A DNA stretch of 40,023 nt. It comes from Nitrospiraceae bacterium. GTDB taxonomy: Bacteria > Nitrospirota > Thermodesulfovibrionia > UBA6902. The notes under the pieces were generated by a model that saw only the letters and a list, made by a program, of their open reading frames with translations, was not told the origin of the DNA and made no database searches. The translations under genes were made by a program, and so were the position numbers. Shown here piece after piece: positions 1 to 40,023 of the stretch. Position 1 is the first letter of the stretch, and each line of letters begins with the position of its first letter. The stretch lies in contig CP070632.1 of NCBI GenBank assembly GCA_020356065.1, forward strand, positions 1,654,345 through 1,694,367, read 5' to 3'.

Positions 1-213
1 ATTTGTCAGACCAGCTATGAGTGTATCCAGAAGAGATGCATAGGTCATGTTACATCATAACTGCAACTAAATCGATTTGCAACAGAGGATGTCAGAAAAA
101 ATTACAGACCTGACTGACGAAACTTTAAAGACAATAAATAATATCTTAAACTCAAAATAAATCTATCTATCTGTATTCCATTATTATATAATTGCTCTTA
201 AGAAAAGATTGCG

Positions 214-232
214 CTATGAATGGATTTCATAG
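214..232 (+). other. short hairpin upstream of the first glycosyltransferase
   Basis: Seven-base arms CTATGAA (214-220) and TTCATAG (226-232) are separated by a 5-nt loop. The hairpin lies directly before the purine-rich ribosome-binding stretch (GAGGGAG, about 235-241) of the gene starting at 250. It could affect translation initiation or be incidental. Confidence 0.35.
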
Positions 233-249
233 ATCGAGGGAGATGAGAT

Positions 250-1512
250 ATGACTGACTTTCATCAGGAAGGAAATATTACAACATTTCATGACCTGTAT
301 AAGGTATTTGATACCAATGAGTATCTGATTAATCTTGAGGAGAGACTTCTCCGTTACGCCCGTAAAACTAAGATTAGCCTTCTTCTTCCCTGCCATTTCA
401 CGGAGCTTGATAACCGCGAGGTCCTAGATAATATTGTGGACAGAATTAAAGGAGTCAGATATCTAAAAAATATCGTTGTTTCATTTAACGGTACAGATGA
501 GGAACAGAAGTTCCGTCAAGCAATGGATTACTTCGACATATTACGTACGGAAAAAAGAACAGTGAAACTTGTATGGGTCAACGGACCAAGAGTACAGGAA
601 ATTTTAGGCAGAATAGGGGAGAAGGACATCATGACCGGGGTCCAGGGCAAGGGACAATCTGTCTGGATTGCACTTGGTTACGTCCTGGCCCGCGGTGATT
701 CGGATGTCATTGCCCTCCATGATCTTGACATAGTCACCTATGACCGGTTACTGCTTGGCCGCCTTATAGAACCGACGGCAAATCCTCACAAGGATTATGA
801 ATTCTGTAAGGGGTATTATGTCCGCATTTCTCCGAGCGAAAGAACGATGAAAGGCCGTGCGACCCGTCTTTTTGTTACTCCCTTTGTAGATGCCATGATG
901 AACATAATGCATGAAAAAGGCAACACTGAACTGGGCAGATTTTTCGGTTACCACAGGATGTATAAATATCCTCTTTCCGGTGAATTCAGCTACACTTCGA
1001 GGCTGGCACGTGAAATGAACATTGCCTATGACTGGTCACTGGAGGTTGCATCATTATCAGAGGTATATCACCGGGTCATGGGTGGAAAAATAGCCCAGGC
1101 TGATCTCGTCCCAAATTATGAACATAAGCACCAGGAACTTTCTCCTGATGATGTCACAAAAGGGCTTTCACGTATGGTTATAGACATTGCCAAATTCTAT
1201 CTGCATTATATGAGGGCGCATGGCATAGCGCTCGACGATTCGTTCGTGGACATGATGCTTCACACATATTATGATAATGCTCTTAAGTTTATTAAGTGCT
1301 ACAGTGATGACGCAGAGATGAATAATCTAATCTTTGACCGCTATAAGGAAGAAATGACGGCCCAGCAATTTCGTGGTAATCTGTGGACTGCATGGGAGCA
1401 GAGCCGGGGGCCGACGGAAGCACCGTTGATCCCTTCATGGAACCGTGTTACATACAGCATTCCTGATATCTACGCGCATCTCGTTAAGGCTGTGGACAAA
1501 GACAATGAGTGA
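250..1512 (+). CDS. GT81/GpgS-like glycosyltransferase (probable glucosyl-3-phosphoglycerate synthase type)
   Basis: A GT-A fold glycosyltransferase of 420 aa. A Rossmann-like N-terminus with LLLPCH starts near residue 45. A GKGQS motif precedes the metal-binding DLD in HDLDI (about residues 158-162). The IAQADLVPNYEHKHQ segment resembles the IAQVNLGVREH region that I recall from actinobacterial glucosyl-3-phosphoglycerate synthase (GT81), which joins NDP-glucose to 3-phosphoglycerate for glucosylglycerate synthesis. There is no signal peptide or membrane segment, so it should be cytosolic. The ATG at 250 follows GAGGGAG with good spacing. A second glycosyltransferase follows after about 100 nt, and no GpgP-type phosphatase is nearby. 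The family is fairly secure; donor and acceptor are inferred. Confidence 0.75.
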   Translation: MTDFHQEGNITTFHDLYKVFDTNEYLINLEERLLRYARKTKISLLLPCHFTELDNREVLDNIVDRIKGVRYLKNIVVSFNGTDEEQKFRQAMDYFDILRTEKRTVKLVWVNGPRVQEILGRIGEKDIMTGVQGKGQSVWIALGYVLARGDSDVIALHDLDIVTYDRLLLGRLIEPTANPHKDYEFCKGYYVRISPSERTMKGRATRLFVTPFVDAMMNIMHEKGNTELGRFFGYHRMYKYPLSGEFSYTSRLAREMNIAYDWSLEVASLSEVYHRVMGGKIAQADLVPNYEHKHQELSPDDVTKGLSRMVIDIAKFYLHYMRAHGIALDDSFVDMMLHTYYDNALKFIKCYSDDAEMNNLIFDRYKEEMTAQQFRGNLWTAWEQSRGPTEAPLIPSWNRVTYSIPDIYAHLVKAVDKDNE

Positions 1513-1609
1513 TTCCTTTGTCAATAGCAGGTCCCTGTTGAAGGTAACTTTATTATTGACAAACCATATGTACCCAATATAGACTTTCTTACTTTTCTGG
1601 AGGTGTGAG

Positions 1610-2863
1610 ATAGAAGGTGTTATTTTAAGGGAAGAAGTTAGCGCCAAGCTCAGCGAGATAGGCGAGGCCGATATCCTTGTCGGTATTCCGAGCTTTAATA
1701 ATGCTGACACGATAGGTCATGTTGTACGGGCAGTCCAGGCGGGCTTTGCAAAATACTTTTCAGATAAAAAAGCTGTTATTATAAATTCCGATGGTGGCTC
1801 TTCAGATGGTACGCATGACATTGTTGAAAAGACCATCATAGAAGATTTTCAGCCGCTTCTCATAGATCAGAGACAAAGCATACTTTCCAAACTATCTATC
1901 CCCTATCATGGTATCCCCGGGAAAGGCAGTGCATTCAGAACCATATTTCAGGTTGCAAAGCAACTTGGTGTTAAAGCATGTGCCGTGGTTGATTCAGATT
2001 TGCGAAGTATTACGCCTGAATGGGTTGACCTCCTGATCCGGCCGGTAATGGACAAAGGATTTGACTTTGTTTCGCCCTATTATTTGAGGCATAAGTACGA
2101 TGGAACAATTACAAACAGCATTGTTTACCCGGTCACACGGGCCCTGTACGGTAAACAAATCAGACAGCCGATCGGGGGTGACTTCGGATTTTCTGGCAAA
2201 CTCGCAGAATTTTATCTGGAAAAAGACGTATGGAATTCTGATGTAGCCCGCTTTGGCATTGACATATGGATGACCACCACGGCTGTTGCCAATGATTTCA
2301 AAGTGTGCCAGTCATTTCTTGGTGCAAAGATACATGCTGCAAAAGATCCCTCATCCGACCTGTCAGCGATGCTCACACAGGTAGTCAGTTCGCTTTTCAT
2401 GCTGATGGAGGAATATAAAGATAAATGGAAAGACGTGAAAAAAGCTGATCCCATCCCTTTATTTGGTTTTCAGTTTTCTGTCGGGCTGGAGCCGTTACAC
2501 GTCAATGTAGAGAGAATGATTAATATGTTCAACCTCGGTATCGCTGAGCTCAGTGATTTACTGAAAGACATTTTAAGCTCTGACAGTATGAAAGAACTGG
2601 TTGATGTTGCCTCTTCAGAGACATTTCACTTCAGTGATGATTTATGGGTTCATGTTATTTTTGACTATGCAGTAGCATGTCACAAAAAAATAATGAATGT
2701 GGATCATATACTGAAGACACTTACCCCTCTTTACCTTGGTAAAGTGGCATCATTAGTGACAGAGATGGCTGACAGCAATGCCCAGGAGGTGGAAGACCGT
2801 CTTGAGGCCCTGTGTCTTGCATTTGAAAAATATAAACCTTATCTGATAGATAACTGGGATTAA
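1610..2863 (+). CDS. GT78-like glycosyltransferase (mannosylglycerate/glucosylglycerate synthase type), apparent ATA start
   Basis: The frame is open from 1583 to the stop at 2863. The N-terminal GT-A core is clearly coding: VGIPSFNNADT near residue 25, then SDGGSSDGT, PGKGS and the metal-binding DSD in VVDSDLRS. These lie upstream of the first canonical in-frame start, a GTG at 1985, so starting there would delete half the catalytic domain. PGKG, DSD, the QPIGGDFGFS segment and the GIDIW segment match the pattern I recall from Rhodothermus mannosylglycerate synthase (GT78). A strong GGAGGTG (1599-1605) sits 6 nt before an ATA codon at 1610. No ATG, GTG or TTG is in frame nearby, so 1610 is the best start, giving 417 aa. 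The product is probably a glycosylglycerate osmolyte. Confidence 0.75.
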   Translation: MEGVILREEVSAKLSEIGEADILVGIPSFNNADTIGHVVRAVQAGFAKYFSDKKAVIINSDGGSSDGTHDIVEKTIIEDFQPLLIDQRQSILSKLSIPYHGIPGKGSAFRTIFQVAKQLGVKACAVVDSDLRSITPEWVDLLIRPVMDKGFDFVSPYYLRHKYDGTITNSIVYPVTRALYGKQIRQPIGGDFGFSGKLAEFYLEKDVWNSDVARFGIDIWMTTTAVANDFKVCQSFLGAKIHAAKDPSSDLSAMLTQVVSSLFMLMEEYKDKWKDVKKADPIPLFGFQFSVGLEPLHVNVERMINMFNLGIAELSDLLKDILSSDSMKELVDVASSETFHFSDDLWVHVIFDYAVACHKKIMNVDHILKTLTPLYLGKVASLVTEMADSNAQEVEDRLEALCLAFEKYKPYLIDNWD

Positions 2864-2873
2864 GGGGGGTATT

Positions 2874-3560
2874 ATGAACAATCCATTCATAGAACCGTTT
2901 GAGAGATTTATAACAAGGATAACCGGCTTTATCCCTCATCTGTTTATAAGTATAATCCTTATAATTCTGGGATTGCTTGTCGCCTGGCTGCTCAGGAAAA
3001 TAGTCATCCGTATTGCTGAACTGCTGTCAATAGACAGGTTGTCTCAGAAGCTGGGGCTCTCGCAGGTCCTGGAGAAAAGCCGTATCAGTGAGTCCCTGTC
3101 GGGACTCATTGGAAATTCTATCTACTGGATTGTATTGCTGGCATTTATAATCATGGGACTGGATGCCTTGAGAATTCCTGCAGTTGAGGGACTTATGAAG
3201 GAATTCTGGCTTTACCTGCCAAATGTCATAACATCAGGCATCATCGTTATTGCAGGGTATTTTCTGGGGAATTTCCTTGGTCGTGCTGCCCTTATCGCTT
3301 CGGTCAATGCCGGACTTGCTGTCTCAGGACTTGTTGGTAAATTCGTAAAATTCACGGTATTTATCATGGCGGCAACAATGGCACTTGAACTGCTTGGAAT
3401 AGGTAAAGATACGGTTTTGATAGCATTTGCTGTTGTATTCGGTGGGGTGGTGCTTGCATTGGCGATCGCGTTCGGACTTGGCGGCAGGGATGCTGCGAAA
3501 GGGTATATCGACGGCATGCTGAAAGAAAAAAGCGAGGAAGACGATATCAGTCATATCTGA
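2874..3560 (+). CDS. MscS-related conserved-TM-helix membrane protein
   Basis: A 228-aa integral membrane protein with about five hydrophobic segments. Two stretches have the form of the conserved TM-helix repeat (Pfam TM_helix type) found in small MscS-related channels such as CmpX: one near residues 75-110, and one near 180-210 reading VVFGGVVLALAIAFGLGGRDAAKG. The soluble beta domain of canonical MscS is missing, and the C-terminus is a short charged tail. It begins 11 nt after the upstream glycosyltransferase stop behind a GGGGGG tract, so it is probably co-transcribed with the two osmolyte-type glycosyltransferases. That context favours a role in osmotic response. Channel activity is inferred from family resemblance only. 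Confidence 0.75.
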   Translation: MNNPFIEPFERFITRITGFIPHLFISIILIILGLLVAWLLRKIVIRIAELLSIDRLSQKLGLSQVLEKSRISESLSGLIGNSIYWIVLLAFIIMGLDALRIPAVEGLMKEFWLYLPNVITSGIIVIAGYFLGNFLGRAALIASVNAGLAVSGLVGKFVKFTVFIMAATMALELLGIGKDTVLIAFAVVFGGVVLALAIAFGLGGRDAAKGYIDGMLKEKSEEDDISHI

Positions 3561-3606
3561 TGTGAGGGGTAAGATCTACTGTAATGCACACCCGACTAAC
3601 GAAGCT

Positions 3607-4737
3607 TCATTGAAAGTAGAAATGAGTTGCCAGACTCAGGTATTCGGTTGAACGGTCATAGAACTGACCGTTTGGAGAATGACCGTGAAAATACTCAAGC
3701 ATGAAATAAAGTCTGTTCCAGACTGTTTTTTCAGATTCTATCTGGATACCTGCCCGTAATGATATGTCTGTACTCCAGTTCTGTTCCTCACTGTTTTTGA
3801 AATCTGCGCCGAACACGGGAGTGAAATTCCCCCGCAGATAGGGGGAAGGGCTTTTTACCTCCAGACCATACTGAATTGACCATGGATCAAGATCAGGGGG
3901 TTGTTTATGAAATATGTAAGATGCTCCTGAATACAGACGAAGCCAGGTGAGAGGTTCGTACGATGTCGTAAGATTGAATGCTTCGTAACTCAGATTGATG
4001 CGGTCTACACGGGATCGCAGCAGGAATTCATCGCCGAGATGTGAGCTTTGATGGTACAGCCGTATAAGAGATGAAAAAGCACCGTTGCGATAGGTAAGGG
4101 GGATCCCCACCCAGTAGTCGGCATTAATAAGATCAATGGATTCAGTGTCTAGGTCAAACACTGCAAATACAGCGGCCTGAATTCCTATACGATATTTTCC
4201 ACCATAGGGAGCTTCACTCGTATAAAACGGAAGCGTTTCACCAAAGCTTGTAGCGCCCACATTACGCAGCTCTCTGTCATCCATATAACGCTGATATGAA
4301 ATGGAGAAGTGGGGCCATCTGGGATCAGCAATAAGCGGCTCGAAGAGTCTTCCGTGCCTTGATAGCGATGCAGGAGTCCCGATTTTTTTGCCCTCTCGTC
4401 CGGGAAGCTCTTCTTCTTTATTAACACTGGTATCCTTCCATCTGTCGGTAACAATGACATCTGATACTCCTTCAATGTCTGAATGCGCTTTTATCGCCTC
4501 ATCGTGTACTTCCTTTAAAGCGTGATTCTGCCTTAACTCTATCATCCCTTCTCTGACTTCCAGCGAATATATTTCGATATGCAGTTTTTCCTCTCTTATG
4601 GCTTCAGCATATCCTTTTATATAACCGTCTGATGATGCGAATGCCGGTTGAATAGACAGGAGTAACATACATAACGTGATACAAAGAGAGCCGATTTCTT
4701 TACAGGTAAGCAGTTGCGGTATTGAGAGCATGTTCAT
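3607..4737 (-). CDS. DUF1207 family outer-membrane protein
   Basis: A 376-aa exported protein. A signal peptide (CITLCMLLLSIQPAFA, cut near AFA|SSDG) is followed by a short alpha/beta N-terminal part containing VSDVIVTDRWKD. The rest is a long beta-rich C-terminus of alternating hydrophobic residues ending in FYFQ, typical of an outer-membrane barrel. The segments DPRWPHFS and the YQ-S-HLGDEF block fit the DUF1207 family, whose function is unknown to me. The start chosen is the ATG at 4737, which lies one base after the TAG stop of the upstream cyclase gene (TAGAATG arrangement) behind AGGAA. An in-frame TTG at 4758 would give seven more residues. The two genes are probably translationally coupled. 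Confidence 0.75.
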   Translation of the reverse strand: MNMLSIPQLLTCKEIGSLCITLCMLLLSIQPAFASSDGYIKGYAEAIREEKLHIEIYSLEVREGMIELRQNHALKEVHDEAIKAHSDIEGVSDVIVTDRWKDTSVNKEEELPGREGKKIGTPASLSRHGRLFEPLIADPRWPHFSISYQRYMDDRELRNVGATSFGETLPFYTSEAPYGGKYRIGIQAAVFAVFDLDTESIDLINADYWVGIPLTYRNGAFSSLIRLYHQSSHLGDEFLLRSRVDRINLSYEAFNLTTSYEPLTWLRLYSGASYIFHKQPPDLDPWSIQYGLEVKSPSPYLRGNFTPVFGADFKNSEEQNWSTDISLRAGIQIESEKTVWNRLYFMLEYFHGHSPNGQFYDRSTEYLSLATHFYFQ

Positions 4738-4738
4738 T

Positions 4739-5584
4739 CTATATATTCCTGTGTACAATATTATTTTTGCTTGTTCTTTTTACTTCATACATGGCATTAT
4801 CAACAGCTTTGACCATTTCACGTATAGATTTCATCGGCTCACTGAATGTAATCGCTCCGATACTGAAGGTCACCGGCCAATTATTGTCTTCCATCGTTTT
4901 ATGGAGACGTTCGACGGTATTGCTTATAACAGTACTGGCGTTATCAAAGTCCGTTTCTGGAAACAGTCCCGCGAACTCGTCCCCTCCCATACGGCTTATT
5001 ACATCAGATTGCCGGGCATAATTTCTTAGCGTGTCAGCAACTGCCTTGATGAGATCATCACCTGTATCGTGTCCCAACGTATCATTGACGTACTTAAAGT
5101 TGTCCAGATCTATATAGACTATAGTAAAAGGTTTTGAGGATCTTTTTGATCGTCCAGACTCTGCTTCCAGATGTTCATAGAAGGATCGGCTGTTTTTCAA
5201 TCCCGTGAGATAATCCGTGTCAGCGAGACTTTCCTCCATGTCAAGTTTAGTTTTAATAACAGATAAAAGATGTGCAATGATAATAAAAAAAACAAGTCTT
5301 ACCATACTGTTCCAGAAAGGGATAAGGAAATGCACATATTGATGATTGGCTGTGACATCAGCTGCTAACCATATAACCGCTGCCCAGAAGGACATAAAGA
5401 ATCCCGCTTTTCTGTTCAGATACCAGGCAGACCCTGCTACCGGAACTGTATAGAAAATGGACAACGAAACACGAGGAGCAATAAGATGATCAATATAGCC
5501 GAGAATGACAACAATTAAAATTGAAATAAAAAATATGACTGGCCTGGGAACAGATTTAAGATAAGTATCTACTTTATTAAACAT
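4739..5584 (-). CDS. membrane-bound GGDEF diguanylate cyclase
   Basis: A 281-aa protein predicted to make cyclic di-GMP. Residues 15-110 hold several hydrophobic helices, a membrane sensor region of a type I cannot name. The GGDEF domain (about 120-278) begins with DYLTGLKN and carries an intact active-site GGDEF at 200-204. An RxxD inhibitory site, RQSD at 191-194, lies exactly five residues upstream, so an active cyclase with product feedback is expected. The gene lies between a universal stress protein gene (upstream, 16-nt gap) and the DUF1207 gene, all on the minus strand. The signal sensed is unknown. The FIPFWNSMVRLVFF stretch marks the last membrane helix. Confidence 0.9.
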   Translation of the reverse strand: MFNKVDTYLKSVPRPVIFFISILIVVILGYIDHLIAPRVSLSIFYTVPVAGSAWYLNRKAGFFMSFWAAVIWLAADVTANHQYVHFLIPFWNSMVRLVFFIIIAHLLSVIKTKLDMEESLADTDYLTGLKNSRSFYEHLEAESGRSKRSSKPFTIVYIDLDNFKYVNDTLGHDTGDDLIKAVADTLRNYARQSDVISRMGGDEFAGLFPETDFDNASTVISNTVERLHKTMEDNNWPVTFSIGAITFSEPMKSIREMVKAVDNAMYEVKRTSKNNIVHRNI

Positions 5585-5600
5585 ATTTCAGCCGGTTCCT

Positions 5601-6530
5601 TCAGTCAACTTCAACAGGGGATGAAAACCCATCCGGTTTAACAGCAAGGACCGAACAATCAACACGGTACAGAATTTTTTCAGCAGTGTTCCCTATGAAA
5701 AGTCCGGGGATTCCCGTTCTGCTGACCGTACCCATTACAATGAGATCTATGTCTTTTTCTTTTGCAAGTCTGGGAATCTGAACACCCGCTTCACCCTTAA
5801 TCAGATGAACCTGTTTTTCGGGAAGGTCAGGCGCATATTTACCCAATAATTCCTCGAACCACGATTCACGCATGGTTCTCACCTGTTCAGCCATCTCATC
5901 TGTTGTCTGTTTTGGTATCATGACACTTCTTATGAGGAAATCCCAAACATGTATAATATGCAGTTCGCTGTTTTGCATAACAGAAAGAGATGATGACATT
6001 TCGAGAATTTTTCTGTTTAAAGACAATGTTGCCATATCATTCTGACCGGGATCGACTGCGGCAAGGATTCTGGGAAACGGAACATCTGAAGAAGGTTTAA
6101 TGGCCCATACAGGGGAGGGACACTTGCGCATCAGGTGCATGGTCGTGGTACCAAACAGCATGTCCTTAAACTCGCTTTTCCCCTCAGGCGTAACAATGAC
6201 GATGTCGTGGTCTTTCCTGATTACCTCACGGATTATTTCGATAAACGGTATTCCTGTCAGAATTCTGATTGATGTATCAACCCCTTCTTTTTCAAAGGGC
6301 CTTACCATCTGTTCAAGATGTTCTCTTTTTTCCTGAACGATCAGGTCGTGAAGATTTATGTTTTTAGCTGATGAGGGCAGGATCGGCTGATAGCTCGATG
6401 TCTCTTTAACAACATCAACTATTTTAAGTCTTGCACCGTTGCTTCTTGCCAGAGAAAAAGCGCACGTCAATGCCGCAGGGTTTTTTATCCCGCTGTTAAC
6501 GACAAGCAGAAGATTTTTGAAGCGTTCCAT
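5601..6530 (-). CDS. tandem-domain universal stress protein (UspA family)
   Basis: A 309-aa protein with two UspA folds, about residues 1-150 and 155-300. The second domain ends in the ATP-binding loop G-2x-G-9x-G(S/T), seen as MGTVSRTGIPGLFIGNTAEKI, so nucleotide binding is likely there. The first domain has a weaker equivalent (VTPEGKSEFKDMLFGTTTMH). The tandem arrangement resembles UspE. Such proteins are usually induced in stationary phase or under energy or oxidative stress, and are cytosolic. It is the first gene of a minus-strand run followed 16 nt later by the GGDEF cyclase. The upstream region to methylglyoxal synthase is a divergent intergenic space. Confidence 0.9.
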   Translation of the reverse strand: MERFKNLLLVVNSGIKNPAALTCAFSLARSNGARLKIVDVVKETSSYQPILPSSAKNINLHDLIVQEKREHLEQMVRPFEKEGVDTSIRILTGIPFIEIIREVIRKDHDIVIVTPEGKSEFKDMLFGTTTMHLMRKCPSPVWAIKPSSDVPFPRILAAVDPGQNDMATLSLNRKILEMSSSLSVMQNSELHIIHVWDFLIRSVMIPKQTTDEMAEQVRTMRESWFEELLGKYAPDLPEKQVHLIKGEAGVQIPRLAKEKDIDLIVMGTVSRTGIPGLFIGNTAEKILYRVDCSVLAVKPDGFSSPVEVD

Positions 6531-6881
6531 GATGCCTTAATCAGATCCTGTTATAATCGTTAATCTTCATAAGATAATATCAGTAAATCATCACATTGGC
6601 AATACAATATAATGATTGCACGCATCTCATTATCTATGTATCTTTGCTACTTCCAATGCCCTATTTTTCACGATCCTTCAGGATTCCGCTGCTCCTCAAT
6701 ACAAATATTTATATAATATACTCCGGATTCAGGATTACGATATAATTCTCTATGTGTGGTTGATCATTCAGGTAACAAAGTTGAAGCGTGGTGGCATGAC
6801 TTTTATCCGTTTCTCTTGCTTTTCCGTCTAAAAGTAATTAATATCAGTTCAGCCGGTATTGCCCGGCTTTAAGGAGGTGTT
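6531..6881. other. divergent intergenic region between the usp and mgsA genes
   Basis: This is an AT-rich stretch of about 350 bp. It has several TATAAT-like hexamers (for example 6608-6613) but none with a convincing -35 at 17 bp. A reading frame at 6616-6831 has hydrophobic and cysteine-rich low-complexity content, no ribosome-binding site and no recognisable domain, so I do not call it a gene. The only clear structure is the hairpin at 6851-6868. Confidence 0.4.
6851..6868 (+). promoter_or_regulatory. hairpin just upstream of the mgsA ribosome-binding site
   Basis: Arms AGCCGG (6851-6856) and CCGGCT (6863-6868) with a 6-nt loop lie two bases before the AAGGAGGTG ribosome-binding site (6871-6879). 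On RNA it could pause transcription or modulate translation of methylglyoxal synthase. No control is demonstrated. Confidence 0.35.
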
Positions 6882-7352
6882 ATGGAAGAAATAAAAAATA
6901 TAGCGTTAGTGGCACATGACAATCGAAAAAAAGATCTTATCGAATGGATAGAGTGGAATTACACGTCAATCATCAGACATAAATTAATCTGTACCGGCAC
7001 AACAGGAGCATTGGTGGAGAAGGCCCTCAGAAAGAAACTTGAGAAGGCGGATGAAGATTTTCATATCATTAAATTGAAATCCGGCCCCCTCGGCGGGGAT
7101 CAGCAGCTGGGAGCCATGATTACCGAGGGTAAAGTCGACGTGATCATATTTTTATGGGACCCGATGCAGCCACATCCGCATGATGTTGATGTAAAAGCCT
7201 TATTGCGGATCGCGGTTCTCTACAATGTGCCTATAGCATGTAACCGCGCTACAGCTGATTTTATCATATCATCCTCATTGATAGAACAGAAATATACTCC
7301 TGTGTTAAAAGATTATGAAGCATATATTAAGAGGGACATTTCGATGGAATAA
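6882..7352 (+). CDS. mgsA: methylglyoxal synthase
   Basis: It converts dihydroxyacetone phosphate to methylglyoxal and phosphate, a cytosolic bypass of lower glycolysis used when sugar phosphates accumulate. At 156 aa it has the family's usual length. Diagnostic features are the HD pair in VAHDNRKK (residues 12-13), the phosphate-binding and catalytic SGPLGGDQQ segment (Asp73) and WDPMQPHPHDVDVKALLR with the second HD pair. The closing NRATADFII is also typical. These match the catalytic residues known from E. coli MgsA. The ATG at 6882 follows an ideal AAGGAGGTG. Acetate kinase follows 115 nt downstream in the same direction. Confidence 0.96.
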   Translation: MEEIKNIALVAHDNRKKDLIEWIEWNYTSIIRHKLICTGTTGALVEKALRKKLEKADEDFHIIKLKSGPLGGDQQLGAMITEGKVDVIIFLWDPMQPHPHDVDVKALLRIAVLYNVPIACNRATADFIISSSLIEQKYTPVLKDYEAYIKRDISME

Positions 7353-7467
7353 CGTTTCATCTGAAGACCCTGGTACCGACATACTATTTGATAACTACTG
7401 TGTGCACTTGTACTCATGACAGTGACGCTGTGGGATCAGGTTTCAAAGTATCTCTGCGGATTACCAG

Positions 7468-8565
7468 ATGATAATTTTAACCATAAACACCGGCAGCTCA
7501 TCAGTGCGTCTCGGACTGTTTGAAAAAACTTCGACAGGATTAACGAGGCTCAAGGAAAGGCGCGTAGATCCTGATGAGGATCTGCCCGAACATCTGCTTG
7601 AGAATTTTCTGCGTGAACGAAGCCATCTGATTAATGCTGTTGCCCACCGCATCGTTCACGGCGGATCGGCCTTGACGGACTCATGCGTAATAAACGAACA
7701 GGTTGAAAAGAAAATTGACCGGCTTGGTATACTCGCCCCTTTGCATAATCCAGTTGCATTAAAGTGGGTGAGGGCATGCCGGGCCGTTACAGGAGAGGAT
7801 GTTTCCCAGGTAGCTGTTTTTGATACAGCTTTTTACAGCACGATGCCGGAAGTATCAAGCATGTATGCCCTGCCAAAGAACCTCTGCAGAGAACATGGTA
7901 TAAGACGGTATGGTTTTCACGGCATAGCTCACCGGGCCATGCTGCAGCGACTACAAAAGCTCCGGCCGGATATCGGCACTGAAGGAAAGATTATATCCAT
8001 ACAGCTTGGATCAGGCTGTTCAATGACGGCCATAAAACAGGGCAGGGCTGTAGACACGTCAATGGGCTTTTCCCCGAATGAAGGGCTGGTCATGTCTACC
8101 CGTTCAGGAGATATTGACTCCGGAGTGCTTGTTTACCTGCAGAACAGGGCCGGCTATTCAATACATGAAATAGACAAAATTCTGAATTCATCATCGGGCC
8201 TGTTCGGGGTGTCAGGCCTGAGTGGTGATATGAAATTCCTGCTTGCATCAGACAGGCCGGAAGCAAAGCGTGCAGTTGAACTGTACTGTTATCGTGTCAG
8301 GAAATATATCGGCTCATTTATTGCTGTACTTGGTGGTGTTGACTGCATACTGTTTGGCGGAGGAGTAGGTGAAAATTCGTCTCTGATCAGAAAAAGAATA
8401 ATTGAAAATATGGAATGGTGTGGCATAACATTTGACGAGCATGCAAATGACGAAACAATCGGAAAAGAGGGCTTTATACATTCAGAACATAGCAGGGTTC
8501 CTTTGATGGTTGTTCCGGTTGAAGAGGCTGATGTACTTGCTGAAGAGGCTGTGAACGTACTTTAG
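7468..8565 (+). CDS. ackA: acetate kinase family protein, divergent form
   Basis: Predicted to interconvert acetyl-phosphate plus ADP with acetate plus ATP. It has the acetokinase core: N-terminal NTGSSS, HRIVHGG (Arg equivalent to Methanosarcina Arg91), FDTAF (Asp148), YGFHG (His180), STRSGDID (Arg241), GGGVGEN and a C-terminal Glu. At 365 aa it is about 35 residues shorter than the usual 400. The normal HLGNG motif reads QLGSG, replacing the His and Asn, and MGT before Arg241 reads MST. The key catalytic residues remain, so activity is plausible but kinetics or substrate may differ. Phosphoketolase at 15-17 kb would supply acetyl-phosphate, and no phosphotransacetylase is seen. No clear ribosome-binding site precedes the ATG. 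Confidence 0.88.
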   Translation: MIILTINTGSSSVRLGLFEKTSTGLTRLKERRVDPDEDLPEHLLENFLRERSHLINAVAHRIVHGGSALTDSCVINEQVEKKIDRLGILAPLHNPVALKWVRACRAVTGEDVSQVAVFDTAFYSTMPEVSSMYALPKNLCREHGIRRYGFHGIAHRAMLQRLQKLRPDIGTEGKIISIQLGSGCSMTAIKQGRAVDTSMGFSPNEGLVMSTRSGDIDSGVLVYLQNRAGYSIHEIDKILNSSSGLFGVSGLSGDMKFLLASDRPEAKRAVELYCYRVRKYIGSFIAVLGGVDCILFGGGVGENSSLIRKRIIENMEWCGITFDEHANDETIGKEGFIHSEHSRVPLMVVPVEEADVLAEEAVNVL

Positions 8566-8627
8566 GTGCAGTTGACTTACGCTCTTTCTGCTGATTTATC
8601 ATTCCATGCAGTTCCTCCAGCTTCATT

Positions 8628-9998
8628 TTATTCGACCATATATTGAATGCTCGATGTGGCAGAGGGATAGGCATAGAGAACCTCCCTTATCTGCTTTACC
8701 GTAAGTCCGTGCTGCATCGCAAGGGCAAAGATGTTGATTAAATCATCGGCATGACTGTCCAGTATGTGGGCCCCGAGAATTTTCCCTGTGTCCTTTTCGA
8801 TAAGGATCTTGGATCCTGCAAATTTTTGCTGAACTCTTTCATTGTGCAGCCAGGGGGATGTGTCTTTTGATTTAATAATAAAATTCCTGTTCTGCTCCGA
8901 TGCATCGGACTCATGCATCCCTGCTGATGCCAGTTTTGGCAGGGAAAAGACAACACTGGGGACATAGCGGAAGTCCGGCCTTTTCCGTTTCAGCCCGTGG
9001 ACCAGATTATCCGCGACGATCTCTCCCTCACACATTGCTACAGGCGTTAGGGGGATCCCTCCGGCTGTGGCATCACCTGCGGCATATACGCGATCGTTTG
9101 ATATGCTCTGCATATATTCATTTACCATAATCCCTTCAGGGGACCTTTGAATTCCGGCTTGTTCCAGGTTAAGATCATCAATATCAGGGAGCCTCCCGGC
9201 CCCATGAACTACCATATCTGTGGAATATTTTTTTTCACCCGTTTTACTTTCAGCAATGACTGTGAATTCTTTTTTGTATTTTTTGATCTTTCTCAGGGTC
9301 TCGTTTAGGACCACCCTTATCCCTGCCTCTTTCGAGGCCTCCACGAGTCTGGCCGCAAGGTCAGGATCGAATTTTCTGAGCACAGTGTCGCTTTTGTGCA
9401 AAATGACAGCTTCAGTTCCGTACCGTGCTGCGACATGGGCAAATTCAAAGGAAATATAGCCTCCCCCGATAAACAGTATTCTCCGGGGAAGCGTTTCGAG
9501 GTACAGGAACTGTGCACTCGATGTCAGATGGTTCTCTCCCTCGATATTTAGCTGACGGGGCCGGGCACCTGCTGCGATATACACATATCTGCTCTCGAGC
9601 CTTTTACCGCCAGCCTCAATTGCAGAGCGGTTAATGAAACGGGCTTGACACCTGTAAATATGAATGCCCAGTTTCTGAAGGTGTTTTTCATCATCTTCTG
9701 AATACGTTCCTGTCAACCGCTGTTTGAATTTCATCAGGCCGGACCATGACATCGCAGCAGATTCTTTTGTCAGCCCTGCAGCATGCATACGGCGATTAAA
9801 ATCAGCAAGTTCTGCGCCGGTTATGAGTACCTTTTTGGGTACACACCCCCAGAGTGCACATGTTCCGCCCACCCTGTTCTTCTCGATAACCGCTACCTTC
9901 CAGCCTGCCCGTGCCGCTGCAACAGCAACAATTTTTCCTGCATCACCGGTACCAATGACAATAAGATCATACTGTCTGGTTTTGTCCGTTGTTACCAT
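8628..9998 (-). CDS. FAD-dependent pyridine nucleotide-disulfide oxidoreductase (class I, mercuric/dihydrolipoamide reductase-like)
   Basis: A 456-aa flavoenzyme. The N-terminal FAD motif GTGDAG is followed by the redox-active disulfide in GGTCALWGCVPKK (Cys47 and Cys52). A second dinucleotide motif, FIGGGYISFE, lies near residue 176, with an AAGDATAGG FAD-contact segment and a C-terminal dimerisation domain. In glutathione and dihydrolipoamide reductases that domain carries a His-Glu base pair (HPTxxE). Here the matching segment reads YPSATSS, so the dyad is absent. The substrate is therefore unlikely to be an ordinary dithiol handled through that base and cannot be named. The gene converges with ackA and diverges from the Hsp20 group. 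It ends in MVE at 8628. Confidence 0.88.
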   Translation of the reverse strand: MVTTDKTRQYDLIVIGTGDAGKIVAVAAARAGWKVAVIEKNRVGGTCALWGCVPKKVLITGAELADFNRRMHAAGLTKESAAMSWSGLMKFKQRLTGTYSEDDEKHLQKLGIHIYRCQARFINRSAIEAGGKRLESRYVYIAAGARPRQLNIEGENHLTSSAQFLYLETLPRRILFIGGGYISFEFAHVAARYGTEAVILHKSDTVLRKFDPDLAARLVEASKEAGIRVVLNETLRKIKKYKKEFTVIAESKTGEKKYSTDMVVHGAGRLPDIDDLNLEQAGIQRSPEGIMVNEYMQSISNDRVYAAGDATAGGIPLTPVAMCEGEIVADNLVHGLKRKRPDFRYVPSVVFSLPKLASAGMHESDASEQNRNFIIKSKDTSPWLHNERVQQKFAGSKILIEKDTGKILGAHILDSHADDLINIFALAMQHGLTVKQIREVLYAYPSATSSIQYMVE

Positions 9999-10294
9999 TT
10001 ATCCGTCCTTCGCTTTGTTCTGTGATGTACCGTATATCATAAGATTGTCTGAACTTTTACTATTTTTATTCCGGCAGAACACGGTACCTCTCATCATTGG
10101 TTTGACAAGCCCAAAGGTCAGAACTGCATACAGAGAATTATATCATGCCAGGCACCTGCACTCCATGCAGTTCTTAACCATGTTTCCTGAATCCATGTCT
10201 GCCGGTTGACAGGCCTGATCCCTGATTCCTCGAAAGCTGATGATTATAGCTAAATAAGATACTGTTCTTGATACGTTGCCTGAGACTTCTCACA

Positions 10295-10366
10295 TAGGAC
10301 AATTATAGTTCTAGGACAATATGGCCCACATGAAAATGGGTCGAACTGACCTATATTTAGCACAAT
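10295..10366 (+). repeat. TAGnACAAT repeats upstream of the sigma-54 promoter
   Basis: TAGGACAAT occurs at 10295-10303 and 10312-10320, 17 bp apart. A variant TAGCACAAT lies at 10358-10366. They are 37-108 bp upstream of the -24 element, the usual location for enhancer (UAS) sites of a sigma-54 activator. The region is AT-rich, so chance repetition is possible. Confidence 0.4.
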
Positions 10367-10402
10367 ATAAAAAATTTTATTGAAAATTAAATATTTTTAT
10401 TC

Positions 10403-10417
10403 TGGCATTTGTCTTGC
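10403..10417 (+). promoter_or_regulatory. sigma-54 (-24/-12) promoter for the Hsp20 operon
   Basis: TGGCAT, five bases, then TTGC gives the required GG-N10-GC spacing and differs from the consensus TGGCAC-N5-TTGC at one position. It lies 84 bp before the first Hsp20 ATG, with no competing -35/-10 promoter recognised. A sigma-54 activator gene is present at 26.9-28.3 kb. Confidence 0.65.
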
Positions 10418-10500
10418 TAAAATTTGGGCGAAAATATATGGAGCATAGGGTTCGGTAGGTATACCAACTCATTTATTATTAGAAAAGGAGGGTGATAACG

Positions 10501-10926
10501 ATGCTATTTTCGAATAACAGTCACTTATTCTGGGATCCATGGGAACAATTTGACAGTATGAGGCGTATAATGGGGAGATCTGGCACGCGGAGTAGGTCAG
10601 AATTCCCCTTGGTAAACACCTGGGTGTCATCAGATGATTCTATAGTTACGACAGAAATACCGGGAGTTGATCCGGAGAGTATCGATATCAGTGTAACCGG
10701 CAGGACAGTGACACTCAGGGGTTCCCGTAAGGCCGATGACATTCCGCAGTACCGTTCTTATCATCGCAGGGAAAGGTGGAGTGGCGAGTTTTCCAAAGCA
10801 ATAGAGCTTCCCTTTGACATAGAAGCTGACAAAGTCTCTGCCACTTTTAAGAAGGGAGTTCTTCATCTAACTCTTCCAAAGGCAGAAGCGGAAAAACCCA
10901 GAAAGATTGAAATAAAATCCAGCTAA
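10501..10926 (+). CDS. small heat shock protein Hsp20 (first of three)
   Basis: A 141-aa alpha-crystallin-domain chaperone that should hold unfolding proteins in a refoldable state in the cytosol. The N-terminal arm (WDPWEQFDSMRRIMG) is typical of bacterial Hsp20. The crystallin domain runs from about residue 40, with the PGVDPESI segment, and ends in the diagnostic KKGVLHLTLPK. The C-terminal IEI is the oligomerisation I-x-I motif. The ATG at 10501 is preferred over an in-frame GTG at 10492 because the GGAGG at 10487-10491 abuts the GTG but is 9 nt from the ATG. It is the first gene of a tight trio behind the sigma-54 promoter. Confidence 0.95.
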   Translation: MLFSNNSHLFWDPWEQFDSMRRIMGRSGTRSRSEFPLVNTWVSSDDSIVTTEIPGVDPESIDISVTGRTVTLRGSRKADDIPQYRSYHRRERWSGEFSKAIELPFDIEADKVSATFKKGVLHLTLPKAEAEKPRKIEIKSS

Positions 10927-10939
10927 GGAGGTGATGTCA

Positions 10940-11344
10940 ATGGAATCAACAACCAAGGATGTTCAAAAAAAAGAGGCTGAGGTCAAAGAAGGCGTTGAAA
11001 GAACACGGTCAAAAAAACTGTATACGCCACCTGTTGACATAACAGAGGAGAAGGACAGTCTGTTTCTCATTGCAGACATGCCGGGAGTGGACGAGCATTC
11101 AGTGGATATAACACTTGAAAAAAATGTTCTCACAATATATGGGAGAGTTGAGCCGGATGTTCCGGAAAACCACAGGCTTGTTTCTGCCGAATACGGCATT
11201 GGCGATTATCAGCGGACATTTACACTTTCTGATGAAATCGACAGGGAAAAGATCCAGGCGTCAGTAAAAAACGGTGTCCTGAGATTGACCCTTCCAAAGG
11301 CTGAAGCCGCAAAGACACGGAAGATACCGGTCAACGCTGAATAA
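10940..11344 (+). CDS. small heat shock protein Hsp20 (second of three)
   Basis: A 134-aa Hsp20. The N-terminal arm is highly charged (KDVQKKEAEVKEG) and unlike the aromatic arms of its two neighbours. The crystallin domain starts at YTPPVDITEE, passes through DMPGVDEHSVD and ends in KNGVLRLTLPK. The C-terminal IPV matches I-x-I/V. The start is the ATG at 10940, 8 nt after GGAGG (10927-10931); in-frame GTG and ATG codons at 10931 and 10934 overlap or abut that site. It begins 13 nt after the first Hsp20 stop. The different arm suggests a different client range or hetero-oligomer formation with the flanking paralogues, which is inference. Confidence 0.95.
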   Translation: MESTTKDVQKKEAEVKEGVERTRSKKLYTPPVDITEEKDSLFLIADMPGVDEHSVDITLEKNVLTIYGRVEPDVPENHRLVSAEYGIGDYQRTFTLSDEIDREKIQASVKNGVLRLTLPKAEAAKTRKIPVNAE

Positions 11345-11362
11345 CAAAAGGAGGTGATTTAT

Positions 11363-11857
11363 ATGACATGGAAAGACATCGTTCCCTTTAAAAAAAGAAG
11401 TGTGCCGGCAAGGAGAGACAACGGACATCCGTTTCAAAGGCTGCATGATGAAATGGATGCCCTCTTTGACGACTTTTTCACAGGTTTCAACATGGAACCC
11501 TTTGAAGGGCGTCAGGCAAGACCGTTCCGCCCGAACATTGATGTATCTGAGACTGACAATGAATTCAGGGTATCAGCTGAACTTCCCGGTATGGACGATA
11601 AGGACATTGAAGTGAACCTGAACAGGGACTCTCTCACCATCAGGGGTGAGAAGAAACAGGAAAAAGAGGACAAGGGGAAAGACTACTATCACGTAGAACG
11701 CTCATACGGATCATTTACCAGGACCATCCCTCTTCCTGTTGAGATCGAGAGCGACAAGGCTGAAGCACATTTCAAAAAAGGCGTTTTGACAGTTACGGTG
11801 CCAAAAAATGTAAAGGCCGTTGAGTCAAAGAAGAAGATCGCCATAAAGACTGAGTAG
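11363..11857 (+). CDS. small heat shock protein Hsp20 (third of three)
   Basis: A 164-aa Hsp20 with the longest N-terminal arm of the three (PFQRLHDEMDALFDDFF, then GFNMEPFEG). The crystallin domain begins at FRPNIDVSETD. It has ELPGMDDKDIEV, SYGSFTRTIPLP and KKGVLTVTVPK, and the C-terminal I-x-I is IAI. This is the class closest to Hsp17-type proteins of many environmental bacteria. The ATG at 11363 lies 7 nt after AAGGAGGTG (11348-11356) and 18 nt after the previous stop. All three Hsp20 genes share near-perfect ribosome-binding sites, pointing to high expression. A strong stem-loop follows the gene. Confidence 0.96.
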   Translation: MTWKDIVPFKKRSVPARRDNGHPFQRLHDEMDALFDDFFTGFNMEPFEGRQARPFRPNIDVSETDNEFRVSAELPGMDDKDIEVNLNRDSLTIRGEKKQEKEDKGKDYYHVERSYGSFTRTIPLPVEIESDKAEAHFKKGVLTVTVPKNVKAVESKKKIAIKTE

Positions 11858-11880
11858 TTCTGCACGGGAGTGATCTCTCT

Positions 11881-11920
11881 GACAGGGTGAGCGGAACATA
11901 TACAGCATCCGCTCACTGTC
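11881..11920 (+). terminator. long stem-loop after the Hsp20 trio
   Basis: GACAG plus TGAGCGGA on the left (11881-11895, with a two-base bulge) pairs with TCCGCTCA plus CTGTC on the right (11908-11920) around a 12-nt loop. No T-run follows, so it is not a classical intrinsic terminator. It may stabilise the Hsp20 mRNA end or partly separate it from the FmdB gene. Confidence 0.45.
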
Positions 11921-11955
11921 CCGGTTGTGTATTACAGAAATATAGGAGGTTCTAT

Positions 11956-12234
11956 ATGCCGATTTATGAATATTATTGTCCGAACTGCCTCAAGGTTCAT
12001 GAACTCTGGCAGAGTATATACGATACAGACGCACGTGCATGCCCTGAGTGTTCTGAGCTCATGCAAAAGCTCATATCCAAAACCTCGTTTCAACTGAAGG
12101 GTGGGGGATGGTATGAGGATGGGTACTGCACGAAGAAGGATGCGACGGATTTCGAGAAGAACCCGGCTGAAGCTGCCACTTGCGGTAAGGACGGGAATAC
12201 TGATAAACCTGCGTGTGCTGGATGCAGCGCATAA
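11956..12234 (+). CDS. FmdB-family zinc ribbon protein
   Basis: A 92-aa protein with the FmdB/CxxC zinc-ribbon signature: MPIYEYYCPNCLKVHE at the N-terminus and CPECSELMQKLISK, giving two CxxC knuckles for one zinc. A low-complexity tail holds further cysteines (CTKK, CGKDG, CAGCSA). The family is often annotated as a putative regulatory protein, but no biochemical role is established that I can state. The ATG at 11956 is 6 nt after AGGAGG (11944-11949), which decides the start over a longer frame. It follows the Hsp20 trio by about 100 nt on the same strand. Confidence 0.88.
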   Translation: MPIYEYYCPNCLKVHELWQSIYDTDARACPECSELMQKLISKTSFQLKGGGWYEDGYCTKKDATDFEKNPAEAATCGKDGNTDKPACAGCSA

Positions 12235-12455
12235 GCCGGGAAGAACACGTACAATTGGAATTTAAACAGTTTTGCAAAAAGTCGTTATTTGCACATGAAC
12301 TTTTAATCAGAATAGTTAATCTGATAATGCTGGAGAGCAGGAAAATATCTCATTAAGTCCTTGACAGGCATCTGGCGATATACCAGGAGATATGTCACCA
12401 TGCATCTGATCCAAAAAAGTTTTACACGAAAAAATTACGATTAAGGGGTACGTCG

Positions 12456-13931
12456 ATGATGAATAATCAGAAAATAAGTCTGGCGGTGCTGTTTATAACC
12501 ATAGGGCTGATTATTGGTCTTGGAATATCTTTTAATTTTAATGTGACGGAGAACAGTTTTTCTGTTGAGAACCAGCCTGAAATTTCCCAGGAAACGGTTG
12601 ACGTCCTGTCGCGGACAAATCAGGCGATGGCAGAACTGGTAGCAGCTGTCACCCCTTCCATTGTAAACATATCATCGACAAAAACAGTGAAGACGCATGG
12701 ATTTCAGTCACCGTTTTTTAATGATCCTTTTTTCGAAAGGTTTTTCGGTGACCAGTTCGGTCAGCTCAATAAGCCAAGGGAATATAAGCAATCGGGTCTG
12801 GGTTCAGGGGTCATAGTAGATAAGGACGGGTATATCCTTACGAATAATCACGTGATAAAGGATGCGGACGAAATAGTAGTCAAGCTCTCTGACAAAAGGG
12901 AATTTAAAGGAAAAATTATAGGTACTGATCCGAAGACAGACCTCGCTGTTATCAGGATAGATGACGTTGACCTGCCGGTCATAAACATCGGGAACTCAGA
13001 TGATCTGAAAGTCGGAGAAACAGTCATTGCCATTGGTAATCCTTACGGCCTGAGCCAGACCGTCACATCAGGAATTGTAAGCGCAACAGGGAGAGCAAAT
13101 GTCGGTATTGCTGATTATGAAGACTTTATCCAGACAGATGCTCCGATCAACCCCGGGAATTCAGGCGGCGCGCTTGTCAATATAAAAGGAGAACTGGTGG
13201 GAATCAATACAGCAATATTCAGCACCTCAGGAGGATATCAGGGTATAGGGTTTGCCATACCGACAAACATGGCCAAATCAGTAATGAAGAGTCTCATAAA
13301 AGAAGGAAAAGTTATTCGCGGGTGGCTTGGTGTATCAATTCAGCCGGTGTCAGAAGATATTGCAGAACACTTTAATCTGAAGGAACAGAAAGGCGCGCTT
13401 GTTGCCGAGGTCGTTGAGGACAGTCCAGCTGAAAAGGCAAAACTGGAAAGAGGGGATGTTATCATCCGTTATGACGGCAGGGAAGTGGATGATCCGGACC
13501 ATCTGAGAAACATGGTTGCCGCAACGCTTCCTGAAGCAAAGGTCGAAATATCAGTTATGCGTGACGGAAAAGAGATGAACAGGACCGTTGAGATAGGGGA
13601 GATCCCTTCTGATATAAACGTTGCTTCAGGATCATATGAATATGATAATGTCCTTGACGGGGTAAGTGTTCAAAATTTAACTCCTGAATTAAGAAACTCA
13701 TTGAGTATTCCCAAGCGTGTCTCGGGAGTGCTGGTAAACGCGGTAGATGCTGACAGTGCAGCAGCAGGGGCAGTGAAAAAAGATGATGTGATCATGGAAA
13801 TTAACAGAAGAAATATCATGAATGCTGATACGTACCGAAAAGTGGTGTCAAAGATCGGGTCAGGTGATGGCGTACTGCTCCTCCTGTACCGGAACGGTGC
13901 AACAATCTATATAACACTGGCAGGTAAATAG
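12456..13931 (+). CDS. HtrA/DegP-type periplasmic serine protease with two PDZ domains
   Basis: A 491-aa trypsin-like protease and chaperone for envelope protein quality control. An N-terminal hydrophobic segment (about residues 7-26) acts as signal or anchor. The catalytic triad is complete: His132 in TNNHVIKDA, Asp162 in PKTDLAVI and Ser236 in PGNSGGAL. Two PDZ domains follow, about 290-380 and 400-490 (GVLVNAVDADSAAAGAVKKDD). Linker residues rich in Phe (FFNDPFFERFFGDQF) form the LA loop typical of DegP/DegQ. The start is ATG 12456 or ATG 12459 behind AAGGGG. The gene lies 220 bp after the FmdB gene, placing envelope protease and cytosolic Hsp20 genes side by side. Confidence 0.95.
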   Translation: MMNNQKISLAVLFITIGLIIGLGISFNFNVTENSFSVENQPEISQETVDVLSRTNQAMAELVAAVTPSIVNISSTKTVKTHGFQSPFFNDPFFERFFGDQFGQLNKPREYKQSGLGSGVIVDKDGYILTNNHVIKDADEIVVKLSDKREFKGKIIGTDPKTDLAVIRIDDVDLPVINIGNSDDLKVGETVIAIGNPYGLSQTVTSGIVSATGRANVGIADYEDFIQTDAPINPGNSGGALVNIKGELVGINTAIFSTSGGYQGIGFAIPTNMAKSVMKSLIKEGKVIRGWLGVSIQPVSEDIAEHFNLKEQKGALVAEVVEDSPAEKAKLERGDVIIRYDGREVDDPDHLRNMVAATLPEAKVEISVMRDGKEMNRTVEIGEIPSDINVASGSYEYDNVLDGVSVQNLTPELRNSLSIPKRVSGVLVNAVDADSAAAGAVKKDDVIMEINRRNIMNADTYRKVVSKIGSGDGVLLLLYRNGATIYITLAGK

Positions 13932-14001
13932 TGGATCATATGACTCCGGACAGATAGGTAGCCCTGATTATTCATAAAGTAAAGCAGGCATAAAGTGTAT
14001 G

Positions 14002-14007
14002 TATAAT
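14002..14007 (+). promoter_or_regulatory. candidate -10 element for the PAS-GGDEF gene
   Basis: A perfect TATAAT lies 38 bp upstream of the ATG at 14045. I see no good -35 at the proper distance, so this is a weak promoter call. Confidence 0.3.
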
Positions 14008-14044
14008 GTGGCGTAGGTTACCATTATGCATTAGAGACCATACG

Positions 14045-15052
14045 ATGAAACTTCCTTTTGACAGCTTGAGAAAATACAGAGAAATGACAAAAGGGGAACT
14101 TGTCCATGAGTTAATTATGAGGGATAGGCAGATTGAAGCGGTCAAGAGAAAGCGAGAACAGAATGCGGCCAATCTCAGGAGACTTGCAACAGTAGTTTTT
14201 GATTCAAATGATGCAATTACGGTTCAGGAGCTTGACGGGACCATTACTGCATGGAATAAAGGGGCCGAGCGCATGTACGGGTACCTTGAAATAGAAGCAC
14301 TCGGACTGAATATTTCTGATATCGTTCCTGATACTCACAGGGAAGAGGCCATTGATCTTGTCAGACAGATTAAAACAGGCAGACCTGTTGATTCGCTTGA
14401 GACCAAAAGGATAACAAAAGACGGACGGATACTGGATGTGTGGCTCACACTGACAAAACTTACCGATGATGCCGGAAATGTTGTTGCCATAGCCACCACA
14501 GAGCGTGACATTACAGAGCGAAAGCAGCTGGAACATGCACTGAGAGTGGCATCAATTAGCGACGAGATGACCGGTCTTTACAACAGAAGGGGATTGAGAC
14601 TGTTTGCTGAAAAAATGCTGTTCCAGTCGGAACGAATCAACAACGCCATATTACTGTTTTATTTTGATCTCGATAATTTGAAAGTTATCAACGACAGGTT
14701 CGGGCACAGGGAGGGAGACAGAGCATTAACTGGTTTTGCCGGGATCCTGAAAGAGACGTTCAGAAAGTCTGATATTACTGCCCGTATCGGGGGCGATGAG
14801 TTTGCTGTCCTGGTAACCGGCGCAAACAGGCCGGGTACTGAACATATCATTGTACAAAACATACGGGAAAAAATAAGTAAGTACAATGATAATGAATGGC
14901 TCAGCTATATGCTTGATGTCAGTATTGGTGTAGCGTCCTTTGATCCCATGCATCCCTGCAGTATTGATGAGCTCTTAAGTCAGGCTGATATGGCCATGTA
15001 TGAAGAAAAGAAAAACAAAAAAAGCCTTACTCCGAAATTAATAAACAGGTAA
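14045..15052 (+). CDS. PAS-GGDEF diguanylate cyclase
   Basis: A 335-aa cytosolic signalling protein. Residues 15-45 form a charged helix. A PAS sensor domain (about 46-158) follows, with ITAWNKGAERMYGY and the closing TTERDITERKQ. The GGDEF domain (about 165-335) starts SDEMTGLYNRRG and has GGDEF at 249-253 with an RxxD inhibitory site, RKSD, at 240-243. Enzyme activity with product inhibition is therefore expected. No transmembrane segment is present, unlike the other cyclase at 4.7-5.6 kb. The ATG at 14045 fits the start of the charged helix; an upstream frame to 14006 has no ribosome-binding site. The PAS ligand is unknown. Confidence 0.9.
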   Translation: MKLPFDSLRKYREMTKGELVHELIMRDRQIEAVKRKREQNAANLRRLATVVFDSNDAITVQELDGTITAWNKGAERMYGYLEIEALGLNISDIVPDTHREEAIDLVRQIKTGRPVDSLETKRITKDGRILDVWLTLTKLTDDAGNVVAIATTERDITERKQLEHALRVASISDEMTGLYNRRGLRLFAEKMLFQSERINNAILLFYFDLDNLKVINDRFGHREGDRALTGFAGILKETFRKSDITARIGGDEFAVLVTGANRPGTEHIIVQNIREKISKYNDNEWLSYMLDVSIGVASFDPMHPCSIDELLSQADMAMYEEKKNKKSLTPKLINR

Positions 15053-15087
15053 GCTTTAACCCGGAATAGTCATGGTGAATCCTGCGC

Positions 15088-17457
15088 CTATTCCTTAAGC
15101 TTCCACTTCCAGTTCTGTATCCCCGGCATGTCTACACCGAACTTCTTGATGAATTCAGTATGTTCAATTAGTTTGTCGCGGACGTATTGTTTGATGTAAG
15201 CTGCATGATACCCGAACTTGGGCACACGGTCAATAACATCAGCGACAAGATCAAAGCGGTCAATGTCATTTAAAACGCACATGTCAAAAGGTGTGGTGGT
15301 AGTGCCTTCTTCCTTGTATCCTCTGACGTGCAGGTTCCGGTGGTTGGTCCTCCGGTAGGTAAGCCTGTGTATCAGCCATGGATACCCGTGAAAGGCAAAA
15401 ATAATCGGTTTATCCGTTGTGAAAATCGTATCAAATTCCTTGTCCGGGAGGCCGTGAGGGTGTTCACTCTGCTGCTGCAGTTTCATAAGATTAACGACAT
15501 TAACAACGCGTATTTTCAGATCGGGGGCCTGTTCTCTGAGGATCTCTACAGCGGCAAGTGTTTCAAGGGTAGGAATGTCTCCTGCACATGCCATAACCAC
15601 ATCCGGCTCTGATCCTCTGTCATTGCTTGCCCATTCCCATATGCTGACCCCTGCATTACAATGTTTAATCGCATCATCCATACTCAGGTACTGAAGGGCC
15701 GGCTGTTTGCCTGCCACGATTACATTTACGTAATCCCGGCTTCGGAGGCAGTGGTCGGCAACACAGAGCAGGGTATTCGCATCAGGTGGAAGGTATACAC
15801 GGATGACTTCCGCTTTCTTATTGACCACATGATCAATAAAACCCGGGTCCTGGTGGCTGAAACCGTTATGGTCCTGTCGCCAGACATGTGATGTTAACAG
15901 ATAATTCAGAGAAGCTATCGGGCGTCTCCAGGGGATTTCATCACCTGTCACCTTGAGCCACTTGGCATGCTGATTAAACATTGAGTCAATAATGTGAATG
16001 AACGCCTCGTAACAGGAAAAAAAGCCATGCCTGCCGGTAAGCAGATATCCTTCCAGCCACCCCTGACACGTATGTTCACTGAGTATTTCCATGACGCGTC
16101 CGATAGGGGATAAATTATCGTCTTCAGGGATAGTGTCATCCATCCATGTCTTCCCGGTCACTTCAAACAGGGCGCCGAGCCTGTTGGAAGCGGTTTCATC
16201 TGGACCAAATACACGGAAATTTCTGTTTTTCATATTGAGTTTCATAACATCCCGCAAAAACTTGCCGAGTTCGCGCGTGGCCTCGGCTATGTCCTGTCCC
16301 GGTTTCTTCACAGCCACTGCATAATCCCGGAAATCCGGCATCTTCAGGTTCTTTATGAGCACGCCTCCATTTGCATGAGGGTTTGCTCCCATACGGCGTT
16401 CCCTTGTAGGAACGAGGGCAGCCAGTTCCGGTTTAAATGTCCCATTTTTATCAAAGAGTTCTTCAGGTTTATAGCTCTTCATCCAGTCTTCCAGGAGTTT
16501 GATATGGCCCGACTTTTTTGACATTTCGGAAAAGGGTACTTGATGGGAACGCCAGAAGTCCTCTGTCTTCTTTCCGTCAACTTCCTTCGGCCCTGTCCAT
16601 CCTTTGGGCGTGCGCAGAACTATCATGGGCCATTGCGGGCGCTTTGTGTTTCCGTTTTTCCTTGCCTTCTTTTGTATCGATCTGATCTCACTGATTATGT
16701 TATCCATTGTCGCTGCCATGAGCTGGTGCATGGAATCAGGCTCTGAACCTTCGACAAAATACGGCTTGTACCCGTATCCGATAAACAGGCTCTCCAGTTC
16801 TTTTTTGCTGATCCTTGCCAGCAGGGCAGGGTTTGCAATTTTATATCCATTGAGGTGAAGAACAGGCAGTACTGCTCCGTCATGGACAGGATTGAGAAAC
16901 TTGTTTGAATGCCAGGATGTGGCCAGCGGGCCGGTCTCTGCTTCTCCGTCACCCACCACACATGCGACGATCAGATCAGGGTTATCAAAGGCAGCGCCAA
17001 ATGCGTGAGAAACCGCATACCCGAGTTCCCCTCCTTCATGAATCGAGCCCGGAGTCTCCGGTGCAACGTGGCTGGGGATTCCGCCGGGAAAGGAGAACTG
17101 TTTAAACAATCTTCTCATCCCCTCTTCGTCCTGTGAAATATTGGGATACACTTCGCTGTATGTACCTTCAAGGTACGTGTTGGCGACCATTCCGGGTCCC
17201 CCGTGTCCGGGACCGCATACATATATCATGTCAAGGTCTCTCTTCTTGATAACACGGTTAAGATGGACGTATATGAAGTTAAGGCCGGGCGTTGTCCCCC
17301 AGTGGCCGAGCAGTCTGGGCTTTATATGCTCTGCTTTCAGAGGTTCCTTCAGCAACGGATTTTCATACAGATAAATTTGCCCTACTGACAGATAGTTGGC
17401 TGCACGCCAGTAAGCATTAATCTTTTTCAATTCGTCTTTAGATAAAGTCTCTGCCAT
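15088..17457 (-). CDS. xfp: phosphoketolase (xylulose-5-phosphate/fructose-6-phosphate type)
   Basis: A thiamine-diphosphate enzyme that cleaves xylulose-5-phosphate, and often fructose-6-phosphate, to acetyl-phosphate plus glyceraldehyde-3-phosphate or erythrose-4-phosphate. At 789 aa it has full family length. Hallmarks are the N-terminal [11 protein letters not shown] and GPGHGGPG. The thiamine-diphosphate signature GDGEAETGP follows, with its distal Asn in NGYKIANP. The C-terminal domain has [12 protein letters not shown] and DRFDLV. The ATG at 17457 follows GGAGGG with short spacing; an ATG at 17469 overlaps that site. A sigma-70-type promoter is visible upstream. Acetyl-phosphate could be used by the acetate kinase at 7.5-8.6 kb. 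Confidence 0.97.
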
Positions 17458-17503
17458 GATTCCCTCCATAACGGAATATATGTAATGCGTTTGAATACTT
17501 AAA

Positions 17504-17532
17504 TTTATATACTGATTTCAGCTGGTAGTCAA
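17504..17532 (-). promoter_or_regulatory. sigma-70-type promoter for phosphoketolase
   Basis: On the minus strand TTGACT (17532-17527) and TATAAA (17509-17504) are separated by exactly 17 bp. They lie about 50 bp upstream of the phosphoketolase ATG. The 27-nt palindrome at 17539-17565 begins 6 bp upstream of this -35. Confidence 0.7.
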
Positions 17533-17538
17533 GTTAAT

Positions 17539-17565
17539 AATTATGGAGGTTCAACCTCCATAATT
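17539..17565. repeat. 27-nt palindrome, copy 1, between divergent promoters
   Basis: Perfect 13-bp arms around a single central base; the general form is AATTATnGAGG, five bases, CCTCnATAATT. It sits between the -35 of phosphoketolase and overlaps the -35 of the EF-hand gene, so this copy could act as an operator. The same element recurs at 18085 and 37196. Confidence 0.8.
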
Positions 17566-17591
17566 GCAAAATTACATGGATGGTGTATGAT
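17564..17591 (+). promoter_or_regulatory. candidate sigma-70-type promoter for the EF-hand gene
   Basis: TTGCAA (17564-17569) and TATGAT (17586-17591) are spaced 16 bp apart, 32 bp upstream of the ATG at 17623. The -35 overlaps the right arm of the palindrome. Confidence 0.5.
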
Positions 17592-17622
17592 GTAACTAAT
17601 AGACGTGATATGGAGGTAATTC

Positions 17623-18075
17623 ATGAAATTAGCATGCCGGTTTCTGTTTGGTATCTTTTCTATATTAATAATGAGTACCATATTTTCATTGCCTCAAAGC
17701 CATGCCGTACATGAACTGTTTAAAAGTATTGATGAAAATGCAGACGGAACAATTAATCAGGAGGAATTTTCTAAAGACATGAAAGATTATGTCTTTAACA
17801 AACTTGATAATAACAACAACAAAGCAATATCCAAAGCAGAGTGGATGGGCATTAACAACCCGTTGGAAGCGGAACAGCACGAGGTGCTGTTTCAGGAAAT
17901 CGATAAAAATAAAGACAAACTGATTACTTTTTTTGAGTTTTCAGATTATGCTGAAAGGCACTCAAACATCGAAGAGGCCTTCATAGGTCTTGACAAGGAC
18001 GGCAGTAACAGTCTGTCCCCTGATGAAATCACCATCCGGCCTTTATTCAGAATGATTACTATTAAGTTCGAATGA
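17623..18075 (+). CDS. secreted EF-hand calcium-binding protein
   Basis: A 150-aa protein with an N-terminal signal peptide (hydrophobic to about residue 25, likely cut after SHA). Four EF-hand loops follow: DENADGTINQEE, DNNNNKAISKAE, DKNKDKLITFFE and DKDGSNSLSPDE. The first is close to the DxDxDG consensus and should bind Ca2+; the second and third lack the central Gly, so affinity may vary. It should lie in the periplasm or be secreted. The gene has a strong ribosome-binding site (GGAGGT), its own promoter diverging from phosphoketolase, and a palindromic terminator-like hairpin 9 nt after the stop. A buffering, sensing or structural role cannot be decided from sequence. Confidence 0.88.
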   Translation: MKLACRFLFGIFSILIMSTIFSLPQSHAVHELFKSIDENADGTINQEEFSKDMKDYVFNKLDNNNNKAISKAEWMGINNPLEAEQHEVLFQEIDKNKDKLITFFEFSDYAERHSNIEEAFIGLDKDGSNSLSPDEITIRPLFRMITIKFE

Positions 18076-18084
18076 AAGCGCTGA

Positions 18085-18111
18085 AATTATCGAGGGCCAA
18101 CCTCGATAATT
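18085..18111 (+). terminator. 27-nt palindrome, copy 2, terminator-like
   Basis: Eleven-base arms AATTATCGAGG and CCTCGATAATT flank GCCAA, and a T-rich tract (TGTCTTTTCTT) follows. Placed 9 nt after the EF-hand stop, it can act as an intrinsic terminator. It is a copy of the element at 17539, with the seventh stem pair switched from G-C to C-G. Confidence 0.75.
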
Positions 18112-18287
18112 GTCTTTTCTTAAGATAAAAGCTGATCGCTGAAGGCTGAAAATAAAGATGTTTCCCTGATTTTCCTGTTATACTAAGAAATCCCCGCTGA
18201 CTAATATTTTTATTGGGAGTCCACGTGCATTATATGTATCTGCAGAGGGAGTAATCAGAAACGATACAGACTCGATCAAATAAAGGT

Positions 18288-19127
18288 ATGAAAAAAAAGA
18301 TACTATGTATGACAATAATGACAGTGGCTCTGCTCCTGTTACTTTTTCTGTCTGTCAACAAGACCGCTGATGCAGAAGGTCCGGAAAAATCAGCAGTGAA
18401 TCATGATCAGACAACAAAGAGTACATCAGACAATATTCCCGTATTATCTGAACAGTTAAAACAGTATGCTTCCCGGACTGTGTATACAGTTCAGACAGGG
18501 AGTTTTTTGCATAGATCAGAAGCTCAAAAACAATTTGATTTCATGATACAAGAATTACCTGAGAAAGATCTTGATTATCTCAGAATAGAAGAAATCGGAA
18601 AGTATTTTTCTGTGCGAATTGGAATATTTGAGGACAGGGTGCGTGCGGATACATTGCTCAAGAAAATAAAATCCCTGTTACCTGCGGCCTTGAAACTAAA
18701 AGCCCATATTAAAACCGATAGAATTATAAAGATGTACAGGGATTCATCATCAGTCAACAGGCATAAGCCTGAGGACAAGGAAGTAACTGATTCAATAACT
18801 CATAAGACCGGTCCGCCGAAACATGATAAAAGCGTACACCAGACAGTATCTGAAATTTATACCATTGAGACAGGGAGTTTTATAAATTATGATGATGCGC
18901 AAAAGACGTATGATTCCATGGTACGGGGAGCAAATACGCGTGAACTTGCTTATGATCTTTCCTATCTCAGGATAGAAAAAAAGGGGGAGAATTACTCAGT
19001 GCGTATTGGTAAATTCAGAGATCGGGGTATTGCTCAGTCATTTCTCAAGGCAATGAAAACCAGGTATCCTGCAGCTGAAATGATTACGGACAGTATTAAC
19101 GACGAGAGAATTATCAAAAAATATTAA
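18288..19127 (+). CDS. double SPOR-domain envelope protein
   Basis: A 279-aa protein anchored by one N-terminal hydrophobic helix (residues 5-24), with the remainder periplasmic. It carries two SPOR repeats, about 60-150 and 188-279. Each opens with Y(T)(V/I)(Q/E)TGSF, has YLRIE and YSVRIG(I/K)F(E/R)DR near the middle, and ends in (D/E)RIIK(M/K)Y. SPOR domains bind denuded septal peptidoglycan, so a cell-wall or division-linked role is likely. The strong similarity between repeats points to internal duplication. The ATG at 18288 has a weak AAAGG upstream. The gene converges with the K+ channel gene. Confidence 0.85.
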   Translation: MKKKILCMTIMTVALLLLLFLSVNKTADAEGPEKSAVNHDQTTKSTSDNIPVLSEQLKQYASRTVYTVQTGSFLHRSEAQKQFDFMIQELPEKDLDYLRIEEIGKYFSVRIGIFEDRVRADTLLKKIKSLLPAALKLKAHIKTDRIIKMYRDSSSVNRHKPEDKEVTDSITHKTGPPKHDKSVHQTVSEIYTIETGSFINYDDAQKTYDSMVRGANTRELAYDLSYLRIEKKGENYSVRIGKFRDRGIAQSFLKAMKTRYPAAEMITDSINDERIIKKY

Positions 19128-19210
19128 CCTCATCACAATTTCTGCGTTCAGTTTTATTTTATCACCTGATATGGATTTGTACTATCAGAGATGAGGAGGT
19201 ATGCCCCTGA

Positions 19211-20023
19211 TCACAGTTTAGAGCCACAATCTTTACAATACCTGGCATCAGGACTATGGTCTTCACTGCTGCATTCCGGACACACCATATGCGTTACCCG
19301 CCTTCTGGTAAAAGCAATCTCTGCCGAGACGATTCCGGTGGGCACAGCAATAATACTGTATCCCAATATCATGATGAGTGCTGCAATTACCTGGCCAACA
19401 TTTGTCTTTGGCGATAAATCCCCATATCCGACGGTTGTGAGCGTGACAATTGCCCAGTACGAGCTCTTGGGGATACTGGTGAAACCGTTTTCTTCTCCTT
19501 CAATGATATACATCAGAGAGCCAAATACAATGACAAGAGTAAATACTGCGAAAAGAAACACTGAAATTTTTCGTCTGCTGGCCCAGAGAGCCTGCGTAAT
19601 TACCTGTGACTCCTGCATATACTGAACAAGCTTGAGAACACGAAAGACACGGAGTATTCTCAGTATCCGGATTGCAATAAGATACTGGCTTCCCGGGATA
19701 AGAAGACTGACGTAGGTTGGCAGAATTGCAAGGAGATCGACAACACCAAAAAAACTTTTTGCATACTTGAGCGGACTGCCAATGCATAACAAACGCAAGA
19801 CATACTCGATTGTAAAAAGTATCGTGAAAAACCATTCGATAATAACAAGGTAATCACCGTAAACAGCTCTTAACGAACTTATGCTGTCCAGCATGACCGC
19901 TGTTACACTCAGAATAATGCTCCAGATGAGCAATATATCGAAGAACCTGCCCCCGGAGGTATCAGCTTCAAATATGATGATATACAGCTTTTTCCGCCAT
20001 GTACTCTTTATTTCATCCGTCAT
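19211..20023 (-). CDS. voltage-gated-type potassium channel with C-terminal zinc ribbon
   Basis: A 270-aa six-helix ion channel. The S4 helix has regularly spaced arginines (RILRILRVFRVLKL, about 119-132). The pore loop holds the K+ filter TVGYGD at 197-202, followed by the S6 helix. This is the Kv/KvAP architecture. The cytosolic tail after S6 is short and ends in a two-CxxC zinc ribbon (Cys248, Cys251, Cys263, Cys266), in place of the RCK or cyclic-nucleotide domains commonly found on prokaryotic K+ channels. The gene begins 27 nt after the glycoside hydrolase stop on the same strand, so the two are likely co-transcribed. A role in K+ flux or membrane potential is inferred. Confidence 0.9.
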   Translation of the reverse strand: MTDEIKSTWRKKLYIIIFEADTSGGRFFDILLIWSIILSVTAVMLDSISSLRAVYGDYLVIIEWFFTILFTIEYVLRLLCIGSPLKYAKSFFGVVDLLAILPTYVSLLIPGSQYLIAIRILRILRVFRVLKLVQYMQESQVITQALWASRRKISVFLFAVFTLVIVFGSLMYIIEGEENGFTSIPKSSYWAIVTLTTVGYGDLSPKTNVGQVIAALIMILGYSIIAVPTGIVSAEIAFTRRRVTHMVCPECSSEDHSPDARYCKDCGSKL

Positions 20024-20050
20024 AGCATTCCCTCATGCAAGATTATCATA

Positions 20051-21286
20051 TTATAAAAGTAAAGAGACATCACTGTTCAGACAATGCCAGGATAGAAGAA
20101 ACATGGCAGCGTTCCATGACTGCCCGGCCATACCCATGGGCTTGCCTGTCTTTCCGTGAAACCATTCGTTGAACTCCCAGTCATTCAGGCTGTTTACTTC
20201 TGCGTATCTCTCGAGTTCCTGCTGAGCTAGTTTCTTCCTGCCCAGCTTATGCAGAAGAATTATCCAGAATCCTGAAACATAAGGCCATATTCCCCCATTG
20301 TGATATTGGTAGGGGTAGTTCTGCTCATAACGCTCCATATAGGTGCGCCAGAGTGGGCTGTTCTGACGTATGGGATGGACGACTGATTTTACCGGCCAGG
20401 GTTCATGTGCTTTTACTGAGAGGAGGGCGTCGACCCTGAGTAATGATTTAGTAACTGGAGTAAGTCCAAAGAGCATGCTCAGGATGTTGCCGTATACATC
20501 AATCTCCGGCCCCCAGAAGGCGAGATTTACAAAACTCAGATAGAATGTCTTTGACTGTTCATTTTTCTTTACGTAGTGAGCAAGAATACGCGCCCTCCTG
20601 TTTTCAGATAAGGTTTTATCAAAAGGGGAAAAGATGTTTCTGAAGTAGTATCTCGTCTTCTGAAGATCTGCTGCCTGATAGAGTTTTTTAACGTAATACC
20701 ATAACGCGTTTGAATAAAGAACAAATCCCGACCTCGGCATAATGTCTGCCCAGTCGCTTGCTTCATTCTGCTGAATCAGGTACATGCCCTGGTGCTCCTG
20801 ACATCGCAGCCAGTAAAGGGCAAGATGTATTTTTTTCTCAAGGCGCTTCTTAATTTTTTCTGCAGGGAAATAACGCTCATAAAAATCTACAGCAATGAGC
20901 CACCATAATGTTGCGTCTATGCACCCCGAATACCAGAAATCAACCTCTTCCTTCTCAGGTTTGACATACTTGGGTATCTGACCGTTTGGTGCCTGATATT
21001 TTGCGAGGGTAAATAAACTCCTCCTGGCGCTCCTGATTAACTCCGCATAACCCGAGACTATCATGCCGAGAGAACAGATGGCCGCGTCCCTGCCGAAAAT
21101 ACTCACGTAGTTTCTTCCCTCCGCCTTTTTGGTCCGTGAAGCAGCATGTATTCCGAACTGCCCGGAATTTTTCTTCAGAAGCTGAATGGAACGTTCCAGA
21201 CAGTCAGGGATAATATTTCTGTTATGTTTTGCAAGTTGGGGACTTTTCACTATAAGTAATCTATGGAGATAATGATGAAAAGTCAA
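20051..21286 (-). CDS. (alpha/alpha)6-barrel glycoside hydrolase, GH63/GH100/debranching-enzyme-like
   Basis: A 411-aa predicted glycoside hydrolase. Sequence marks are FGRDAAI near residue 67, CIDATLWWLIAVD near 122, NEASDWADIM near 174 and, near the end, GGIWPYVSGFWI, WEFNEWFHG and MAGQSWNAAMFL. These fit six-hairpin glycosidases such as GH63, GH100 (neutral invertase) or amylo-1,6-glucosidase. The Asp in DWAD and the Glu in EFNEW are candidate catalytic acids. There is no signal peptide. The substrate is unresolved; alpha-glucan, sucrose, or the glycosylglycerate possibly made by the genes at 0.2-2.9 kb are options. The TTG at 21286 is the apparent start but has no good ribosome-binding site, so the N-terminus is uncertain. 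Confidence 0.75.
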   Translation of the reverse strand: MTFHHYLHRLLIVKSPQLAKHNRNIIPDCLERSIQLLKKNSGQFGIHAASRTKKAEGRNYVSIFGRDAAICSLGMIVSGYAELIRSARRSLFTLAKYQAPNGQIPKYVKPEKEEVDFWYSGCIDATLWWLIAVDFYERYFPAEKIKKRLEKKIHLALYWLRCQEHQGMYLIQQNEASDWADIMPRSGFVLYSNALWYYVKKLYQAADLQKTRYYFRNIFSPFDKTLSENRRARILAHYVKKNEQSKTFYLSFVNLAFWGPEIDVYGNILSMLFGLTPVTKSLLRVDALLSVKAHEPWPVKSVVHPIRQNSPLWRTYMERYEQNYPYQYHNGGIWPYVSGFWIILLHKLGRKKLAQQELERYAEVNSLNDWEFNEWFHGKTGKPMGMAGQSWNAAMFLLSWHCLNSDVSLLL

Positions 21287-21312
21287 ACAGGAACTTCATT
21301 ATGACTTATCGA

Positions 21313-21341
21313 TTGACTCAGTGGAGCAGATTGAGTACTAT
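21313..21341 (+). promoter_or_regulatory. sigma-70-type promoter for tamA-tamB
   Basis: TTGACT (21313-21318) and TACTAT (21336-21341) are spaced 17 bp apart and end about 58 bp before the tamA ATG. Confidence 0.55.
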
Positions 21342-21399
21342 GTCAATATCCGTTAAGATTATTTTATCGTGTTGCCCGCATTCTTTTTTTAAATAATTC

Positions 21400-23154
21400 A
21401 TGTATAAAAAAGTAATGAAAAAACTGATACTTGGTGCTCTTGCAGTTATGTGTACTGTTCTATATATTCAGCCTGTATGTGCGGTACTTAATCTGAACAT
21501 TGCGGTTGAAGGCGTAGAAGAAAATATCAGAAATAACGTCCTTGCCTTTCTGAGCATTGAACAGCAAAAGAACCATGAGGACCTGACAGCAAACCTGCTG
21601 AAGAAGCTTCATCAGAAAGCCCCTGATGAAATTCGAAAGGCTTTACAGCCGTTTGGGTATTATAATCCGGTCATTCATGCTGAACTCAACCGGGATGGCG
21701 CGGGATGGAGAGCTCTGTACAGAATAGAAACAGGCCCTCCGGTTTTGATAGAAACGCTCGATCTTTCGATCAGGGGTGAAGGATCTGAGGATGAGAGGCT
21801 GACATCACTGAAAGTGGAACTGCCTCTGAAAAAAGGAGATATACTGATCAGTGAGAACTACGGGGAAGCTAAACGTATGCTGCTGGACACGGCGTTGAGA
21901 TACGGGTATTTATTGTCCGGGATGACCACATCAAGGGTTGCTGTGTATCCGGAAAAGAACACTGCAGAGGTTGTGCTGCATTTTGATACAGGTCCCCGGC
22001 ACTATTTTGGCACTGTTACGTTTAAACAGGACGCATTCAAACCGGAATTTCTTACACGCCTGGTCCCTTTTCAGAAAGGAGATCCCTATCTTCTGTCTAA
22101 AATCCTGTTGCTGCAGACAACCTTGAATGATATAGATTATTTCGATTCAGTGGAAATAACACCTCTTGTGGAAAGGGCGGAAAACTTTGAAGTTCCCATA
22201 GAAGTCACTCTCATTGCGCGAAAAAAACACAAATATACACTCGGATTAGGTTATGGTACCGATACGGGAGTGCGGGGAAGTGTGGGATGGGAAAACCGAC
22301 GGGTGAATAAAAGCGGTCACCGTTTCAGATCACTGCTGAGGCTGTCGGAGATCAGGTCAAGCATAACGGGAGAATATCAAATCCCCCTCAGGAAGCCGCA
22401 AACAGACAACATCGTGCTGACAGCTGGATGGCAGAAGGAAGATACAGATACAAGCGTGAGCGAACGCTACTTCGGAGGCATCCGGTATAACCATATGAGG
22501 TGGAGCTGGAAAGAATCAGTGTATATTACGTATGAACAGGAGTCATTCGATATAGCGGATGAATCAGGGAGTTCAAACCTTTTGATCCCCGGAATAAGCT
22601 GGACAAGAATAAGTGCAGATAATCCGATGATGGCGAGGAACGGCAGCAGACTCTATCTTGACATAAGGGGGGGGCATGATGCTTTGCTGTCGGATAACTC
22701 ATTTATACAGGCACGCATGCAGGTCAAGTACATCAGGGGTGTCACGGCATTAAGCAGAGTAATAGTCAGGGCCGAGGGGGGATCTTCTGTGGTGGATGCA
22801 TTTTCCAGTCTGCCGCCTTCTGTCCGTTTTTTTGCAGGGGGTGACAACAGCGTCCGGGGATATGCATACAATTCACTCGGACCGGAAGACGAAGATGGTA
22901 ATGTGACCGGTGGAAAATACCTCCTGGCGGGAAGCGCGGAGTTTGAACATACGATAGTAGATAACTGGAGTGCGGCTGTCTTTTATGACGCGGGCAATGC
23001 CATGGATGACTTTTCGGATCCATTAAAAAAGGGATTTGGATTTGGGATTCGATGGGCATCGCCGGTCGGCCCGATCCGGCTGGACCTTGCATTTCCAGAG
23101 GATGATCCTGACACATCGTGGCGCATTCATTTTATCATAGGGCCTGATCTATGA
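21400..23154 (+). CDS. tamA: TamA-like outer-membrane assembly factor (Omp85 family)
   Basis: A 584-aa Omp85-family barrel of the translocation and assembly module. A signal peptide (LILGALAVMCTVLYIQPVCA) precedes POTRA-like domains (about residues 30-270) and a C-terminal 16-strand Bac_surface_Ag barrel. The barrel contains the VRGY motif (SVRGYAYNSLGPED) and ends in a hydrophobic beta strand. With TamB it helps insert outer-membrane proteins or move phospholipids across the periplasm. The first ATG is 21400; a second at 21415 gives a cleaner MKK signal peptide, and neither has a strong ribosome-binding site. The stop overlaps the tamB start by four bases (ATGA), showing coupling. Confidence 0.93.
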   Translation: MYKKVMKKLILGALAVMCTVLYIQPVCAVLNLNIAVEGVEENIRNNVLAFLSIEQQKNHEDLTANLLKKLHQKAPDEIRKALQPFGYYNPVIHAELNRDGAGWRALYRIETGPPVLIETLDLSIRGEGSEDERLTSLKVELPLKKGDILISENYGEAKRMLLDTALRYGYLLSGMTTSRVAVYPEKNTAEVVLHFDTGPRHYFGTVTFKQDAFKPEFLTRLVPFQKGDPYLLSKILLLQTTLNDIDYFDSVEITPLVERAENFEVPIEVTLIARKKHKYTLGLGYGTDTGVRGSVGWENRRVNKSGHRFRSLLRLSEIRSSITGEYQIPLRKPQTDNIVLTAGWQKEDTDTSVSERYFGGIRYNHMRWSWKESVYITYEQESFDIADESGSSNLLIPGISWTRISADNPMMARNGSRLYLDIRGGHDALLSDNSFIQARMQVKYIRGVTALSRVIVRAEGGSSVVDAFSSLPPSVRFFAGGDNSVRGYAYNSLGPEDEDGNVTGGKYLLAGSAEFEHTIVDNWSAAVFYDAGNAMDDFSDPLKKGFGFGIRWASPVGPIRLDLAFPEDDPDTSWRIHFIIGPDL

Positions 23155-26100
23155 AAAAGATATTTTTCATTCTATTTGTTGTGCTGCTGATCGTGTTATC
23201 GATGATTCTGGTTATAGTCACGTCAACGGAAACGGGTCTTCACTGGGTTATTGCGCTCGCACAAAAGGCCATTCCAGGCAGGCTTTCGATCAGTTCTGTG
23301 AAGGGCCGGCTCATGGGCCCCCTGGAGCTGAACGGTCTTGCTTATGATGATGACGATCTCAAAATTAATCTTGATACAGCCGGTCTTGAGTGGAAGCTGT
23401 CCCGGCTTTTATCACTTCAGTTTCACCTCGTTGATCTGCAGGCATCGGGAATCCGGATCAAGACAGGAGAAAGCGAACAACCTGAGAGTCAGAAGACAGG
23501 CGGTCTTCCAGAGATCAGCCTTCCAGTGAGCGTAAGGATAGATAATCTGCTTATCAGCAACATATCGATTATTCAGAAAGAAAGCGATTCTCCTTTTGTC
23601 ATCAAAACAATAGCCCTGAAAGCGCGGATGGATAGAGAAAGGATTCGTATTGACACATTCAGAATCATGATTCCAGAGGCCGATCTTGCCCTTAAGGGGA
23701 ACATTGTGACAAAGGACAATTATAAACTGAACGTCCTGACAGACTGGAACTTACATTCTGAAGGATTCTCTGCTATAGAAGGCACTGGCTCAATTGCAGG
23801 AGATATGAAACAATTAATAATTGAACAGTCGATCAATGCTCCTGCTCATGTCCTGCTGCGGGCAACAGTGGATGATCTGATAAAAGAACCCCGTTGGGAC
23901 ATGGACCTTACCCTGAACAATGTTTCAGTAAATAGCATAAACAGCACATGGCCGGAGGTGACAGCCACTGCAAAGGTTTCCAGTACGGGCTCTGTTTCAA
24001 TATTTGATATTCATGGAAATATGGATCTTGCAGAGAAGCAATACGGGCGGATTGCAGTTACTTTTTCTGCCGGGAAAGAGCTTGATACGTGGCAGGCGAG
24101 AAACGTGACGTTAACAGTCCCTGGCACTGATATGGCGATTGAACTCTCAGGAAGGTTTCGTGATAATGACGGGTCGGCCTATGTTGAGGCACATCTGGAC
24201 TGGGATGACCTCTCATGGCCTTTGCACGGCAATGATAAAGTGATAAAAAGCAGGAAAGGCATATTTGACATAAAGGGATCTCCTGATGATTATGAGATAG
24301 CACTGTCGACCGATATAACCGGAAAACAAATTCCGCAAAGCAGTATTCAGCTTCATGGGAAAGGTACGATGAGCAGTGTTAACGTACAGTCCCTGAACGC
24401 GAAGCTTCTTGACGGCACAGTAAGCGCTAGCGGCGCTGTTGTATGGGACCCATCGATCAGCTGGCATGCTTCTCTGAATATGAAATCCATAAATCCGGGA
24501 ACGCAATGGCCGGACTGGCAGGGGGATCTTGACATGAATGTAATGTCAGAAGGGGATATGCACAACAGTTCGCCCCGCATATTGATAAAAAGCGCCAATG
24601 TCACGGGTGATCTCCGCGGGAATCAGATTTCGGCTGATACTGTTTTTTCCATGGATAACGGGACCTATCATCTGAGGAAGCTCGATGTTGCTTCCGGTTC
24701 CGCGGTATTACAGGCTTCAGGCTCTTATTCCGGTACATGGGATGCGCAGTGGAACGTAAATGTTCCGGAGCTGGAAGACCTTATCCCGAACGGAAGAGGT
24801 CAAATCAGCGGGAAGGGAACGATTCGCGGGAAAGCTGACCTCCCCAAAGTAATGGCAGAGCTCACCGGTAACGGGATATCCTATGAATCGTATCAGGCCG
24901 GCAGCCTGGCAATAGATATGCATATGGATGCAACAGGGGCAGAAAATTCCAAAATTGACGCACACGCTGCCGGCATCCTTATCGATACACAGGAAATTGA
25001 AAACATTGTCTTGACAGCATACGGAAATCCGGCTTCACACTCTGTATCGTTACTAGTTGAAACACTAAAGGAATCTGCTACCATCTCTGCAGATGCAGGA
25101 TATGATGAAGGGACCTGGAAAGGGGGTCTGGAGCAGGCGAGTCTCGATCTGGCTGATTACGGTATCTGGAAGCTCAGGCACCCCGGAATGTTTACCCTGT
25201 CTCCGCAATCAGCTGATGTTCGTGACCTGTGCTGGTTACAGGATGCCGCGTCTTTCTGTATACAGGTTCTCTGGACAGATACAGAAGGTCTGAACGGTAA
25301 GGCCGGTCTGTCTGACATACCGTTATCATTATTCAAAACCGTGATCCCGCCTGATGTTCTGCTTGAAGGGTCGCTAAACGGGGATATCGATATTTCCTAT
25401 GGAAATAATAAATTAGAGAGTACGGCCTCGATCGTTCTTCCCTCCGGTTCTGTTTCCTATACACTGGATGAGGATGATTCCGTCATCATGCCTCTGGGAC
25501 TGACCCGGCTTGATATGTCATTAAACCGGGACGGGATCGATCTGGATTTTACAATGTCACTTGACAGGAGAGGACAGATCAGTAGCAGCATACGTCTTCC
25601 CGGATTTTCCCCCCTAGATATGAATATGGGCAAACAGGAAGTCTCGGCCAGGTTACAGGCAGATTTAAGCGCACTTGACCTCCTCCCCCTGTTTACATCT
25701 GCTGTTGCAAAACCTGCGGGTGTTTTAAGCAGTGATCTAAACTTCACGGGGGCCCTTGCTCATCCGGAAATCACTGGATATGTAAATCTTGTTCAGGGGC
25801 AGGCAGAACTGCCGGATCTTGGTTTACAGTTAAAAGATATACAGGTCAAGGTATCATCTGACAGTTCCGGAATCATGGACATCGACGGCATGCTTTCATC
25901 AGGCGACGGTACGGCACTCATTCAGGGAAGCGCAGATATAAAAGATCCGGTACGTATCAAGGCGAACATCATTGTGAAAGGGGAAAAGGTGGAAGCTGTG
26001 AACACACCGCAGGCATGGGTTGTCGTTTCTCCGGACATATCATTGAAGATTGAGAACAGAAACATGTATGCTGACGGAACAGTTCACATTCCTGACGCTC

Positions 26101-26888
26101 TGATAGAACCGCCGGATCTTTCGAATGCAGTATCTGTATCACCGGATGTCGTTATCATTACGGAAGAGTCTCCTGACGGAGAGAATAATCAGTTGAACAT
26201 TCACAGCCGTATGCGGCTTACACTCGGGGACAATGTCAGGTTCAAGGGTTTCGGCCTCACTGGTCGCATCACAGGCGGGCTCGATATCACTGAGGAACCG
26301 GGAAAGGCAACAAATGCCCAGGGTGAATTGCAGGTAATGGAGGGTCAGTACAAGGCGTATGGACAGGAATTAACCATAGAAAAAGGACGACTCCTCTTTG
26401 TAGGTCTGATCGATGATCCCGGTCTTGATGTCAGGGCGGTACGAAAGATACAGGACATCTCTGCCGGAGTTCAGGTGATCGGAACATTAAAGACTCCTGA
26501 GATGCGCATTTACTCTGTCCCTGCGATGGACCAGAGCGATGCGCTTTCGTATCTGCTGTTCGGACGCCCCATGAACCGTCTCTCCAATTCTGAAGGGGGG
26601 GCGCTGCACAACGCTGCCTATGTAAGCGGAGGGGGACTGCTTGCAAAAAAAATCGGAGCGGCATTCGGGATCCGTGACGTGGAGATCGAAAAAGGCGCAA
26701 CCGAACAGGAGACAGCTCTCGTATTAGGCAAATATCTTTCTCCGAAGCTTTACGTAAGTTATGGAATAGGTCTTTTTGAGCCGGTCAATACAATACGGAT
26801 GCGCTATTCCTTAAGCCCCGTATGGCAGCTGCAGACCGAACACGGGGTGGAAAGCGGCGGCGATTTACTGTACACAATTGAGCGGTAA
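23151..26888 (+). CDS. tamB: TamB-like translocation and assembly module protein
   Basis: A 1245-aa protein anchored by an N-terminal inner-membrane helix (residues 3-24). A very long repetitive beta-rich middle is expected to form the lipid- or protein-conducting groove spanning the periplasm. The C-terminal TamB/DUF490 domain (about 950-1245) has GRITGGLDITEEPGK, GQYKAYGQELTIEKGRLLF and SYLLFGRP. Length matches the E. coli protein (about 1260 aa). It overlaps the tamA stop by four bases, so the two are made together. It converges with the sigma-54 activator gene, whose stop lies 6 bp beyond. Confidence 0.95.
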   Translation: MKKIFFILFVVLLIVLSMILVIVTSTETGLHWVIALAQKAIPGRLSISSVKGRLMGPLELNGLAYDDDDLKINLDTAGLEWKLSRLLSLQFHLVDLQASGIRIKTGESEQPESQKTGGLPEISLPVSVRIDNLLISNISIIQKESDSPFVIKTIALKARMDRERIRIDTFRIMIPEADLALKGNIVTKDNYKLNVLTDWNLHSEGFSAIEGTGSIAGDMKQLIIEQSINAPAHVLLRATVDDLIKEPRWDMDLTLNNVSVNSINSTWPEVTATAKVSSTGSVSIFDIHGNMDLAEKQYGRIAVTFSAGKELDTWQARNVTLTVPGTDMAIELSGRFRDNDGSAYVEAHLDWDDLSWPLHGNDKVIKSRKGIFDIKGSPDDYEIALSTDITGKQIPQSSIQLHGKGTMSSVNVQSLNAKLLDGTVSASGAVVWDPSISWHASLNMKSINPGTQWPDWQGDLDMNVMSEGDMHNSSPRILIKSANVTGDLRGNQISADTVFSMDNGTYHLRKLDVASGSAVLQASGSYSGTWDAQWNVNVPELEDLIPNGRGQISGKGTIRGKADLPKVMAELTGNGISYESYQAGSLAIDMHMDATGAENSKIDAHAAGILIDTQEIENIVLTAYGNPASHSVSLLVETLKESATISADAGYDEGTWKGGLEQASLDLADYGIWKLRHPGMFTLSPQSADVRDLCWLQDAASFCIQVLWTDTEGLNGKAGLSDIPLSLFKTVIPPDVLLEGSLNGDIDISYGNNKLESTASIVLPSGSVSYTLDEDDSVIMPLGLTRLDMSLNRDGIDLDFTMSLDRRGQISSSIRLPGFSPLDMNMGKQEVSARLQADLSALDLLPLFTSAVAKPAGVLSSDLNFTGALAHPEITGYVNLVQGQAELPDLGLQLKDIQVKVSSDSSGIMDIDGMLSSGDGTALIQGSADIKDPVRIKANIIVKGEKVEAVNTPQAWVVVSPDISLKIENRNMYADGTVHIPDALIEPPDLSNAVSVSPDVVIITEESPDGENNQLNIHSRMRLTLGDNVRFKGFGLTGRITGGLDITEEPGKATNAQGELQVMEGQYKAYGQELTIEKGRLLFVGLIDDPGLDVRAVRKIQDISAGVQVIGTLKTPEMRIYSVPAMDQSDALSYLLFGRPMNRLSNSEGGALHNAAYVSGGGLLAKKIGAAFGIRDVEIEKGATEQETALVLGKYLSPKLYVSYGIGLFEPVNTIRMRYSLSPVWQLQTEHGVESGGDLLYTIER

Positions 26889-26894
26889 ATAACA

Positions 26895-28262
26895 CTATAT
26901 GCCCTTTACTTTCCTCTGGATTGTTCTCAATCCGATACCGAGAAGTCTGGCCGCCTTTGTCTGATTGCCGTTGGTCTTTGCAAGGGTCTGCGATATGATT
27001 TCCTGCTCCATTTCCTGCAGGGTGAGGTTTTGAGGTATTTGATAGAAATCAACGTCCTGGGGCTTGGTCATGAGTAAAAATGACGGAAGATATTTTGCGT
27101 CTATTATATCAGTTGTTGAAAGCGCCATGGCTGACTCAATTGCATTTTCAAGCTCCCTGATATTCCCGGGCCATTTGTAATTCAGAAGGATCTGCATTGC
27201 CTCTTTTGTGATACCCTTAATACCGTAATCCTTTTCATCATTGAACTTCTGAATGAACGAACTTACGAGCAGGGGGATATCGTCTTTGCGTTTTCTCAGA
27301 GGGGGGAGCTCAATATGTACAACGTTTAGTCGATAAAAAAGGTCTTCCCTGAATCTGCCCTCATGAATGAGCAGTCTCAGGTCCTGATGAGTTGCAGCGA
27401 TCACCCTGACATCGACCTTTATCTTATCGTTGCCGCCTACCCTTTCAAATGATTTTTCCTGAAGGACTCTGAGCAGTTTGACCTGTGTGCCGGGAGGCAT
27501 GTCACCTATTTCATCAAGAAACATTGTTCCGCCTTCAGCAAGTTCAAACCGTCCTATTCTTTTTGTAACCGCGCCTGTAAAGGAGCCTTTTTCATGTCCG
27601 AAGAGTTCTGATTCGAGAACTCCTTCACTCAGGGCTGCGCAGTTAACGCCGATGAATGGTTTTGATGCACGGGGACTGTTGTAATGTATTGCACTGGCAA
27701 TCATTTCCTTGCCTGACCCGGTTTCACCGGTGAGAAGTATGTTTACATTCTTTGGTGATATTGAACCCACAATGTTAAGAACATGCTGCATGGCCTTGCT
27801 CCTGCCGATAATTTTACCCGGATCAAATTTTTCCTTAACCTTCTGCTCGAGTTCTGTTTTTTCGACAGAAAGGGTCTCCTTTTCAATGGCTTTCTTAATT
27901 ACGGCAAGTATCAATTTTGTGTTAACGGGAAATTCATAAAAGTCATATGCTCCTTCTTTCATGGCCTCAATAGCTGTTGACATTGTGGCCTTTTCAGAGA
28001 GAAATATCAGCTCAATGTGAGGTCTGAGCTTTTTCGTTTTTTTTAAGAATGCCAGCCCCTTTATATCAGAATGATCATAGTCTGCAATCATGATATTTAC
28101 AGGATTATTTCTTAATATATCGTATGACTCTTTTGATGAAGAAGCGCATAAAATATGTGCTCCCTTTCTTTTCAAATATGCCATTAACCGCTCCCACCTG
28201 CTGTCCCCCTTGTCGCTTACAAACAGGATGTTTACATTGAGCTCGCGGGCTTTTCTAACCAT
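26895..28262 (-). CDS. NtrC-family sigma-54 activator with degenerate receiver domain
   Basis: A 455-aa enhancer-binding regulator. The receiver domain (about 10-130) keeps the phosphoacceptor Asp61 (IMIADYD). One of the N-terminal acidic pair is Ser (VSD at 15-17), and the conserved Lys before Pro is Phe111 (EFP). The AAA+ domain has Walker A GETGSGKE (179-186), the sigma-54 contact loop GSFTGA (226-231, usually GAFTGA) and Walker B MFLDEIGD. A Fis-type helix-turn-helix ends the protein (NQTKAARLLGIGLRTIQRK). No histidine kinase gene adjoins it. It diverges from a small-gene cluster with its own -24/-12 promoter, the most likely target; the Hsp20 promoter is another candidate. Confidence 0.93.
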   Translation of the reverse strand: MVRKARELNVNILFVSDKGDSRWERLMAYLKRKGAHILCASSSKESYDILRNNPVNIMIADYDHSDIKGLAFLKKTKKLRPHIELIFLSEKATMSTAIEAMKEGAYDFYEFPVNTKLILAVIKKAIEKETLSVEKTELEQKVKEKFDPGKIIGRSKAMQHVLNIVGSISPKNVNILLTGETGSGKEMIASAIHYNSPRASKPFIGVNCAALSEGVLESELFGHEKGSFTGAVTKRIGRFELAEGGTMFLDEIGDMPPGTQVKLLRVLQEKSFERVGGNDKIKVDVRVIAATHQDLRLLIHEGRFREDLFYRLNVVHIELPPLRKRKDDIPLLVSSFIQKFNDEKDYGIKGITKEAMQILLNYKWPGNIRELENAIESAMALSTTDIIDAKYLPSFLLMTKPQDVDFYQIPQNLTLQEMEQEIISQTLAKTNGNQTKAARLLGIGLRTIQRKVKGI

Positions 28263-28304
28263 GATTCATACTCCACCCAGTAAACAATAAAAAAATAATA
28301 CTGC

Positions 28305-28358
28305 GCCAATATGGCTTACTTTATTCCGGAAAATAAAAATTATTGCGTCATAGTGACG
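28305..28358. promoter_or_regulatory. two inverted repeats between the activator and its divergent neighbour
   Basis: GCCA-ATA-TGGC at 28305-28315 and CGTCA-TAG-TGACG at 28346-28358 lie about 140 and 100 bp upstream of the -24 element at 28456, a normal distance for sigma-54 enhancer sites. The word CAATATGGC also occurs at 10317-10325 upstream of the Hsp20 promoter. Both sites are candidates only. Confidence 0.4.
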
Positions 28359-28455
28359 TGTTCAGTATAAACCACGCAAAAATAAAAAGTAAATATCATG
28401 CATGCCAAATTTAAAACTGCATGAATACATTAAATATTACCGGTTTTTTGATGTC

Positions 28456-28470
28456 TGGCACAGTTCTTGT
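28456..28470 (+). promoter_or_regulatory. sigma-54 (-24/-12) promoter for the acidic-protein gene
   Basis: TGGCAC (28456-28461), five bases, TTGT (28467-28470). The -24 half is perfect and the -12 half has T in place of C. It ends 70 bp before the ATG at 28541 and 194 bp from the divergent activator start. Confidence 0.6.
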
Positions 28471-28540
28471 AAAACAATATTCAGTTAACATCAGATATCT
28501 TCGTATTGAGGATACATTTAATTTTATGGAGGTAAGAAGT

Positions 28541-28852
28541 ATGAAAATTGTAAGCGTGTTGATAGCTGTGCTATTTACTTTCGGGTTGTTCTTGTCAGTA
28601 CCGGCCAGTATATGTATAGCCCAGGAAAAAGAGGGGACGGAAATAGAGCTTCAGGATGAAGAACAGGGTTCGGAGTATGACAGGGAAATAGAGGAGTTGC
28701 GGCAGGAAGATCTGGAAGAAGATTTGCGGGAAGAATCGGAGTATAACAGGGAAATAGAGGAATTGCAGCAGGAAGAAGAAGGGGAAGAGAATGCGCCGGA
28801 AGAAGAGGAGCAGAATTATCCTGACGAAAAATATCAGGAAGACAGGGGATAA
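28541..28852 (+). CDS. small secreted Glu-rich acidic protein
   Basis: A 103-aa protein I do not recognise. A signal peptide (VSVLIAVLFTFGLFLSVPASICIA, likely cut near IAQ|E) precedes a mature part dominated by Glu. It contains a near-exact internal repeat: SEYDREIEELRQE at 44-56 and SEYNREIEELQQE at 66-78, a 22-residue period compatible with an acidic coiled or extended helix. ASIC is not a good lipobox. The ATG at 28541 follows GGAGG (28528-28532) and fixes the start; an upstream in-frame ATG at 28421 lies upstream of the promoter. Expression is probably sigma-54 dependent. Cation binding or a spacer role in the periplasm are guesses. Confidence 0.75.
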   Translation: MKIVSVLIAVLFTFGLFLSVPASICIAQEKEGTEIELQDEEQGSEYDREIEELRQEDLEEDLREESEYNREIEELQQEEEGEENAPEEEEQNYPDEKYQEDRG

Positions 28853-28898
28853 CATCCAATAAAGAGGTATATTTTCTGGATTGATTACATCTGATTAA

Positions 28899-29291
28899 AT
28901 GGTGCAGGCGATGAAAAAGAACTTTATAAAAAAAGTCGCAAAAAAACTCAATGTCTCTGAAAAGATTTCCTCAAACAGACGAAACGGCAGGATCAAAAAA
29001 GAGTATCTGAAATCAAGACCGGGATGTAAGGTAACGTTCAGGCTTCCAAAGGATGCAGCGCCTCAGGCTCAGATAGTTAATATAGCCGGAGACTTTAACA
29101 ACTGGGACAAGGATCATACCAAGATGAAGCAGCTGAAAAACGGTGATTTTACCATCACCCTTGAGCTTGAAAAAGGAAGAGAGTACCGCTTCAGGTATCT
29201 CATTGACAACAGGAGATGGGAGAACGACTGGTTCGCGGACAAATATGTACCAAATTTGTACGGCGGTGATGATTCTGTAGTTGTTGTTTAG
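28899..29291 (+). CDS. CBM48/AMPK-type glycogen-binding domain protein
   Basis: A 130-aa cytosolic protein. A basic N-terminal tail (residues 1-43, many Lys and Arg) is followed by one early-set carbohydrate-binding domain of the isoamylase-N/AMPK-beta type (about 44-130). Marks are KVTFRLP, NIAGDFNNWD, FTITLELEKGREYRFRYLID and the closing NPYGGDDSV-like NLYGGDDSVVVV. Such domains bind alpha-glucans, but no catalytic module is attached. The start is ATG 28899 or ATG 28911 (MKKNF); neither has a strong ribosome-binding site. It lies 46 nt after the acidic gene and may share its transcript. It may link glycogen-like granules to regulation, together with GlgP at 33.7-35.9 kb. Confidence 0.85.
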   Translation: MVQAMKKNFIKKVAKKLNVSEKISSNRRNGRIKKEYLKSRPGCKVTFRLPKDAAPQAQIVNIAGDFNNWDKDHTKMKQLKNGDFTITLELEKGREYRFRYLIDNRRWENDWFADKYVPNLYGGDDSVVVV

Positions 29292-29469
29292 TGTATCGAT
29301 AGAGACGCAGAAGAATAGTTTTCAGTAACATGTCTGTTCCCTGATTCTGGAATACGACTTAACCTTATGAGTATGAGTTATTGAACTCCGCACATTTTTT
29401 GATCGGGACTGTGCATCTTGTATGGCAACCCGTGAGATCGCTTCATATGTATGTTGTGAGGTGTGGGAA

Positions 29470-29640
29470 ATGTATGAAGGCATGAACTATCAAAAAGAAA
29501 AAAGAAAAAAACGTTTTACACAAAAGGACCGTAAGAAGAGGGCGGCTGATCACAAATACGTAAAGATTAAAAGGTCCACTAAATCTTTTATGTATGAAGA
29601 GCAGTATGATGATAACAGGGAATCGATAAATTCCCGATAA
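29470..29640 (+). CDS. small basic protein of unknown function (56 aa)
   Basis: A short Lys/Arg-rich, hydrophilic protein with no domain I recognise. It starts MYEGMNYQKEKRKKRFTQ. The ATG at 29470 is preferred because GAGGTG (about 29459-29464) lies at proper spacing; an in-frame ATG at 29422 has no such site. It ends 22 nt before an even smaller basic gene with an excellent ribosome-binding site, which supports real translation. Nucleic acid or ribosome binding is possible from charge alone, but this is speculation. Confidence 0.5.
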   Translation: MYEGMNYQKEKRKKRFTQKDRKKRAADHKYVKIKRSTKSFMYEEQYDDNRESINSR

Positions 29641-29662
29641 TTCCGGTGTAAGGAGGAGAAAC

Positions 29663-29764
29663 ATGAAAAAGAATTTTGAAAAGTCCAAACTTCAGCAACT
29701 GAAGAAAAAGAAAAAAGAGGCAAAGACGGTCAATTATTCCATGAAAAAGGGAAAAGCAAAATAG
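29663..29764 (+). CDS. very small highly basic protein (33 aa)
   Basis: ATG at 29663 with a near-perfect AAGGAGGAG ribosome-binding site (29650-29658) and stop TAG at 29762-29764. The product, MKKNFEKSKLQQL, then a five-Lys run and a short GKAK end, is about 40 percent Lys and has no hydrophobic core, so it is probably disordered or folds only on a partner. It shares the MKKNF opening with the CBM48 protein's alternative start at 28911. It follows the 56-aa gene by 22 nt. I do not recognise it. The ribosome-binding site is the main evidence for translation. Confidence 0.5.
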   Translation: MKKNFEKSKLQQLKKKKKEAKTVNYSMKKGKAK

Positions 29765-29902
29765 ACAGGGTTTTGGACAAACCGGGGGAGAAGGTGGATA
29801 GCGGTTACCAGATTGATTCATATCCCCCGGGTTGCCGTAATGTATGTAGTGGCTATCGAAAATGACCTGGAATATTCATATACATTTTTTTCAAGCATAA
29901 AT

Positions 29903-29931
29903 TTGACATATACAGTTTAGTCTGTTAACTT
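29903..29931 (+). promoter_or_regulatory. sigma-70-type promoter for the OmpA-family lipoprotein
   Basis: Perfect TTGACA (29903-29908) and TAACTT (29926-29931) with a 17-bp spacer, in AT-rich DNA. The predicted leader to 30068 is about 130 nt. Confidence 0.6.
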
Positions 29932-29985
29932 TTAAATAAATCCTTACAATTTGATCACAGGAAAGAGAGGACTGCCTCATGATAC

Positions 29986-30002
29986 CCTAAAAGTTTTTTA
30001 GG
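29986..30002 (+). other. A/T-rich hairpin in the lipoprotein mRNA leader
   Basis: CCTAAAA (29986-29992) and TTTTAGG (29996-30002) around a 3-nt loop. It lies in the predicted 5' leader of the OmpA-type lipoprotein gene, 65 nt before the ATG. Such leaders are common targets of post-transcriptional control for outer-membrane proteins, but no specific regulator is visible. Confidence 0.3.
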
Positions 30003-30067
30003 ATTCAGTATAGCGTGTAATGCAGAATATCTTTTAACAGAGATTAATCAATGTGAGGGAGAAGAAA

Positions 30068-31609
30068 ATGGCTAATAAAATTATGAAATGGATGTATGTA
30101 ATGTTTACAGGTACAACTCTGCTGCTGACATCGTGTGCGGGAACAAAGCAAGTTACCATGGAGTCAACGCAGGAAATTGAAAATCCGGCAGCACTTGTCA
30201 ACCAGTTTAAAACCGAGATGAGCAATGCGCGAAATAATCAGCTCAATGTGCTCGTTCCTGACACATTTGCAAACGCGGAGAAGCGTTTGAGCAGTGCAGA
30301 GAAGGGGTTGGAACGCGGAGGAGAAATTGCTGATATCAGGGAAAATGTTACAGAGGGACGTACATTTCTAAGGACAGCTGAAGAGAAATCAGGTATGGTA
30401 AAGAAGATGATCCCTGAGACCATTAAGGCCCGGGACATGGCGAGGTCAGCGGGCGCAACAAAATTTGAGGGGGACTATGGAGCTCTTGAAAGGAATTTTC
30501 TGGATCTCACATATGCCATTGAGACGAATGATCTCAACTATGCCCAGAAGAACCAGGAAAGCGTTACGAAGGGGTTCAGGCAGCTTGAGCTCAGGGCAAT
30601 CAAGGAAAAGACACTGGGGCAGGTACGTGAACTTATTCGTTCTGCTGAGAAGGCAGGGGCAAAGAAGATCGTACCTAAGACCTATACTCGTGCCGAGAAT
30701 ACATTAAGTGAGGCCGATGCATTTATTTCCGAGCAGCGCTACCAGACAGACGTGATAAGCAAAAAAGCGGATGACGCGCTCTTTGAGGCAGAGCGTTTAG
30801 GTCATATAATGGTCCTGAGTGAACAGATGAAGTCGCGCGATCCTGAAGAAAACAGTATATTTGTGGAAGGGATTGTGGAGAAGATAACGAAAAAGCTCTC
30901 AGCAACTGATATGCGCAATGAACAGGTGGATATTCAGGTTGATAATATTCTTGGCTCCATTGATACATTGCAGAAAGACCGTCAGTTCATGGTTGAAAAA
31001 GCAAAGACCCAGGAAGCGCAGATCAAGGAAATGACGGAAAAATATCAGATGGAAGTTGATAATCTGACCCGACAGGTGGCATCTCTGGAAGGGAAAACAA
31101 AAGAGGAGCAGACTGAAAAAAAACGTCTTGAAGATGAGAAAAGGGCAGTTGAAGAACGCCTTGCTGCAGAGCGGCGGTTTAATGAGCTGTACAATGAGGT
31201 CCGGAATTACTATGATCCTGATGAAGCTGAAGTATACAAGCAGGGATATCAGCTGGTTATCCGTTTAAAGAGTGTCAAATTTCCGGTTGGGAAGGCAGTC
31301 ATCATGCCTGATAATTATCAGCTGCTCAGCAAGGTGCAGCGGTCCATCCGGACATTCGGAGAACCGGATGTTGTTATTGAAGGACATACAGACAGCACAG
31401 GATCAGCTGCGGTCAATGAACAATTGTCCAAGGAGCGCGCCATGGCAGTCATGGAGTATCTCCTTCAGAATCGAACGCTTCCCGCAGAAAAAATGATATC
31501 GGTTGGATATGGACCGGACAAGCCGCTGGCTTCGAATGCAACGGCTGAAGGGCGGGCGATTAACAGGCGCATTGATGTTATCATCAAGCCGGTAACAGCA
31601 GGTGAATAA
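30068..31609 (+). CDS. OmpA-family lipoprotein with long helical N-terminal region
   Basis: A 513-aa envelope protein. The signal sequence ends in lipobox LLTSC with Cys23 as the lipidated residue. Residues 45-390 are almost entirely charged helix, including a DUF4398-like part (about 45-160) and a strong coiled coil (about 300-385). The C-terminal 395-510 is an OmpA-like peptidoglycan-binding domain with IEGHTDSTG, NEQLSKERA and EGRAINRRIDV. It should tether the outer membrane to the cell wall through a long spacer. The ATG at 30068 follows GAGGGAG; an in-frame GTG at 30053 overlaps that site. A clear terminator lies downstream at 31731-31766. Confidence 0.92.
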   Translation: MANKIMKWMYVMFTGTTLLLTSCAGTKQVTMESTQEIENPAALVNQFKTEMSNARNNQLNVLVPDTFANAEKRLSSAEKGLERGGEIADIRENVTEGRTFLRTAEEKSGMVKKMIPETIKARDMARSAGATKFEGDYGALERNFLDLTYAIETNDLNYAQKNQESVTKGFRQLELRAIKEKTLGQVRELIRSAEKAGAKKIVPKTYTRAENTLSEADAFISEQRYQTDVISKKADDALFEAERLGHIMVLSEQMKSRDPEENSIFVEGIVEKITKKLSATDMRNEQVDIQVDNILGSIDTLQKDRQFMVEKAKTQEAQIKEMTEKYQMEVDNLTRQVASLEGKTKEEQTEKKRLEDEKRAVEERLAAERRFNELYNEVRNYYDPDEAEVYKQGYQLVIRLKSVKFPVGKAVIMPDNYQLLSKVQRSIRTFGEPDVVIEGHTDSTGSAAVNEQLSKERAMAVMEYLLQNRTLPAEKMISVGYGPDKPLASNATAEGRAINRRIDVIIKPVTAGE

Positions 31610-31730
31610 GAGCGGATCTATTTCATAGTAAGTGTCTTTGGATTTTAAGCTTTCAGCAGTAACGGAATGCCTGAAGAAACAGAACAGTCTTCAAAAAGGC
31701 GAAGAAGTACAGTATAGAATAATTTTTTGG

Positions 31731-31766
31731 AGCAGGACATCTGATAAAAATCGATGTCCTGCTTTT
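31731..31766 (+). terminator. Rho-independent terminator after the OmpA lipoprotein gene
   Basis: Perfect 11-bp arms AGCAGGACATC (31731-31741) and GATGTCCTGCT (31753-31763), an 11-nt loop and a following T-run. It cleanly ends the lipoprotein transcript before the transporter gene. Confidence 0.85.
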
Positions 31767-31828
31767 CCAGTATTATCAGAACAAGGTACATATAAGACTG
31801 CTCATACAGGAAACTTCTGTAAAAATAA

Positions 31829-33184
31829 TTGAATATAACAGGAGCACGAGATGAAGACGGGCTGATCAAAAAAAGCCTCAGATATTCTGTATTTGACGGT
31901 TCGTGTCATGCTGCAATGCTCGGTTTCGGGGAATCCTATTTATCGGTATTTGCAGTTTTTCTGAAGGCAAACAACATTCAGCTTGCCCTTATCAGCTCTC
32001 TCCCTGTCTTTATCGGATCAATAGCACAAATCCTGTCAAGCATGTTCCTGAGGCTGCTGAAGACAAGGAAGACGCTTGTCTCATCAGCTGCCTTCATGCA
32101 GGCGATAATGTATATCCCCATTGCATTGACTTTTTTTGTCCGGGAGTCGGGCGTCAACCTTCTTATTTTCATAGTGTGCATCTACTGGATATTTGGTATG
32201 ATCCTGAGTCCTGCATGGAACAGCTGGATGGGTGATCTTGTTGATGAAAGAATACGGGGAGACTATTTTGGAAGGAGAAGCAAGGTAACGGGATCTGCCA
32301 CGTTCGCTGCGACATTAATCGCAGGATTCATCCTGCACCGTTTTACGGATGGAGATTCCGCCCAGTATATCGGCTTTGTATTGATATTCCTGCTCGCCAT
32401 GGCCGCAAGGATGTTATCATCCTTTTTTTTGACAAAGAAGTATGAGCCGCCATATGCGGTAGCGCTGAAGAGGGAGTCCGGCCTGTTTGAATTTATTAAG
32501 GGAGCCCGTTTCAGCAACTACGGTCGACTTGTCCTGTATCTCTGTTTCATGAACTTTTCCGTGTACCTTTCCGTTCCCTTTTTTGTTCCATATATGTTGA
32601 GGGATTTAAGCCTTGACTATATGACGTTTACATTTGTTATCTCAACAGCTGCTGTCGCAAAATTTGTATCCATGCCTGTCTGGGGTAAGGCTTCCGACCG
32701 GTACGGAACGAGGAAAATACTCAGCCTGTGTGGTCTCCTGATGCCGTCAGTTCCTCTGTTGTGGGTATTTTCCGGGAATGTGTATTATCTCCTTCTGATC
32801 CAGGTGTATTCCGGTTTTGTCTGGGCAGGATTTGATCTGGCTGCATTCAATTTTATCTATGATACGACAACTCCCCAGAACAGGATGTCAGGCGTGGAAT
32901 ATTACAATGTTCTGAACGGATTGTGTATCTTCGCAGGATCGATCATCGGAGGACTTATGGTTAGATACAATGACCTATTCTGGTCAAAGTACCTGTTTGT
33001 ATTTATTATAAGCTTTATCCTGAGATACGCAGCTACATTTGTTTTCATTCCAAAGCTGAAGGAAGTACGTACTGTCGAACGAATCCCCTATGCGAAATTA
33101 TTTTTCAAGATAGTCAGTACAGTGCCTACGTTCGGAGTGGTTTACGACCTTATTCCATTCAGGTCGCAAAGAAAAAATAAGTAG
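31829..33184 (+). CDS. MFS transporter with a disturbed start
   Basis: A transporter of about 450 aa with 12 predicted helices. It opens with the conserved-looking SLRYSVFDGSCHAAMLGFGESY and has an MFS loop motif, WGKASDRYGTRK, between later helices. The substrate is unknown. The only accepted in-frame start is a TTG at 31829 with no ribosome-binding site. By contrast an ideal AGGAG (31840-31844) precedes ATG 31851, which is in another frame and stops after four codons (MKTG). Adding one G to the GGG at 31859-31861 would join that ATG to the transporter frame as MKTGLIKKSLRYS. The gene is thus probably frameshifted near its start, or the sequence has an error. Confidence 0.8.
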   Translation: MNITGARDEDGLIKKSLRYSVFDGSCHAAMLGFGESYLSVFAVFLKANNIQLALISSLPVFIGSIAQILSSMFLRLLKTRKTLVSSAAFMQAIMYIPIALTFFVRESGVNLLIFIVCIYWIFGMILSPAWNSWMGDLVDERIRGDYFGRRSKVTGSATFAATLIAGFILHRFTDGDSAQYIGFVLIFLLAMAARMLSSFFLTKKYEPPYAVALKRESGLFEFIKGARFSNYGRLVLYLCFMNFSVYLSVPFFVPYMLRDLSLDYMTFTFVISTAAVAKFVSMPVWGKASDRYGTRKILSLCGLLMPSVPLLWVFSGNVYYLLLIQVYSGFVWAGFDLAAFNFIYDTTTPQNRMSGVEYYNVLNGLCIFAGSIIGGLMVRYNDLFWSKYLFVFIISFILRYAATFVFIPKLKEVRTVERIPYAKLFFKIVSTVPTFGVVYDLIPFRSQRKNK

Positions 33185-33261
33185 CAGATAAGTCATTCAT
33201 AATTATTATTCCATATGATGCACGGCAATGCAGGCGGTCAGCTGCACTTTTCATGATTGAT

Positions 33262-33281
33262 GATAACGCGGTAACGTTATC
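33262..33281 (+). terminator. hairpin after the MFS gene
   Basis: Seven-base arms GATAACG (33262-33268) and CGTTATC (33275-33281) around CGGTAA, followed by TTATTTTAATG. It is a plausible weak intrinsic terminator for the transporter. A TATAAT at 33294-33299 may be the -10 of the next gene, without a clear -35. Confidence 0.4.
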
Positions 33282-33353
33282 TTATTTTAATGATATAATT
33301 GAATTGAAATGTAAAACAGAAATATAACGTATGATGTCCGGATGGAGGACTAT

Positions 33354-33728
33354 ATGGAATGTCCTAAATGTGATTCAGAAATGGAAAAAGTTGCCTTTAA
33401 AGGAATTGAGGTTGACAGGTGTACCGGTTGTAAAGGGTTATGGTTTGATATGCTTGAAGATGAAGACCTGAAAGGCATTGCCGGTTCGGAACATATTGAT
33501 ACCGGTGACTCTGCAACAGGCAGGCAATTTAACAAAATTGATAAAATAGTCTGTCCGGTCTGCAAAAGCCCCATGATCAGGATGGTTGATAGAGACCAGC
33601 CTCATATCTGGTTTGAGAGCTGTACCGAATGCTACGGTGTTTTTTTCGATGCCGGAGAATTCAGGGACTATAAAGAAAAGAGTATCATGGATTTCTTCCG
33701 CGACCTCATTTCAGGAGAAAGAAAATAG
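33354..33728 (+). CDS. zf-TFIIB-family zinc ribbon protein
   Basis: A 124-aa soluble protein with two zinc ribbons of the zf-TFIIB type. The first is CPKC...CTGCKGLWFD near residues 3-32 and the second is CPVC...CTECYGVFFD near 69-104. Each ends in the conserved GxWFD/GxFFD followed by acidic residues. Function is unknown; the family is found in many bacteria as small zinc-binding proteins. The start is ATG 33354, 5 nt after GGAGG (33344-33348), chosen over an in-frame ATG at 33342 that overlaps the ribosome-binding site. It converges with the glucan phosphorylase gene, leaving 8 bp between the stops. Confidence 0.85.
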   Translation: MECPKCDSEMEKVAFKGIEVDRCTGCKGLWFDMLEDEDLKGIAGSEHIDTGDSATGRQFNKIDKIVCPVCKSPMIRMVDRDQPHIWFESCTECYGVFFDAGEFRDYKEKSIMDFFRDLISGERK

Positions 33729-33736
33729 GCGCATTC

Positions 33737-35860
33737 CTATGAAGAAGCAGCTTCAAGCGCATGTTTGTAAAACTTCTTCGCGTACTCCTTGACCATCCGT
33801 CGAGCGCTGAATTGAGCACCGGTGCTCTTGATAGCTTCTTTCATTACTCTTACCCAATCAAGGGGGACCCCGTCCTCATCCTGAGTGTAATACATGGGGA
33901 TGATCTTATTTTCAAGAACGTCGTAAATTGCGGCGGCATCTTGTTCATCACTTCCCGAACCTTCAAACGCCCAGCCGTTTTTGCCGTTATACCCTTCAAT
34001 CCACCATCCGTCAAGTATGCTCAGCTGGGGAACAGCGTTCAGCGCTGCCTTCATTCCGCTGGTTCCTGATGCCTCCAGAGGAGGGATGGGATTATTTAAC
34101 CAGAGATCGACTCCATGCACCAGATACTGGGCAAACTGTTCATTGTAGTTTTCTACAAAGGCGATCCTCCCGCCAAGGTTAGGATCGCATGATGCCTGAT
34201 ACACCCGCTGCAGGATTCTCTTTCCTTCGTCATCTGCCGGATGGGCTTTCCCTGCAAAGATGATCTGCACAGGCCGCCATGTATTATTGAGTATTTTTTT
34301 TAACCGATCAATGTTGCTGAGGATTAAAAAGGACCTTTTATACGATGCAAAACGCCTGGCAAATCCTATGGTTAACGTCAGAGGGTCAAGCAGGGTGCCG
34401 CTACTGACGACATTAAGAGGATTTGCGCTGTCTTCTATCAACCGGATTCGGGCCTGGTCTCTCATGGCATTGATCAGCTTTACCTTGAGCCACATATAAA
34501 TCTGCCAGAGGTCCTTGTCCGGGATGTTATCGACCACGCTCCATAACTCCGGATCATCATGCCGGTCCTTCCAGCCCTTGCCGAGGTGTTCATTGAACAG
34601 GAGTTCCAGCTTTGGCTCTATCCATGTCGGTACATGTACCCCGTTTGTTATGTAATCGATGGGGATATCTTTTACGTCTCTGTCTGGCCAGAGTGATTTC
34701 CACATGTTACGTGAGACGTCCCCATGTTTCCTGCTCACTCCATTATGATAAGCGGTCATTTTGAGCGCGAGAGCGGTCATGTTAAAGCCGGCCCCCGGTT
34801 CATCCGGATTTACACCCAGTTGCAGAAAAGACTCCCTGTTCATATCGCAGAGGGTAAAATACGAACTGAAATATTTGTCCATTAGTGAAAAAGGGAATAC
34901 ATCGTGGCCTGCAGCCACAGGCGTGTGAGTTGTAAAAATGGAAGTAGCGTGAACGTATGCCATAGCTTCATGACAGTTTTTACCGGCGTCTATCTTTTTC
35001 CTGATCTGTTCAAGAAGCGCAAATGACGTATGACCCTCATTGAGATGGAGAATAAAATCGTGGTAACCGAGAGCATCAAGCATTGCGCTTCCTCCAATGC
35101 CGAGAACATATTCCTGCAGGAGCCTATGTTCCTTATCTCCTGTATAAAGCTGTGATGTTATCCCCCTGTTCCAGGGTGTGTTATTCTCTATGTCGGTATC
35201 CATCAAATAAAGCGGTACTTGGCCGACTTCAGCCTTCCAGACAGTCACAAACACCGGTGGATCAAGAAAAGGGATCTGCACGATCATTGGATTCCCTTTG
35301 TCATCAGGGACCCTGCAGATAGGGGCTGCTTCCCTGTCAAGAGCCTCATCAATCTGCTCCTGCCATCCGTCAGCACGAATTCTCTGACGGAAGTATCCTT
35401 CAGGATACATGAACCCTACTGCCACGAGCGGTATCCCCAGGTCGCTGCACTCCTTGATATGATCACCTGCCAGAAACCCGAGTCCGCCTGCGTAAAAGGG
35501 AAGTGAATGATGCAGGCCGTACTCTGCCGAGAAATATGCTACGGGTTTGCATGAGGAGCCGGTAATATTTTCGGTAAACCAGCAGATACGTGAAGACATG
35601 TACTCCCGGAACCCTGACATTACTTCATCGTAATGAATAAGATAATAGGTATTTTGAGCGGCTGAAACCAGAATATCACGAGGAATTTCGCGTAACATCC
35701 TGACAGGATTATGGATACTTTCTTTCCACGCCTGTCTGTCCAGGTTTTTAAACAGCATGCGTGCGGCCGGGTTCCAGCTCCACCACAGATTATACGCAAG
35801 CTGACCGAGGCCCTCTATTCTTTCAGGTACATTGGGAAATCTGTCTCTTAAGGATTTCAT
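33737..35860 (-). CDS. glgP: alpha-glucan phosphorylase, short form (GT35)
   Basis: Releases glucose-1-phosphate from glycogen-like alpha-1,4-glucans using phosphate and pyridoxal phosphate. At 707 aa it is the short form. It starts with the DUF3417-type N-terminal domain (RIEGLGQLAYNLWWSWNPAARMLF), then YFSAEYGLHHSLPFYAGGLGFLAGDH, LHLNEGHTSFALLE and the pyridoxal-phosphate segment EASGTSGMKAALN with the cofactor Lys. The C-terminal DGWWIEGYNGKNGWAF is typical. It is cytosolic. The ATG at 35860 has only a weak GAGAT upstream. It could feed glucose phosphates to phosphoketolase and methylglyoxal synthase and act on the same polymer bound by the CBM48 protein. Confidence 0.95.
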   Translation of the reverse strand: MKSLRDRFPNVPERIEGLGQLAYNLWWSWNPAARMLFKNLDRQAWKESIHNPVRMLREIPRDILVSAAQNTYYLIHYDEVMSGFREYMSSRICWFTENITGSSCKPVAYFSAEYGLHHSLPFYAGGLGFLAGDHIKECSDLGIPLVAVGFMYPEGYFRQRIRADGWQEQIDEALDREAAPICRVPDDKGNPMIVQIPFLDPPVFVTVWKAEVGQVPLYLMDTDIENNTPWNRGITSQLYTGDKEHRLLQEYVLGIGGSAMLDALGYHDFILHLNEGHTSFALLEQIRKKIDAGKNCHEAMAYVHATSIFTTHTPVAAGHDVFPFSLMDKYFSSYFTLCDMNRESFLQLGVNPDEPGAGFNMTALALKMTAYHNGVSRKHGDVSRNMWKSLWPDRDVKDIPIDYITNGVHVPTWIEPKLELLFNEHLGKGWKDRHDDPELWSVVDNIPDKDLWQIYMWLKVKLINAMRDQARIRLIEDSANPLNVVSSGTLLDPLTLTIGFARRFASYKRSFLILSNIDRLKKILNNTWRPVQIIFAGKAHPADDEGKRILQRVYQASCDPNLGGRIAFVENYNEQFAQYLVHGVDLWLNNPIPPLEASGTSGMKAALNAVPQLSILDGWWIEGYNGKNGWAFEGSGSDEQDAAAIYDVLENKIIPMYYTQDEDGVPLDWVRVMKEAIKSTGAQFSARRMVKEYAKKFYKHALEAASS

Positions 35861-35989
35861 ACCGTATCTCGTGACCAGGAAAAAAATGAGTTTGTTATGC
35901 CTAACGACAATATATCAGGAAACAGTGTGAGAAACAAGTCTCGTTATTAAATTCTGTTGGGGTATTATTCCCCATGACTTGCCACGTTT

Positions 35990-36131
35990 GTCATTCGGTA
36001 GTCTCTTGAGCCGGTCGAAGCGACTCTCGCGAAGTCGGAGCGACCCTTAGTGGAGACCCGCACCGGAACTCGCATCGAGAATCCAGACTTGTCGAACCAT
36101 GGATTCCCGATCAACAGATCTCGGGAATGAC
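35990..36131. repeat. nested palindromic element, MITE- or REP-like
   Basis: Outer inverted ends GTCATTC (35990-35996) and GAATGAC (36125-36131) enclose two hairpins. The first is GTCTC/GAGAC (36001-36005 and 36053-36057) with inner GGTCG/CGACC and CGACT/AGTCG. The second is ATTCCCGA/TCGGGAAT (36103-36110 and 36121-36128). GGATTCCC...GGGAATGAC resembles extragenic palindromes seen in many genomes. No transposase is present. Confidence 0.6.
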
Positions 36132-36142
36132 CGTTGTTGATT

Positions 36143-36163
36143 CCCCGTATGCTTGCATCGGGG
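36143..36163. repeat. GC-rich hairpin next to the palindromic element
   Basis: CCCCG (36143-36147) and CGGGG (36159-36163) enclose ATGC-TT-GCAT with one bulged base. It may be another unit of the same extragenic element, or a stem-loop of the glgP/mscS divergent region. Confidence 0.5.
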
Positions 36164-36300
36164 AGTGTTCACTTGAATAACGTGCGGATTTTTTTCTAAT
36201 TGATTAAAGACTGATTAAAGTAATGTATAATGGTATACGCAGTTCTAAGATCTCCCTGAATAGAAATTAACAGCCATTCCGGGATGAGTGAGGAGGAATA

Positions 36301-37194
36301 ATGGAAATAAATAGTTTTTTTGAGTTTTTGAAAGGTGTGCTGCAATTTAAACTGTTTACGCTTAATCAGACGCCTGTGACCCTGATGTCCCTGACGATAT
36401 TTTTTGTGATTTTCATATTTCTCCTGATCCTCTCCGCGTATCTGTCAAAGCTGCTTCGATCAAGGGTCCTGCCGAAATTTCATCTTGAGGAAAGCATAAA
36501 CTATAATATTTCCCGTGTCTTTTACTATGCATTTCTTGTAATGAGCGCGGCCTTCTCATTTCAGTTTATAGGAATCGACTTCAGCGGACTGGTGGTAGTG
36601 TTCGGGTTCCTGTCTGTGGGTATAGGATTTGGCCTGCAGAATATTACCTCCAATTTCATATCCGGCCTTATCCTTCTCTTTGAACGGCCCATTAAAATAG
36701 GCGACAGGGTAACAGTAGGGGGAACAGAAGGGGATGTGGTGGAGATCAAAATGAGATCAACCATCATACGCTCCCTTGAGAACATTTCCATTATCGTACC
36801 GAATTCGGAATTCGTTTCTGCCCAGGTCGTAAACTGGACGCATGGTGACAAAAAAGTCCGTATAGCGATTAACGTAGGTGTCTCATATCAGTCTGATCTT
36901 GACACCGTGCTCAGGACGCTCAGGGAAGTCGCGGACGAACACAAGGATGTCCTGCATGAACCGGAGCCCTTTGTTCGCCTGAGGGAGTTCGGTGACTCAT
37001 CATGGAATATGATTCTGGGTGTCTGGATAAGTGATCCTAAGGATTTCTACCGGGTCCGTTCAGAGCTGAACTGCGCCATTGTGAGGAAGTTCAGGGAAAA
37101 TGGTGTGGAAATACCCTTCCCCCAGCGCGATCTTCATATACGATCCCCTTTACCAGTCCCGTTCTCATCACAGGAAAACAGCGTGCAGCAATGA
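36301..37194 (+). CDS. MscS-family small-conductance mechanosensitive channel
   Basis: A 297-aa inner-membrane channel that should open under hypo-osmotic tension to release solutes. Hydrophobic helices lie at about 28-50 and 70-90. The pore-lining TM3 (about 95-125) is FLSVGIGFGLQNITSNFISG, followed by the beta domain start LLFERPIKIGDRVTVGGTEGDVVEI and the conserved VPNSEF. The C-terminal alpha/beta domain ends near IPFPQRDLHI. The ATG at 36301 has a strong AGGAGG just upstream. One copy of the 27-nt palindrome begins two bases after the stop. It is a full MscS, unlike the short TM-helix protein at 2.9-3.6 kb. Confidence 0.94.
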   Translation: MEINSFFEFLKGVLQFKLFTLNQTPVTLMSLTIFFVIFIFLLILSAYLSKLLRSRVLPKFHLEESINYNISRVFYYAFLVMSAAFSFQFIGIDFSGLVVVFGFLSVGIGFGLQNITSNFISGLILLFERPIKIGDRVTVGGTEGDVVEIKMRSTIIRSLENISIIVPNSEFVSAQVVNWTHGDKKVRIAINVGVSYQSDLDTVLRTLREVADEHKDVLHEPEPFVRLREFGDSSWNMILGVWISDPKDFYRVRSELNCAIVRKFRENGVEIPFPQRDLHIRSPLPVPFSSQENSVQQ

Positions 37195-37195
37195 A

Positions 37196-37222
37196 AATTA
37201 TTGAGGTCGGACCTCGATAAAT
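37196..37222. terminator. 27-nt palindrome, copy 3, between convergent genes
   Basis: AATTATTGAGG, TCGGA, CCTCGATAAAT: the stem has one mismatch and one T-G pair at the position that is G-C in copy 1 and C-G in copy 2. It lies between the mscS stop (37194) and the oxidoreductase stop (37226). Read on the minus strand it is followed by ATTTTC. It probably serves as a bidirectional terminator. Confidence 0.7.
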
Positions 37223-37225
37223 AAC

Positions 37226-38422
37226 TCATTTCAGTGCGCCAAGGTCCCATTGCTGCAGCTGTTCCTTAATGTCACGTACGTCTTTTTTCTTTTCTATTGC
37301 CTTCATGATACTGTGGTAGCCGGACGTGTCACCGTATAGTATGCAGCCTGAAAGTATGCCTTTATTTATGACCAGTTTCCTATAGAGATACGGATCTTTC
37401 TCTTTTATTACAATTGATTCATGTATATTGTCTGCATCAATATCACCTGCGGCTGCAAGGTCTATCCCGACGACTTTAAGGACATTGGACATGGTTGTCC
37501 CCTCATATACGGCATTTCCTCCGGCCATGTTTATTCCTGCAATTTCCCCCTGCTGCCGGGCAGCAGGCCAGATACCGTAGAAGGTATCCCTGTGCTCTAT
37601 AAGATCACCGGCGGCATAAATGTGTTCTTTTTCTGTCTCCATTCTGTCATTGACAGGGACCCCTTTTTTCATGCTCAAGCCAAGATGTTGTGCAAGTTCT
37701 GCGCGCGGCCTTACTCCCGCTGATATAATAATCATCTCAGCATCGAGTCTGATACCGTCTTCAAGCAATACTCCGTCAGCATGATGTTTCCCTGTGATCT
37801 CCTTTGTTCGTGCCCCGAGATAAAAGCTGAAACCCATGCTCTCCATCTGGGCCCTGAGAATATCAGCCCCTTCAACGTCCATCTGCCTGGGAAGAAGTCT
37901 TGGAAAAAACTCCACGACACATATTTCACAGCCCCTTTTTCTTAAGCTGTTGCCTGCTTCCAGGCCCAGCACTCCTCCGCCGATCAATACAATTTTTTTC
38001 TTTCCTTCTGCATACGATATGATTTCATCGGCATCAGTAATGGTCCTTAAAGCGAATACCCCTTTTTTGTCAGATCCCGTAATAGGAGGAATGAAAGAAA
38101 TACCTCCTGTGGACAGGAGAAGCCGGTCATATTGAATGCCTTCGCCTATATCCGTAACGGCTGTGCGGGTATCTGCATCGATCGTTTTAATGCGTGTGCC
38201 AAGGGACAGACTGATACGGTTCTTTTCATGCCATTCCCTGTTGTGGACAATAATATCTTCTTCCGTTGCTTCACCGGCCAGGTATTCGATAAGACGGATA
38301 CGGCTGTAAAAGGGGGTTTTTTCTTCGGTAAGTATTATGATCTCTCCCTCACTGTCAGATTTGCGGATGGTGTCTGCAGCTGTAGTGCCGGCAACGCCAT
38401 TGCCGATGATAAGATATCTCAT
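37226..38422 (-). CDS. FAD/NAD(P)-dependent oxidoreductase (NirB N-terminal or rubredoxin reductase-like)
   Basis: A 398-aa flavoprotein. The FAD motif GNGVAG starts at residue 7, followed by YSRIRLIEYLAG, which is typical of the NirB/nitrite-reductase large-subunit and rubredoxin-reductase group. The NAD motif VLIGGGVLGLEAG lies near 144, with YAAGDLIEH as the second FAD contact near 268. There is no redox disulfide, and no [2Fe-2S], sirohaem or rubredoxin domain is fused, so the electron acceptor is unknown. It is cytosolic and the last gene of a minus-strand run after the CNNM and LapA genes (32-nt gap). The ATG at 38422 follows a weak AGAGGA. Confidence 0.85.
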   Translation of the reverse strand: MRYLIIGNGVAGTTAADTIRKSDSEGEIIILTEEKTPFYSRIRLIEYLAGEATEEDIIVHNREWHEKNRISLSLGTRIKTIDADTRTAVTDIGEGIQYDRLLLSTGGISFIPPITGSDKKGVFALRTITDADEIISYAEGKKKIVLIGGGVLGLEAGNSLRKRGCEICVVEFFPRLLPRQMDVEGADILRAQMESMGFSFYLGARTKEITGKHHADGVLLEDGIRLDAEMIIISAGVRPRAELAQHLGLSMKKGVPVNDRMETEKEHIYAAGDLIEHRDTFYGIWPAARQQGEIAGINMAGGNAVYEGTTMSNVLKVVGIDLAAAGDIDADNIHESIVIKEKDPYLYRKLVINKGILSGCILYGDTSGYHSIMKAIEKKKDVRDIKEQLQQWDLGALK

Positions 38423-38454
38423 GGTTAATCCTCTTTCACATATGGAATTTTCTG

Positions 38455-38685
38455 TTAATTCTGGTTCTTCTTATGGACCGCAGCCTCCCAGCCTATAAAC
38501 AGCCCGATAAGCATGCCTGTAATCAGTGAACCCAACAGCAGTATGACACGCGACAAGCTAACATGCCAGAAGAAAAAACGGATGTCCACAACTTCTGTAT
38601 TCTGCAGGATGAATACAGTAAAAATACTGAGAAATACTAAAGCTATAATTGTTTTGGGCCCGACAGAACCTTTGCAATGTATCAT
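38455..38685 (-). CDS. LapA-domain (DUF1049) small membrane protein
   Basis: A 76-aa inner-membrane protein with two hydrophobic helices. The LapA signature includes TVFILQNTEVVDIRFFFWHVSLS between them, and the second helix ends in GWEAAVHKK. LapA proteins act with LapB in controlling lipopolysaccharide synthesis in enterobacteria; the role here is inferred from the domain. The ATG at 38685 is used. A TTG at 38730 would add 15 basic residues and overlap the CNNM gene by 26 bases, which is also possible because neither start has a strong ribosome-binding site. It lies between the CNNM and oxidoreductase genes on the same strand. Confidence 0.8.
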   Translation of the reverse strand: MIHCKGSVGPKTIIALVFLSIFTVFILQNTEVVDIRFFFWHVSLSRVILLLGSLITGMLIGLFIGWEAAVHKKNQN

Positions 38686-38704
38686 TTTATAACGTGCTTT
38701 CCTG

Positions 38705-39727
38705 TTAGGTCTTTCTGGTTCGAGTTGCAATGCCGCGCATAAGCCTGCCGAGTATATCCGCGCCTGTGATAATTACCCGTTTTTCATCACTCCATACAAG
38801 GACAACGTCATCATCGATAACATCATCCCCTGCGGTCTCGGGCTTTACCTTCAGCCTCCAGATTACGTTTCCAAGTTTTGTATAAGCGTCCTTTATAATT
38901 ATCGGACGATGGCAAAAAGCATACGGCTGAAAGGGCTTTTCATCGATCAGCGCCGCACGGAGAAAACCATCTGAATCAAGAACAAGCTGAGGTTCATCTT
39001 CTTCATCAGTAATAATCACCCATTTCTTGCTGGAAGCATGAATCTGCTGGATAAATCGATCTGATGCGGACCGCTTAAATTCAGGAAATACGGGGAAATT
39101 CCGTTCAAGGGGAAGGCGGATTACGCTTTTCGGGTCTACAGGCTCACCCTCATGACTTATTACCATATCATCGATGGCCAGAAAATTCAGGGCCCCCAGT
39201 CCCTCGATCCGGTCTATGTCAGCCTCGCTTGCTTCAATATGCTTTTTAATAAGTTCCCGTAAATCACGTTCCCGAAAATACTGTATACCTTCTTTACCCA
39301 GCCACCTGTCAAGCATCAGGGCAGAAGGTTTTGCTATAGGATAGAGAATAATCTGATAAAATTTGAATATTGGGAGCAAAAGGGAGGCCATTTTAAGGGC
39401 GTGCCTTGAAAAATAAGCCTGAGGAGTTATTTCACCAAAAAAGGTAATTACCAATGTTGAAAAAAAGAAAGCACTTACTCCGGTCATTACCGAATCGGAC
39501 AGCAAAGCCAGCAGAACATTGACGCTCACATTTCCCCACAGAACTGTTGTTAATGCAAAATTCGAGTCCTGACGCAGATCAAGTACTCTCTGTGCCTTCC
39601 TGTTATCAGCAGAGGCCTCTACTTCAAGCCTTAGTCTCGTAATGCTGAAGAATGCAAGATTAAGCCCTGAAAACATTGCTGACTGGGAAACACAAAATAC
39701 TATGCCTATCCAGATAAAAGTATCCAT
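38705..39727 (-). CDS. CNNM/DUF21-domain transporter-like protein
   Basis: A 340-aa membrane protein of the CorC/CNNM group, linked to Mg2+ or other divalent cation transport. The DUF21 membrane domain (about 1-165) opens with hydrophobic helices and SAMFSGLNLAFFSITRLRLE, then LTTVLWGNVSVNVLLALL and FGEITPQAYFSRHAL. A cytosolic CBS-pair region (about 185-320) follows. The usual C-terminal CorC/HlyC domain is missing, so it is shorter than typical 400-430 aa members. The ATG at 39727 is the start. It leads a minus-strand run with LapA and a flavoprotein, and diverges from the P-type ATPase gene. Confidence 0.88.
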   Translation of the reverse strand: MDTFIWIGIVFCVSQSAMFSGLNLAFFSITRLRLEVEASADNRKAQRVLDLRQDSNFALTTVLWGNVSVNVLLALLSDSVMTGVSAFFFSTLVITFFGEITPQAYFSRHALKMASLLLPIFKFYQIILYPIAKPSALMLDRWLGKEGIQYFRERDLRELIKKHIEASEADIDRIEGLGALNFLAIDDMVISHEGEPVDPKSVIRLPLERNFPVFPEFKRSASDRFIQQIHASSKKWVIITDEEDEPQLVLDSDGFLRAALIDEKPFQPYAFCHRPIIIKDAYTKLGNVIWRLKVKPETAGDDVIDDDVVLVWSDEKRVIITGADILGRLMRGIATRTRKT

Positions 39728-39858
39728 TTAAACGTGCTTTGGGTTTTCCTTGATACGACAAATTGTATCAGATTTTCTCAGAAACAGCATGGCACATACA
39801 TAAAAAAATATTATAAACCTGTAAGTCATGATAGAATTGTTTTTTAGAAGAGGTAATA

Positions 39859-40023
39859 ATGAAGCCTTTCCTCCAGCATCACGATGAGCACAAGATAGGT
39901 CCTGACGAGCTGTATACACGTCTTGAATCCTCACCTCTTGGACTTACCTCTGATGAAGCTTTAAAGAGACAGCAGACATACGGATTCAATGTTCTGGAAG
40001 AAAAAGAAAAACAGTCTCTTGTA
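39859..40023 (+). CDS. P-type cation-transporting ATPase, N-terminal fragment
   Basis: The gene is cut by the window end; 55 residues are visible. It starts MKPFLQHHDEHKIG and then has GLTSDEALKRQQTYGFNVLEEKEKQS, the cation-ATPase N-terminal motif (a rising helix ending in GxNxL/V) seen in Ca2+/Mg2+-type P2 ATPases. Catalytic motifs lie beyond the window, so the ion cannot be named. The ATG at 39859 is 5-6 nt after AGAGG. It diverges from the CNNM gene with 131 bp between, which may hold promoters for both and suggests shared divalent-cation physiology. Confidence 0.8.
   Translation, partial: MKPFLQHHDEHKIGPDELYTRLESSPLGLTSDEALKRQQTYGFNVLEEKEKQSLV

Follow-up and report, generated by a model that had tools for sequence, protein, structure and literature searches.

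How are the small heat-shock genes of a Nitrospiraceae bacterium switched on? The bacterial heat-shock regulons described so far are mostly governed by sigma-32 or by the repressors HrcA, CtsR and HspR, and the three tandem Hsp20 genes considered here follow a candidate sigma-54 promoter. They lie in a stretch of 40,023 nucleotides, hereafter the window, within a single-contig genome of 3.17 Mb (G000), whose nearest named relatives in the HspA comparison are Nitrospirae. All three products carry the alpha-crystallin domain PF00011, with scores of 71.3, 67.8 and 87.6 bits for hspA, hspB and hspC against a cut-off of 20.8, so that the trio recognized by an earlier, sequence-only reading of the locus stands as described (Table 1). 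On the same strand and 3' of the trio, positions 11956-13931 encode an FmdB-type zinc ribbon protein and a protease of the DegP/HtrA family; another Deg-like protease adjoins the hrcA operon elsewhere in the genome.

Table 1. Coordinates of the genes and regulatory elements under discussion (window positions unless another sequence is named)
Feature	Position	Strand	Remarks
Enhancer site 1, half site	10295..10311	+	TAGGACA retained, other half degenerate; matrix score -6.8; spacing to site 2 of 17 bp, shared with relatives
Enhancer site 2, TAGGACAATATGGCCCA	10312..10328	+	Rank 1 in window
Enhancer site 3, TGGGTCGAACTGACCTA	10337..10353	+	Rank 2 in window; spacing from site 2 of 25 bp, shared with relatives; one mismatch
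Predicted sigma-54 -24/-12 promoter, TGGCATTTGTCTTGCT	10403..10418	+	GG-N10-GC; kept in L010; predicted start near 10429
hspA, Hsp20 family	10501..10926	+	PF00011, E 8e-20
hspB, Hsp20 family	10940..11344	+	PF00011, E 1e-18
hspC, Hsp20 family	11363..11857	+	PF00011, E 7e-25
Sigma-54 activator, GSFTGA variant	26895-28262		Receiver Asp intact; complete AAA+ and Fis-type domain
62-aa ORF, no known family	L173:1000-1188 (G000:C1 ~2691.5 kb)		Between sigma-54 element and dnaK2

A predicted sigma-54 promoter and the alternatives to it

The promoter upstream of the trio reads TGGCAT-TTGTC-TTGC-T and departs by a single mismatch from the near-consensus TGGCAC-N5-TTGC. Between its GG (10404-10405) and GC (10416-10417) dinucleotides lie 10 bases, and 84 bp separate the latter from the hspA ATG (10501), as the earlier reading had it. 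Genome-wide, the pattern TGGCAY-N5-TTGCW occurs 37 times, versus 3 occurrences of a reversed control pattern, and a genome search places rpoN at G000:C1:388148-388621 (PF04552, E 4e-61). The locus with the closest ortholog (L010, HspA 74% identity) has the promoter TTCTGGCATTCGGTTTGCTAA where the window has TTCTGGCATTTGTCTTGCTAA, and the same promoter recurs before orthologous Hsp20 genes of other Nitrospirota; at a further locus (L022) a -24/-12-like site is present and the enhancer array described below is absent. Judged by this comparison, the window promoter is real and conserved, and the trio is very probably switched on through sigma-54 together with a dedicated activator.

A competing explanation would have the trio induced by heat through sigma-32, HrcA/CIRCE, HspR or an RNA thermometer, with the sigma-54 promoter in a secondary role. 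Such an arrangement has a precedent in E. coli, where ibpB, a small heat-shock gene, is transcribed with sigma-54 as is proposed for our locus, with the difference that sigma-32 also transcribes ibpAB (PMC4370416). Furthermore, orthologous hsp20 genes of other Nitrospirae carry, in place of the sigma-54 element, a CIRCE site (L012, at L012:7922) or a near-CIRCE repeat (L011, upstream of 205), which indicates that control has been swapped within the phylum. Against this explanation, positions 10001-10520 of the window yielded no CIRCE, HAIR, sigma-32 (CTTGAA and CCCCATNT boxes) or CtsR-like motif, and Rfam returned no ROSE element or other RNA thermometer at E <=1 in 9900-12300, in agreement with the initial impression that sigma-32, HrcA/CIRCE and ROSE control were not visible here. 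The genome as a whole, searched with up to 3 mismatches, holds only two CIRCE sites, at hrcA and at groES, which sets the trio apart from the HrcA/CIRCE regulon. We therefore consider it improbable that one of these classical systems is the principal control of the window trio. The L010 contig encodes a MerR regulator resembling HspR and also has a gene of CbpA/DnaJ type, both ~4-5 kb from its Hsp20 trio (L010:2307-3702).

A conserved array of palindromes upstream of the promoter

The sequence-only reading had pointed to TAGnACAAT repeats at 10295, 10312 and 10358 as possible enhancer sites. The repeats are present and the position of the enhancer is as suspected; nevertheless, comparison with relatives indicates a palindrome of 17 bp, TrGGnCAnnnTGnCCyA, as the functional element, of which the repeats are partly fragments. 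The earlier reading missed the site at 10337, and the repeat TAGCACAAT at 10358 falls outside the array and was discarded as an enhancer site. Relatives carry three full palindromes just 5' of the -24/-12 element, whereas the window retains two full sites and one half site of this putative enhancer, an organization of spaced palindromes 5' of a promoter that resembles the three-site enhancer of NorR.

It had also been cautioned that the repeats could be a chance product of AT-rich DNA, and the same objection extends to the promoter: a lone promoter with one mismatch is weak evidence and TAGnACAAT is short. Both elements are nevertheless conserved and, when the window was scored with a palindrome matrix trained on 39 sites from other genomes only, the palindromes at 10312 and 10337 ranked first and second across the 40 kb. 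For the three-site array (10295/10312/10337) the score is 28.8, whereas 15 shuffled sequences of 40 kb never exceeded 10.6, and TRGGNCANNNTGNCCYA has its sole exact match in the genome at enhancer site 2. Taken together, these results contradict a fortuitous resemblance, to which we assign a very small probability indeed. With both spacings left free (14-39 bp), most loci settle on 17 + 24/25 bp, and the distance from the core of the last site to the promoter falls into two classes, 52-56 and 63-68, that differ by roughly one turn of the helix, as would be expected if the DNA always looped from the same side. Elsewhere in the genome, five cores that resemble the enhancer (at 519, 905, 1800, 1859 and 2756 kb) were set aside, as they lie inside long open frames with no sigma-54 promoter nearby.

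The candidate activator and its proposed regulon

The nearest gene for a sigma-54 activator, at 26.9-28.3 kb of the window, had been proposed as the regulator of the trio, and its complete AAA+ and Fis-type domains speak for it; the genome moreover encodes ~26 full-length activators, any of which might act on a genuine sigma-54 promoter. However, this protein reads GSFTGA in place of GAFTGA, keeps the Asp of its receiver, has no evident tie to the palindromes and is only 37% identical to a second, 467-aa activator (G000:C1:842645-844045) encoded 820 kb from the window, directly 5' of a second Hsp20 trio (~844.5-845.9 kb), which has its own promoter, AGGCATCTCATTTGCA. The palindromes track the family of the latter: throughout the order and the phylum they are found between its genes and those for Hsp20. 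While sigma-54 control as such is strongly supported by the comparison and by the presence of rpoN, the activator first proposed is thus probably the wrong one, and there is little likelihood that it or another of the ~26 drives the promoter. A CBM48 protein is encoded near it, at 28899-29291.

The 467-aa protein combines a sigma-54 interaction domain, a Walker A motif, GAFTGA, a Fis-type HTH and a receiver domain, the constituents of an NtrC-type activator. Its receiver has Ala at the phosphoacceptor position, and the Asp is absent from 37 of 41 orthologs; by these features it counts as a bEBP, though not as a response regulator of the ordinary kind. The Asp is kept in four more distant orthologs (L100, L103, L107 and L109), and the loss of phosphorylation may therefore be traceable on a tree.

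Within the order, 26 of 47 genomes encode an ortholog of this activator (E <=1e-120). Hsp20 genes lie directly downstream of it in 17 of these, with three-site arrays and -24/-12 elements in between, and in the remaining 9 there is no Hsp20 gene within ~1.5 kb downstream. Across the phylum, an ortholog is found in 45 of 396 sampled genomes (E <=1e-110). The element and the activator are associated with a Fisher p of 1.3e-8 when genomes are counted without regard to ancestry. In three genomes (G011, G012, G030), all of them incomplete assemblies, the element is present and no activator reached the cut-off applied. Among the loci of HspA homologues, L015, of a Nitrospirae genome, is the only one with a gene for a close activator next to hsp20. 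We propose from this co-occurrence that the cognate activator of the window trio is probably the GAFTGA protein at 842.6-844.0 kb, acting in trans.

The extent of the putative regulon was explored with a composite pattern of sigma-54 promoter and palindrome core, which has 33 matches in the 47 order genomes versus none in the control. Most matches precede hsp20 operons and others precede dnaK, often via a 62-aa ORF. In the genome under study the pattern retrieves the second Hsp20 trio, with its array near 844.34-844.40 kb, together with the operon in which a 62-aa ORF precedes dnaK2 (2691.4 kb; array near 2691.34-2691.38 kb); the window trio escapes its strict form because the last site has one mismatch. 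At the phylum level there are 61 matches versus 12 in the control, and many of those in families that lack the activator are therefore probably background. The ORF is exactly 62 aa in five genomes (the present one and relatives L162, L163, L168 and L169), with conserved ends (MASxS... and ...E(G/A)(K/N)A), a divergent middle and no Pfam match. In the relative G011, a glycosyltransferase gene and an apparent gene of glycogen-debranching type, located 5' of dnaK, likewise follow this sigma-54 element (L212:10771).

DnaK2 is 74% identical to DnaK1, which is encoded in the CIRCE-marked hrcA-grpE-dnaK-dnaJ operon. With the element before dnaK2 on one side and CIRCE at hrcA-grpE-dnaK1-dnaJ and groES on the other, control of the chaperones seems to be shared out between HrcA and sigma-54 in two branches, one of them probably sigma-54-driven. 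Overall, we estimate at roughly four in five the probability that the window trio is one of three operons in a sigma-54-dependent chaperone regulon served by the 467-aa activator.

A proposed mechanism and its relation to known systems

Dimers of the 467-aa activator would bind the 17-bp palindromes and assemble into an AAA+ hexamer on the enhancer, as described for NorR, the presence of three sites for three dimers being consistent with such an assembly. The hexamer would then reach the promoter by DNA looping and activate RpoN polymerase, at the window trio from a gene located in trans. As its receiver lacks the Asp and no kinase gene is seen in the neighbourhood, the activator is probably switched by another partner rather than by phosphorylation. 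We venture the guess that this partner may be the chaperones themselves, as PspA is for PspF. The psp system is a sigma-54 stress operon beside its own activator, whose product PspA inhibits PspF; it differs in that PspF has no receiver domain and targets membrane-stress proteins, and the feedback is in our case only proposed. Heat or misfolded protein is assumed to be the inducer from the nature of the targets. More tentatively still, and with the odds against it, the pseudo-receiver activator could be a master proteostasis regulator in this Nitrospirota lineage, set by its free chaperone products and operating in parallel to HrcA.

At E. coli ibpB, neither a dedicated activator nor an array of three sites is known to us, nor is dnaK known as a co-target. 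At E. coli norVW, three enhancer sites 5' of the sigma-54 promoter, all of them essential, scaffold the NorR oligomer (PMC2941729). By its domain composition, the 842.6 kb activator would work like NorR but is not a NorR member: the GAF domain of NorR senses NO, whereas here a degenerate receiver takes the place of a GAF sensor and the targets are chaperone genes. A pseudo-receiver is also found in FleQ of Pseudomonas, an NtrC-family activator that, in contrast, controls flagella and biofilm and responds to c-di-GMP (PMC12632262). HrcA/CIRCE likewise governs a chaperone regulon, in this genome included, but HrcA is a repressor with another operator, of which the Hsp20 trio has no copy.

Sigma-54 promoters have been predicted before chaperone genes of Planctomycetota and Bacteroidota, in an in-silico cluster with COG0071 (IbpA), GroEL, GrpE and DnaK; the text of that paper does not mention Nitrospirota, and neither an activator nor an enhancer appears in the passages considered here (PMC12316311). 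In the paper on the sigma-54 regulome of D. vulgaris, searching the text for 'hsp' gave no match (PMC4641369). Hence, sigma-54 control of a small heat-shock protein is already known from E. coli ibpB, and for a chaperone regulon, activator or enhancer of the present kind we found no report in searches of the open-access literature.

Part of protein repair in this Nitrospiraceae bacterium is thus apparently run through an unusual kind of switch. Here, the switching of a pseudo-receiver activator, described as a mystery in a review of 2025 (PMC12632262), can be put to the test. If our reading is true, a positive, ATP-gated control of chaperones would coexist in this organism with repression by HrcA, having an activator and an enhancer layout of its own and, as targets, Hsp20 operons and a second DnaK.
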